Of a DNA stretch of 64,000 bases, positions 1 to 64,000 are shown in pieces. The translations under genes and the position numbers were made by a program. This stretch comes from Cliona cf. orientalis (taxonomy: Eukaryota > Porifera > Demospongiae > Clionaida > Clionaidae). Each line of letters begins with the position of its first letter. Within the stretch, counting starts at the first letter, position 1. Below the pieces are notes generated by a model. The model was given only the letters and a program-made list of their open reading frames with translations. It was not told the DNA's origin and did no database searches. The stretch is taken from contig OZ005690.1 in NCBI GenBank assembly GCA_963930775.1, forward strand, positions 3,022,225 through 3,086,224, read 5' to 3'.

Positions 1-545
1 TAATCAAGAGTATTCTTGCGGTTAGTAAGTGTAGCTCAGAGGCAAGAGCACAGGCAGAAGAAATAGCATGGCCTACATTAGTCTAAGACTCTCTGGAGGC
101 TATTCTGTCAACATGTCACAACTATGATAGAATCATAATGCCACACTAACAAAGTACAAAGTTTTCTTGTGTATATACATTTTCTACAGAATGTTCACAT
201 TTCACACATACCTGTGTCAGTTTCTACACATACAGACTAAGTAACGGCACATTTTCTACAATTGATAAGCATAGTGAGCTATTAGCTAGCAACCATAAAA
301 TCTTCCAATCATCCAGTTCTAGGGGGCCATAATCCAAAATTTGGCAATGCGTACCATTCACTATCTGCTAAGAATTATTAATTATATTGTACAATATTTC
401 TATATTCAAACAATATTAGTTCCCCTTGCCCTCTCTGACCCCCCAAAAAGTTGAAAGCTATAAATGTTGCAACAAAATAGAATTTCAACAGTTGCATAAT
501 TTGACAGTGCAGTAGTTGTTCATCCATTGGTACGTATTATAGTGA
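1..545. other. Left flank, no gene seen
   Basis: AT-rich sequence with no open frame of note on either strand. It is the 5' flank of the first RING-TRAF gene and presumably holds its promoter, but no convincing core promoter motif can be named. Confidence 0.5.
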
Positions 546-2015
546 ATGTATAGACTAGTGACTATGCCAAGCATGTCAACCACCGGTGGATTTGACTGTG
601 ATTTTGTAGAAAAACCACCGAAGCAATTTCAAAGCAAATGTCCCAAGTGCCTTCTCACACTCAGAGAGCCATACCAAACTACTTGCTGTGGCTATGGCTT
701 TTGCCAAGTCTGTATCGAACAGCTCAAATCCGAAAGCAAGCCATGCACCTCGTGCAAATCGGAGAAATTTGACTGTTTCGAAGACAAACGATTGAAGCGA
801 TCGCTATACGAGTTCAAGGTCTACTGCTCCAACAAGAAGCGAGGCTGCAGGTGGATAGGAAAGCTGGGAGAGCTGGAAAATCACCTTAACTCGAATCCAA
901 CGGATGTGAGGCAGCTAGAGGGATGCATGGCCGTTCAAGTTAACTGCCTACACTGCTCTAAGCTGTTTCAACGCTCGATTGTCAACGTTCACCAGAACGA
1001 CCAATGCCCAAAGAGGCCCTTCAGTTGTGTGCACTGCAAGGATTTTAAGTCGCACTATGACGATGTTGCAAGCAACCACTGGCCTACCTGTGGCTACTAT
1101 CCAGTGCAGTGCCCCAATAAATGTGGCAAAGCACCTCAGAGACAAAATTTCAACACGCACATTGCTAACGATTGCCCGCTGACAGTGGTTGACTGCAATT
1201 TCATGCACGTTGGTTGCGAGGTAAAACAGCCGCGAAAAGACATGCCAAATCATCTCATGGAGAGCATCGGTGCTCATCTTAAACTGCAAGCAGCGAGTCA
1301 CAAAAAGCTGGTTGCTACGCTGGAGGAAGAGAAAGAAAATATCGGAGAACTAGACCAAAAACAGCAGATAAAAAAGCTGACGGAGGGGATCAAACAGCTC
1401 TGTGATAGCACAGCTTCACACATGTCTCTTAATATTGCAAGCCACCAGCAGCTAGAGACCGAAAACAAGCAACTGACGACTAAATGCGGAAAACTGCAAC
1501 TCGAAAATGACCAATTCAAGAAGCAAATTGCCACACTGATGAAAGATGTCCAGGCTATCCAGATAAGCCTCATTCCTTCGTGCCCTGCAGAGGTGACAAT
1601 GACTGATTTTGAACAACACAAGAAAGATGATGATCAATGGTTTTCCTTGCCATTCTACAGCCATCCGAAAGGCTACAAGATGTGCCTACGAGTCGACGCA
1701 AACGGCCATGGTCAAGGAAAGCATACGCACACTTCGATCTACATACACCTCATGAAGGGAGAGTTTGATGATCAGCTAAAGTGGCCTTTTCGTGGCGAAG
1801 TCATCGTGAAGCTGCTAAACCAGAAACAAGATCGTGGGCATCACACTGGAACAGTGTCTTTGACTGACGATACACCAGGAGGGAGGGTGACAGAGGGAGA
1901 GAGAGCCAAGGACGGCTGGGGATCTTCGAATTTCATCTCATACACTGATCTGCAGGCAAAGTACTTGATGAATGACTGCCTCAGAGCTCGCATTAAAAAA
2001 GTTGTACTCAAATAG
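546..2015 (+). CDS. RING-TRAF adaptor protein, lineage A
   Basis: Intronless frame of 489 residues with the full TRAF layout. A conserved N-terminal motif (GGFDCDFVEKPP) leads into a RING finger at residues 32-70. TRAF-type zinc fingers rich in Cys and His pairs follow (about 100-235), then a helical coiled-coil stretch (about 245-340) and a C-terminal MATH/TRAF domain (about 350-489) with the hallmarks PFYSHPKGYKMCLRV, LMKGEFDDQLKWPF and a closing LQAKYLMNDCLRARI. TRAF proteins act in the cytosol as trimeric adaptors and ubiquitin ligases below TNF and Toll/IL-1 receptors; that role here is inferred. The RING lacks the usual His (CCGYGFC), so ligase activity is uncertain. ATG at 546 is the first of three in-frame starts (also 564, 573). 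The complete frame suggests a live gene. Confidence 0.9.
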   Translation: MYRLVTMPSMSTTGGFDCDFVEKPPKQFQSKCPKCLLTLREPYQTTCCGYGFCQVCIEQLKSESKPCTSCKSEKFDCFEDKRLKRSLYEFKVYCSNKKRGCRWIGKLGELENHLNSNPTDVRQLEGCMAVQVNCLHCSKLFQRSIVNVHQNDQCPKRPFSCVHCKDFKSHYDDVASNHWPTCGYYPVQCPNKCGKAPQRQNFNTHIANDCPLTVVDCNFMHVGCEVKQPRKDMPNHLMESIGAHLKLQAASHKKLVATLEEEKENIGELDQKQQIKKLTEGIKQLCDSTASHMSLNIASHQQLETENKQLTTKCGKLQLENDQFKKQIATLMKDVQAIQISLIPSCPAEVTMTDFEQHKKDDDQWFSLPFYSHPKGYKMCLRVDANGHGQGKHTHTSIYIHLMKGEFDDQLKWPFRGEVIVKLLNQKQDRGHHTGTVSLTDDTPGGRVTEGERAKDGWGSSNFISYTDLQAKYLMNDCLRARIKKVVLK

Positions 2016-3883
2016 GCCGTACTTTAAATGTGAAAAACTTTCTTTAAAAATATGCTTAGTACATGTACAGGGAGTGATAGGATTCAGATAGGCACACGCA
2101 CATGATGCATTGTTATTAAATTTAGATGCTTCACATAGAAATATTTCACCTCCAAGATATTATGCCATTGCTCATTTAAGCCATTGTTTTATACATGAAT
2201 CTACATGTACTTGTTTAGCACAATACTTGCTACTATATGCAATTATGACTACAGTGGGCAGTGTGTGTGGATATGCAATTTGAAAACAATCACCAATTGA
2301 TAAACACATACATATATGTAACTAGTATGCACATGTGACAATACAATCATGTGACTATGAATATTACACACTTTTATGAAAAAGGAGCGTGTATAACTAT
2401 AATAATATAGCCACTATGTTCATTGTGGTATTGGCGTGATTATTTTGAGTCTATCCGTGGCTGTGATATTTGAGACAGCAAGATCTGCCCCTACAGTAAC
2501 TCAGCTTGGTACTCCCTTTATGCAGTGATAACCAGCAACAGCAGTCAAGGTGAGGACAAACTTACCAAGAAGCCCATGATGGAGGGTAACAAAGGTGGAC
2601 ATGAGTGTGAATTTGTGGAGAAGCCACCGAAAGCCTTCCAAAGTGATTGTCCTGTGTGTCTACTGGTTCTACAAGAGCCCTTTCAAGTCACCTGCTGTAG
2701 ATATGCATTCTGTCGACTGTGCATAGAGAGAATCAAGAAGGATAATAAGCCATGTCCCTGCTGCAACTTTGAAGATTTCGACAAATTTGAAGACAAACGA
2801 CTGAAACGATCCCTTTACGAATTCAAAATGTATTGCATCAATAAACAGCAAGGCTGCAAATGGGAAGGGGAGCTAAGAGAATTGGATAATCATCTATTAA
2901 ATTCCAATCCAGGACAACAAAAACAATTGGATGGTTGCCAATTCATGCAAATAAACTGCCTACATTGTGCAGAAGTATTTCTACGTTCAGACATCCAATT
3001 TCATCAGGAAACTGCATGTCTTAAGCGACCATTCAGCTGTGAATATTGCAATGAATTTGATTCAACACATGAAGATGTGACCATCAATCACTGGTCTTTG
3101 TGTGGCTGCTTCCCAGTGCTTTGCAGTAATGAATGTGGCGAAACTATTGAACGCCAAAACCTGGAGAGTCACGTTGCTGACCACTGCCCAGAAACAATCA
3201 TTGATTGTGACTTCGAATATGCTGGATGTGATGTAAAGTTACCTCGTAGAGATATGCCCACACACATCAAAGAAAGAGCAGTTGAACATTTATCATTACA
3301 TGCAAAGAATTATAAAGCAGTTGTTGATAAACTGAAAGAGGAGAATAAACAACTCAAGCTAGTCATAAATCAGCTGAATCGTGACCTAAGACTACAGCAG
3401 ATATGCACTCCAGTATGTCCAGCAGATTTCACTATCAATGACTTTGAACAGCATAAAATAGACAATAACAAATGGTACTTCCCATTCTATACCCACCCCA
3501 AAGGGTACAAAATGTGTCTGACTGTTACTGCTAATAGCTTTGGTGAATGTGAAGGTACACATACAGCAGTGGGTATTCGCTTAATGAAGGGAGAGTTTGA
3601 TGATCAACTCAAATGGCCACTTCGAGGTAATTTTATTGTCTGGCTATTAAGCCAAGTAGATGATGATTGCATAGAAACCTACCTTTCCTACACTGGTTCC
3701 GAAGATGACTACGATATTATGGCTAATCCGGTGCTGACAGAAGACGGTGAAGAAGAAGAAGCAAAAGAAATTGCAGACGGAGGACCGACATGTGTCAACT
3801 TCATTTCCCATACTGAGCTACAACAAAAATATCTCAAGAATAACTGCCTCCGATTATGTGCTTATCGATTTGAACCACTTTAA
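1488..3883 (+). repeat. Segmental duplication, copy 1 (partner 6566-9118)
   Basis: This block runs from the coiled coil of the lineage A gene through its 3' flank and the next gene's 5' flank to the end of the lineage B gene. It is repeated in the same order at 6566-9118. The only large difference is an inverted-repeat insertion at 7399-7585 in the second copy. The left break falls inside codons for KCGKLQLEND, so the duplication created a headless lineage A copy. Confidence 0.85.
2576..3883 (+). CDS. RING-TRAF adaptor protein, lineage B
   Basis: Intronless frame; the first in-frame ATG (2576) gives 435 residues. It has the N-terminal motif HECEFVEKPPKAFQS, a RING (CPVCL to CPCC), TRAF zinc fingers, a short coiled coil and a MATH domain (PFYTHPKGYKMCLTV, LMKGEFDDQLKWP). 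An acidic insert follows in the MATH loop (GEEEEAKE). The paralog at 7784 starts 16 codons further upstream, but here that ATG has become ATA at 2528, so the N-terminus should be shorter. In the RING the usual CCGY is CCRY. The frame is otherwise intact. The 5' flank is shared with the 7784 gene, so expression is likely similar. Function as a signalling adaptor is inferred from the fold. Confidence 0.88.
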   Translation: MMEGNKGGHECEFVEKPPKAFQSDCPVCLLVLQEPFQVTCCRYAFCRLCIERIKKDNKPCPCCNFEDFDKFEDKRLKRSLYEFKMYCINKQQGCKWEGELRELDNHLLNSNPGQQKQLDGCQFMQINCLHCAEVFLRSDIQFHQETACLKRPFSCEYCNEFDSTHEDVTINHWSLCGCFPVLCSNECGETIERQNLESHVADHCPETIIDCDFEYAGCDVKLPRRDMPTHIKERAVEHLSLHAKNYKAVVDKLKEENKQLKLVINQLNRDLRLQQICTPVCPADFTINDFEQHKIDNNKWYFPFYTHPKGYKMCLTVTANSFGECEGTHTAVGIRLMKGEFDDQLKWPLRGNFIVWLLSQVDDDCIETYLSYTGSEDDYDIMANPVLTEDGEEEEAKEIADGGPTCVNFISHTELQQKYLKNNCLRLCAYRFEPL

Positions 3884-4640
3884 CAGTAACATGATATAAT
3901 ATATTAAACTTATAATGCATTATTTCTTTGTCATCATTTTTTTGATGTATATTATAATAATATCATGAAAAAATTATTTCTTCCCATGGATTGTCCATCA
4001 ATCCCCCAGTTTTGCATCATCTTGTACACAATAATTATTATTACCCATAATTTGTGACTCGCTCCAGGAAAAGGGACCGTTTGCAATTTTTTGTCAATAT
4101 CGCGTTTTTGGTATGGATCGTTAGCGCTACAAGTGTAGAGTACAATTTGGAGTTCTAATATTACTCAGAGGCCGTGTTATGGCCGTTTCAAATTGACCGG
4201 GTCGCCCGTTGCCAAGGATAAAATTTTCTAGAAACAGGCGTTTTAGTTTATTTCCTGTTTATTCCGTGTACATTACGTATTCACAACAAGCATAGATCTT
4301 AACAACTGTAACTATATATAATGCAAATTTCACCGGTACCAGAAAAGACTAATATTATTACTGAGAAATATCCCTGAAATGCATTTAACATGAGTTCATC
4401 ATGATCATTAATTTAATTTGTGAAATTTAATTTACATGTACATGTAAGTTTGTTAAGAATTTTATGATATACATGTATGCTCGTTGATATGTACAATTAG
4501 AGCAGCAGCCCTTTCACAATGCTGCAGCTGTCCACACTCGATCACCAACTTAAAGTACTCGTACTGCCACTAACTGTCCATAACAATTATATGGAACTAC
4601 AGTACATAATATACTTGAACGTACGTACAATACATGTATG
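3884..4640. other. Intergenic stretch, decayed duplicated flank
   Basis: No gene. The part from about 4270 is the upstream flank of the lineage C gene and recurs, rearranged, near 14440-14540. A segment at 4495-4590 also recurs at 16560-16690. Both are non-coding as far as can be seen. Confidence 0.45.
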
Positions 4641-4645
4641 TACAG

Positions 4646-4932
4646 CAGATAAAGACGCTGACCGAAGGCATAATTTAAAAACAGCTCTATGATAGCACAG
4701 TCTCACACATGTCCCTCAATATCGCAAGCCACCAGCAACTAGAGGCTGAAAACAAGCAATTGATGACTAAATGCGGAAAATTACAACTCGGAATGACCAA
4801 TCCAAGAAGCAAATCGCCACTCTGGTGAAAGATGTCCAGGCTATCCAGATAAGCCTCATTCCTTCGTGCCCTGCGGAGGTGACAATGACTGATTTTGAAT
4901 AACACAAGAAAAATGACGACCAGTGGTTCTCT
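4646..4932 (+). pseudogene. RING-TRAF lineage A fragment (coiled coil to start of MATH)
   Basis: About 290 bases match 1375-1650 of the lineage A gene, from the LTEGIKQLCDST region to the DFEQHK motif. It has a one-base loss near 4791 (CTCGGAATGACC against CTCGAAAATGACC), and the CAA codon of DFEQH has become TAA. No RING, zinc finger or MATH body remains. It is a relic left by block duplication just upstream of the lineage C gene at 5102. Confidence 0.85.
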
Positions 4933-5101
4933 ACTAAACTAGCTCATTATGGACGTACAACAATACCTTTACTCATATTTGGAAGTATACATAATGCTAT
5001 GGGCAATAATAATCACATGATTCCATACTTTGCTATATTTATACACTATGTACATCCTTTATCAAAGTTTCATCTACACGTATCTCAACAGTTGCTGAGA
5101 C

Positions 5102-6367
5102 ATGGCAATCCACACCGGTGGATATGATTGCGAATTTGTCGAAACACCACCAACGGTAGTTCAAAGCGAGTGCCCAGTCTGCCTACAGATCATTCAAGAG
5201 CCATACCAAGCTGACTGCTGTGGATACGCATTCTGTCGAGAGTGCATCAAACGAACCAAAGCCAATAGCAAGTGTTGTCCATGCTGTAAGGTTGAACAGT
5301 TTAACACGTTTGAAGATAAGAGACTGAAACGAACACTCTATGCATTCAAAGTCTATTGTACTAACAGGAGGCAGGGGTGTCAGTGGGAGGGAGAGCTAAA
5401 TCAACTGGACAACCATCTCAACTCAACTCCATCACACGAGAAACAGCAAGAGGGATGTCAATTTACACTAATAAAATGCATCTATGGCTCAGGCCTTTTC
5501 CAACGTTCCGATATTCAAGTTCATCAAGATCTGCAATGTCCCAAACGACCCTATAGCTGTAAATATTGCAAGGATTACGTCTCGATTTTTGAAGATATCA
5601 CCACCAATCATTGGCTTGAGTGTGGCTACCATCCAGTACAATGCACGAATAGGTGCGGAAATACTATCCAACGTCAAGAGCTCCACGATCACATCTCTAA
5701 AGACTGTCCACTGACAGTCCTTGATTGTGAGTTCAGCCATGTTGGTTGTGAAGTGAGGCTCCCTCGTAAAGATATGGAAGCACATCTTGAGGATAATGTA
5801 GTCAAGCATATGTCATTACAGGCAGCAAATTATAAAGCAGTTGTCAATCGACTGCACAGGGAAAATGAAGAACTAAAAGAAGAAGTGGGGAGATTGACTC
5901 AAGACTTGCAACAGATATGCACTCCGATATGTCCACCAGTCTTCACAATGGATAAATTCAAGCAACGTAAGAGAGATAGCGAAGTGTGGTATTCCCCGCC
6001 ATTCTACACTCATCATAAAGGCTACAAGATGTGTGTGGGAATTTACGCCAATAGCTACGGCAAACGTCAAGGTGAATATACTTCAGTTAGTGTCCATTTA
6101 ATGAAGGGAGAGTTTGATGATGAGCTCAAATGGCCATTTCGAGGTCAAATTACTGTCAGGCTACTTAGTCAGGTAGATACGGACTATAAGGAATTTAAAT
6201 ATGCCTTCATTGAAACTCTGCTGGATTATAACACCATAAGTAATAGGAAATTGAATGGAGAAATTGGACGAGGACTTTGCGACTCTGTCTCGCATACAGA
6301 GCTGCAACCACAGTATCTCAAACATGATTGTCTCAAACTAAGTGTGCAGCAATATCTACGATTTTAA
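5102..6367 (+). CDS. RING-TRAF adaptor protein, lineage C
   Basis: Intronless frame of 421 residues from an ATG at 5102. The order is N-terminal motif YDCEFVETPP, RING (CPVCLQIIQEPY to CPCC), TRAF zinc fingers, coiled coil (NYKAVVNRLHRENEELKEE) and MATH domain (PFYTHHKGYKMCVGI, LMKGEFDDELKWPF). The RING His is replaced (CCGYAFC). In the second zinc finger, CLHC of other lineages is CIYG, so one zinc ligand is lost. It is the only intact member of lineage C; the copies at 13635 and 15047 are broken. The CGA codon right after KWPF is TGA in both broken copies. The adaptor role is inferred from family knowledge. Confidence 0.9.
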   Translation: MAIHTGGYDCEFVETPPTVVQSECPVCLQIIQEPYQADCCGYAFCRECIKRTKANSKCCPCCKVEQFNTFEDKRLKRTLYAFKVYCTNRRQGCQWEGELNQLDNHLNSTPSHEKQQEGCQFTLIKCIYGSGLFQRSDIQVHQDLQCPKRPYSCKYCKDYVSIFEDITTNHWLECGYHPVQCTNRCGNTIQRQELHDHISKDCPLTVLDCEFSHVGCEVRLPRKDMEAHLEDNVVKHMSLQAANYKAVVNRLHRENEELKEEVGRLTQDLQQICTPICPPVFTMDKFKQRKRDSEVWYSPPFYTHHKGYKMCVGIYANSYGKRQGEYTSVSVHLMKGEFDDELKWPFRGQITVRLLSQVDTDYKEFKYAFIETLLDYNTISNRKLNGEIGRGLCDSVSHTELQPQYLKHDCLKLSVQQYLRF

Positions 6368-6565
6368 TATCTGCATACACATATCATATTCATTATTTAT
6401 AATATGCATGGATCATAATAACTGATCGTTATGTGAACTTAATGAGTGCAGCCAGAACAGAATTGAATTATTATTGAAAAATATCCCTGTAATAGAGACT
6501 TAAATTTATCTCTATCTTTTATGAATTGTGTGTGTTTCCTTATTATTCAGTTACATGGTAGTGGA

Positions 6566-7098
6566 AATGCGGAAAATTGCAACTCGAAAATGACCAAGTC
6601 AAGAAGCAAATTGCCACACTGATGAAAGATGTCCAGGCTATCCAAATAAGCTTGATTCCTTCGTGCCCTGCAGAGGTGACAATGACTGATTTTGAACAGC
6701 ACAGGAAAGATGATGATCAATGGTTTTCTTTGCCATTCTACAGCCACCCGAAAGGCTACAAGATGTGCCTACGAGTCGACGCAAACAGCCACGGTCAAGG
6801 AAAGCATACGCACACTTCGATCTACACACACCTCATGAAGGGAGAGTTTGATGATCAGCTAAAGTGGCCTTTTCGTGGCGAAGTCATCATAGAGCTGCTA
6901 AACCAGAAGCAAGATCGTGGGCATCACACTGGAACGGTGTCTTTGACTGATGACACACCTGTAGGGAGGGTGACAGAGGGAGAGAGAGCCAAGGATGGCT
7001 GGGGATCTTCAAATTTCATCTCGTATGCTGATCTGCAGGCAACGTACTTGATGAATGATTGCCTCAGAGCTCGCATTAAAAAAGTTGTACTCAAATAG
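6566..7098 (+). pseudogene. RING-TRAF lineage A copy, MATH part only
   Basis: Closely matches 1488-2015 of the lineage A gene, from the coiled coil (KCGKLQLEND) to the same stop codon and on into the 3' flank. The RING and zinc fingers are absent because the duplication break lies inside the coding region; an in-frame TAG sits just upstream at 6559. The MATH frame is fully open, and an internal ATG at 6622 would give a 158-residue MATH-only protein. Such a product could act as a dominant decoy, but without evidence of a promoter it is best treated as a gene fragment. Confidence 0.8.
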
Positions 7099-7783
7099 TT
7101 CATACTTCAAACGTATTACACTTAGTACATGGAGTGATAGGATTCAGATAGGCACAAGCATGTGATGCAGTCTAGTTCATCGTTATTAAATTTAGATGCT
7201 CCACATAGAAAATATTTTACCTCCAAGATATTATGCCATTGCTCATTTACGGTAAGCCGTTGTTTTATATATGAATCTACTTGTTTAGCACAATACTTGC
7301 TAATATATGCCATTATGACTACTGTGGGCAGTAAATATTATGTGTGTGGATATGCAATTTGAAAATAATCATAGATTACCATATTGATAAACACATATAA
7401 TAGTTATCTGCCAGTAATTGGGGTGCATGAGATGCATGGTCGAATGCACCCCAATTACTGTCAGATAATTATTTTGTTGGTAGTTGACCTCTGTTCATCA
7501 TTGGCCTACTTTATGATGACTCAACCCCTCCCCATAGCAGGCAAATTGCCTATAAAAACTTTGGTTGCTAGGCAACTACCAACAATTATATGCAACTAGT
7601 ATGCACATGTGATAGTACATTCATATTATGACTATGAATATTACACACTTTCATGAAAAAGGGGCGTGTAACTATAATATAGCCACTTGGTATTGGTGTG
7701 ATTATTTTGAGTCTATCGGTGGCTGTGATATTTGAGATAGCAAGATCTGCCCCTACTCAGCTTGGTACTCCCTATATGCAGTG
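7099..7783. other. Duplicated intergenic region between TRAF copies
   Basis: Matches 2016-2525 except for the inverted-repeat insertion at 7399-7585. It holds the shared 5' flank of lineage B genes (the TTATTTTGAGTCTATC region near 7700). No coding sequence is seen. Confidence 0.6.
7399..7585. mobile_element. Composite foldback element, copy 1
   Basis: Two inverted-repeat modules lie side by side. The first is a hairpin of about 70 bases with arms TTATCTGCCAGTAATTGGGG. The second is about 110 bases bounded by TTGTTGGTAGTTG and CAACTACCAACAA. The paralogous site near 2310 lacks the whole insert, so it arrived after the block duplication. The same two modules, in reverse order and orientation, occur at 31313-31489. 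Confidence 0.8.
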
Positions 7784-9118
7784 ATGGCCAGCAACAGCAG
7801 TCAAGGTGAGGGCAAACTTACCAAGAAGCCCGTGATGGAGGGTAACAAAGGTGGATATGAGTGTGAATTTGTGGAGAAACCACCGAAAGCCTTCCAAAGT
7901 GATTGTCCTGTGTGTCTACTGGTTCTACGAGAGCCCTTTCAAGCTACCTGCTGTGGATATGCATTCTGTCGAGTGTGCATAGAAAGAATCAAAAAGGAAA
8001 ACAAGCTATGTCCCTGCTGCAACAAGGATTTTGACAAATTTGAAGACAAACGATTGAAGCGATCGCTTTATGAATTCAAAGTCTATTGCATCAACAAACA
8101 GCAAGGCTGCAAATGGGAAGAGGAGCTAAGAGAATTGGATAATCATCTGAATTCCAATCCAGGACAACAAAATCAACTGGATGGTTGCCAATTCATGCAA
8201 ATAAACTGCTTACATTGTGCAGAATTATTTCTACGTTCAGATATCCAATTGCATCAGGAAACCGCATGTCTTAAACGACCATTCGGCTGTGAATATTGCA
8301 ATGAATTTGATTCAACACATGAAGATGTGACCACCAACCACTGGCCTGTGTGTGGCTGCTTCCCAGTACTTTGTACTAATGAATGCGGTGAAATTATAGA
8401 GCGCCAAAACTTGAAGGCTCACATTGCTGACCACTGCCCAGAAACAATCATTGATTGTGACTTCGAATATGCTGGATGTGATGTAAAGTTACCTCGTAGA
8501 GATATGCCTACACACATCAAAGAAAGGGCAGTTGAACATTTATCATTACATGCAAAGAACTATAAAGCCGTTGTTGATAACCTGAAAGAGGAGAACGAAC
8601 ATCTCAAGCTAGTCATAAATCAGATGAATTGTGACCTAAGGCTACAGCAGATATGCACTCCAGTATGTCCAGCTAAATTCATAATAAATGACTTCGAACA
8701 GCACAAAATAGACGATGACATATGGTTCTCTTCTCCATTCTATACCCACCCCAAAGGGTATAAAATGTGTCTAACAGTTACTGCCAATAGCTTTGATCAA
8801 TGTGATGGTACACACACAGCAGTAGGTGCTTGGTTAATGAAAGGAGAGTTTGATGATCAGCTAAAGTGGCCACTTCGAGGCTACATTACGATACGTCTAC
8901 TTAGCCAAGTAGATGACGAATACAAAGAAGCCAAAATTTCCTACACTGATTCCCAAGATGATGATGATATTGTGGCTATTCGAGTGCTGACAGAAGAAGA
9001 AGAAATGGCAGAAGCAGGACGAGCATGTTCATGCTTCATTTCCCATACTGAACTACAACCAAAATATCTCATAAATAATTGCCTCCGAGTATGTGCTCAT
9101 CAATATGAATCACTTTAG
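7784..9118 (+). CDS. RING-TRAF adaptor protein, lineage B
   Basis: Intronless frame of 444 residues from the ATG at 7784 (MASNSSQGEGK). It has the N-terminal motif YECEFVEKPPKAFQS, a RING (CPVCLLVLREPF to CPCC) with CCGYAFC in place of the His ligand, TRAF zinc fingers, a short coiled coil (NYKAVVDNLKEENEHLK) and a MATH domain (SPFYTHPKGYKMCLTV, LMKGEFDDQLKWPLRG) ending HQYESL. It is the duplicate of the 2576 gene and keeps the ancestral start codon that the other copy lost. It looks intact. It probably acts as a cytosolic adaptor; the receptor partner is unknown. Confidence 0.9.
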   Translation: MASNSSQGEGKLTKKPVMEGNKGGYECEFVEKPPKAFQSDCPVCLLVLREPFQATCCGYAFCRVCIERIKKENKLCPCCNKDFDKFEDKRLKRSLYEFKVYCINKQQGCKWEEELRELDNHLNSNPGQQNQLDGCQFMQINCLHCAELFLRSDIQLHQETACLKRPFGCEYCNEFDSTHEDVTTNHWPVCGCFPVLCTNECGEIIERQNLKAHIADHCPETIIDCDFEYAGCDVKLPRRDMPTHIKERAVEHLSLHAKNYKAVVDNLKEENEHLKLVINQMNCDLRLQQICTPVCPAKFIINDFEQHKIDDDIWFSSPFYTHPKGYKMCLTVTANSFDQCDGTHTAVGAWLMKGEFDDQLKWPLRGYITIRLLSQVDDEYKEAKISYTDSQDDDDIVAIRVLTEEEEMAEAGRACSCFISHTELQPKYLINNCLRVCAHQYESL

Positions 9119-9153
9119 CAATTGTACAGGATGTATAATTAATACTACATTAC

Positions 9154-9371
9154 CATACCTGCCAACCTGCGGACAGTCTTGTGCTTGAAATTTGTATAAA
9201 ATGTGCTTGATTTGGGGCATTTTTGCTTGAAAATGCTACTAGCTTCTCCAAAATGTATTAGCATATATGGGCCAGGTTCTCACAAAAAATGAGGGATTTA
9301 GTGATTTTTGTGAGGGATGGGTACCATTTTTGCTTGAAATCAAGCAGAAAGCTGGATGGTTGGTAGGTATG
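9154..9371. mobile_element. MITE with 6 bp target duplication
   Basis: A 218 bp non-coding element with inverted ends CATACCTGCCAACC and GGTTGGTAGGTATG, flanked on both sides by CATTAC (9148-9153 and 9372-9377). The family is not recognised. Confidence 0.65.
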
Positions 9372-9789
9372 CATTACTTCTTGTAGTTATGCAATGTTTC
9401 TCCCCATGCATTATCCCTATTACTATTATTTTTATCGCAATATTGTAGTCTTGCATATGAAAGAGTTAGGGGCCACTATGGATTGTCTACTATAGCTATA
9501 TAGCTAGCTGCAAAAACTAGTAGGTCATAATAACTTAACATGGGTTATCTCAGTTGCACTCACTTCTAGTCACATGCGAATCAACAAAATGCTGATAAGA
9601 ATCATATTCTTTTGTACATCTACCATCGTTACATGCAATGATTGCTTCCGTAGTATCGATCAATGAGCACAATACTGCTTTCTATACTTGGTATATCTAA
9701 TCTAAGTTCTGAAAAACACTAGACTTATCTTAAAGTAATTTACATGTTTTAAAATTTAATTAATTTTATGGACTGCAATATTGTGATTA

Positions 9790-11340
9790 CTGATCAACAC
9801 TATGAAAACTAGAGCTCTCTAGTCTAAGAGCACAAAACCCTCGGAGTGTCAGAGTGGTACAGCACTCACCTTTCCAGTTTTGTGCCTGTACAGGCCCGAG
9901 TTGTCTCTCAGATCGATGGTGCAGTGCGGGCGTATGCGCATGCGCATGACGACCATTACCTTACGCGTTCAAAATTTAACTCTCTTCTCACTGAAATGAT
10001 CACCCCACAAACGAGACTATAATATTATACATAATATATACTAGTGGTGATGAAAATCATCTGTGCGGGGCGAGCCTTCGCCAAAGTCATAAGAGTCACA
10101 CAGGTATACGTGCGCACATAGGGTTGGTACCCCAATAGCTAGGACTGAGAAGCTACCACAACAGTGAAAGTATCACAGATTGCTAGTATAATAGCAAAAG
10201 CTAGTCCAATGTTGATAGTCTACATGCCATGACTATGAGTCCTAGTACCTGTAGCCAGGCCCTGAGGGAATAAGTCTCCAAGCAGTCATCTTCATGCTCA
10301 GGAAAGTGGAGTCCACCAGTGATGTTAATCGTGGACCTGAGCCTTGCCAGAGTGGTACAGCACTCACCTTTCCAGTTTTATGCACCTATCAGTGTATTGC
10401 CCCAGGTACCACCCCACGGGCAAGGGTGGGAGATTTGACCTGTGTGAAATCAATTGCCTCACCCCTGGAGCAAATTCTAGGATCAAATGCCCCCATTAGG
10501 ACTGTATATTTCCCCCTATTATCTGTAAACATTGATCAAATCCCCCTGATCCGGGGCATGTTTATCGGTCAAATACGATCAAATCCCCACCTTTTGCCAG
10601 TGGGGTGGTAGGTGGGGCAATACATTGATAGGTGCATTATGCCTTGCCTATATACACTCGAGTTGTCTCTCAGATCGATGGTGCATTGCAGGCGTATGCG
10701 CATGCGCATGACGACCATTACCTTACGCGTTAAAAATTTAACTCTCTCCTCACTGAAATGATCACCCCACAAACATATATATATATATAATATTATATAT
10801 ATATATACATACTAGTGGTGATGAAAATCATCTGTGCGGGGCGAGCCTTCGCAAAAGTCACAAGATTTCTTTGAAAGCACACAGGCACGCATGCACACAT
10901 GGGGTTGGTACCCCTATAGCTAGGCCTGAGAAGCTAGCTACCACGACAGTGAAAGTATCACAGATTCAACATGAGATTGCTAGTATAGTACTTATAGTCC
11001 AATAATGTTGATCACCTATACTATATTTAGTATTCTACATGCCATGACCATGAGTCCAAGTACCTGCATGTAGCCAGGCCCTGAGAGCATAGCAGTCATC
11101 TTCATGCTCAGGAAAATGGAGTCTACCAGTGATGTTAAACGTGAACCTGAGCCTTGCCAGAGTGATACAGCACTCACCTTTCCAGTTTTATGCCTTGCCT
11201 ACACTCGAGTGTACCCAGATCAATGGTGCAGTGCAGGCGTATGCGCATGCGCGTGACGACCATTACCCTACGCGTTCAAAATTTAACTCTCTCCTCACTG
11301 AAATGATCACCCCACAAACATATATATATATATACATATA
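9790..11340. repeat. Three tandem diverged repeat units
   Basis: Three consecutive units of one repeat start near 9840, 10300 and 11100. Each carries the string AGAGTGGTACAGCACTCACC or a variant, then GTATGCGCATGCGCATGACG and ATGATCACCCCACAAAC. Units 2 and 3 end in TA-rich runs. Unit 2 has an inserted MITE at 10381-10636; unit 3 is the matching empty site. No coding sequence is supported. Confidence 0.75.
10381..10636 (+). mobile_element. Harbinger-type MITE, copy 1
   Basis: A 256 bp element with inverted ends TGCACCTATCAGTGTATTGC and its complement, flanked by TTA on both sides (10378-10380 and 10637-10639). The empty site in the next repeat unit (near 11190, GTTTTATGCC) has a single TTA. 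A second copy of the same length is at 51839-52094. Three-base TWA duplications are typical of PIF/Harbinger transposons. Confidence 0.88.
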
Positions 11341-11341
11341 A

Positions 11342-11527
11342 AACCGCTTCCTGTACCTCGTGTATTCGGGGCTCGCTCAGGCTCGCCCCGAATTATAAAA
11401 CCGCTTCCTGTACCTCGTGTATTCGGGGCTCGCTCAGGCTCGCCCCGAATTATTATAATATACATATAAAATCGCTTCTTGTCTCTCGTATATTCGGGGC
11501 GGCTCGCTCAGGCTCGCCCGAACAATT
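11342..11527. repeat. Short tandem repeat, about 58 bp unit
   Basis: Two near-identical units and a third diverged one contain CGCTTCCTGTACCTCGTGTA and GGGGCTCGCTCAGGCTCGCC. The unit is GC-rich against an AT-rich background. Function unknown. Confidence 0.7.
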
Positions 11528-11935
11528 TGGCTCACGGTAAAACGTTGGAATCTTTACCTGGATACTTGGTTGAGCATCTTCCCACGGCACACTACTGAGC
11601 CGGCTAGGCTAGGCCATGTGGTCAAAGCCTAGCGCATTGCGCGCTAGCTATAGCGTCCCCAGACTAGACCCCACCCCGGCCCCGGCCCCAAAAGGAGTCT
11701 GGGCACGAGACGAAACCATGCATGGCCCGGGCGCCCATATATGGAAGTCGGTTCCACCTTGACACGTGATAGCCTCTGATCTCTCAGCTTACGTGCGTTG
11801 AAAAAGTTCGGGGCTAGGCTATAGGCTGGGAACGACCAACGATAATTGCCAGCGGTATTATTATTGTGGTTTTTTCGTATCTATCCGTGGTCGTGGTAGT
11901 TGTAAAAGCAAGATCAACCCTTGTATACTCCAGTG
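11528..11935. other. Upstream flank of lineage B gene, with a MULE-end-like stretch
   Basis: GC-rich non-coding DNA. Around 11651-11716 the string AGTCTGGGCACGAGAC is the complement of the terminal repeat of the MULE at 37709-42936, so it is probably a solo end of a related element. The last 80 bases resemble the 5' flanks of the other lineage B genes. Confidence 0.45.
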
Positions 11936-13354
11936 ATGGCCAGCAACAGAAGTCAAGGTGACGGTAAATTCATAAAGAAGCCAGTGACAGCTAGTAACAA
12001 AGGTGAATATGAGTGTGAATGTGTGGAAAAGCCACTGAAAGCCTTTCAAAGTAACAAAGGTGGATATGAGTGTGAATTTGTGGAAAAGCCACCAAAAGCC
12101 TTTCAAAGTGATTGTCCTGTGTGCCTACTGGTTCTACGAGAGCCCTTTCAAGTCACCTGCTGTGGATATGCATTCTGTCGAGTGTGCATAGAAAGAATTA
12201 AGAAGGATAATAAGCCATGTCCCTGCTGCAACTTTGAAGATTTCGACAAATTTGAAGACAAACGACTGAAACGATCCCTTTACGAATTCAAAGTGTATTG
12301 CATCAATAAACAGCAAGGCTGCAAATGGGAAGGGGAGCTAAGAGAATTGGATAATCATCTAAATTCCAATCCAGGACAACAGAATCAACTGGATGGTTGC
12401 CAATTCATGAAAATAAACTGCATACATTGTGCAGAATTATTTCTACGCTCAGATATCCGGTTGCACCAAGAAACTGCATGTCTTAAACGACCATTCAGCT
12501 GTGAATATTGCAATGAATTTGATTCAACACATGAAGATGTAACCATCAACCACTGGCCTTTGTGTGGCTGCTTCCCAGTACCTTGTACTAATGAATGTGG
12601 TGAAACTATTGAACGCCAAAACCTGGAGACTCACATTGCTGACGTCTGCCCAGAAACAATCATTGAATGTGACTTCGAATATGCTGGCTGTGATGTCAAG
12701 TCACCTCGTAAAGATATGCCTGTCCACATCAAAGAAAGAGCAGTTGAACATTTATCGTTACATGCAAAGAACTACAAAGCTGTTGTTGATAATCTGAAAG
12801 AGGAGAATGAACAACTCAAGCAAGCCGTAGCTAAGCTGACTCGTGACCTCAGGCTACAGCAGATATGCACTCCAATATGTCCGGCTGCTTTCATAATGAA
12901 TGACTTCCAACAGCATAAAATAGATGACAATGTATGGTACTCCTCTCCATTCTATACCCACCCCCAAGGGTATAAACTGTGTCTAACCGTTACTCCCAAT
13001 AGCTTTGATGAATATCATCATACACACACGGCAGTAGGTATTTGCTTAATGAAAGGAGAGTTTGATGATCAGCTTAAATGGCCACTTCGAGGTTACATTA
13101 CTATTCGGCTATTTAGCCAAGTAGATAACGAATACAAAGAAACTAAACTTTCTTACACTGGTACCGAAGGTGACTATGATACTATGGCTAATCGAGCACC
13201 GACAGAAGAAGAAGATGATGATGATAATGAAGAACTGGCAGAAGGAGGACCGGCATGTATTGACTTCATTTCCCATTCCGAGCTACAACCAAAGTATCTC
13301 AGAAATAATTGTCTCCAACTGTGTGCTCATCAATATGAACCACTTGATCAATAA
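11936..13354 (+). CDS. RING-TRAF adaptor protein, lineage B, with N-terminal internal repeat
   Basis: Intronless frame of 472 residues from ATG 11936, matching the start of the 7784 gene. It is longer because the segment before the RING is doubled: NKGEYECECVEKPLKAFQS is followed directly by NKGGYECEFVEKPPKAFQS. RING (residues near 60-98, CCGYAFC at the His position), TRAF zinc fingers, coiled coil (NYKAVVDNLKEENEQLKQAV) and MATH domain (SPFYTHPQGYKLCLTV, LMKGEFDDQLKWPLRG) follow. An acidic run (EEEDDDDNEE) lies in the MATH loop. The frame is intact. Whether the doubled segment affects RING dimerisation is unknown. Confidence 0.9.
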   Translation: MASNRSQGDGKFIKKPVTASNKGEYECECVEKPLKAFQSNKGGYECEFVEKPPKAFQSDCPVCLLVLREPFQVTCCGYAFCRVCIERIKKDNKPCPCCNFEDFDKFEDKRLKRSLYEFKVYCINKQQGCKWEGELRELDNHLNSNPGQQNQLDGCQFMKINCIHCAELFLRSDIRLHQETACLKRPFSCEYCNEFDSTHEDVTINHWPLCGCFPVPCTNECGETIERQNLETHIADVCPETIIECDFEYAGCDVKSPRKDMPVHIKERAVEHLSLHAKNYKAVVDNLKEENEQLKQAVAKLTRDLRLQQICTPICPAAFIMNDFQQHKIDDNVWYSSPFYTHPQGYKLCLTVTPNSFDEYHHTHTAVGICLMKGEFDDQLKWPLRGYITIRLFSQVDNEYKETKLSYTGTEGDYDTMANRAPTEEEDDDDNEELAEGGPACIDFISHSELQPKYLRNNCLQLCAHQYEPLDQ

Positions 13355-13634
13355 CATAGTATGGAATGTACATTAAATTTATGATATTGCATCACTTCTC
13401 TGACATTATTTGATGTATTATTATAGTAGCTTTAATACAATGTATTTCTCCCCATATTCATCATTACTTACCTTTTATCATAATACTGAAATGTGAAATA
13501 GCTAAGGGCCACTATGGACTTTCCACCAATCAGTTGTGCACCATTAAATTTTGTACACATTATTTCACACCAAGGTACGCCATATAGATACAAATGCATA
13601 ACATTAATACTTGCATCCTAACCACAGCGTTATT
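13355..13634. other. Intergenic, nothing recognised
   Basis: AT-rich 3' flank of the preceding gene. No coding or repeat signal was recognised. Confidence 0.4.
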
Positions 13635-14290
13635 GTAGGCTGTCTTAGATAACTGTCAAGTCGGCTGTAAAGTGAAGCTTCCTCGTAATGACATGGAAGC
13701 ACATCTGGTGGATAATGTAGTCAATCATATGTCATTACAGGCAGCAAATTACAAAGCAGTTGTCAATCGATTGCACAGGGAAAATGAAGAGCTTAAACAA
13801 GGAGTGGGGAGATTGACTCAGAACTTACAACAGATATGCACTCCGATATATGTCCACCAGTCTTCACAATGGATAAATTTAAGCAACACAAGAGAGTTAT
13901 ATAATGAAGTGTGGTATTCCCCGCCATTCTATACCCATCATGAAGGCTACAAGATGTGTGTGAGGATTTATACTAATAGTTACAGTAAACGTAAAGGAGA
14001 ATATACTTCAGTTTGCATCCATTTAATGAAGGGAGAGTTTGATGATGAACTCAAATGGCCATTTTGAGGTCCTATATTACTATCAGGCTACTTAGCTAAG
14101 TAGATATGGAGGATTTTTGAAACTCAATCAGACTATAACATTATAAGTAGTAGGTCATTGACAAAAGAGATTGGACGAGGAATTTGTGACTTCATTTCAC
14201 ATAGTACTGAGCTGCAACCACATGCAGTATCTCAAACATGATTATCTCAAATTAAGTGCATGTGCACTAATATGTTATACAATTTTAATA
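13635..14290 (+). pseudogene. RING-TRAF lineage C copy, truncated and frameshifted
   Basis: Matches the lineage C gene at 5102 from the last zinc finger (CKVKLPRNDMEAHL) through the coiled coil and MATH domain. RING and early zinc fingers are missing. An open stretch at 13672-14067 includes local frame changes (the PVFTMDKFKQ region reads out of frame) and stops at a TGA after LKWPF. The rest continues in pieces to about 14290. It is a relic. Confidence 0.85.
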
Positions 14291-14563
14291 TCTGCATACA
14301 CCTTATATAATGTGTACATACATGTACAGCGTAGAGTTTATTTCACCTCCCTATATGGAGTTCCCCCCACCCCCCCTTAAAACTATAAATTGTATTTGCC
14401 CCCTCTTGAGCAAAATCCTGAAACAAACCCTGCAGTGTATTCACAACAAGTGTAGATCTTAACAACTGTAAATAATGTAATATTCACCAGTATTGAATGT
14501 ACAATACATGTAGTACTACGTATAGCAGATAAAGACGCTGACCAAGAATTCAATCTCCATATA

Positions 14564-14754
14564 CCGTATATAGAGGGAAACTTTAGGATCAGTAGGAAAG
14601 GAGCATTCTGCGGAGAAAGCTTTTGTTTCATGATGAAGCTGGTCGCATAATGGGTGTGGCATGCCTAAAATTTTGTGGAGAAAACTTTCATAGACGGCTA
14701 AAAAATCGCAAAATTTGTGAAGGTTTTCTCCCTCGAAGGTTTCCCGCTATACGG
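14564..14754. mobile_element. MITE with TA target site
   Basis: A 191 bp element with inverted ends CCGTATATAGAGGGAAAC and TTTCCCGCTATACGG, flanked by TA on both sides, as in Tc1/mariner-type elements. It sits in the duplicated flank where the corresponding region of the first copy keeps a TRAF fragment (4646-4932). Confidence 0.75.
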
Positions 14755-15046
14755 TACATTGTACTTGAGTACACTACACCGTAATACTTGGTACATGTCA
14801 TACTCCTGCCCACTTTTATCTGATTTGTTAAACTACTAAAGTAGCTCATTATGAACGTACAATAATGAATTTACTCATCATACTTGGAAACATAATACTA
14901 TGCTATGTGTAATATAATAGTAATCACACGATGCTATGGGCAACAGTAATCACATGATTCCATACTTTGCTATATGTATATATATACTATGTTTACACAT
15001 CCTTTATTACAGTTTCAGTTACATGTATCTCAACAGTTGCTGAGAC

Positions 15047-16291
15047 ATGGCAATCCACACCGGTGGATATGATTGCGAATTTGTTGAAACACCACCAAAG
15101 GTAGTTCAAACTGAGTGCCCAGTCTGCCTACAGATCATTCAAGAACCATACCAAGCTGACTGCTGTGGATACGCATTCTGTCGAGAGTGCATCGGACGAA
15201 TCAAAATGGACAGCAAGTGTTGTCCATGCTGTAAGGCCGAACAGTTTAACACGTTTGAAGATAAGAGACTGAAAGGAACACTCTACGCATTCAAAGTCTA
15301 TTGTACTAACAAGAGGCAGGGGTGTCAGTGGGAGGGAGAGCTAAGCCAACTGGATAACCATCTCAACTCAATTCCATCACACGAGAATCAGCAAGAGGGA
15401 TGTCAATTCAATGCATCTATGGCTCAGGACTTTTCCAACGCTCTGATATTCAAGTCCATCAAGATCTGCACTGTCCCAAACGACCCTATAGCTGTAAATA
15501 TTGCAAGGATTACGTCTCGATTTTTGAAGATATCACCACCAATCATTGGCTTGAGTGTGGCTACCATCCAGTACAATGCACGAATAGGTGCGGAAAAACT
15601 ATCAAACGTCAAGAGCTCCACGATCATATTTCTAAAGACTGTCCACTGACACTTCTTGATTGTGAGTTCAGTCATGTCGGCTGTGAAGCAAAGCTCCCTC
15701 GTAAAGACATGGAAGCACATCTTGAGGATAATGTGGTCATTACAGGCAGCAAATTACAAAGCAGTTGTCAATCGGTTACACAGGGAAAATGAAGAGCTTA
15801 AACAAGAAGTGGGTAGGCTGACTCAGGACTTGCAACAGATATGCATTCCGATATGTCCACCAGTATTCACAATGGATAAATTCAAGCAACGTAAGAGAGA
15901 TAATGAAGTGTGGTATTCCCCGCCATTCTACACTCATCATAAAGGATACAAGATGTGTGTGGGAATTTACGCCAATAGCTACGGTGAACATAAAGGTGCA
16001 TACACTTCAGTTAGTGTCCATTTAATGAAGGGAGAGTTTGATGATGAACTTAAATGGCCATTTTGAGGTCAAATTACTGTCAGGCTACTTAGTCAGGTAG
16101 ATACGGATTATAAGGAATTTAAATATGCCTTCATCAAAACTCTGCCGGATTATAACACCATAAGTAATAGGAAATTAAAAGGACAAATTGGACGAGGATT
16201 TTGTGACTCTGTCTCACATACTGAGCTGCAACCACAGTATCTCAAACATGATTGTCTCAAACTAAGTGTGCACCAGTATCTACGATTTTAA
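15047..16291 (+). pseudogene. RING-TRAF lineage C copy, two frameshifts and a nonsense codon
   Basis: Full-length duplicate of the 5102 gene. The RING and first zinc finger are intact for about 120 residues. Then a 10 bp deletion near 15408 shifts the frame. An 11 bp deletion near 15737, between two GTCA repeats, restores it (21 bp in total). The CGA after KWPF is TGA at 16064. The last part reads to the same C-terminal end (VHQYLRF) at 16291. A short RING-bearing product of 200 residues could still be made, but the gene is best called broken. Confidence 0.88.
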
Positions 16292-16972
16292 TATCTGCAT
16301 ACATATCATATTAATCATTTATAATATGCATGGATCATAACAACTGATTGTGATGTGAACTTAATGAGTGCAGTCAGAACAGAATAGAATTATTATTGAA
16401 AAATATCCCTATAATGCATTTTAACATCCGTCAGTCTTAGTTGTAATTACCACTTGCAAACAGAGACTTAAATTTTGTCTCTATCTTTTATGAATTGTGT
16501 GTGTTTCCTTTTTATTGAATTACATGCAAGCTAACATTTGTATGTTTCTATGCTTCTTGATGTGTATAATTTGCATAGAACAGCAGCCCTTTCACAATGC
16601 TGTAACAGTCCTCCCTGAACCAGCTCTCCACTCCTGTTACCACTAATTGTCCATAACAATTGCATGAAACTAGAGCACTTACATGTACATGCACATGTAT
16701 ACTACTAAAAATGTACAGTATTGCATCAATACATGTACACATACATAATTATGTGTGTCATTGTAAACCTCCCCACCATACATTAATACACGTAATGTAT
16801 ATCAATGCTTTCATAGAACTCTCATAATGTATGTGTACATCATACATGTAGATCCCCTCCCCCCCTCCCACAAATTCATTACACGAACCTATGTATATGT
16901 ACGTATACACCTTAAGTATTGTCATGAATGTTAGATCAGGTATCTTGTATCATATACATGTATGTAACTTAC
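16292..16972. other. Intergenic, duplicated 3' flank then unrecognised DNA
   Basis: The first 250 bases match the 3' flank of the 5102 gene (6368-6545). The stretch at 16560-16690 matches 4495-4590. The rest is AT-rich with CATGTA repeats. No further Sec31 exons were found here. Confidence 0.45.
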
Positions 16973-17104
16973 GGCAAAGCTAGCTCCACAAGGCCTCCTG
17001 AACCACTTGGGTGGAGTCTTGAGTGGGGCGGAGTCCACGGAGGCTAGCTGGGTCTTAGCCGCTGCTATACCAGCAAACACATCATCAGACGACACTGGAG
17101 CAGA
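16973..17104 (-). CDS. SEC31: Sec31 exon 8 (linker after WD40 propeller)
   Basis: On the minus strand this 132-base open exon is bounded by an acceptor (TATGTAG) and a donor (GTAAGT), both in phase 0. It encodes 44 residues ending PPKWFRRPCGASFA, which matches the conserved segment after the WD40 propeller in animal Sec31 (KKPPKWIRRPVGASF in human, from memory). The phase fits exon 7 at 31991-32155, which ends EPNKEQK. The two are about 14.9 kb apart. No later exons (alpha-solenoid, proline-rich region) could be found to the left, where the TRAF array lies. It is either part of a gene with a huge intron or an orphan exon left by rearrangement. Confidence 0.8.
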
Positions 17105-17324
17105 CTACATACAAACATATAATATTATGTATATTATGGACAGTAAATCAGATAAGGCAGGGTTAAATTCAGGGGGGCAGGGGGTGCTTCCCCCCGGCCC
17201 TCTCATTGGAATTGATTCCCCCCTCCTAGGAAATTGGTTTTCCCTATATGTAATATGTGACATGTGAGCTGCCCCCCTTCCCTAGGATTAGCATTTGCCC
17301 CCTCTTAAAATTTGTTGTTATATC

Positions 17325-18264
17325 CAGTCTACACTAAGACCACCCGTTTTAATGGCAAAGCGAAAATGATGTTTTACTGCGTACGATTACGCACGCGCGC
17401 ATACGTATTACGCGGGTACACGCAATAATCTCGTATACGTCCGCATATCTATCCGTGTACCGCGCCCTACCCAGGACAGAATGAATTTTTCTCGTTTTCG
17501 AAGGCTCGTTTCTCGAAGCGCCTCGAGCGGTTCTGTTCCACGCTACTGCTATACACTGCCACTATGGTATAGACATCGAGGATGCCTCGTTTTTGGTTCT
17601 GGAACGAGAGTTACTGATTTGCCCCCAATTCAAAGTTCCATTCAGCCAGAAAAGATCGAAAAATGGACGAGCGAGTTGAAGTATCACGAAGAAAGTACTC
17701 AAGACGAAGAGTTGGTAGCTATAACCTAGCTAGTTTAATAGCTAAAGTTTAGTATTTTCTTTGGTTGACAGTCTAGTTAACTACTACTAAGAAAATAGAA
17801 CAGACTAAAGTGATAAATTATTTTTGATTTTCAAAGAGCGCTCGTGGTGGCAGAGTGGTCCTGGAAGACTCGGGATTCAGTGGAATAACTGCTCTGGTAC
17901 TTACCTATTTGTGGACCAAGTCCCCTAGCGCTGGTTTGATAGTTACTGATTTGCCCCCAATTCAAAGATGCCCTCAGCCATACGCAGCCGAAATCTTTGT
18001 CATCTCTACATCGGTCATCTCGGCACGCTTAGTCTTGTTCTTGGTATCAAAGTGAAGCTCAGCTCTTCCTCTTTTCAATGGTACTTGAGATAGAACGATA
18101 GCTATCTCACACTAGAAGATACAGTTGTACATAGACATGCACTATTTTTGACCCCACATGCATGGCATGCATATCATTAACCCCCATAGGCGCCATGCAA
18201 ACCGCGCGTTGACATTAAAATGTATTGTACGTATATGGACTTCCGGTGGTCTTAGTGTAGACTG
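17325..18264. mobile_element. Non-autonomous DNA transposon, 940 bp
   Basis: Inverted ends CAGTCTACACTAAGACCACC and GTGGTCTTAGTGTAGACTG, flanked by TATC on both sides (17321-17324 and 18265-18268). The paralogous sequence at about 47795 (TTGTTGCTAGGCCATCTTGA) has no insert. Inside, a 27-base string containing CTGATTTGCCCCCAATTCAA occurs twice (about 17611 and 17943). Short frames do not resemble a transposase. Confidence 0.8.
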
Positions 18265-18766
18265 TATCATCTTGAGCAAATCCTGAATTAAACCCGGTAG
18301 GGCGTCTTTAACCAAATCAAACCTCACCTTCAAGGAAGGAAAGCAGGAAGCATATTATACAGTCTCCCCATGTGATATTATATTAATCGATATTACAATA
18401 CACATTCTTAACCTTTCCTTCATATTTTTAATTTCCAAACCCAAGGAAGCTCAGAGCCATGGTAGCTTCTGGTCCACCCAATTTATACATATAATATACG
18501 AGCATTGCCATTTTCTCAGTAGATCCAGTACTTCTTGAGTGCATGAATAAGCAATACTCAGTTTCTAGCTGATAGCAATAAAGATAGCAAAAGCCTGAGG
18601 TATTACAGAGTGACATTGCCTTGATTTAGTCCAAAATACCAAGATAATAAATATAATTCAGTTATAGCAGTGCAACGCCTCAAGCTGTTCATTTTATGCT
18701 ATCACAAGGCTCATAAAACCTCAAATTTAATAATCACAAACAGAAAACCATTAACTGCTAAACACG

Positions 18767-19250
18767 ATGGCAAGATCACTCCAATACTACTACAACATCA
18801 TCTTTTGGACAAACTATGCCATCTATTTGCTCTACTTCATCATCAAATACCTGGTGGCACCGATACTCTGGATACTCCTAGAGCTGGCGGATGAATCAAA
18901 GAAAGACTCGTATGTGAAAAGAATCATCAAATGGATACTACCCGAACGGTGGTCATCTCGTACTGATACACGTTTGGCAAAATTTGCTAAAATCACCACA
19001 TGGGTAGTATCCATCTCGTTTATCGGGTTTGTACTCGCTCTCGACGACCCCCAGAGGCCCGTCGGCGGGCCTCTGGGGGTCATCGAGAGACGTGATGACG
19101 AGTACAAACCCGATAAACGAAACAGTAACGATATTCCTACTCTGTACATCAGGGAGAAAAATTAACATATGGAGCAATAATGGTACTATCGATGCTCATT
19201 GTTACATTCGGGATCCTAACACTAAGCTCGGCAGTTAACCTTATTGTTTT
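18767..19250 (+). pseudogene. TM349 membrane protein gene, N-terminal relic (block 1)
   Basis: The first 75 or so codons match the intact TM349 genes at 48401 and 58042 (SLQYYYNIIFWTNYAIYLLY, PERWSSRTD). Then comes an inverted duplication (19014-19121) that replaces LQLFGG but leaves the frame open. A one-base loss in an A-run near 19159 ends the frame at REKN. The TYGAIMVLS region continues out of frame to about 19240, where homology stops. The C-terminal half is missing. The 5' flank also matches the flanks of the intact genes. Confidence 0.85.
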
Positions 19251-19339
19251 TATACTTATAGAATCTTTCAGTGGCTAATTTAAGTTCTGGCTAATACCGT
19301 ACCCTTGCGAAAGAAGGCCCACGGAATATCAGCCCTCCC

Positions 19340-19600
19340 CATACTTTGTACGAGTGCGAGCTCGCCAAAGAAAGCGAACCGAGAAAATCGCCATATCTCA
19401 TCGATAGCCCACGATGTCTTCTACGCTAGGTTCGAATTCTGGGTCCCAACAACCTTCCATGAGCGCTAAACATTTTGAAACAGTTTCACAGGAGTTACAT
19501 CATAAGTTTCATCATAGGTTTCATCATCATTTCATCATAATTTCATCATAGCGAGAGCCGAATTCTTAGTTTCTAATTGGGACTCTGGACGTAATTATTA
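19340..19600. repeat. Repeat shared with 30850-31100
   Basis: Non-coding stretch following the N-terminal TM349 relic, with the string CGATGTCTTCTACGCTAGGT. It recurs after the C-terminal TM349 relic at 30850-31100. The two relics are therefore separate copies with different internal deletions, not one gene split by an insertion. Confidence 0.7.
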
Positions 19601-20466
19601 TTATGTTAACAATGGTTATGTATCCATGCATCATTTGTTACCAGAGCGTGACTACATGTAACCTTTACAGTCATCATAATGACACATTGTGCATGCACGG
19701 AAGCCAATTATCATTCACGACCTACTATTTATGGGGACCACGCCCCCTCATATCCGTAATAATATACATGTACATGTACGTCTCCACGAAACAATAGCAG
19801 TAGTGCAAGAAGCTTTGAGAAGCCCTAAAATTTGCATTTAACAAAACAAGAAGCAGCTAAATGATCAAGTTTCTACCCTATATATTAGCCATTCAGTATA
19901 TATATACATGTATATATAATACAGTCGGAGTGACCGTCGTATCGTTCCGTCTAAACGTTCCGTTCGCCGTTCAGTTCCCGTTTCGCGCGCGCAAGCGATC
20001 AATTAACACGCTGGGCGTGTCTTTGATACCAACGTGTCAGGAACCAGAGCTCGTTCGCTCGTGAACCTAAAATCGATGGTTGTACACTTCCACTGTCTTC
20101 TAAACTTCGCTGGGACACTGTGCTGCTGCCGCTCTTCTGATTTTAGCGTGTTTTGCGATCGCCGCTCGACTTCGAGCGAATTTCGCTATCGCCGATCGAT
20201 CGACCTCGGATCGCTGATCGATTTAAATCGCATCTACAACTAGCAGATCAACTGAAGTAGTACTCCTTTCGGCTTTCTTGGACTCCTCTGGCGTGTAGTT
20301 CGAGTTAGCTACGGTTTGTGAAGTTGGACGCACCATTTGTCGCCTGCTCAACCGTTGGAACGCGTTTCCGGAACGGGACGGGACGGAAACGTCACAGTAT
20401 ACTAGTGTATATATATACATGTAAGTGATAGCTACCGAGCCAAATTAATTTGTATGATCATCAGAC
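19601..20466. other. Upstream region of the EEP gene
   Basis: No gene recognised. The stretch from about 19930 to 20400 is unusually rich in CG dinucleotides (CGATCGCC, GCGCGCGCAAG) and probably holds the promoter of the gene at 20507. Confidence 0.4.
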
Positions 20467-20553
20467 ATGGCTATGAAGCAAGATCCAGAAGAATATGAGG
20501 TTATAGATGTCGATCAATCGCAAGATAAGCCAGAATTCCCAGTCGTCGTTTGA
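20467..20553 (+). promoter_or_regulatory. Upstream ORF overlapping the EEP gene start
   Basis: An ATG at 20467 opens a 28-codon frame (MAMKQDPEEYEVIDVDQSQD and on) that stops at 20553. It overlaps the main start at 20507 in another frame. A scanning ribosome would meet it first, so it could reduce translation of the main frame. It could also be the true N-terminus if a one-base error exists here. Confidence 0.5.
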
Positions 20554-21610
20554 AATAGTCACTTGGAACACCAATAGCTCTGCACAAGAAGCTTATTTTT
20601 CTGCTATAAGAGATATTCTTATACGTACAGTGAAGAGGCCAATTGAGCATTGCATTATTCTTATGCAGGAGGTTAAACTTTGTGGCGAGTCTGTGAAAAA
20701 CCAATGGAAATTTACCAACTGTGAGGTAGCCATACCACCTATAGCGTCTGGTCTCAGAGAGGCTGCAGTAGTAACACCTCCAGGTGGAAAAGGGCTTGAA
20801 TATGAAGTTGGTGAAAAGCTTTATGACTCGAAATTAAAAGAAAAAGGTGTAAAGGATGAATTCGCAGAAAGAATGTGCGGACAAATGGTCACTTTGAAGA
20901 AAAAACAGGGTGAAAGTGAATATACTGCTAGGATTACAATAGTATCATACCATGCGCAATACAAAGTAAGCAACAAAAAGGAGAATATGCTAGAATATTT
21001 CAAAGAAATGTGCAAGTTTGCTGACGACCTTAAGCAAACAATCATAATCGGTGGAGATTTCAATCTTCCAGTGCTTGATTGGAAGGATGATGTTGAAGAG
21101 AAGTTCAAAGATCAAGTATCTGTGGCTTGGTATGTGGGTACACCTCGCCGTTGGAACCGAGATAAGCTCATAGACACCTTTGCAGTGGTGCAGCCAAGTG
21201 ACCCTGAGTATCAAACCAAAGCAACGTTTGAAGAAACGATGGGAATCTACCAATTTCCAATGGCTGGCCATGTAGGAGGTGGCCAGGCCACTGCCCTTCA
21301 AGATTACCCATCATCCAAAAATCAATGGTTTAAGTATGTGCATTTCAATGATGAAGATTTACAAGAGATCAGAGATGCTTTGGTCACAAAAGACAGTGGA
21401 GATAGCAAACACCTATCAGAGCCGTCCGCAAAAGTAAATCCATGTGGGCCTCCAGCTCCACTCTGGCCAAACTCATGCTTAGATAAAGTGCTCGATCATG
21501 ATCCAGTTTTGACCAAGATTAGGATTACTCTTAAACAAAATGATTCTGCACAAGACAACACACCTATAACTCCAGAGAAACGAGTGACTCGCAATTCAAA
21601 AATTAATTAA
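20507..21610 (+). CDS. Endonuclease/exonuclease/phosphatase (EEP) fold protein
   Basis: Intronless frame of 367 residues. Motifs of the EEP superfamily appear in order: VTWNTNS (about 18), LMQEVK with the metal-binding Glu (about 50-56), ITIVSYHAQYK (about 145), IIIGGDFNLPV with the catalytic Asp and Asn (about 181-190), and DHDPVL near the C-terminus (about 343). The family cleaves phosphodiester bonds in nucleic acids or removes phosphates from lipids; the substrate cannot be told here. There is no signal peptide and no membrane segment. The C-tail is basic (KRVTRNSK). It is not a LINE: no reverse transcriptase follows. It stands alone among repeats inside the putative Sec31 intron, on the opposite strand. 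Confidence 0.8.
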   Translation: MSINRKISQNSQSSFEIVTWNTNSSAQEAYFSAIRDILIRTVKRPIEHCIILMQEVKLCGESVKNQWKFTNCEVAIPPIASGLREAAVVTPPGGKGLEYEVGEKLYDSKLKEKGVKDEFAERMCGQMVTLKKKQGESEYTARITIVSYHAQYKVSNKKENMLEYFKEMCKFADDLKQTIIIGGDFNLPVLDWKDDVEEKFKDQVSVAWYVGTPRRWNRDKLIDTFAVVQPSDPEYQTKATFEETMGIYQFPMAGHVGGGQATALQDYPSSKNQWFKYVHFNDEDLQEIRDALVTKDSGDSKHLSEPSAKVNPCGPPAPLWPNSCLDKVLDHDPVLTKIRITLKQNDSAQDNTPITPEKRVTRNSKIN

Positions 21611-21850
21611 ACTATATTTAGTGCAACAGAGCATCCATATAACAGCCACAGTGAGAAGATTTTCTCTAACTTGAAACAGCTGCTAAATATAGTCTGATAT
21701 ATACATGTCTTTATACTTTAGCATACTATAGTTATCTTCTGTCTCACAATGATATTGAGTAGTCACTCTTTCCTTTACAAAATTATAGAGTGATGTCCAG
21801 TACTGCCACAACCTGTCCTGGGCTATCCTAGGACATTTCCCATAGACCTA
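21611..21850. other. 3' flank of the EEP gene
   Basis: AT-rich non-coding DNA with no recognised element before the minisatellite begins. Confidence 0.4.
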
Positions 21851-22345
21851 GGACCTTGAATACCTAACCGGGAACTCCCTTTCTATAGGGCTATAACTGG
21901 CCCCTCAATACTAAGTTGGGACATCCCCAGGAACTCCCATCACATAGCTAGCAGATCCCTCAACACTAAGTACTGGGACATCCCCAGACTCTTCCATCAC
22001 ATAGCTATAGGGCTATAGCAGATGCCTCCCTTTGCATATAGGGCTGCAGCTGGGAATCCCGGGACATCCTTGGGAACTATCTATCACCGAATAGGGCTAT
22101 TATAGCAGAACCCTCAATACTAAGTATCCTGGGATTCCCAGGACATCCCCGGGAACTCCCATTACGTAAGGCTATATAGCAAATCCCTCAATACTAAGTA
22201 TCCCGGGATTCCTGGGACATCCTTGATAACTCCCATCACATAAGGCTATATAGCAGATCCCTCAATACTAAGTATCCTGGGATTCCCAGGACATCCCCGG
22301 GAACTCCCATTACATAAGGCTATATAGCAGATCCCTCAATACTAA
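21850..22345 (+). repeat. Minisatellite array, about 74 bp unit, forward
   Basis: Tandem units with CCTCAATACTAAGTATCC, GGGATTCCCAGGACATCC and GGGAACTCCCAT, about 74 bp in the clearest units near the right end and diverged at the left. Each unit is itself partly palindromic (GGGATTCCC). The same unit occurs in reverse orientation at 27730-28720. Confidence 0.85.
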
Positions 22346-22684
22346 GTTAATTGCAGGGTAACTCCCTTGGATAATGCTACGGACCACCAGTCTATGACCA
22401 GAGTTATGTATTGGTGGAAGCCCCTGAGCAGTGAGCTGTCTGCAGGACCTCCACCGTGCCGCTTCGCCAGGGACGAGAGGAGTTCTCCAGTCCCCACGAT
22501 CCCGGTGCGGCAGGAGGCGCCTCCTAACGCTGAAGGCTTGGGGTCCCTAATACCAGGGGGAGTGGCGTCACTACCCCGCATCCAAGCAATACAATGCCCC
22601 CCAAGCCAGGAACTGTACGTGAGGTGTTTGTATTAGAAGTTAAGATGAATTCATATTGAGATTTACCCAAATGTAGGTAGGCAG
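22346..22684. other. GC-richer stretch, probably retrotransposon end
   Basis: Non-coding DNA between the minisatellite and the recombinase frame. It may be the 3' end of the DIRS-type element, but no split direct repeats could be shown. Confidence 0.35.
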
Positions 22685-24670
22685 CTAGGAGGAAAGCATG
22701 AGTGTGTAATTTGCTAATTCCTGCCGAGGGATCTTAATGTATCTTTGATATGCATCACTCTCCCATCTGCCTAGGATCTTGATCAGACTGTCCTCCATGC
22801 CGTTCGCAGCTGCCGTAGACGCTGCTCCAATCCGAAAGCTGTGTCCATTGAAATCCGAGGCATCTGCTCCAGCCAGCTGCAAAGCCTTTTTGACCTCCTC
22901 CACAAAGTGGGCTCTGGTTAGAAACTGCCCATTCTCCCAGATGAATACGGGACCTGGAGCCGTCCCCCTCACCACCAAATAACTTAGCAGAGCAGATACA
23001 GGGCACAGAGGGGACTTATTTGTAGAACGACTGTGACACCCTTCCTTAGCTGATCTGTCTTTGACTGCTTCAAGTTAATTAAGACCATAGAAGGGGCCTC
23101 GAGGTGATCAACTGATATGTCGGAGATGGACAGATGGACCTTATCATCAAATTGGCTGACTCCTGATGCTGTGAACTCCCCGACTCGTAGGAAAGCGAAG
23201 AATGCTAGGCATGAAGCAGCCCATAGTATTTTTGCGTTCCTCAAATCTGTTCGCCTTTCCCATACTGCAATTTAAACAGCTTGCTGAGAAGTGTAGGTAT
23301 AATTGGCTGGCGTTCCTTCCTAGGATTAGGCTTGAGGGCGCCATCTCTCCTTATTCCCCTCATGATGTACTCCAGGCGCGCCATCCGTGAGATACCAGGA
23401 TCCCCCAGCCCATTTTGTATCTGGTAATGTCGTATTGCTGACAAGTAGACTTTCAGTGAGGTGTGGGACACACCTTCTTTCGCGAGAGCAGCCACAAATG
23501 CCGATAGGGTCTCCTCTCTTGCTGGAAGAGTCGGACGACTGAGCCTTACACAGAAGCTCTTATATCTCCTGATACCAGACTGATAGGACTTGAGTGTGGA
23601 CTTCGCTAGACCTTTCGCAAAGAATTCATCAGCACTCGCCTGACATTGTTCCCATTCAGCAGAGACCATTGATGGTCCTATTAGGAGTTATAATGAGCAT
23701 AATGACTGAGAATGGCTACAATCATACAATTCACAGGATACAACAACAGAGACAAATAACATTCTGATACAGAATCTGATATCCAAGCCTTAACTGTTTC
23801 TATAGAGGCTAGAGGCAGGCTTGAAAGGCGCTGGACCACTCGGCTGACAGCCAGTTTGGCCTTTGATTGATTAGAATCTCGATCAGCGCCGGAGGTATCG
23901 CTGAGGCAGCCCTAGAGGCAGAGGGGACCTTCAGGAAAAATGCTGGTAGATTGTTTCTCGATAAGGCGTCAGCTGCTTCGTTTGAGATGCCTGCTATGTG
24001 CTCCGCAGACAAGGTGATGTTTGATCGTGCACATATAAAGAAAAGGCACCTGAGCAGATGCATCGCCATAGGGTGCTTACTTGTGTGTTTATTGATCATG
24101 ACAACAACAGCTGCATTGTCGCACAAGCAATGGATATGGCAACCAGCCATGTCACTCCCCCATATGGCACAGGAGACAACGATTGGCAATAACTCTTGCA
24201 CGCTGATATGTACCTCTGTCCATGCAGGGCAAGAGGACCACGACAGAGCAAACCACTTGCTGCCAAAATAGGCTCCGCAACCCCCGGAGCCAGAGGCATC
24301 AGTGACTAGCCTGGCATCAATCGGACGTCTGCACAGAGCTGATATCACCGACACTCCGTTCCACGTATCGAGAAAGGTTGCCCACCACCGAAGATCTGCT
24401 CGGAACTCGGCATTAAGCCGCAAATGACCGTCCATATGGACCTGACGTTTTGATAGGTCGATCATTCGGCGTAGGAACGTACGACCAGGCCTCACCACCG
24501 AGCTCGCATGCTGCAGGTTGCCTATCAGAGAGAGAAGAGTACGCTTAGTACAGCTTTTCTTCGATCTCCATGAGTAAATCATCTGCTTGATATGTGACAA
24601 CTTCTCGTCTGGCAGTCTGATTTCCATGGATGTGGTATCAATTATGAAGCCCAGAAAGTCTAGCACCGTA
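22685..24670 (-). mobile_element. DIRS/Ngaro-type retrotransposon, 5'-truncated, broken
   Basis: Read on the minus strand. The frame at 24666-23809 encodes the tail of a reverse transcriptase (LDFLGFIIDTTSMEI) and an RNase H domain with its acidic residues (VTDASGSGGCGAYF, QELLPIV, CDNAAVVVMIN, SNEAADALSR). After 140 bp comes a tyrosine recombinase in three frames: N-terminal helical domain (23669-23241, KSTLKSYQSGIRRYKSF), first catalytic Arg (23244-22984, AFLRVGEF) and the HxxR and Tyr motifs (22978-22685, GHSFRIGAAS, SDAYQRYIK). RT-RH followed by a tyrosine recombinase defines the DIRS order. The RT catalytic centre is missing and two frameshifts break the recombinase, so it cannot move by itself. 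Confidence 0.88.
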
Positions 24671-24679
24671 GCTAGGTTG

Positions 24680-26035
24680 CATCAGTGCTGGGAGCTTTCC
24701 TTAGATTGGAATCTCTATCCAATACACATTAAAAAGGTAAGAAATGATTTTAATTTAACTTTTAAATACCTATTAAAATATTATTATATATAATTTAGGG
24801 GTGTCATCAAATAGGAAAGGCTATTGACATGCCTCCAGATGCCATCCTTAGTGGATTGCTTCTTTTGGTCAGCTTTTTCATGTCCCACTCAGTAGTCAAG
24901 GTTCCTGGAACAGTATGGGTTGAGCCAGTAATTCTGTGGATTGCAATTGCTATGCCTACTGGGAGCGGCAAAACTCCACTGTTTGCCTTCCTCACCACTA
25001 TTCTCCATGATGTCCGCAAGAAACTCAAATTGACAAGCATGCATCCACCATGGCTCCTGGATGAAGCCAGCTTCGAAAAAATGGGTGAACTAATGGCCAC
25101 AAATCATTCAAAACTCCTGGGAATGTACGATGAGCTCTCTACTTTTCTCGCTCAGATAAATGTTTATAGAGGAAAGGGGTTGTCCGATTCTCATGATTTG
25201 TCCACATTCCTATCCCTTTATACTGGCAAATCTTGGACACGTGCAACTGGTAAGGAATTTACACTGCCACATAAATACATAAATTGTGAGGAGCTCAATT
25301 TTCACAGATTTCACAGATAGCTATTAAATAAGAAACCCTATATATTAATCCTCAGCACATTTGTAAATGTTGAAGATCGTGTAGCTGTGAAAATTTAACT
25401 CCATGAAACTTTCCACTATTATTGTAATTATGGCATACATACAATAATATCATGTATGTTGTAGTGTCAGGTGATGCAAATTTTCACATGGAAAGGACAG
25501 CACTGACTGTGGGGGGATTCACCCAGCCTACAGTAGCTATAAATCTCTCATAGAACTACCTGCCAGTGTTGAAAAAGGCTTAACTCAGTGATTTCTGTGG
25601 ATTTTTCCTGAGCCATCTTTTGCCAATTTCAATAGCCTTGAGCTCATTGATCAAAATTTTACAGAGTACCTGGGTAAGTATAAAAATTAATTTCATTTAC
25701 ATCAATATTATAATAGCTACTACATATTTGTGTGCAGATTTCTTTTGTTTGATTGCATCTCCTAATCATTTGGGTCCATTAGTGGCTACAATAGGGAGAG
25801 AGCTCAAAATCTGAATTTCCACCAAAGTTTGGTGTACAATTAAATGTTTAAACTCCGTGTAAAAATTATTATTAGTCAAATTTTGATTATTTATTTTTTA
25901 TAGGCTTACACCTTTGTGAAGGAGCCTATAGGGGATGATCTTGATGGTTTGGTGACTAAATTAGCACAGTTTGGTGTCTCCCTTGCCCAGTACCAGCATG
26001 CAATGGAGCTTGAAGAGATACGACCTACCCAGTGA
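24680..26035 (+). pseudogene. DUF3987-like P-loop protein gene, broken
   Basis: Four exons can be traced. Exon a ends LYPIHIKK at a GTAAG donor (24736). Exon b (24797-about 25247) has a P-loop-like AMPTGSGKTP and LLGMYDELSTFLAQINVYRG. Exon c (25471-25670) carries LTVGGFTQPT and FLWIFPEPSFANFN. Exon d (25904 to about 26033) has EPIGDDLDGLVTKL. Exon c has a one-base frame change near 25546 and a TGA where relatives have Arg (CGA). A possible last exon lies at 27294-27380 (TTPRRSPRKLGQ then stop). The 5' part is cut where the DIRS element begins. The family name comes from memory of such proteins in cnidarians and sponges. Confidence 0.65.
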
Positions 26036-26599
26036 GTATATAATACATCAGGGAAGTCACTAAAGAGCAGTAGAGCAATGCAGTGCTTATACTATGATCA
26101 TAAACATAATAATTGTATTATATATAGCACATTTCTTTTTACCCCGCGTGTGCATGAGCAACAAGGGGTAAAGCAGTCAGTTTTGTCCATTTGTCTGAGT
26201 GTCTGTCAGCACAAAAATCGCCGGCTATAAAGATCTACATGTAGGTATCTGAGTGACTCGTAAGCATAGCAAATCCATCAAAAATCTTCGTGTGCTTTAG
26301 ATCGTTTGTTAAGGCCCACGAGCATTACAAACGCTGCATTTTATATTTGCCACGCCTATTAACTGCACTCGTGTATTTCACAACCTAATGGAAGATAAAG
26401 GTTGTCAATAAGCACGCACATACTGTGCAGATGCATGGGTCAAGATGATACAGTGTGCAGGATATGTGCTCTAGAGACCTCCAGTTAATTTCTATGTGGT
26501 GACTTGCTTGTAATGTCAAGCTACATGTATTATCTCATTCTGAAACATAATATTTTACAAATAATTAACAAGTATGTTTAATGTCACAATCATGGGATA

Positions 26600-27160
26600 G
26601 TGTGGCTAGCATGCATGATCATCTATTAACAGTACATAGTTCATGCACAAACAGTATCCTGCCTGGGCAAGATTGTCCACTGGTACCGTGCGCATGCGCA
26701 GATGGAAACGGTTGCAGAGGCCACACCCCTTGGCAAAGCAAGCAAGTGTACTATGGCAACGTTCTCGCTCTGCTCAAACGTTGCTACCGACTACTGACAG
26801 GCATGAACAGACCTCGTCTCTCGCTTCGCTCGAGGCTCGGTGGCTAGCGCCAGCGCCTGCTTATAAGCAGGCCTTTCGAAACGCGCGGCGCTTCGCGCCG
26901 ATCGTTCAATCGACAATGCGTCGCTAGCTGTAGCTATGGCCCGAGGCATTAAGGCCACTCTTATTTGTGCACACGTTACTTCTTTGTGCACACGGCCCTA
27001 CAGTTCTGACCAATCCTGGGCGTTGTAGTGCGGCTCGTTCATAGCAACCGGGCGCTTCCAAGACGCGTATCCATGCCCTCATGTAATGACACGGACTATA
27101 TAAGAAAATTGTCGCTCTGAAAAATATTTTTCGCTGTATATATATAATCATGATCAAGAT
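26600..27160. repeat. Interspersed repeat, copy 1
   Basis: Shares strings such as TAAGAAAATTGTCGCT and GAAAAATATTTTT with 28960-29280 in the same order. It includes GC-rich inverted motifs (GCGCGGCGCTTCGCGCC) near 26882. Open frames here lack codon character. Confidence 0.6.
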
Positions 27161-27729
27161 AATTCATGGAAAGGGAATAGGAGTTACCCTTAGGCTAAGT
27201 ATACACTCTTGCTTGTAGTTTACACAATCCACGACTCAACTTCGTTTCAACCTGATAGCATTATTATGTACAATGTTATGCACATGTTCCATCTAGGCCC
27301 ATTACTGGTAAACACTCTCGAGCTGATGATCCAAGCCTTCCAACAACACCTAGACGATCACCTAGGAAGCTTGGACAATGAGTGATCCATGTCTTTGGCA
27401 ATATTAAATTTGTGGAACTTCAGAAAAATTAGTACGAGTCATTCATGATCATGCTGCTATATACCATACGTGTGATTACCTATTTAATCATCTTAAACTC
27501 ATTGATGTTATCTTTATTGATGACATCCTACTTGCTACTAGATATACTTCTCTAGTCCACAGATTCACTCTTGACTCCTCATGATTTCATTATGGTTAAT
27601 ATTATCATCACTTATACGTATGTATTAATCACTACTATCCCTTCAAAATTATTTTAGTTATGCCAAGTATAGCAGATATTATCTGCTGCCATGGACTTCC
27701 TGATGATGTCCTGGAATACTTCTTTATAA
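27161..27729. other. Mostly unrecognised DNA
   Basis: Apart from the possible DUF3987-like last exon at 27294-27380, nothing can be assigned. Confidence 0.4.
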
Positions 27730-28720
27730 TCGCCCTATACAATGCGAGTTCCCAGGATATTTAGTATTGAGAGATCAATCCTGTATAGCTCTTTGTAATG
27801 GGAGTTCCCGGGAATCCCGGGATACTTAGGTATGCAGTAGTGAGGGATCTGCTATAGCCTTATAGGTATGTAATGGGAGTTCCCAGGAATGTCCTAGGAA
27901 TCCCGGGATACTTAGTACAGAGGGATCTGCTATAGCACTATAGTTATACGATGGGAGTTTCCAGGGTATCCCGGGGATCCTGATATATTTATAGTATATC
28001 TGCTATAGCCCTATAGCTATGAGATAGGAGTTCCCAGAAATCCTGGGATACTTAGTATTGAGGGATCTATATATATCTATGTGAAGAGAGTTCCCAGGGA
28101 ATCCCAGGGTATTTAGGGATCTGCTATATAGCCTTATGTAATGGGAGTTCCCGGGAATCCCAGGATACTTAGTATTGAGGGATCTGCTATATAGTCTTAT
28201 GTGATGGGAGCTGATGTCCCAGGAATCCCGGGATACTTAGTATTGAGGGATCTGCTATATCCCTATATATATCTATGTGAAGAGAGTTCCCGGGGATGTC
28301 CCAGAAATCCTGGGATACTTAGTATTGAGGGATCTGCTATAGCTATACCTTTATGTGATGGGAGCTCCCAAGGATGTCTCAGGAATCCTGGGATGCTTAG
28401 TATTGAGGGATCTTATGTGATGGGAGTTCCCAAGGATGTCCCAGGAATCCTGGGACACTTAGGGATGTGCTAGCTATAGCCCTATAGTAATGCGATGGGA
28501 GTTCCTGGGGATGTCCCCTGAGATTCTAGCCTTATCTATGTGCCGAGGATATCCTGGGAATCCTGGGATACTGACATGTAGTAATGAGGGTCTGCCCTTT
28601 GTGATGGGAGTTCCCGGGGATGTCCCAGGAATCGTGGTATACTTTTGTAGTTGAGTAAACAAGAGTTATAGCCTAAATTCCCTTGGATCTCCCAGGAATC
28701 CTAGGATGCTAAGATTCAGG
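27730..28720 (-). repeat. Minisatellite array, reverse orientation
   Basis: Tandem units with GGGAGTTCCCGGGAATCC, GGGATACTTAGTATTGAGG and GATCTGCTATAT are the complement of the array at 21850-22345. Unit length varies by indels. The open frame at 28201-28473 is only the repeat read through. Confidence 0.85.
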
Positions 28721-28959
28721 ATGTGTAATGATGTTAGTTAGTGGGATCCCATGGACAGCTTAGGATAGAATGTGGCAGAACTGGACATGTATGACAAAAT
28801 ACTTTAAAACCAATAGTAATCAGTAGCATAAGGCTCCTTATGAATTGAAGATACTTGTGTACCCAAATTATAAGTATACTACACATCTGACTCAATATCT
28901 GCATACTATATACTCGGAAATTCATATATAATAATACAAGCGTTGCTAATTTCTCGGTA

Positions 28960-29280
28960 GTAGATCAAATGTTTCACTAGTAAACAAGTATGTTTGGTGT
29001 AACAATCAATGTGACTGAACACCATGCTATGTACAATCGAGTGCCAGTGTGCATGCGCAAATGAAAACAGCACCGAACTTTGAACCTATGCTATTATGAT
29101 GTAGACCACAACCTCGTTTGTGCACACAGCACAACAATTCTGACCAATCGTGAGTCTTCTGAACTTGTAGGAGAGCGCATCTTTTATGCCCTCCAGGTTA
29201 GGACATGGACTACATGTATATAAGAAAATTGTCGCTATGAAAAATATTTTTTGTTGTATAATTATAGTATAATGAAGCAC
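28960..29280. repeat. Interspersed repeat, copy 2
   Basis: Diverged copy of the element at 26600-27160. Confidence 0.55.
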
Positions 29281-29429
29281 TAATAGTGCAAAACCCTCGG
29301 CTTTCATGAATTTGTTTTAAACTGGTCATTGATTAAGCCTATAATTATGCCGAAATGAGAAAAGATCTAACCCAAACCCAAAAGGCAAACCCAAAGCTAG
29401 TATGTGCTATACCGTGCACTAGCCTTTTA

Positions 29430-29560
29430 TGCACCTATCAATGTATTGCCCCATCTACCCTAGTGCGGGCATATGTGGGGATAGTGTGGGGATTTGACCA
29501 CTACTTTTATCAATTATCCCACCCCTGGGGGAAGCTCCTGTAATCAAAAGGCACACCAAT
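29430..29560. mobile_element. Harbinger-type MITE remnant
   Basis: Begins TGCACCTATCAATGTATTGC after TTA, as in the copies at 10381 and 51839, but diverges after about 100 bp and lacks a clear right end. Confidence 0.6.
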
Positions 29561-30210
29561 GCAGGTCCTTGTCCCCTATGCTAGCCTGATATACAAGTTT
29601 ACATAACACTCACTTAAACCACATTAGTGTTAACCAAGGCTACTACTTGAGGTCTAGTACTAGTGTCACCATTCTGTGCTAATTTCCAGATTAAGGCAGC
29701 TATTCCCATCCCATGTGCATGCAATGGCAAGGGATTACGTAATACATAGCATGATCATCACGTGCCTGGTCAGCAGTTGCATTTGCTAGCTATCTATAGC
29801 AAGAGAGCCAAGAAGCGTTCAGAGTCTACTGTGATCAGTGATGAGTCAGTCAAATTATAAGACCTATCGTTAGTCCTACATCCTAGTCTTTTGGAAAAGA
29901 AGCCATCGCTGTCACTTTTGTCCATAGAGAGTTCGTCAAGAAGCGAAGAAGGCAGAGGTGATCAGCAAATGTCGCTGTAACTTTTGAACAAAGCGTTTTC
30001 AACGAATTCTACACGTTTCATTTGTTAAAATCGCCACGAGAAGCCTAATGGCACCTCGCTTTCAACGTATAAATAAGGTATGTAGCAACTAGCCTGGTAA
30101 CAGACAGACACACAGAACGAGTACCGTAACCCTGCGGCGCATGCGCCGAGGGTTAATAAGCAATACTCAGTTTATAGTTGAATAGCAAAAGTGTGAAGTA
30201 TTACTGTCGG
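29561..30210. other. Unrecognised DNA and TM349 5' flank remnant
   Basis: No gene. Bases 30155-30205 match the upstream flank of the TM349 copies (AATAAGCAATACTCAGTTT, also at 18547), directly joined to C-terminal coding sequence. Confidence 0.5.
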
Positions 30211-30597
30211 TGGTTTTTTGACTATTTCACAGTTACCATGAAAATATCAACAGGGGTACTCTTGTGGTTGAACGAAAGCTGTAACTGTTGCATGGGGTGC
30301 TACGTTAATGGGAAACATACCGCTCATGCAATCTTAGCTGCTTCAGCGTCATTGATCGAGATAGCACTGGCCGCCATGTGCTTTGCATTTGGCACGTCGG
30401 GACTTCTACCCAACAGCGAGGGAAACTCGACTCTACTTCGATTCACCGCACAGCACGCTGTTGAAGCTTTGATAATTTTCGGTGTGGTTGCCACACTGCT
30501 CTGGCTTCCGTGGGAAAAGTACGTGCAAGAGCCCACCACTAAAAAAATTGATGATGATACAGTGGAACTGAAGGATATTGAGCATCAGCCAATTTAA
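30210..30597 (+). pseudogene. TM349 membrane protein gene, C-terminal relic (block 1)
   Basis: Matches the last 125 or so codons of the TM349 genes: a membrane segment with KISTGVLLWLNESCNCC, ASASLIEIALAAMCFAFGTS, and AVEALIIFGVVATLLWLPWE to the end. The frame is open. The first two thirds of the gene have been deleted, joining the 5' flank to the third membrane segment. It is probably non-functional, although the remaining three membrane segments are undamaged. Confidence 0.8.
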
Positions 30598-30849
30598 CTA
30601 TACTTAGTTGCAGAGTCAATCTCTGCTACAATGAACAAAGTGTTATTTATATTTATATATGAAAAACTTAGAGACTACATCCCTCATCCCTCATGAAAAG
30701 TATTGCACCTCGCTACTGTACCCGCCATAATTCGAACTAGGACACATCGACAAACTGCGCATGCTCCGTATACGCGTATATTGGGGCGCGCGGCTTGAGC
30801 CGGTTAACCCGCACGTGACCTCCACCTAGTATCTGCCATGTTCTATATA

Positions 30850-31100
30850 TAGACTGAATAGGGAAATCCCCCCGAGCGCGTGCTTGCCAAAGAAAGCGAA
30901 CTGAGAAAATCGCCATATCTCATCGATAGTCCACGATGTCTTCTACGCTAGGTTCGAATTCTGGGTCCCAACAAGATTTCATGCGCGCTAAACATTTTGA
31001 AACAGTCTTAACCGCATTTTCATCATCATTACTCATCATTACTCATAATTACCTCATCGGTCGGACGATTTGTTTTTTTCTAATTGGGACTCGGGATGTA
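30850..31100. repeat. Repeat shared with 19340-19600
   Basis: Non-coding flank following the TM349 relic, with CGATGTCTTCTACGCTAGGT as in the other copy. Confidence 0.7.
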
Positions 31101-31312
31101 ATGTACATGTACTTGTAGCTCATATAGTGATACACACACAGTAGGTACTATTCTTAGCTAGTCTGGCGCTCCCATATGCATAATCCTTGGTAACATGCAG
31201 TAGACTTACATGAAATGTTTGCACAGTGATGTAAAATAATTGTAGGAACACCCTCATACATTATGGTTTCTTATAATATGATATGCATGCACTTGATATT
31301 ATTTGTTGGTAG

Positions 31313-31489
31313 TTGCTCAGCAACCAAAGTTTTTATAGACAATTTGCCGGCTATGGGAAGGGGTTGGGTCATCATAAAGTAGGTCAATGATGAACAGAGG
31401 CCAACTACCAACAAAATAGTTATCTGCCAGTAATTGGGGTGCATTCGACCATGCATCTCATGCACCCCAATTACTGGCAGATAACTATT
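31313..31489. mobile_element. Composite foldback element, copy 2
   Basis: The same two inverted-repeat modules as at 7399-7585, in the opposite orientation: TTGTTGGTAGTTG to CAACTACCAACAA (31313-31414), then the hairpin with TTATCTGCCAGTAATTGGGG (31415-31489). Confidence 0.8.
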
Positions 31490-31705
31490 ATATACATGTA
31501 CGTGGTCCATGCAATGCATCAACACCTAGTTTATTTATTACATATATGTATATAATACTAGTGAGGGGGGGGGGGAAAAGTGGGAGGCATGCGGCTAACA
31601 TAACCGTAACCAAACAAGGAAGTAGACAGTATTAAGAATTTAAGGTGTTCCTATAGGTGATCAATAAGGTAATCCAATGACGAGAGGGTTCATGGTACAT
31701 GTATA

Positions 31706-31928
31706 CCGTATAGCCAGAAAATTTGGCGGAAAATTAAAGTTGGCGTTTTGGCAGTCTACATGTATATCACAACTGCCAAAATAAAATCCGCCATAGTTTC
31801 TTACTCGCATATATACGTATGGTGATCCCGTATCAAACCGCCAAATTTAAATCCGCTAATATTCGCGCATTAGCGATTTTGAGCTCAACCGCCAAATTTA
31901 ATTTCCGCCAATATTTCCGGCTATACGG
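31706..31928. mobile_element. TA-flanked MITE, CCGTATAGCC family, copy 1
   Basis: A 223 bp element with ends CCGTATAGCCAGAAAATTTG and GGCTATACGG between TA dinucleotides. Internal repeats carry TTGGCGG. A relative is at 33434-33640. Confidence 0.78.
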
Positions 31929-31990
31929 TATGTTATCCAGGCTAAACCCTTCCCTTAGTTAGGAGAGTATGTATTAGGGCTTGCGTATAC

Positions 31991-34900
31991 CTTTTGTTCC
32001 TTGTTAGGTTCAGCCCCGCCCCTAGCCCCTCCTCCTAGGAGGGAGTACATGCTGATGTGTCCGTCAAACGAGGCCGTGCTGATGATGGCAGGGTTACGGG
32101 GACACCAGTGAACCTCAAAGATCCACTGGGAAGTGGCTGGAAGCTCATACACAACCTGAAATTGAGAGAGAAAACCAAGATGATCGTGTATGTATATTTG
32201 TAACTCTGATAGCAGAATTGTGTTGAAGTGTGTGGTAATTAACAGGAAGGAGAGAAAAGGGAGAGGAAAGATGGAGAGAAGGAGAGAGAGAGGGAGAGAG
32301 AAAGGGAGGGAGAGAAAACAACATGATGGTGTGAATCAATGCATGTACATGTACATATACTGTAAGAAGCTCTGACAGTGTGGTAAAGGAGGGAGACAAA
32401 ACAGGGGATAGAGAGGAAAGAAAAAATGAAGGGAGAAGGGAGAGAGACTAGTCTATCAAACTAGACCCCTTTTTCGCCCGACGACCTTTACCCACTCAAT
32501 CCACATGCGAAAAAGGGGTCTAGCAAAGGTCAGTGTTGGAATGCAATTCATTTGGTGAAGCCATACGAGTGCGCGCTTGGCTCAAAAGCAAGAAAACAGC
32601 AGCAGATGGCCCAGTCTGATGTTATCATGTTTGAAAGTAAGCTCTAAAAACATACTGTAGTAGGCCTAGTCTAGTGCCCGTTTTTGCCAACTGCTACTCT
32701 ACACCCACGCATAAATTGCTTGCATGAATTTCAAAAGCTGAATCTGATTGGCCAGACAAAATTTGATTAAACCTGACCTTTGCTAGACCCCTTTTTCGCG
32801 TGTGGATAGAGTGGGTAAAGGTCGTCGGGCGAAAAAGGGGTCTAGCTTGATAGACTAGGAGAGAGACATGTAATAGATCAAAAAACGGTAATAAGGTTAT
32901 CACATTACAAACAATGATACAGTAGGTACATGTACATATACATGTACAGTGTACGGATACGAAAAACCACACCCACCTCTCCCCCTGGCTGCTCGCTGTT
33001 TGGGTTCCAGCAGAGGACCTGGTTGTCCTTGGCGGCCGAGAGGAGGAGATCAGAGTCCTGGGGACACCAGGCGATGGAGAGAACGCCTCTCTTGTGGTGC
33101 TCAAGGATCCTCATCGGGGCAGTCGCAAAACGAAGATCCCACATCTGCAGATACACACAAGACCATAATGTCTTCCAGAAATAATACCAAATCTACTTGT
33201 AGGAGTTGATTACTTTATTTCCGTAAGAACGCCCTTATACATGTATGTACATGTACACGTATGTATACCCCTATGCAAACAAGTGCTAATATAGCTTAAT
33301 TCCTAATAATGCACATGTACATGTACATACATGTACTGAACGCTTACATGTATCTTGGACTACCAGTGTCAGCTAAATCAATGCAACAGTTTTACACACA
33401 CACATGTATATGTAATTTATATATTGTATATTGCCGTATAGCTGGAAATATTGGCGGGAATTAAATTTGGCGGTTGAGCCCAAAATCACAATCACTATTG
33501 CAAGAATATTGACCAATTTAAATTTGGCGGTTTGGTATGGGATCGCCATACATATATATGCGAGTAGGAAATTTTGGCATATTTTTAATTTGGTGGTTGT
33601 AATATAGACCGTCAAACCGCCAAATTTTCCGGCTATACGGTATAGCATACCTGTATGACAGGAGCCCTGTCGTCCCCAGAAGCAGTGACCATCTGCGTGG
33701 CCACATCAGGATGCCAGGCAATGCCGGTACACCTCACTCGAGAGCTGGAGTCAGCCACCTGGATGATTGGCTCGTTCTTACGGAGATCCCAGACAACAGA
33801 GCGACCACCGGGAGAAGTGGAGGCTAGGATATGCTGAACCTGAGAGTTCAATGTATAATGAATTATGTATGCATATGCATGTGTAGATATTTGGATATGA
33901 AGTAATCATCATTAATTGAGCTACAATGTACATGTACACAACACTACAACACAGTATTATAGTATACATGTATATACATGTAGTTATGACAAAATTATTA
34001 TCATCGCTAAGTGATATTAAATCTGGTAGTTGGATCCTGAAGCGTTAGTGCCAAAAATATTGTAGAAATTAAGTTTGGTAAAGGATCATCATATCTACAT
34101 GTACATGTACATGTATATATACATGCTAGATTGTAGTTTGGTGGTCACAAAGGGATGCCATTTTATACAAGAAATACAGTATATACGTACATGTACATGT
34201 AGTTCAACCCACTTGTCTATTCCAGGCCACTCCGCTGATGTCCTCCAGTGGGTGGAGCTTATTGCCGGGGCTCATGGGGGTCGAAGGGTTCGTCAGGTCC
34301 CAGATGAATATTTCAGAGTCACTGGCCCCCGAGGCCAGGAGGTTGGGCTGGAACGGGTTCACATCCAGGGTTCGTACAGCACCAGTGTGCTGGGTGGTCT
34401 GGGCAACTAGGGCATCAGGTTTAGAGCTGGAGGGAGGGAGGATGAGAGAGAGAGGGGAGAGAGAGTGGGAGGGAGGGGGAGAGAGAGAGAGAGATAAAGA
34501 GAGAGAGAGAGGGAGAGAGAGTAGGGAGGGAATAAGTAGTACAGTACTGCATTATAATATGCATGCCACATAGCATCCTGCAAGTAAAGGTACACGTACG
34601 CATCCCTACCTACTCATATTATAATACACCACATTCTGGTACATGTAGGTGACAGTATATATATATTGATTTTAATAATGCTATGTCATGTGATAGCGCT
34701 ATAATATATGGCACTACCACATTGTGTATCAGTATACATGTACATGTAATACTGGTACTGGAACCCCTCTATTCCGGACACCCTTTGGGACATTTTAAGT
34801 ATCCTGATTAAAGGAGGTGTCCTCATTTCAGGGGTAGTTTTCTATGTAGCTGGGACCGTGCATGGTGTCCTGATCAAGAGAGATATCCTCATAGAGGGAT

Positions 34901-36802
34901 TCCACTGAATAATATCCTCTGGTCATCCGCCAAGGTCTAAGCTGGACATTCTGCTGACTCAGCTACAGCCAAGACTGTCGAAAGTAAACCAAGGTACATG
35001 TATAATTATATGCTCTCAAGGTGCATGTACATCATCGCTTATGTATGCATGGTGGATGGTCATACATGTACAGTGTATGTTTGCTTTATTGTATATTACC
35101 GTAAAGTCTGGTTAATAAGCGCATGCGCTTATCACTCTCGGTGGTAAGGAAACATGCGCCTATTAGACGATGTGCGCTTAATAGATAGTGAAGTTTTGGC
35201 CCCGCCCACTGCCAGCGTGTTCGAGCATTCAGTCACAAAGCTAGAAAGTTATGAACACAGCGATTCTTGGACTAAGCTCCGTAATAGTTCATGGGAGTAC
35301 GATCGGAAGCCATCGCTGGAAGAAAACCGTGGAAAATAGCCGACTTCTTTGGCAAGACTTGCTTTTGAAATCGAGGTCAAGAGTCCGAACCCGTCTCAGT
35401 GGAACATCGCAGTGTTGAGTATAGCCGATCTCGTGCAGCTGTCTATCCGAAAATAGGTTGGTAAAATACTTCTTCCATGGAACACTCTTGATCGAACGGT
35501 GAATATTACTGTCGTCTTTATTGGGCCCATGCGCTTATTAGACAATGCTTAATAACAGGAAGGAAGCATGCACTTATTAAAAAATATGCTTAATAAGCAT
35601 GTGCGCTTATTAACCAGACTTTACGGTATGTGAATGTGGAAGAGGTGCTAATGACAAAGAAATGTACACAATCATTATCATTATTATGATAGTGCTAAAA
35701 CAAATGGAGCTTTCTTAGCACCAAACAAACTTCTTGGTAAAGGGGTGCCAATATTTGCACACCCTACCCAGTCAAAACTTCCTCTCTTGCATAAACACTG
35801 GTGTCACGTTAATAGCATCGTTAATAACATTTGGACAGTCCCTTTAAATGGAATATTTGTACCATTCACCATATATGGCATGTACATGCTCCCTGAACAA
35901 TCCTTTACTATTCTAGGCATCTGGTTACAAGTTAAGATTTCATTACATATTCACATGCATTCTCTCGAAACATGAACATCACAAGCTAAAGGCATTCACC
36001 ATATTATTATCATGTAGACACCTCCCTGAACAACCCATTATCACTATTTTGCTATTCTAGGTACATGTATCTGGTCGAGAGTTGAAATTTCATTACATGT
36101 ACATGCGCATCCTCTCAAAATATAAATATCACATGCTAAAGGATAATATTCTGTTTCTATGAAATCATAAACTCTCACTTGATGATTCTGTCAGCGCTCC
36201 ACATGGTGATGATGCCATTGTCAGATCCACCAACGATCAGTCCACTGGGATGATCACCATCGATACCAACTCCACTCCAGGCCAGCTTGTGGAACCTACC
36301 AACACAACATGTATACACGATAACAATGCATGAGCATAGAGCAATACAAGAATGGTATGAGAGAGATAGGAGGGGGAAAGAGAAAGGAGAGAGGGAAGGA
36401 GGAAGGAGAGAGAGAAAGAGAGGTAGAGAGAGGGGGGGGGGGGGGGAGGGGAGAGTATCATGTACACATGTATACCTCCCTTCATTTCATCAATACACTA
36501 CAGAATGTAACTCTCTCCTTACTCAAGAAAGAATTATTCTTACCTGTATGGTGACTCGACGGTTCCCAGCAGTGGCATATCCAGTCCAGAGGAAGCTAGA
36601 TCCAGAGAGAACACCTCCAGACAAGCACTGGTGCTGAAACAGTTCGAAAGCATAGAAAACCCATGATCACACCTCCACCACTCAAATACATACACACACA
36701 GAGTGTATTAAACAACTCGTCCTTCAATCATACCCCCTGATTAATAATGTATAGGATAGATCTCTAAGTATACCAGTAAATCCCTTGGTGCCACCACCAT
36801 CC

Positions 36803-36835
<33 letters not shown>

Positions 36836-37518
36836 AGTCTCGAAACCAGACTGCTCCCACCGCAGCGTTTAGTTCTTTCAGGATAAACACGCGGAGGGAG
36901 GGTCTGGGAGACTGCCTATACCGTTTTGGATCCCGATTATGCAATATTTACGTGACGTCACGCGTTGGGGTCCGCCCATACGATGCCAAGAGCCAGCCAG
37001 TAACGCTCTTTTTTGCTGTTATGCAAACTAAAAATCTTCTCTACGATTGAATTATCCTTCGAAAGGTATCCAGAGGTACTAAATTCAAAGAGAAAAGTCG
37101 ATCTGGTGGTTCAAGATTTCAAACGTGTGACGTCACTCGCGTTCTGCAATCTGATTGGCCCGCCAAGATCTCTGCGCGCGGATCCAAAACGGTATAGGCA
37201 GTCTCCCAGACCCTCCCTCCGCGTGTTTATCCTGAAAGAACTAAACGCTGAGGTGGGAGCGGTCTGGTTTCGAGACTACCCCCCCCCCCCCCCCCCCCAA
37301 AATATCCTCCAAATACATGTATGCTCACTAATCTTTATATAGAAATTAACCTACACAAAGCTACACCAATAACACATACATAGTTGGATACTAATGGGTA
37401 CGTACCTGAAGGTGGCGTCCAGCTGCTGGGCCACGGTGCCACAGGCCACACTGATCGACTGGAGGCTGGACGGACTCCACGCCATGTTGGCTGTTCGAGA
37501 GATCTCCTTCACCTTCAT
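31991..37518 (-). CDS. SEC31: Sec31, COPII coat WD40 region, exons 1-7 (block 1)
   Basis: Seven in-phase exons on the minus strand: 37518-37406, 36633-36544, 36295-36179, 34426-34213, 33839-33651, 33144-32977 and 32155-31991. All have GT donors and AG acceptors. They encode about 345 residues starting [16 protein letters not shown] and including [59 protein letters not shown] and [16 protein letters not shown]. The match to human SEC31A is clear throughout (from memory). Sec31 forms the outer cage of COPII vesicles leaving the ER, with Sec13. Only the beta-propeller half lies here; exon 8 is at 16973-17104 and the rest is not found. Introns hold several MITEs and GA-rich tracts. Whether a full protein is made is unclear. 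Confidence 0.88.
32449..32857. mobile_element. Foldback MITE with 10 bp target duplication, in Sec31 intron 6
   Basis: A 409 bp element with nearly identical inverted arms of about 85 bp starting TAGTCTATCAA and containing GACCCCTTTTTCGCCCGACG. It is flanked by GGAGAGAGAC on both sides (32439-32448 and 32858-32867). The site is GA-rich, so a chance match is possible. The TAGTC end and 9-10 bp duplication suggest the MULE group. Confidence 0.8.
33434..33640. mobile_element. TA-flanked MITE, CCGTATAGCC family, copy 2, next to a splice site
   Basis: A 207 bp relative of the element at 31706, in the opposite orientation, in Sec31 intron 5. Its end lies at intron position +11, directly downstream of the exon 5 donor (GTATGC). 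Confidence 0.75.
34757..34905. mobile_element. Short MITE, Tigger-like ends
   Basis: About 150 bp with imperfect inverted ends (GGAACCCCTCTATTCCGGAC and CATAGAGGGATTCCACTG) in Sec31 intron 3. A truncated relative lies at about 60310-60385. Confidence 0.55.
35099..35636. mobile_element. TA-flanked MITE, 538 bp, in Sec31 intron 3
   Basis: Ends CCGTAAAGTCTGGTTAATAA and its complement, flanked by TA on both sides. Subterminal GCGCATGCGCTTAT strings are repeated. The 61-residue frame inside (35154-35339) is not a transposase. Confidence 0.8.
36836..37277. mobile_element. MULE-type MITE inserted in a poly-C tract
   Basis: A 442 bp element in Sec31 intron 1 with inverted arms of about 108 bp beginning AGTCTCGAAACCAGAC and reaching CCGTTTTGGATCC. 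Both sides are runs of C. The paralogous intron at 51727-51743 has one uninterrupted C run and no insert. The terminal AGTCTCG matches the MULE at 37709. Confidence 0.85.
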
Positions 37519-37708
37519 CCTCAACGATGCTGAACTAGAATAGCCACTTGAGTCTTCAAAGTTGATAGTTTATGTTTTAATACTTATCACAAGAGGAACA
37601 CAATGAACCATTCACTGGCGAGCAGAAGCCAAGGCAACGACCATGTGGTTTGATGATTAACCCCCTGCTCTCGATATTATGACGTGGCCATTGGTACATG
37701 GTACCATA

Positions 37709-40700
37709 TAGTCTCGTGCCCAGACCCCACCCTCGAGGAGGAAAAGGGGTAATGGAATTTCGCGGCCTTATGGCCTTTGGCGCATGGCGCTATGGCCTGG
37801 CCGTATGGCCTTATGGCCTTACGGCCACGTACGGTACGGAGCTCGAGAACGAGTTTCGAATCCCAGCTGCAGCCCCATGCTAACTGGCGCTAGTCTGGCG
37901 AGCTAGCCTCTCCTAGCTCTCTCCTTCGCGCGTGCAAGAAGAGAGGAGGGGCTAGCTCGCCAGACTAAACTGGCGCGTGCATATAACTCGCCAACTTAAA
38001 CCTCGCAAAAATTAATAATAATTTTTAATCATTGCGCACGCTTTTAATAACGATAAATCACATGATAAATAAATTCCAATGCAATGATAAACCAAGTTCA
38101 TCCTACACCAAGTTAAATATGCAATTTGAAGTCATTAAGCAGCACTTGTTTGAGCGAAATGGGAATGTTGCATCCAATTTGAATATCTCTGATGTCTTCC
38201 GGAAATTGGTAGGAACACCGCTGTAGAACACAGCTTGCTTTGATGTGATAATACTTGTTCTGGTAGCTTCCAAGCTTCCATTGGCAGCCTTCTGCAGGGT
38301 ACCAGTCTCGTTCGAGATGGCCTAGCACAAAGTCAGGTATAACTGCACCCATTTCTCTAAAGAAATGACCACACCCTGAACACTTTTTAATCCTATTGTT
38401 TAGTTGTGAGATGTAGAATGGTTTTTCGGACTTAATTGTTGCTGGTTTTGGTGGGTAACTTCGGCCTGTCCTAGAAACACTGGATGCCAATAGTGGAGTG
38501 AGAGAACTAATCAGGGATTGAAGAGTGAGCTGAGGCTGTGTAGCTATAGGTGATGAAAGAAGAGAGCTCAGTGGTGATGCATACACGTTATTATGAGTAG
38601 ACACTAAAAGTGGGGACTGGGATGTTGTGAGGTTGACCATACATTTTCCAACATTGCTTGCACTAGAGCAAAACTGATTGCTGCCTAGTGTACCAACCAC
38701 TTGTGATGTACCCATTACATTTGGACCTGTGGCTGAAGACTTGGAATGTGTATATGGCTGAGGAAGTCGGTTTTGTGTACCTTCTAGTGGGATTAGATTA
38801 TTGGTAGTATCACGTGCATGGTCAATTGGAGCACTAGACTGCTTTGCATTGGTTGAAGTAGTGGTGAATGGTGTGCTGGTTGGAAAAAGTGTTGTATGAC
38901 CACTACTGTTTGCTCCACCCATTGCCACTTCATTGATTATGTGTTCATCAGAGATGCACGACATTGTGTTTGTAGCTGTTTTAGCATAGCAGTGCTCATT
39001 TTGAAGCCTTGTAGTATCTGCATTAGAAATATCAGTGAGTGGAATTCTATCTGTCTTTTGATCCAATGGTAGGTGCACTGCATCACCATACTTTCTCCTA
39101 GGAGGCTTTTTCTGCCCTGCATGCTTGTATGTCCCATGGTAAACGGCCTTAGTGAGATTTGTACTGCAAGGATTTTTTGTGGTACGAAACCAGATGAGAA
39201 AGTTTTTCAGTTCCACATCCTCTTCAGCTACAGCTAAGCAGTGCGCACATATGTTCCTACTTTTCCACCCCACACATTGCTTGTCACACATGTACCTTCC
39301 TGTATTAGTCTTCGATTTGGTGACTATATGTGGTGAAGGTGATGAGTCACTAGAAACCCACCATACATTATTTCCATCAGATCCTGGGGCCTTCAGTACT
39401 TTCATTTCACTCAATAGTCGAGATGCTTTGGACCATAGCGACTGCAACTCGCCATCAGAGAGTGTATTGTTGATAAATGTGTATGGTATAGACAAATTCC
39501 TTCCTGATTTGACTACAGTTTGTGATTCATTTAACAAGGATCTGGACGTTGTTGAAGTATCACTAGACTGCAATGTAGAATGAAAAGAGTTCACAGCTTC
39601 AACTTTGTCTACATGAGACATCACCCCAAACCAGTTGTCAGCATTAACTCTCATACTGCTGTAGTTAGCAGCTAAACTCCATCTACCAAGTCCCAAAATG
39701 GCTTTGTCAACTTCATTTTGTTGCTCTTGTACACACTCCTCCAAGTCATTCACAAACTGAAGTACATCTTGTTTTTGGAAATTGACGTAACGCTTGATGA
39801 TAGCATTCACAGATTCTGAATTGTTTTGAGTATATTTTTCCCCACCCACTCCCAAACTCTGGAGAAGTTCTGTGTTCATGTTGTCGCGGATGATGGGAGC
39901 TACATGTAACCGAAACCACTTGAATATTTTAGGAGTAGTGATATTATGCTGCTTCTCCAGTGTCTCCCAACGCTTTTCTAGCACACTTAATTTGGCATCA
40001 AATTCTCTAGCTGTAGCATGAATCAATCCTCTTTCAGACGTGGTGCCAAATATGTCTCTCAAAACATCCTTTACCATAGCATCTGGGAGAAGCATTTTGC
40101 GGAGATGATCTGTAATATTGTCCTTGAGATGATTTGCACACCTTAGATGCACAGCAAATGGGAAGGCTTCTGAAGCAGCATTGGTGATAGCTTGTTCTCC
40201 GTCAGTTCCATATACCTTCAAGTTAGTAGCCAATGATGGTTTCCTCCTAGTTATTTCAGTAAACAATGCACGAAAATTCGAGTGATCTTTTGAGGAGTGA
40301 ATGAGTGTGGGTCCAATCATAATGGGATGGATGCCATTGTCAGTGATGACTTTGAGATTTTGGTACGTGCATACTGTGACGTAAAAAGGACCCAGGTTGA
40401 ACGTTACATCGATTCCAAGCACACTAGTTTTTCCTTGTTGAGTGCAAAACTGTTCAATATCATTAATTTGTGTATCATTAAAAAGTACTATGGTTGGATC
40501 GGGAACTAACTGTATAGCCTGCACAAACTGATCTCTTTGCCCATTCTGCTCCTTGAATTTCACTACTAGACTTTGCAGAGGATCTGTCGTGTTTGAAGGT
40601 GTATTTGATACTCGTTTACACTTTACGCGGGAAGCCTGCGATGCATCTCTTGGTAAGTCACCCTCACATGTAACATTAAAAATTCCTCCTCTTTTTTGCT

Positions 40701-42936
40701 CCACCTTAAATGCTGCACGTTTTGGTGGGTGCAGCTTCACTTCTTCTTCTAGCTCTCTTAGAGTGCTGGGACAAGTACGTTTGTAAGGCTTAGCACGTTT
40801 CTTTGAGTTCCCATGTGGTTGAACATCCACTGAATGTTCAGATCCAGAAAATCTATACTGAATGAACTGAAAAATCTCCATTTTACCATGTGGATTAATG
40901 AGAGTAGAAATGTGACGCGACAAATCTGGAGATGATTTGCAGGTATAATGCCTACGAATTAAAGTATAGCACTTCTTTGATTTTGATTGAGCACTCTGGG
41001 CAAAATTTACGGTTCCATCTTTATCGAATGTTAACTTCAAGTGGTTAGTTGCAGTTTTTGTTTGCTTCCATACACCACAATCATCACATTTTATATCATT
41101 ACAATCACGTAGTTTTGAAGTGTCTACGACAAATGCACAGTTAATACTAATGTTAGCAGGGTGAGAGGAACACAAGAGATCAGCAGGGCAGTCAAGTATG
41201 GCTCGGACGGTGTGTAATGAGGATGTTCGTAACTTATTCTGACGTGAATAAATGGGTAAAGATCTATTGTTGTTGAGATACTGGATACTCTCAGCATTGT
41301 CACTGTATGTGTGCACACATGTAATACTGTTATAGTGTGTACAGGGTAGCTGATACTGAGTTGCTATATAAACTGTGAATGCTCCTAGAAGTGCTGTACT
41401 AATGTAAACTGTGCATAGTCCCTTTGAACAATAACTTCCATATTTGGAAGTGAATGAGCCCCCTGTACAAGCAGTGTGTGCACCTGCCACCCACCCCCCC
41501 CCCCCCCACCACCACCACCAAAAAAACATGCTTCAGTAATTAAGGGAGATAATATCAGATACATGTAACCACCAAAAAATCAGTACAGATGCCTATGAAA
41601 GAAATAATTATTATTATTACACTGTATCATAGTATGATCATCATGCCATATACTACAGCTACGTCAATAGTATTAGGCCACAAGGCTAACCTGGATGTGT
41701 GAGCACTGTCATGATCTTCAGAAGACTCATTTGCGTCACTTGAATCAGATTCAGAGTCCTGAGTGAGATCAATTGGCTTAGCGGGGCAAGATCCAAACTC
41801 TGATAGAATACGATCAAACCTATGCACACACGTAAGCATGACATTAAGAGGCTGCTTAATTTTTCAACACAGCTATCAGTTATGTGGAGACTCGTACATG
41901 CACAAAACAACACTGTGACAGTATTAACCAATCTGCAATGCCAAGTAGAATGATGGGGACCAGTGACAGAAATTCCCCGGAATGAACCAGCTGGTAGCAC
42001 ACAGATTTGACCAATAATTATTAAACTTACTCGTCATCACTCAGACTCTCGGAAGAGCTTGAGACTCCAGGGACATCTCGTGGTTGGCCTTTCTTCTTAA
42101 TAACAGGCCGCTTTTTAGGGAAAGAAGAGGGATTCAATTCGATCTCCTCGGATGATCTCAGCCGCCTACGCCGCCTCCTAGTTGGTGGAACTCCACCATT
42201 AGTACGGGTAGGTAGCCTTAGGGCATTACTTTCATTCCGTAGCCTACAACAAAACATATAACATTCTAAAATTACGACACTGAATAGTTCATTAGCTAGC
42301 CGGTCAGTGGAATGGTCACGGGGAGTTCTTACCTGACGTTCTCGAGGAAGCTAGTTTGGTAGTCACTGTCAGTGGCTGTTGACTCTTCAAGATCGGTTGA
42401 GGAACTATCTACATCCATGATGACAGGTAGCAGAGGAGACAACGCCAAGACGAAACACAGCAGTTGAGCTCATGATTTCCCGCGCGCGCGATTTTCGCTA
42501 ATGAATGACGTAAGGCCATAAGGCCATACGGCCAGGCCATAGCGCCATGCGCCAAAGGCCACAAGGCCGCGAAATTCCATTACCCGAGGAAAAGGGTCTG
42601 GTGAACTTGGGCAGAATCCTTGGGCCTGCGCTGAGGAATTTCCACGCGCCAATGAGATCGTAGCTTTGGCTCAGTCATATGACAAGCTTACCGCAGGAAT
42701 GCAACATCGCTATACCGTCTGTATAGCTATTCAATTTCGCCGACCAATCAGATTCAAGGTTTGCTTTACTGCCGGTTGCGGGCATGCGATCACATGCAAA
42801 CACAGCCATAGCAACCAATCAGAACCAGGCTTGTCAGCACATATGCGCATGCGTCGTAGAACGAGAACCGAGGATTCAGCCCAAGTTCACCAGACCCTTT
42901 TCCTCCTTTTGGGGGTGGGGTCTGGGGACGAGACTA
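37709..42936 (-). mobile_element. MULE (Mutator-like) DNA transposon, autonomous
   Basis: Ends TAGTCTCGTGCCCAGACCCC (left) and the complement of TAGTCTCGTCCCCAGACCCC (right), flanked by the 9 bp repeat GGTACCATA at 37700-37708 and 42937-42945. Subterminal inverted segments (about 37745-37835 and 42505-42595, with GGAATTTCGCGGCCTT) extend the terminal repeats. The right end has an extra segment of about 300 bp. It carries the DDE/SWIM gene at 38113-42418. The matching region between Sec31 and TRAF in the second block (52222-52521) has no insert. Confidence 0.9.
38113..42418 (-). CDS. MULE transposase with SWIM zinc finger and SUMO-interaction-like motif
   Basis: Four exons on the minus strand: 42418-42333, 42243-42031, 41819-41691 and a large last exon starting near 41326 or 41302 and ending at 38113. 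This gives about 1,210 residues. The N-terminus is acidic and serine-rich, then basic (PPTRRRRRRLRSSEE, a likely nuclear signal), then PIDLTQDSESDSS, a SUMO-interaction-like motif. The DDE-type domain shows SVLGIDVTFNLG, VYGTDGEQAI and NNSESVNAIIKR (D about 373, D about 442, E about 570 in the last frame). The SWIM finger CDKQCVGWKSRNICAHC follows, then Ser/Thr-rich linker and a C-terminal Cys-rich segment (CSGCGHFF). No frame breaks are seen. The poly-G start of the long frame (41529) is an artefact. Confidence 0.85.
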
Positions 42937-43088
42937 GGTACCATACCATGCATGGCGCGGCGGTACATATACATGTACATGGTACCATGGTACGTGGTGC
43001 ATGCACGTGCATTTAATATGCATGGTACCGGTCAGAGTATGATCGGTACCGCTTGCGCGTTCTCCGCGTTGTTGTCAGCAAAAACAAG
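42937..43088 (+). promoter_or_regulatory. Upstream region of membrane TRAF gene
   Basis: GC-richer stretch right of the MULE target duplication, with several GGTACC strings. The last 36 bases before the ATG match the 5' leader of the paralog at 52522 (TTGTCAGCAAAAA). In the paralog the Sec31 and TRAF start codons are only 300 bp apart, head to head, so this is half of a former bidirectional promoter. Confidence 0.5.
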
Positions 43089-44567
43089 ATGGCGCAAGTT
43101 CAGCGGCAGGGTGGATTCGATTGTGAATTTGTTGAAAAGCCTTCAAACGCCTTCCAAAGTGAGTGTCCAGTGTGTCTTCAAGTGCTGAGAGAGCCCTACC
43201 AGACGACTTGCTGTGGAAAGAGCTACTGCCGTGTGTGTATTGATCAACTCAAAGCTGGCACGAGCAAGTGTGCTTGCTGCAACAAACCGATTAAGGATTT
43301 TCCGAATATAGGGCTGCAACAATCACTGTATGACTTCAAAGTCTACTGTGGAAACAAAAGTCAAGGCTGCAAATGGGTAGGAGAACTAAGACAGCTTGAA
43401 GATCATCTTAACAACAATCCATCGACAGAAAAACAGCTTGAGGGTTGCCAATTTGTAGACGTTCAGTGCCTTTATTGTCGAGAGCAAAGGCGTCGCTCTG
43501 CTATTCAAATTCATCAGAAAAATGATTGTCCTGAGAGGCAATTCAAATGTACATATTGTGATAGGTATGAGTCTACATATCAAAATGTTATTGATAATCA
43601 CTGGCCCATATGCCAATACCGTCCAGTTCCATGCCCCAATGAGTGTGGTTTGAAATTTTCTCGAAAAAATGTTGAGAATCACGTTGCCAATGACTGTCCT
43701 TTGACCACAATTGATTGTGAATATAATCGTGTTGGTTGCAATAAGAAGGTACTGCGCAAAGATATGAATGCACACCTTGGTGAGAATATTGCGCAACATT
43801 TATCATTACAAGCAACTGAGCAACGAAAAGTGGCAAACTCAATTAAAATGAGTAGTGACCAAAGGTCACATCACATGAAATCCCTGACAAACGGACTAAA
43901 ACTTGTCTGTGAGAACACTGCATCACATATGATACTTACGACAGATGTCCTGGTAGAACATAGTAAGAAAAAGAAAAGAAAAGACGATGCCCTGTGGGCA
44001 CTATCAATTATCATAATTGTTTTAGCTACCTTGGTAGCTTATACTTCGCAAGAGAATAGAGAAATAAAGGACCAGATCGCAAAATTGACACAAGATGTAC
44101 AGGAACTTCGAAATCATGCTTCAGTTTGTCCATTGTATATCACTTTCACAAACTTTGAGCAATTACGGCTAAAGGATGAAGCCTGGTATTCATCACCCTT
44201 CTACACACATCTCAAAGGATATAAAATGTGTTTGAAGGTCAACGCTAATGGACGTACACTCAGGGATGGTACACATAATATTGGTGTATTTTTACACCTG
44301 ATGAGTGGACAATTTGATGACGAGCTTGAGTGGCCATTTCAAGGCACTATCACCGTCCAATTATTGAACCAAAGGTATGGTGGGAAAAAAGAAAATGTGG
44401 AAATGACATATAACTTTAGTGATACTACACCACTTCAAATTACTAGGCGGGTATCGGGTAGAGAACGAGCTCTAACTGGACTTGGCTATGGTGCCTTCAC
44501 GTCTTATGCCAATCTATGGTCGAATCACCTAAAAAATGATCGTCTTGTATTTCTTATCAATTGCTAG
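43089..44567 (+). CDS. Membrane-anchored RING-TRAF protein, lineage D
   Basis: Intronless frame of 492 residues from ATG 43089 (MAQVQRQGGFDCEFVEKP). RING near residues 25-63 with CCGKSYC at the His position, TRAF zinc fingers (about 90-225), a helical linker, then KKKKRKDD and a hydrophobic helix (about 300-321, LWALSIIIIVLATLVAY). A short coiled coil (NREIKDQIAKLTQDVQELRN) and the MATH domain (about 355-492, SPFYTHLKGYKMCLKV, LMSGQFDDELEWPF) follow. Lineages A-C lack the membrane helix. The basic run before it predicts a cytosolic RING and puts the MATH domain across the membrane, or the helix may dip in and out. It is intact; the paralog at 52522 is frameshifted. Confidence 0.9.
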   Translation: MAQVQRQGGFDCEFVEKPSNAFQSECPVCLQVLREPYQTTCCGKSYCRVCIDQLKAGTSKCACCNKPIKDFPNIGLQQSLYDFKVYCGNKSQGCKWVGELRQLEDHLNNNPSTEKQLEGCQFVDVQCLYCREQRRRSAIQIHQKNDCPERQFKCTYCDRYESTYQNVIDNHWPICQYRPVPCPNECGLKFSRKNVENHVANDCPLTTIDCEYNRVGCNKKVLRKDMNAHLGENIAQHLSLQATEQRKVANSIKMSSDQRSHHMKSLTNGLKLVCENTASHMILTTDVLVEHSKKKKRKDDALWALSIIIIVLATLVAYTSQENREIKDQIAKLTQDVQELRNHASVCPLYITFTNFEQLRLKDEAWYSSPFYTHLKGYKMCLKVNANGRTLRDGTHNIGVFLHLMSGQFDDELEWPFQGTITVQLLNQRYGGKKENVEMTYNFSDTTPLQITRRVSGRERALTGLGYGAFTSYANLWSNHLKNDRLVFLINC

Positions 44568-44917
44568 GCAATTACTTGTGACTATGGACCATATCACACA
44601 CACTTACTGATAAAATTGTAATTCTATCTTTTATAATGATAAGATTAGGTATACTGTAATTCAGATCATGCCCATGGAAGTTCTATAAGTATCTGTGAAC
44701 AATTGGTTAGACACTGTATGGTTGTGTTATTTGGTTTTGTTGATTTTCAATGTGGTATTTAGGTTTTGGTTGATCGTGCATGCATGGTGTTTGAGTAGGT
44801 TATCATTCTTCCTTTGTGTCTATTGTTATTTTGGATTTTATTGTTATTAAATATTTTGTGACTGTTAGGCTTGGCTTTATGGTTGTCTATGTCTTTTGAT
44901 TTGGTTTATAGTCTTTT
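44568..44917. other. 3' flank of membrane TRAF gene
   Basis: AT-rich; matches 54039-54355 of the next block. A likely poly(A) region (TTATTAAATA) lies near 44843. No gene. Confidence 0.5.
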
Positions 44918-45316
44918 TAGTCTCGTCCCCATGCAAACCCCACCCCAGAAAGGAGGAAGAGGGTCTGGTGACATTAGAGTGCTTTCTTGGTTCTTGCAAG
45001 CTCAGCATTCTTACTTCTGCGAAAGCCAATCAGATTGCAGCTCCATGATTTTCATGCGATCTTGCATCTGGTCACACAGCAACGATCGTGCAATATCAGC
45101 TGCATGGCTGCAGTTTAGCACTAGCTAATGAGAACGCAATTCTTTGATAGTGCATTGCATTGCGTAGCAACGTGGGACTGGCATGTGATTGATTGCATAA
45201 TAATAGTATTATTAGCATGAAGTCACGTGCCTGCATGTACATGCAAACCATTCCAATGTCACCATGAAGACCCTTCCCCCCGCGGGGATTTGGGGCTGGG
45301 TATACGATTGAGACTA
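44918..45316. mobile_element. MULE-derived MITE, block 2
   Basis: Begins TAGTCTCGTCCCC and ends GAGACTA, as in the MULE at 37709, but only 399 bp and non-coding. The left flank TAGTCTTTT (44909-44917) equals the right flank of the block 3 copy (54741-54749), which shows the original 9 bp target duplication. It was present before the block duplicated. Confidence 0.85.
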
Positions 45317-45885
45317 GGGTTAAGCTAGCGCTGACTTAATAGTAATTATGTTTGATATCTCTTCGTGTCTACTGTATTGATTAGCTTGTGGTTTATGTAT
45401 TGTGCACCTACTTTATTAGTGAGTCATCAGATATCAATGCATGGTTCTTTGCATGATTTGTGTTGGTAATTTTGGTAGCTGTATGATAGCTCTTATCTTA
45501 TTGTAATCCTATAAAATGTTTTATTGGCTTGAATACTTCATTTATGTAACCTTTTAGTTTTGTGAATGCTGGCCTATAATTTGTGACACATATTGAGATA
45601 ACCAGAATAATTATAGTGTATACGTGAAAATATTAAGTTTCATTAGATAAAAATTTCACCAAGCCCATGGCCAGCTATATGTATTCCTGTATTGCATGCA
45701 GGAAAAAAATCTTCTCTCGATATTATAATGACATTGTGGCTGGGAATTTGGAGGTCAAAGTGCAGAATCACACATGTGCATGCTTATACGTGCTAGGCAT
45801 GATTGCAGGCTGAGGATAACACTGCACCATTATAATTCCATAATAATAATTATACAATAATTAATCAATAATTTTATGCCAATAG
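45317..45885. other. Non-coding, duplicated
   Basis: Matches 54780-55567 with indels. No gene seen. The string GGAATTTGGAGGTC near 45748 also occurs at 55421 and 61391. Confidence 0.5.
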
Positions 45886-46316
45886 ATCAAGCCTATATCT
45901 ATGGAGTGAGCCTTAGTCATGGTCGAAATCCTCGTGAACACATCTGGACATTAATTTTTACAGGAGCAGCTGATGAGACCTCACAACAGCCAAACTATAA
46001 GTGCCCTTGCATTAATCAGCACGTCTTCATCAACAATTCGTATTCCAAGTTTCATAGGCAATGACTATTTCTGTGATGCCAGTCTCAGTAACTATTTCAG
46101 TAGCTACAGCAAAAGTTTCTACCCTAATGATCCACTTTGGGATGGGAATGGATGTGGCACCAGCAATACATGTTGCTCTGTTTCAAATCTGTACACCAAA
46201 AGTCCACCGTGGTTTATCAAGCATCCACCACTGATAATATTATAGAGATGAGATTGTGTAAACCACATGGAGATGGATCTACACCAATCGAAGTAGTGGA
46301 GCTCTATGTACAATAG
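45886..46316 (+). pseudogene. Exon of an extracellular-type domain protein, broken (block 2)
   Basis: After an acceptor (CCAATAG) the exon reads GVSLSHGRNPREHIWT and YKCPC, changes frame by one base near 46035, then IPSFIGNDYFC, DPLWDGNGC, SNTCC and PPWF. A second frame change near 46225 precedes IEMRLC and TPIEVVELYVQ. This pattern is a Cys-rich domain I recall from uncharacterised secreted cnidarian and sponge proteins. No upstream exons were found, so it is a captured last exon. The first frame change is shared with the block 3 copy, the second is not. Confidence 0.7.
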
Positions 46317-46845
46317 CGTTACTCTTGATAATACTGAAAATTATTACACTGCTAGTCTGTATATAGCTATAATATTAAAAGAGTTATCTTTAAAATTAAA
46401 TAATTGATACTGTGAAGTTCATTTTATTCTCTAACTCTTAAGCAGCGCATACAATGTCTTGCTCTTTAATCAATAGCAGTAAGTACAATTGTTAGCAGCA
46501 TTTTCAGGCTGCTTTTTTGTGTGGAAATTGACATGGGGATATGAAAATATTACTATTCCGTTGCTATGGTTTGGGTTGAGGTAGCCTGAATGTGAGATGG
46601 TGTCATGACCACAGTTACAATTATAATAATTATTAAAAAGCTACCCACTTAATTCCCACCCCCATACTCAAATGTATTTAAACTGAGTAATGACACAACA
46701 TTGTGTAATTTATTGAAATCAAAATCATCTATTGATAGTGTTTTATGTGCAACTGATCTGTGAAAATTAAATAAAATCTACTATAGCTACAACATACTTG
46801 GGTCCTATGGAAGTCAATCTGTGTTTTGTAATATATATTGTGTAA
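46317..46845. other. Non-coding, duplicated
   Basis: Matches 56015-56495; nothing coding seen. Confidence 0.5.
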
Positions 46846-47490
46846 TTATCCCACTCCATTGGCCAGTAGTTGTCTCCTCTTCATGGTGAACTGGTCCTCG
46901 ACATAAGACATGTCCTCATCGTTAATGATACTCCCACAGCCGACGTAGAGGGGCAGCATGAGAGCCACAAGGAGTCTGTCGTAGGTCATGACAGGCACCG
47001 CCCACAGGATGACGAGGGGACCGAGGAAGATCGGGTGACGGCTGTGCTCGAGAAGCTGCTGCTGCTCACCTGACTTGTAGTGCATCGGGTCACCAAAACC
47101 ATAGTAGAGCTGCACATGGAGGGAATAATCACGCAGTATGAAAAGTACACACTAAAAAAGTAAATAAAAAGGCATGTTCATTTCTTTTTTGAGCAATTAG
47201 AGCAAGCAATCAATTCTCGGATGACAACAATAGTTGGATACACTAGGGAGGGGAGTTAATGAGAGGGTGTGGCCAGGATTGAGACTCAACTAGGTATATA
47301 GGCCACACTTTAATGCCTGCTAGAGTGATCGATCGCTGTTGGTACACTACTGTAGTAATTTTATCAGTCTGCATTAGTCACCTGTTTAATTCCGAGTAGC
47401 TCTAGATAGTCGATGGCGAAGACAGAGGTGGCTATGGACATCCAGCAGGCTGTGTGGACTACCATCAGGAACAGGTTCAAAGGTTGGGAG
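46846..47490 (-). pseudogene. NRM: Nurim-like, last two exons only (block 2)
   Basis: Minus strand. Exon 47490-47382 encodes FLMVVHTACWMSIATSVFAI and DYLELLGIKQ, ending at a GTGACT donor. The last exon, 47109-46846, encodes LYYGFGDPMHYKSG, HSRHPIFLGPLVILWAVP, DRLLVALMLPLYVG and ends LLANGVG. This matches the C-terminal part of nurim, a multi-pass inner nuclear membrane protein (human: DYAELMGLKQVYYHVLG, then RHPVCVELLTVLWVVP, from memory). The 5' exons, which would encode the first membrane spans, are absent: homology ends near 47490 at unrelated sequence. The frames are open, so it may have been captured recently, but it cannot encode full nurim. Confidence 0.82.
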
Positions 47491-47735
47491 TTAGTAGATC
47501 AGATGAAATAACTGGGAGTTACTTGCAAAAAAGAATTCATAATCTATACAATGGTGTGGGGAACAAAGACATAATCATGAATACTGACAAGAGAGGGGGG
47601 GGGGGGAGTATCTAACTCCAGTATACCAGTGCGTAAAAGCTCTTTTAATAAATAGTACAAAGTACATATGCCTAGGATGACCTTGCATTTCGTATGGTCT
47701 TGGATATTAGTTTTCCCTGTATGTAATATGTGAGC

Positions 47736-47766
<31 letters not shown>

Positions 47767-48400
47767 TTAGCATTTACCTCCTCTTAAAATTTGTTGCTAG
47801 GCCATCTTGAGCAAACTTTAAGTGAAACCTCACCACGGTAAGATTTCGAGGAAATAATTCATTATAAGGAAAGCAGTATCACATTATTATAACCTCCCCA
47901 TGCAATATTATATTAATTGTTAAAACAGTACATATTCTTATTCTTTCCTTCATATTTTTGGTCTGCAAACGCAATGGAGTGCACAGCTATGGCATCCAGT
48001 TCATAGACATGCATGCATGCACACAAGCACTGCCAGGTACTCAGTTTCTCAACCCCTTTAGTGAGTACATGTACATGGTTTAATGAGTGTAAGGTGAAGT
48101 TTATCAAGATCTCCACAGAATTATAACCATAAATGGACATTGGGCAGGGTCAAAGGCCACCCCCTCCCCGAGGTGTAGTGAAAGTACATACGTAATATTA
48201 CCCTACATTATACTAGGAAACTAGGAAAGCCCGTTTTCTGGTTGCAATAAATAAAGCCATTTTGTCACAAATACTGAGACAGTCATTAATTCAGCTATAG
48301 CAGTGCAACGCTTCATGCTATTCACTGCAAGGTGCAGTTTGTCAATCTCAACTAATCACAAGCAGAAAAAGCGTCAACTACTAGATATAGGGCTCCATGC
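47491..48400. other. TM349 upstream flank
   Basis: Non-coding. Contains a run of G (47587) and a run of C (47740). Matches 57141-58041 almost base for base and, more distantly, 17160-18766. Confidence 0.6.
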
Positions 48401-49450
48401 ATGGCACGGTCACTCCAATACTATTATAACATTGTCTTTTGGACAAACTATGCCATCTATTTGCTCTACTTCATCATCAAATACCTGGTGGCACCGATAC
48501 TCTGGATACTCCTAGAGCTGGCAGACGAATCAAGGAAAGGCTCGTATGTGAAAAAAATCGTTAAATGGATACTACCCGAACGGTGGTCATCTCGTACCAA
48601 TGAACGTTTGGCAAAGTTTGCTAAAATCACCACACCCATGAGATGGGTGATACTTCAGCTATTCGGCGGGCCTCTGGGGGTCGTGGAAAGACGAGACGAT
48701 GACTACAAACCGGATAAAAGAGACAATAATGATATCCCTACTCTGTACATCAGGGACAAGAAGTTGACGTACGGAGCAATAATGGTACTATCGATGCTCA
48801 TCGTTACATTCGGGATCCTAACACTAAGCTCTGCCGTCAATCTCTCGCTGATCAGAATAACACATGTGTGCAGCGAAGATCCCAATATCTACTGCTATCC
48901 CCAGTTGATTAGCGAAGCTAATGAAACAATCGTACATCAATTTAACATAATTATAGACATTAATGAACCGATTCTCGACTGTGCATTCTGGGACAGCGAA
49001 GGCGTGTCTAGTCAAGTGACATTTGATTGTTTCCGATTTGTCTACAACGTGGATGCTTTCTTGGCGACAATGGGCGGTCTTTTGACCATTTTCACGATCA
49101 CCATGAAAGTGTCGACAGGGGTACTCTTGTGGTTGAACGAGAGCTGCAACTGTTGCACAGGATGTTGCATAAATGAAAAACACATCATTCGTGCGATTCT
49201 AGCTACTTCAGCCTCACTGATCGAGATAGCACTGGCTGCCACATGCTTTGTTTTTGGAACATCGGGGATTCTAGCTGACAGCGAGGGAAACTCAACTCTA
49301 CTTCGATTCATCGCAGAGCACGCTGTTGAAGCTTTGATCATTTTTGGCGTGGTTGCTACACTGCTCTGGCTTCCGTGGGAAAAGTATGTGCTAGAGTCCA
49401 CTTACATAATGGAACTGGAGGATGTCGACTGTCAGCTGAACTATATTTAG
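48401..49450 (+). CDS. TM349 multi-pass membrane protein, unknown family (block 2)
   Basis: Intronless frame of 349 residues. About five hydrophobic segments: residues 14-38 (YAIYLLYFIIKYLVAPILWI), 125-147 (AIMVLSMLIVTFGILTLSSA), 228-252 (FLATMGGLLTIFTITMKVST), 268-292 (ILATSASLIEIALAATCFVF) and 311-331 (VEALIIFGVVATLLWLPW). The loop between the second and third has four Cys (HVCSED, YCYPQ, LDCAFW, FDCFRF) and an NETI glycosylation sequon, so it is probably extracellular. A Cys cluster (CNCCTGCC) follows the third segment and could be lipidated. I do not recognise the family. It lies on the opposite strand within what would be the intron after Sec31 exon 7. The near-identical copy at 58042 and open frames suggest it is expressed. 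Confidence 0.8.
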   Translation: MARSLQYYYNIVFWTNYAIYLLYFIIKYLVAPILWILLELADESRKGSYVKKIVKWILPERWSSRTNERLAKFAKITTPMRWVILQLFGGPLGVVERRDDDYKPDKRDNNDIPTLYIRDKKLTYGAIMVLSMLIVTFGILTLSSAVNLSLIRITHVCSEDPNIYCYPQLISEANETIVHQFNIIIDINEPILDCAFWDSEGVSSQVTFDCFRFVYNVDAFLATMGGLLTIFTITMKVSTGVLLWLNESCNCCTGCCINEKHIIRAILATSASLIEIALAATCFVFGTSGILADSEGNSTLLRFIAEHAVEALIIFGVVATLLWLPWEKYVLESTYIMELEDVDCQLNYI

Positions 49451-49728
49451 TTACAGAATCAATCTTCATTTGCTAAGTTTTATTTTTATGTACACATAAA
49501 AGAGTACATGTATATACATGTATATAGCTTAAAGAGATACATATACAGTATGCGAAGCTACATGTACTATTCTTAGCAAGTCTGGCAATATCATAATATA
49601 GTGTGGAATTGTAGCCTTATGGTATATATGAATTATAGTGTGTACATGTATTATTTTTGAAAATTACGCTCACTTGTACCTTTTGTTTCTAGCCCCACCC
49701 CTAGCCCCTCCCCTACATGCTACATGTA

Positions 49729-50288
49729 CAGTCGAGCCTCTGATAACGGACCCTCCGAGAAGCGGACAACCTCTCTACAGCGGACAAGTGCCGTGTTACC
49801 GATTGAATTTAGCATAGTTATAGTACATTAGCAACCTCCGAGAAGCGGACGCTTCTCGATTCCGGATAGCGGACAAGATCCAAGCTCCCAACGTGACTTT
49901 TCAATGCAAAACTGCCTCTAAATAGCGGATATCCGGAAACCACGCCCTTAAATTAACGATGCCACGCCCACCTTCGTCGCAATCTAGGCGGTCGCGATAT
50001 TATGCTGCATGCGCGATAATAATAAGCCTTGAATCCAGATAACAATTTTGGAGTAGCCAGTACTTCAAAAACAAAAAAAAATCAGCCTGTGCTATGTTGA
50101 TACTGAAAACAGAACATACCAACCACTTGATTATCATCTCTACTGCTTTATTATGCATTTCAGTGCATTTATTAACTTATTAAGGATAATACAGGTTGAA
50201 AAATCATGAACCTCCGAGATAGGGACAACCTCCGAGCAAAGGACAAGAGGCCCGTTCCCAAAGTGTCCTTTGTTCGGAGGCTCGACTG
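49729..50288. mobile_element. Tigger/pogo-like MITE, 560 bp
   Basis: Ends CAGTCGAGCCTCTGATAACG and GGAGGCTCGACTG, flanked by TA on both sides. Internal repeats carry CTCCGAGAAGCGGAC. The block 3 site (about 59358, CATGTATATGAA) is empty, so this insertion came after the blocks separated. Confidence 0.88.
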
Positions 50289-50383
50289 TATATGAATGTG
50301 TACGTAAAACTATTGCATTGATTTATTGATTTGGCTGGCACTGTCGTTTAGTATAGTATGTACATGTACATGTTCATGTGTAC

Positions 50384-52221
50384 CTTTTATTCCTTGTTTG
50401 GTTCAGCCCTACCCCTAGCTCCACCCCTAAGAGGGAGTACATGCTGATGTGTACGTTGAAGGAGGCCGTGCTGATGATGGCAGAGTTATGGGGACACCAG
50501 TGAACCTCAAAGATCCACTGGGAAGTGGCTGGTAGCTTATACACAACCTAAAATTGAGAGTGAAAAATCAAGATGATGGTCTACATTTGTAACTGATAGC
50601 AGAATTATGTTGAAGTGTGTGGTACTTAAAGGAAGGAGAAAGAATAAAGGGAAAGAAGGAGAGAGAGAGAGAGAAAAAGAGGGAGAGAAGGCTAAAACAA
50701 AATGGAGCTTTCTTAGCACCAAACAAACTTGTTGGTAAAGGGTCGTCAATATTTGCACACCCTTCCCAGTCAAAACTTCCTCTCTTGTATAAACACTGGT
50801 GTCTCATTAATAACATTTGGACAGTCCTTTTAAAGGGAACATTTGTAGCATTCACCATATACGGTTCGTACATGTATAAACCTCCCTGAACAATCCTTTA
50901 CCATTATTTTGCTATTCTAGGTATCTGGTTACGAGTTGGGATTTCATTTACTTGTGCATTCTCTCACGATATTATAACATCGCATGCTGAAGGACAATGT
51001 TATATTTCTACGAAATTGTAAAATCTCACTTGATGATTCTGTCAGCGCTCCAGATGGTGATGATGCCATTGTCAGATCCACCGACGATCAGTCCACTGGG
51101 ATGATCACCATCGATACCAACTCCACTCCAGGCCAGCTTGTGGAACCTACCAACACAACATGTATACACGATGATCATACATTGTATGTATGATAATAAT
51201 GCATGAACATAGAGCAATACAAGAATGGTACGAGAGAGATAGGAGGGGGAAAGAGTAAGGAGAGAGGGAAGGAAGGAAAGAGAGAAAGAGAGGTAGAGAG
51301 AGAAGCGGGGGAGAGGGGAGAAGAGGGGAGAGTATCATGTACACTTGTATACCTCTCTTCGTTTCATCAATACACTACAGAATGCAATTCTCTCCTTATT
51401 CAAGAAAGAATAGACATAATTATTCTTACCTGTGTGGTGACTCGACTGTTCCCAGTAATGGCATATCCAGTCCAGAGGAAGCTAGATCCAGAGAGAACAC
51501 CTCCAGACAAGCACTGGTGCTGAAACAGTACGAAATCATAGAAAACCCATGAACACACCTCCACCACTAAAATACATACACACACAGAGTGTAACAAACA
51601 GCTCCAACAAATCGTCCTTCAATCATACCCCCTGATTTAATAATGTATAGGATAGATCTCTAAGTGTAGTACATAGCAAAATATCCACTCCCCCAACACA
51701 GCAAATTTTGGTAAATCCCTTGGTGCCCCCCCCCCCCCCCCCAAAATAATGTGACATGTATGCTCACTAGATCTTTATATAGAAATTATTAAACCTACAC
51801 AAAGCTACACCAACAACTCATACATAGTTGGATACTAATGCACCTATCAATGTATTGCCCCACCTACCACCCCACTGGCAAAAGGTGGGGATTTGATCGT
51901 ATTTGACCGATAAACATGCTCCGGATCAGGGGGATTTGATCAGTGTTTACAGATAATAGGGGGAAATATACAGTCTTAATGGGGGCATTTGATCCTAGAA
52001 TTTGCTCCAGGGGAGAAGCAATTGATTTCACACAGGTCAAATCCCCCACCCTTGCCCGTGGGGTGGTACCTGGGGCAATACACTGATAGGTGCATAATGG
52101 ATACGTACCTGAAGGTGGCGTCCAGCTGCTGGGCCACGGTGCCACAGGCCACACTGATCGACTGGAGGCTGGACGGACTCCACGCCATGTTGGCTGTTCG
52201 AGAGATCTCCTTCACCTTCAT
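50384..52221 (-). pseudogene. SEC31: Sec31 WD40 relic, exons 1-3 and 7 (block 2)
   Basis: Exons 1 (52221-52109), 2 (51519-51430) and 3 (51146-51030) match block 1 and are open. Exon 7 (50547-50384) is one base short near 50420, which shifts the frame. Exons 4-6 are gone: the sequence passes from the GA-rich tract of intron 6 (about 50690) straight into intron 3. A propeller cannot be made. The start codon lies 300 bp from the divergent TRAF start at 52522, and the shared promoter may still be active. Confidence 0.88.
51839..52094 (-). mobile_element. Harbinger-type MITE, copy 2
   Basis: A 256 bp element in reverse orientation to the 10381 copy, in Sec31 intron 1. It is flanked by TAA on both sides (51836-51838 and 52095-52097). 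Block 1 (about 37391) and block 3 (about 61097) have GATACTAATGGGTA without insert, a clean pair of empty sites. Confidence 0.9.
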
Positions 52222-52521
52222 CCTCACCGATGCTGTACTAGAGTAACCACTTGAGTCTTCAAAGTCGATAGTTTATGTTTTAATACTTGTCACAAGAGGA
52301 ACACAATGAATCATTCACTGGCGGAGCAGAAGCCAAGGCAACGACCATGTGGTTTGATGATTAACCCTCTTCTCTCGATATTATGACGTGGCCGTGGCTA
52401 CGTGGTACATGTACATATACATGGTACATGCATAGTATGGTACATGCATGTAAACGTGCATGCGCGCTATTAGCAAAGAGGTCAAAGTGCAAAGCGTAGT
52501 TGTCAGCAAAAAAAAAACAAG

Positions 52522-54038
52522 ATGGCGCAAGTTCAGCGGCAGGGTGGATTCGATTGTGAGTTCGTTGTGAAGCCTCCAAACGCCCTCCAAAGTGAGTGTC
52601 CAGTGTGTCTTCAAGTGCTGAGAGAGCCCTACCAGACGACTTGCTGTGGAAAGAGCTACTGCCGTGTGTGTATTGATCAACTCAAAGCTGGCAAGAGCAA
52701 GTGTGCTTGCTGCAACAAACCGATTAAGGATTTTCCAAATATTGGGCTGCGACAATCACTGTACGACTTTAAAGTCTACTGCGGAAACAAAAGCCAAGGC
52801 TGCAAATGGGTAGGAGAGCTAAGACAGCTTGAACGGATCATCTTAACTACAACCCATCGACAGAAAAACAGCTTGTGGGCTGCCAATTTGCAGACGTTCA
52901 GTGCCTTTATTGTCAAGAGCAAAGACGTCGCTCTGCTATTCAAATCCATCAGAAAAATGATTGTCCTAAGAGGCCATTCAAATGTACATATTGTGATAGG
53001 TATGAGTCTACTTATCAAAATGTTGTTGATAATCACTGGGCCATATGCCAATACCATCCAGAGCCGTGCCCCAATATGTGTGGCTCAAAATTTTCTCGAA
53101 AAAATGTTCATGATCTTGAGAATCACATTGCCAATGACTGCCCTTTGACCACAATTGATTGTGAATATAAGCGTGTTGGTTGCAATAAGAAGGTACTGCG
53201 CAAAGATATGACTGCACACCTTGATGAGAATATTGCACATCATCTATCATTACAAGCAACTGAACAAAGAAAAGTGGCAAACTCCATTAAAATGAGTAGT
53301 GACCAAAGGTCACATCACATGAAATCCCTGACAAACGGACTAAAACTTGTCTGTGAGAACACTGCATCACATATGATACTTACGACAGATGTCCTGGTAG
53401 AACATAGTAAGAAAAAGAAAAGAAAAGACGATGCCCTGTGGGCACTATCAATTATCATAATTGTTTTAGCTACCTTGGTAGCTTATACTTCGCAAGAGAA
53501 TAGAGAAATAAAGGACCAGATCGCAAAGTTGACACAAGATGTACAGGAACTTCGAAATCATGCTTCAGTTTGTCCATTGTATATCACTTTCACAAACTTT
53601 GAGCAATTACGGCTAAAGGATGAAGCCTGGTATTCATCACCCTTCTACACACATCTCAAAGGATATAAAATGTGTTTGAAGGTCAACGCTAATGGACGTA
53701 CACTCAGGGATGGTACACATAATATTGGTGTATTTTTACACCTGATGAGTGGACAATTTGATGATGAGCTTGAGTGGCCATTTCAAGGCACAATCACCGT
53801 CCAATTATTGAATCAAAGGTATGGTGGGGAAAAAGAAAATGTGGAAGTGACATATAACTTCAATGATACTACACCACTTCAAATTACTAGGCGGGTATCA
53901 AGTGGAGAACGAGCTAAATTAAATACTGGACTTGGCTATGGTGCCTTTACATCTTATGCTAATCTATGGTCGAATTACCTAAAAAATGATCGTCTAATAT
54001 TTCTTATCAATTGCTATAATATAGGCAAATACTTGTGA
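52522..54038 (+). pseudogene. Membrane-anchored RING-TRAF, frameshifted copy (block 3)
   Basis: Duplicate of the 43089 gene with the same start (MAQVQRQGGFDCEFVVKPP) and an intact RING. A two-base insertion near 52840 (GAACGGATCATC against GAAGATCATC) shifts the frame after RQLE. From about 52870 the correct frame is open to the end at 54038, including zinc fingers, membrane helix and MATH domain. There is a small in-frame addition in the zinc fingers (KNVHDLENHI) and a longer C-tail (YNIGKYL). The middle third is nearly identical to the 43089 gene. It is a pseudogene unless the shift is an assembly error. Confidence 0.82.
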
Positions 54039-54355
54039 CTATATGGACCATATCACACACACTAATAAAATTGTATACAATTGTATTTTTTATAATGATA
54101 AGATTAGTTACTGTTACAGTAATTCAGATCATGCCCATGGAAGTTCTATAAGTATCTATGAACAATTGGTTTGTAGCTATGGTTGTGTTATTTGGTTTTG
54201 TTGATTTTCAATTTGGTATTAATTTTAGGTTTTGGTTGATTGTGCATGCAGGTTATGTAATTCTTCCTTTATTTGGATTTTATTGTTATTTGTGACTGTT
54301 AGGCTTGCAGTTGGCTTTATGATTGTCTGTCTTTTGATTTGGTTTACAGTCTTGT

Positions 54356-54740
54356 TAGTCTCGTCCCCAAACCCCACCCCCAGAAAGGAGGAAGCGGGTT
54401 TGATGACATTGGAGTGCTTTCTTGGTTCTTGCAAGCTCAGCATTCTTACTTCTGCGAGAGCCAATCAGATTGCAGCTCCATGATTTTTATGTGACCTTTG
54501 TATCTGGTCGCGCAGCAACGATCGTGCAATGTCAGCTGGTGGTTTAGTACTATAGCGGCAATTCTTTGATTGTGCATTGCATTGCGTAGCAACATGGGAC
54601 TGGCACGTGATTGATTGCATAATAATACTATTAGCTATTAGCATGAAATCACGCGCCTGTACAACCAAGAAATCGTTCCAATGTCACCAGACCCTTCCCC
54701 CACGGGGATTTGGGGCTGGGTGGGTATACGATCAAGACTA
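54356..54740. mobile_element. MULE-derived MITE, block 3
   Basis: A 385 bp copy of the 44918 element with the right target repeat TAGTCTTTT (54741-54749) and a mutated left one (CAGTCTTGT, 54347-54355). Confidence 0.85.
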
Positions 54741-54749
54741 TAGTCTTTT

Positions 54750-55567
54750 GTGTCCACATAAATAATATAATAATATTATTATTATAATAGGGTTACTGAC
54801 TTAATAATATATTATGTTTGATATCTCTTAGTGTCTACTGTATTGACTATTAATATAGCTTATGGTTTATGTATTGTACACCTACTTTAGTGAGTCACCA
54901 GATATCAATAGTTCTTTGCATGATTTGTGTTGGTAAATTTTGGTAGCTGTATGATAACTCTTATCTCATTGTAATCCTATATATAGAATGTTTTATTGGC
55001 TTGAATATGTAACCTTTTGGTTTTGTGCACGTGAATGGCCTACTTTTGTTGTCTTTGAGTTTGTACTTTTTCCTACCCTAGTTTTCCTATAATAATAAGC
55101 ATGCATTTTTATTCCATAATAATAATTATTATTGTCTTCCATTTTGTCTACAAATTAAAATTGTTGATATTCAATTCTAAACTTGCCTATTTGATAGACT
55201 CACTGAATCCTTTCACAGTCTGTATCATAATATTATAATAGTAGTAACTGTTAATAATAATAATTTGTGACACATATTTTGAGATAACCAGAATAATTAT
55301 ACTGTATATAATATGTGGTTTCATTAGATAAAAATTCACCCATGGCCAACTGCAGCTATTCCTGTATGTATTGCATGCAGGAAAAAATCTTCTCTCGATA
55401 ATATTATTATGATGTGGCTGGGAATTTGGAGGTCTAAGTGCAGAATCACACAATTGTGGATTCTTATACATGCTAGGCATGATTGCAGGCTGAGGATAAT
55501 ACTGCATCATTATAATTCCATAATAATAATTATACAATTATACAATAATTAATTTTTATGCCAATAG
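54750..55567. other. Non-coding, duplicated
   Basis: AT-rich with TAATAAT runs; matches 45317-45885 with extra sequence near 55040-55260. No gene. Confidence 0.5.
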
Positions 55568-56014
55568 ATCAAGCCTATATCTATGGAGTGAGCCTTAGTC
55601 ATGGTCGAAATCCTCGTGAACACATCTGGACATTAATTTTTACAGGAGCAGCTGATGAGACCTCACAACAGCCAAACTATAAGTGCCCTTGCATTAATCA
55701 GCACGTCTTCATCAACAATTCGTATTCCAAGTTTCATAGGCAATGACTATTTCTGTGATGCCAGTCTCAGTAACTATTTCAGTAGCTACAGCAAAAGTTT
55801 CTACCCTAATGATCCACTTTGGGATGGGAATGGGAATGGATGTGGCACCAGCAATACATGTTGCTCTGTTTCAAATCTGTACACCAAAAGTCCACCATGG
55901 TTTATAAAGCATCTGTCATCATCCACTTCTGATAATATTATAGAGATGAGATTGTGTAAACCACATGGAGATGGATCTACACCAATCGAAGTAGTGGAGC
56001 TCTATGTACAATAG
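55568..56014 (+). pseudogene. Exon of an extracellular-type domain protein, broken (block 3)
   Basis: Copy of 45886-46316. It shares the first frame change. After it the frame is open to the natural end: SFIGNDYFC, DPLWDGNGNGC, NTCC, PPWFIKHLSS, IEMRLC, TPIEVVELYVQ and a stop. Confidence 0.7.
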
Positions 56015-56495
56015 AGTTACTCTTGATAATACTGAAAATTATTACACTGCTAGTCTGTATATAGCTATAATATTAAAAGAGTTATCTTTAAAATTAAATA
56101 ATTGATACTGTGAAGTTCATTTTATTCTCTAACTCTTAAGCAGTAAGTACAATTGTTAGCAGCATTTTCAGGTTGCTTTTTGTGTGGAAATTGACATGGG
56201 GATATGAAAATATTACTATTCCGTTGCTATGGTTTGGGTTGAGGTAGCCTGAATGTGAGATGGTGTCATGACCACAGTTACAATAATAATTATTAAAAAG
56301 CTACCCACTTAATTCCCACCTCCATACTCAAAATGTATTTAAACTGATTGTGTAATTTATTGATATCAAAATCATCTATTGATAGTATTTTATGTGCAAC
56401 TGATCTGTGAAAATTAAACAAAATCTACTACAGCTACAACATACTTGGACCCTATGGAAGTCAATCTGTTCTTTTTTATAATGAACAGTGTGTAA
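56015..56495. other. Non-coding, duplicated
   Basis: Matches 46317-46845. Nothing coding seen. Confidence 0.5.
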
Positions 56496-57140
56496 TTATC
56501 CCACTCCATTGGCCAGTAGTTGTCTCCTCTTCATGGTGAACTGGTCCTTGACATAAGACACATCCTCATCGTTAATGATACTCCCACAGCCGACGTAGAG
56601 GGGCAGCATGAGAGCCACAAGGAGTCTGTCGTAGGTCATGATAGGCACCGCCCACAGGATGACGAGGGGACCGAGGAATATCGGGTGACGGCTGTGCTCG
56701 AGAAGCTGCTGCTGCTCGCCTGACTTGTAGTGCATCGGGTCACCAAAACCATAGTAGAGCTGCACATGGAGGGAATAATCACGCAGTATGAAAACTACAC
56801 ACTAAAAAAGTAAATAAAAAGGCATGTTCATTTCTTTTTTGAGCAATTAGAGCAAGCAATCAATTCTCGGATGACAACAATAGTTGGATACACTAGGGAG
56901 GGGAGTTAATGAGAGGGTGTGGCCAGGATTGAGACTCAACTAGGTATATAGGCCACACTTTAATGCCTGCTAGAGTGATCGATCGCTGTTGGTACACTAC
57001 TGTAGTAATTTTATCAGTCTGCATTAGTCACCTGTTTAATTCCGAGTAGCTCTAGATAGTCGATGGCGAAGACAGAGGTGGCTATGGACATCCAGCAGGC
57101 TGTGTGGACTACCATCAGGAACAGGTTCAAAGGTTGGGAG
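56496..57140 (-). pseudogene. NRM: Nurim-like, last two exons only (block 3)
   Basis: Exons 57140-57032 and 56759-56496, nearly identical to the block 2 copy (WAVPIMTYDRLLVALMLPLY). It has the same 5' truncation point, so the capture happened before the blocks duplicated. Confidence 0.82.
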
Positions 57141-58041
57141 TTAGTAGATCAGATGAAATAACTGGGAGTTACTTGCAAAAAAGAATTCATAATCTATACA
57201 ATGGTGTGGGGAACAAAGACATAATCATGAATACTGACAAGAGAGGGGGGGGGGAGTATCTAACTCCAGTATACCAGTGCGTAAAAGCTCTTTTAATAAA
57301 TAGTACAAAGTACATATGCCTAGGATGACCTTGCATTTCGTATGGTCTTGGATATTAGTTTTCCCTGTATGTAATATGTGAGCTCCTCCCCCCCCCCCCC
57401 CCCCCGATTAGCATTTACCTCCTCTTAAAATTTGTTGCTAGGCCATCTTGAGCAAACTTTAAGTGAAACCTCACCACGGTAAGATTTCGAGGAAATAATT
57501 CATTATAAGGAAAGCAGTATCACATTATTATAACCTCCCCATGCAATATTATATTAATTGTTAAAACAGTACATATTCTTATTCTTTCCTTCATATTTTT
57601 GGTCTGCAAACGCAATGGAGTGCACAGCTATGGCATCCAGTTCATAGACATGCATGCATGCACACAAGCACTGCCAGGTACTCAGTTTCTCAACCCCTTT
57701 AGTGAGTACATGTACATGGTTTAATGAGTGTAAGGTGAAGTTTATCAAGATCTCCACAGAATTATAACCATAAATGGACATTGGGCAGGGTCAAAGGCCA
57801 CCCCCTCCCCGAGGTGTAGTGAAAGTACATACGTAATATTACCCTACATTATACTAGGAAACTAGGAAAGCCCGTTTTCTGGTTGCAATAAATAAAGCCA
57901 TTTTGTCACAAATACTGAGACAGTCATTAATTCAGCTATAGCAGTGCAACGCTTCATGCTATTCACTGCAAGGTGCAGTTTGTCAATCTCAACTAATCAC
58001 AAGCAGAAAAAGCGTCAACTACTAGATATAGGGCTCCATGC
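57141..58041. other. TM349 upstream flank
   Basis: Almost identical to 47491-48400, including the G and C runs with different lengths. No gene. Confidence 0.6.
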
Positions 58042-59091
58042 ATGGCACGGTCACTCCAATACTATTATAACATTGTCTTTTGGACAAACTATGCCATCTA
58101 TTTGCTCTACTTCATCATCAAATACCTGGTGGCACCGATACTCTGGATACTCCTAGAGCTGGCAGACGAATCAAGGAAAGGCTCGTATGTGAAAAAAATC
58201 GTTAAATGGATACTACCTGAACGGTGGTCATCTCGTACCAATGAACGTTTGGCAAAGTTTGCTAAAATCACCACACCCATGAGATGGGTGATACTTCAGC
58301 TTTTTGGTGGACCTCTGGGGGTCGTGGAAAGACGAGACGATGACTACAAACCGGATAAAAGAGACAATAATGATATCCCTACTCTGTACATCAGGGACAA
58401 AAAGTTAACGTACGGAGCAATAATGGTACTCTCGATGCTCATCGTTACATTCGGGATCCTAACACTAAGCTCTGCCGTCAATCTCTCGCTGATCAGAATA
58501 ACACATGTGTGCAGCGAAGATCCCAATATCTACTGCTATCCCCAGTTGATTAGCGAAGCTAATGAAACAATCGTACATCAATTTAACATAATTATAGACA
58601 TTAATGAACCGATTCTCGACTGTGCATTCTGGGACAGCAAAGGCGTGTCTAGTCAAGTGACATTTGATTGTTTCCGATTTGTCTACAACGTGGATGCTTT
58701 CTTGGCGACAATGGGCGGTCTTTTGACCATTTTCACGATCACCATGAAAGTATCGACAGGGGTACTCTTGTGGTTGAACGAGAGCTGCTACTGTTGCACA
58801 GGATGTTGCATAAATGAAAAACACATCATTCGTGCGATTCTAGCTACTTCAGCATCACTGATCGAGATAGCACTGGCTGCCACATGCTTTGTTTTTGGAA
58901 CGTCGGGGATTCTAGCTGACAGCGAGGGAAACTCAACTCTACTTCGATTCATCGCAGAGCACGCTGTTGAAGCTTTGATCATTTTTGGCGTGGTTGCTAC
59001 ACTGCTCTGGCTTCCGTGGGAAAAGTATGTACTAGAGTCCACTTACATAATGGAACTGGAGGATGTCGACTGTCAGCTGAACTATATTTAG
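58042..59091 (+). CDS. TM349 multi-pass membrane protein, unknown family (block 3)
   Basis: A 349-residue intronless frame differing from the 48401 copy at only two residues that I found: WDSKGV for WDSEGV, and SCYCC for SCNCC in the Cys cluster. The membrane segments, the loop with four Cys and the glycosylation sequon are as in that copy. DNA differences cluster around 58300-58320 and are mostly silent, which fits purifying selection or gene conversion. Function unknown. Confidence 0.8.
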   Translation: MARSLQYYYNIVFWTNYAIYLLYFIIKYLVAPILWILLELADESRKGSYVKKIVKWILPERWSSRTNERLAKFAKITTPMRWVILQLFGGPLGVVERRDDDYKPDKRDNNDIPTLYIRDKKLTYGAIMVLSMLIVTFGILTLSSAVNLSLIRITHVCSEDPNIYCYPQLISEANETIVHQFNIIIDINEPILDCAFWDSKGVSSQVTFDCFRFVYNVDAFLATMGGLLTIFTITMKVSTGVLLWLNESCYCCTGCCINEKHIIRAILATSASLIEIALAATCFVFGTSGILADSEGNSTLLRFIAEHAVEALIIFGVVATLLWLPWEKYVLESTYIMELEDVDCQLNYI

Positions 59092-59452
59092 TTACAGAAT
59101 CAATCTTCATTTGCTAAGTTTTATTTTTATGTACACATAAAAGAGTACATGTATATAGCTTAAAGAGATACATATACAGTATACGAAGCTACATGTACTA
59201 TTCTTAGCAAGTCTGGCAATATCATAATATAGTGTGGAATTGTAGCCTTATGGTATATATGAATTATAGTGTGTACATGTATTATTTTTGAAAATTACAC
59301 TCACTTGTACCTTTTGTTTCTAGCCCCACCCCTAGCCCCTCCACTACATGCTACATGTATATGAATATGTACGTAAAACTATTGCAATGATTTATTGATT
59401 TAGCTGGCACTGTCGTTTAGTATAGCATGTATATGTACATGTTCATGTGTAC

Positions 59453-60140
59453 CTTTTATTCCTTGTTTGGTTCAGCCCTGCCCCTAGCTCCACCCCTAAG
59501 AGGGAGTACATGCTGATGTGTATGTTGAAAGAGGCCGTGCTGATGATGGCAGGGTTACGGGGACACCAGTGAACCTCAAAGATCCACTGGGAAGTGACTG
59601 GAAGCTCATACACAACCTGAAATTGAGAGAGAAAACCAAGATGATCGTGTATGTATATTTGTAACTCTGACAGCAGAATTGTGTTGAAGTGTGTGGTACT
59701 TAAAGGAAGGAGAAAGAATAAAGGGAAAGATGGAGAGAGAGAGAAAAAGAGGGAGAGAAGGGAGAGAAAACAACATGATAGTGTACATAAATGACAGTGT
59801 GAAAAACCAAGGAATATAAGAGTGAGGAGAAAAGAGAGAAAGATGGAGGGGGAGGGAGAGAGAGACCAAATATAAAGAAAAGAGAGATAAGAATGTAAAT
59901 AGAGGGATATCACTGTACAAGGGTTCGTCAGGTCCCAGATGAATATGTCAGAGTCACTGGCCCCCGAGGCCAGGAGGTTTGGCTGGAAGGGGTTCACATC
60001 CAGGGTTCGTACAGCACCGGTGTGCTGGGTGGTCTGAGCAACTAGGGCATCAGGTTTAGAGCTGGGGGAGGGATGAGAGAGAGAGAGGGAGCAGAGAGGG
60101 AGAAACAATAAAGGCAGAGAGAGGGGAGAGAGAGAGAAAT

Positions 60141-60194
<54 letters not shown>

Positions 60195-61220
60195 TGAGAG
60201 AGCGAGAGAATGGAGGGAATGAGTAGGACAGTACTACATGTACATCAGAATATGCATTCCACATAATGTCTTGCAAGTAAAGGTACATGTACATGTACGC
60301 ACTACTGCCTTCTCTATGTAGCTGGGACCATGCATGGTGTCCTGATCAAGGAAGATGTCCTCATTTTAGGGGTATCCTCATAGAGGTATAATACATGTAC
60401 AATAATATGGAAGAGGTGCTAATGACAAAGAAATGTACACAATCATTATCATTATTGTGATAGTGCTAAAACAAAAACAAACTTGTTGGTAAAGGGTCGT
60501 CAATGTTTGCACACCCTTCTCAGCCAAAAAAAATAATCCTCCAAATGCATGTATGCTCACTAAGGCCACTCCAAATGAGAACGTAGTTTCCCGTCCACCG
60601 CCCGCCTCTCTCTGATGCTACCGCTTCATTTGACCATTATGTCCATTATTTATGGTTGTAGCTAGCTAGGAGCAGTATTGCTTCATGAATTTGAAGCTAG
60701 TAGCTAACTAATGGTGATGTGTGTACTTACCTTGCTTTCATGATAATAATGCCGTCGAATAATGCCCCTTCTTGTCAAGGTGCTGCTATCAGCTAGCTAG
60801 CCTCGAAAGTGAGCCTGGGTTCGAGGCTATCAGCTAGCTGGCAGTAGCACTGGCTAGGCTAGGGCTAGCATGCTCTCCTTGTACGCACGTGCACAGTTTG
60901 TGGGATCCAGAATTTTAATTATATTCATTGTGCTCATAATGATATTCATAATAATGGTTAATGGTAATGCATGGGCGCCCGCCCGCATGTAAAATGCAGG
61001 AAGCCAGGACGGGAAACTATATTCCCATTTGGAGTGGCCTAATCTTTTAAATTAACCTACACAAAGCTACACCAACAACTCATACATAGTTGGATACTAA
61101 TGGGTACCTGAAGGTGGCGTCCAGCTGCTGGGCCACAGTGCCACAGGCCACACTGATCGACTGGAGGCTGGACGGACTCCACGCCATGTTGGCTGTTCGA
61201 GAGATCTCCTTCACCTTCAT
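59453..61220 (-). pseudogene. SEC31: Sec31 WD40 relic, exons 1, part of 4, and 7 (block 3)
   Basis: Exon 1 (61220-61108) is intact. Exon 4 is cut (60061-59919, ending IFIWDLTNP). Exon 7 (59616-59453) has the same one-base loss as block 2. Exons 2, 3, 5 and 6 are deleted, with joints at GA-rich tracts (59700-59890, 60066-60205) and an A-run near 60524. The long open frame over this area is mostly microsatellite read-through. Confidence 0.88.
60564..61039. mobile_element. Harbinger-like MITE, second family
   Basis: A 476 bp element with ends GGCCACTCCAAATGAGAACG and CATTTGGAGTGGCC, flanked by TAA on both sides (60561-60563, 61040-61042). Block 1 (about 37326, CTCACTAATCTTTA) is the empty site. 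Confidence 0.88.
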
Positions 61221-62022
61221 CCTTACCGATGCTGAACTAGAGTGACCACTTGAGTCTTCAAAGTTAATAGTTTATGTTTTAATACTTATATATCACAAGA
61301 GGAACACAATGAACCATTCACTGGCGGAGCAGAAGCCAACCATGTGGTTTGATGATTAACCCCCTTCTCTCGATAGTATGACGTGGCCGGAAATTTGGAG
61401 GTCAAAGTGCAGAGTCACACCCACACGCGCACGCGTGCGGTCTCGGCGCACGTGCGGCGGTATGCTGATACAGCACGTAGCCTAGCCACCTCAATGCTTT
61501 GTCATCCTGAGTCAGCAGTGACTATGTACTAGTCTATGGGTCAGTCCCTACCGTGACTGTGCTATTTTCTATAATAATATTATTATGAATTTATGATAGA
61601 TTAGCCTCGAACCCAGGCTCACTTTCGAGCCTGGGTTCAAGCATAGATATGCTGATCATGCTTGTTTTTCAGTGTTTATTTAGCTTCAAGTTACCATGCC
61701 ATGCCACAATACTGCTGATCACTGCATAATTTATTGTTGTGCCAATCATGATGACTGGCACTGAATCCATGCGCATTTTCAAGTACACCATTATTATTCA
61801 TGATAAACACATCCTATGTAGCTACATCATTCATAGTGCATGCAAGTCAATGTCATACGATCCATAATTCATCATGAATGGGGGTGAGACCCCATATGTA
61901 AACACTAAGCCTTACCCTATATACATCATGGTAGGGGCATGCAACGTGAGTCTGCTTTATCATGCAAAATTATGAATGACTAAGCATTACCGTAATAATT
62001 TTGAATTCTGTAGCTACAATTC
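61221..62022. other. Right edge of block 3 and intergenic DNA
   Basis: Up to about 61400 it matches the Sec31-TRAF spacer; no TRAF gene follows. A short hairpin (GAACCCAGGCTC and GAGCCTGGGTTC) lies at 61609-61638. The same sequence forms part of the MITE at 60564. Confidence 0.5.
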
Positions 62023-63693
62023 TTAATTTCTTGATTCTTGATGTCCTGTCATAAATGATGGATCTAGATCTGCTGAATAATCTTCTACTGTCCTACTTGT
62101 TTGTGGCTCACTTGCAGGATCTGGTGACGGTAAATTTCCTCGTTCCACATTGTTTGATTCGTTGCCTGGAACTCCTTGATCCACAATGATCAGATTCTGA
62201 TCTCTGGTATCTACACTCTGCTCCTCCCTATCACCCTGTTCTTCAGTAGGGCGCAATGCCATATATTTTTTCTGAAGCTTTGCCTTAATGCATGGAAATA
62301 GTAATATAGTTGGGATCACCACAAGGAGGAGTATCAAAAGGATCGGATTTACTATTGCAATTCCAATTGTATAAGCCCTGACGGTGTTACTAAAATCATG
62401 GCTCTTTAATGTAACATTAACAACAGTGAAGTAGTTTTTCCTTAGGTGATCTTTTTCATATGCTACCAGTACAACATCATTGAACTTCTGATTTACTGGC
62501 TTATAGACAGATATGTTTAATACGCAAGACTTTCCAAAGTGATTGATATTTATGCTTTTGTCTGACATCATACAAGTTGTAGGCTGTGTTGAATTTTGTA
62601 TGATACCTCTTATGCTCTTCCCGACACCCCTGAGCCAAATGTGATGAATATACACAGCAACATTTGCAGCGATACCTATGTACCAGAAGCTGGGTTGGTC
62701 AGCAATAAAGACTTCAGAAATATTACGACGCTCGCCACCTTTTAAGATAACACTCCTACAATCATTTGCACCCTTCCGAAACGTTTCATTATTGGGAGTC
62801 TTGAATTTGCTATAATATGTATCTTCATCTGAAAAAGAGCACACAAACAGCTCCGAAGTTGAAAAATTAGATGACACATCTATATCCAACGTTATGTTTG
62901 CCTCCAAAAAGTAATTTCTTACATCAAAAATGAGCTGTGAGTAATAATCATCAAAAATCCTAGTATGATTTATCATTCCAAGATTGAAACGATGATCTGA
63001 ATCGCTGCTTGTATTGTTAAAGTGGAGGAGTGATATTTCCAGGTCATTTTGACTAACAGAATACAAAGTGACATTAAAGTTACTCCTATCTTCACGTGAT
63101 TCTAAACTAACATTGGCGAGTGATTCAAAGCATTTTAGATCTTCCACCGAAAAAGTGCCAATAATAGTGTAAACTCCACTTTGAGTGACCTTTGCTACTG
63201 ATGAGGGCCCAGCATTGTGACACCGGTCTAGTGAGGCACGTCGTTGTTGTAGTGGTGCAGCTATAGGCGCTGTTATCGATAAAATTACAATGACTACCAA
63301 TAAAATGCATACTGCCAGTATTACTCGCCGACAACGTGACCCATCTGCAAAACAAAACATGATTCAGAAGTTATGAAAGGAATGTGATAGCTCAGTCTAT
63401 TGATAATATTATTTATAGCGGCTAATCAATGAATAAGATAATACTGATTCTGTAATCTAGTCATATACTATAATAATTATTATATAGGCTAGCTAAGTTA
63501 GGAACGTAATGCTGTAGCATGCAGCCTTAACACGGGCCGCTAATTGGAATTATTCTAGTGACTCACCCAAGTTGAAGCGAGAATTATGCCTCTCGGGGCT
63601 ATCACTTTCCCCGAGGGTAGCGTTATCACCAGAATATCCAGCAATTGAATCTCGCTGAGCTCGCGTAAGAGTGGTAGTTTCGGAATCCGCCAT
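62023..63693 (-). CDS. Two-pass cell-surface glycoprotein, unknown family
   Basis: Two exons on the minus strand: 63693-63567 (donor GTGAGT) and 63344-62023 (acceptor TTTTGCAG), joining in phase to 482 residues. The short N-terminus MADSETTTLTRAQRD is probably cytosolic. A membrane segment (about 51-70, ILAVCILLVVIVILSITAPI) is followed by an extracellular region of about 300 residues with many N-glycosylation sequons (NVS, NVT, NNTS, NHT, NFS) and several Cys. A second membrane segment (NPILLILLLVVIPTILLFPC) leads to an acidic cytosolic tail. No known domain is recognised. Starting at the exon 2 ATG instead would lose the first 40 residues. Its start lies 171 bp from a divergent gene. Confidence 0.78.
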
Positions 63694-63752
63694 AATCTCT
63701 ATCACTTTTAATATCGGACACAAAATTGCATGATCATAGTATTACGTGCGTA

Positions 63753-63833
63753 TGAGTCACGTCACGTCACGTCACATGATGTTATCATCAAAATTCAACG
63801 TACATCACGTGATAGATACTAATGCGCATGCGC
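63753..63833. promoter_or_regulatory. Bidirectional promoter motifs
   Basis: Between two divergent start codons (63693 and 63864) lie TGAGTCAC followed by three further GTCAC units (63753-63775), the E-box palindrome TCACGTGA (63805-63812) and GCGCATGCGC (63824-63833), which matches the NRF-1 consensus. This combination fits a housekeeping-type bidirectional promoter. Confidence 0.6.
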
Positions 63834-63863
63834 AATTAAGTATCTCTGCAGCAGTATGACAAA

Positions 63864-64000
63864 ATGGCTTGTCAGGCACCAGAGGTCATCCCACCAAACG
63901 TGATCAGTACGTATTCCAAGAAGATAGTCCTGTTGGTACTCAGGATGCAATATCCAGATTCTATAAAAGTTGCCTCTGGCGATTTGGACCACGTTCTCAA
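63864..64000 (+). CDS. First exon of a gene running off the right edge
   Basis: From ATG 63864 a frame stays open to the edge (MACQAPEVIPPNVI, then KKIVLLVLRMQYPDSIKVAS). A possible donor GTACGT lies at 63907, so the first exon could be shorter. The product is not recognised. It is supported by the promoter-like region it shares with the divergent gene and by the open frame only. Confidence 0.45.
   Translation, partial: MACQAPEVIPPNVISTYSKKIVLLVLRMQYPDSIKVASGDLDHVL

Follow-up and report, generated by a model that had tools for sequence, protein, structure and literature searches.

A TRAF-like protein of the sponge Cliona cf. orientalis with a predicted membrane helix before its MATH domain

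TRAFs (TNF receptor-associated factors) are known as cytosolic relays that await a receptor tail. The excerpted text of PMC6158389 likewise presents the described TRAFs as cytoplasmic adaptors. A gene of the sponge Cliona cf. orientalis, here called P0001, encodes a TRAF-like protein with a hydrophobic helix between its RING-like finger and its MATH domain. This led us to ask whether the chain crosses a membrane and, if so, on which side each end lies. The gene lies in a window (the whole stretch of DNA that was analyzed) of 64,000 nucleotides, G000:C2:3022225-3086224, within an assembly of 216.8 Mb.

Domain layout of P0001

A preliminary description of this DNA had read a RING, TRAF fingers, a KKKKRK run, a helix, a stalk, and a MATH domain in one frame. 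Translation and Pfam confirmed this reading, with the RING models below threshold. The features of P0001 are as follows.

43089..44567, + strand: uninterrupted frame of 492 aa, stop included in the coordinates (translation, Pfam)
43164..43280, + strand: RING-like finger, residues 26-64, with CC at 41-42, Ala at 62, and no His at 44 (sub-threshold Pfam; alignment with the TRAF6 RING)
43338..43784, + strand: TRAF zinc fingers, residues 84-232, modeled as repeated strand-strand-helix units (zf-TRAF; AlphaFold2)
43788..43967, + strand: long helix preceding the membrane segment, residues 234-293 (AlphaFold2)
43965..43982, + strand: KKKKRK, residues 293-298, separating two long helices in the model (translation; AlphaFold2)
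43989..44042, + strand: predicted transmembrane helix, residues 301-318 (hydropathy; AlphaFold2)
44043..44117, + strand: coiled-coil stalk, residues 319-343, running on from the membrane helix in the model (heptads; AlphaFold2)
44133..44561, + strand: MATH domain, residues 349-491 (Pfam, PDB sequence matches, AlphaFold2, fold search)
44412..44420, + strand: Asn442, the sole N-glycosylation sequon C-terminal of the helix (sequon scan)

The start codon has A at -3 and G at +4, which makes a good context by sequence. From there the order is RING-like finger, TRAF zinc fingers, basic run, 18-residue hydrophobic helix, coiled-coil stalk, and MATH, a layout that is unusual. Pfam identified the zinc fingers as zf-TRAF (E 1.4e-17) and residues 365-487 as TRAF-mep_MATH (E 3.1e-25). 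Of the features of the TRAF family, P0001 has the zinc fingers, a coiled coil before MATH, and a TRAF-type MATH at the C terminus.

The RING-like finger is the weakest of these domains. Its best Pfam model reached E 0.0043 and 17.3 bits, short of the cut-off of 27. A PDB sequence match aligns this finger with the RING of TRAF6. TRAF RINGs have eight zinc ligands, including a His in TRAF6; P0001 keeps the Cys ligand positions. At position 44, where TRAF6 has its His, the family has Tyr, Lys, Asn, or Ile, and His was found in none of the 26 rows with a letter there. Cys41 and Cys42 are present in 26/26 rows, Cys41 being an extra Cys. At position 62, P0001 has Ala, while 24/26 rows have Pro, the residue through which RINGs contact the E2. 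Since the His is absent and Ala62 replaces Pro, ligase activity is only putative in this family, and in P0001 it is more doubtful still.

We then turned to the hydrophobic segment. Residues 301-318, ALWALSIIIIVLATLVAY, are hydrophobic and uncharged throughout. A helix of about 21 residues had been described here; the helix stands, and its measured length is 18-20 residues. The maximum Kyte-Doolittle value over a 19-residue window was 2.34, which was reached by 25/5000 shuffles of the protein. There was no second hydrophobic segment in P0001, the next best scoring 0.77. The membrane free-energy scale used beside hydropathy had a rough weighting of our own. We also considered that the helix might be spliced out and rejected this, because no in-frame GT-AG pair that would remove it (donors at or beyond 43789, acceptors no later than 44388) had a passable score under a simple consensus scan.

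AlphaFold2, run with 27 alignment rows, gave a mean pLDDT of 84.7 and a pTM of 0.39, at which the arrangement of domains is not fixed. The model breaks at 294-297 within the basic run (pLDDT below 50 at 294-296). A single unbroken helix, 298-343, then takes in both the hydrophobic stretch and the stalk, and MATH follows at 349-491. In the stalk, hydrophobic residues occupy 0.75 of the a/d positions versus 0.05 of the others (best of seven phases, 27 residues). TRAF stalks are trimeric with hydrophobic a/d positions, and P0001 probably carries its MATH head as a trimer. In Foldseek, the best 50 of 81 matches (E up to 0.001) were TRAF proteins by title or molecule name, with 9ogv and 9olb assigned by their molecule names in the PDB sequence matches. 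Alignments ran to 207 columns, beyond MATH alone, and the longest fit with an rmsd of 13-17.

Two other kinds of frame were observed in the window. A long frame at 38113-41529 (- strand) weakly matches a MULE transposase (E 8e-6), its 26.7 bits lying below the cut-off of 27.6. A 349-aa protein is duplicated at 48401-49450 and 58042-59091, the copies differing at two residues; the first copy has four hydrophobic segments above 1.8 and no Pfam match.

Recurrence of the helix among TRAF-like loci

P0001 has a tandem copy in the window.

52522..54038, + strand: tandem copy, in two frames, its length differing by two bases near residue 104 (blastn, alignment)
53433..53486, + strand: membrane helix of the tandem copy, identical to that of P0001 (alignment)

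The two-base difference splits this copy into two frames. The paralog had been described as frameshifted and as having the same helix, and both points held: over the 90 residues that surround the helix, the copy matches P0001 exactly. The blastn similarity between the copies begins 23 to 28 bases 5' of the start codon (43066 versus 52494) and extends in blocks beyond the gene to 49728/59359; upstream, blastn at E 1e-20 found no similarity. Only one base differs in the 479 bases of 43842-44320 versus 53286-53764, while DNA identity is 93-95% at residues 1-100, 120-260, and 401-490. This near-identical tract inside more divergent coding flanks suggests gene conversion across the helix, the stalk, and the start of MATH. 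Outside the tract, dN/dS of the copies was about 0.12-0.29.

Lineages A-C in the window had been said to lack the helix, and we saw it in none of the neighboring TRAF genes. The long frames at 546, 2525, 5102, 7781, and 11921 contain nothing comparable (highest value, 1.23), and in the broken gene at 15047 the linker stayed below 1.06. The gene at 546 is the best-scoring full-length relative of P0001 outside the tandem pair (46% identity), and it has a charged coiled coil where P0001 has the helix.

We therefore surveyed the assembly. The 141 matches to P0001, which came from scoring the best candidates, grouped into at least 86 loci. The scan covered, in frame, the stretch from zinc finger to MATH, or 600 bases past the fingers where MATH was unmatched. 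At least 95% of the stretch was covered in 44/86 loci, 50-95% in 41, and 48% in 1. Among the first 30 TRAF loci fetched, the 27 without a helix had best segments of 0.63 to 1.57, versus 2.34 for P0001 and its tandem copy and 2.31 for a locus on C17 (L014). In the whole survey, a helix lies directly before MATH at 4/86 loci: P0001, the tandem copy, L014, and a locus on C7 (L086). Thus, the proposed search for helices N-terminal to MATH, applied to the sponge's own assembly, returned the same placement in paralogs on two other contigs.

L014 is intact (576 aa), and its helix has a different sequence in the same place; 34/5000 shuffles reach its value. A search with the P0001 helix module did not return C17 among its matches at E up to 10. 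Hydrophobic character is thus kept on C2 and C17 despite the difference in helix sequence. The AlphaFold2 model of L014 (mean pLDDT, 83.9; pTM, 0.38) has a layout like that of P0001, breaking at 321-327 ahead of one helix at 328-381. L086 (C7:1558700-1560500) is a gene with RING, zinc fingers, and coiled coil, and its helix, at 3.15, is the most hydrophobic of the survey. It has an in-frame stop between stalk and MATH; the MATH is otherwise open and holds several sequons. Of the four loci with a helix before MATH, two are broken, the tandem copy by its frame shift and L086 by its stop. With 86 loci surveyed, a chance rate of 25/5000 shuffles cannot be neglected, and the case for the helix rests instead on its recurrence at one place in separate lineages. 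By sequence, the predicted insertion of P0001 into a membrane is well supported.

Other hydrophobic segments were seen among the surveyed loci. Weaker ones were found in L029 (C1, 1.97) and L030 (C10, 1.73), where the TRAF frames are short or broken, within 600 bases past the zinc fingers. Three of the 86 loci lack MATH and end in a very hydrophobic C-terminal helix: L087 (C2:5119700-5121300), L088 with L140 (C2:5077300-5078650), and L089 (C2:5087700-5088400). Such tails resemble those of tail-anchored proteins. The tree described below joins L087 and L140 as sisters (support, 100/99). The TRAF-like locus L096 (C2:4182350-4182950) has a terminal Gly/Ala-rich hydrophobic stretch (2.03) followed by a Ser/Lys tail. 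The remaining loci had segments of 1.57 or less.

Some TRAF-like loci on C2 (L090-L093 and L105, at 3.99, 10.72, 5.38, and 5.56 Mb) lack MATH and have instead a C terminus that looks like an RNA recognition motif. RRM_1 was tested in two of these five and matched at E 4.4e-11 (L091) and 2.9e-4 (L090). Across the assembly, MATH matches that pass the Pfam cut-off number at least 150, many of them in arrays. In the excerpted text of PMC8195603, TRADD-N expansions are placed in organisms without a corresponding MATH expansion. With the query A1, 12 pattern-matching stretches in prokaryote contigs (genome_contigs) and 113 in viral contigs (viral_contigs) yielded none that was confirmed.

We asked whether the helix had a single origin, using a 29-row tree built from the RING and zinc fingers. 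There L086 groups with C2 genes in a starred clade, away from P0001 and L014. A single shared origin for P0001, L014, and L086 was rejected (AU p 0.0013), in a test of a group chosen after an earlier tree had been inspected and with an L086 row that has a long branch (1.32) and covers only about 170 residues. The grouping of P0001 with L014 alone was not rejected (AU p 0.23), and that pair may share an origin. Thus, the helix appears to have been gained or lost more than once, and we read its distribution as separate gains.

Orientation of the chain and competing readings

The preliminary description had placed the RING and MATH ends on opposite sides of a membrane, unless the helix re-enters. 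The basic run N-terminal of the helix agrees with this, and the single pass is a prediction. In P0001 the flank before the helix contains 6 Lys/Arg (net +2), compared with 3 (net 0) in the flank after it. Basic residues flanking a membrane helix tend to stay inside, and the more basic N-terminal flank therefore favors a cytosolic N terminus. L014 and L086 have equal Lys/Arg on either side of the helix (net 0/0 and -1/-2), so their flanks are uninformative. A cytosolic RING end with MATH outside or in a lumen is thus suggested mainly by the flanking charge of P0001.

Sequons were considered as further evidence of topology. In raw counts, the four helix-bearing loci have 8 in MATH versus 14 in 24 others (Mann-Whitney p 0.008). 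However, 6.0 were expected from composition and 490/2000 shuffles of the same composition reach 8, so the excess is not significant and we rejected it as evidence. P0001 itself has 1 against 1.43 expected. A wider C-terminal cut gives 4 sequons in the C17 gene and 4 in the C7 gene, which is not usable as proof. Judged from alignments, the tandem copy and L014 also have sequons near Asn442, within its loop; their place there is suggestive of topology at most.

Our preferred reading, which we hold with a modest lean in its favor, is that P0001 is a single-pass type II membrane TRAF acting as a one-chain receptor-ligase. The RING-like finger, the TRAF fingers, and the helical linker would remain cytosolic. 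The basic run would halt at the membrane face, and residues 301-318 would span the bilayer. On the far side, extracellular or luminal, the short coiled-coil stalk would carry the TRAF-type MATH head, probably as a trimer. MATH might there bind a ligand or a membrane partner, and such binding could cluster or select targets of the cytosolic end with its RING and zinc fingers, in the manner of transmembrane RING ligases such as ZNRF3/RNF43.

The same topology might be used in the endoplasmic reticulum or endosomes, where MATH would be luminal and P0001 a quality-control or trafficking ligase with no role as a surface receptor. Plasma and internal membranes are separated by no sequence feature that we tested, and the 18-residue hydrophobic stretch would fit a thinner internal membrane, since such membranes suit shorter stretches. 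We found nothing specific against an internal location, which we nevertheless judge unlikely. Still less probable is that the helix is only an anchor, re-entrant or monotopic, leaving both RING and MATH cytosolic. The three family loci with C-terminal hydrophobic tails, which would keep everything cytosolic, speak for such an arrangement, as do the lack of sequon enrichment beyond composition and the binding of phosphoinositides by the TRAF domain of TRAF4 (PMC3848981, in the excerpted text). However, the model shows helix 298-343 as continuous, with no turn inside the hydrophobic stretch, and there is no second hydrophobic segment to return the chain. Because of these two points, we prefer a single pass to a re-entrant hairpin.

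That P0001 is soluble, with the stretch buried in the helical bundle of an oligomer, seems to us very unlikely. Long helices do flank the stretch, the second with clear heptads, but the stretch itself is 18 consecutive uncharged residues with no heptad pattern, the gene at 546 has its charged coiled coil at this place, and similar stretches occur in separate lineages. Hardly credible is a decaying or unexpressed duplicate with a functionless helix. The tandem copy is frame-shifted and the C7 gene is stopped before MATH, as decay would have it; however, neither P0001 nor the C17 gene is broken, dN/dS points the other way, and hydrophobicity is kept on C2 and C17 in helices of differing sequence.

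Relation to known systems and significance

The TRAF family (TRAF1-6) provides the best PDB matches of P0001 by both sequence and fold. P0001 is like these proteins in its TRAF fingers, coiled coil, and TRAF-type MATH and differs in the hydrophobic helix before the stalk and the absent RING His ligand. TRAF4, which is not known to have a membrane helix, is held at membranes through its TRAF domain. It acts there via phosphoinositides according to the excerpted text of PMC3848981. No membrane-spanning TRAF appeared in the titles and abstract openings of the open-licence literature searched, and a prior description elsewhere is possible.

Meprins, astacin proteases that also contain MAM, MATH, and a transmembrane region, resemble our reading of P0001 in having a TRAF-like MATH in a membrane protein, and meprin beta is a weak sequence match (E 2e-4). 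P0001 differs in that its MATH follows the helix and a RING end is on the chain. No meprin was among the 28 matches of the C17 MATH. ZNRF3/RNF43 and the PA-TM-RING group are transmembrane RING ligases, and in the PA-TM-RING layout a PA domain is followed by a helix and a C-terminal RING. As far as the excerpted sources describe them, these ligases resemble our preferred reading in having a far-side domain, one membrane helix, and a cytosolic RING; the order is reversed in P0001, where the RING is N-terminal, and we do not claim shared descent. Pfam searches up to E 0.05 matched no astacin protease, MAM, or PA domain in P0001. Since these defining domains are absent, P0001 is neither a meprin nor a PA-TM-RING protein.

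If the chain crosses the membrane, MATH cannot bind receptor tails and must recognize something outside or luminal. The receptor step and the ubiquitin step would then lie within one molecule. Helices in separate lineages, together with tail-anchored relatives, suggest that TRAFs moved to membranes more than once here. More tentatively, and with doubt outweighing belief, we propose a membrane-spanning class of TRAFs: receptor and adaptor in one chain, with an external trimeric MATH on a coiled-coil stalk that runs on through the membrane to cytosolic TRAF fingers and RING, which would have arisen at least twice in this one genome alongside separate tail-anchored TRAFs. P0001 also bears on how meprins acquired an extracellular TRAF-like MATH. 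The meprin MATH has been argued to derive from a TRAF gene (PMC4545420, in the excerpted text), and a membrane-spanning class, if real, would provide a route by which TRAF MATH domains reach the exterior, as proposed for meprins.
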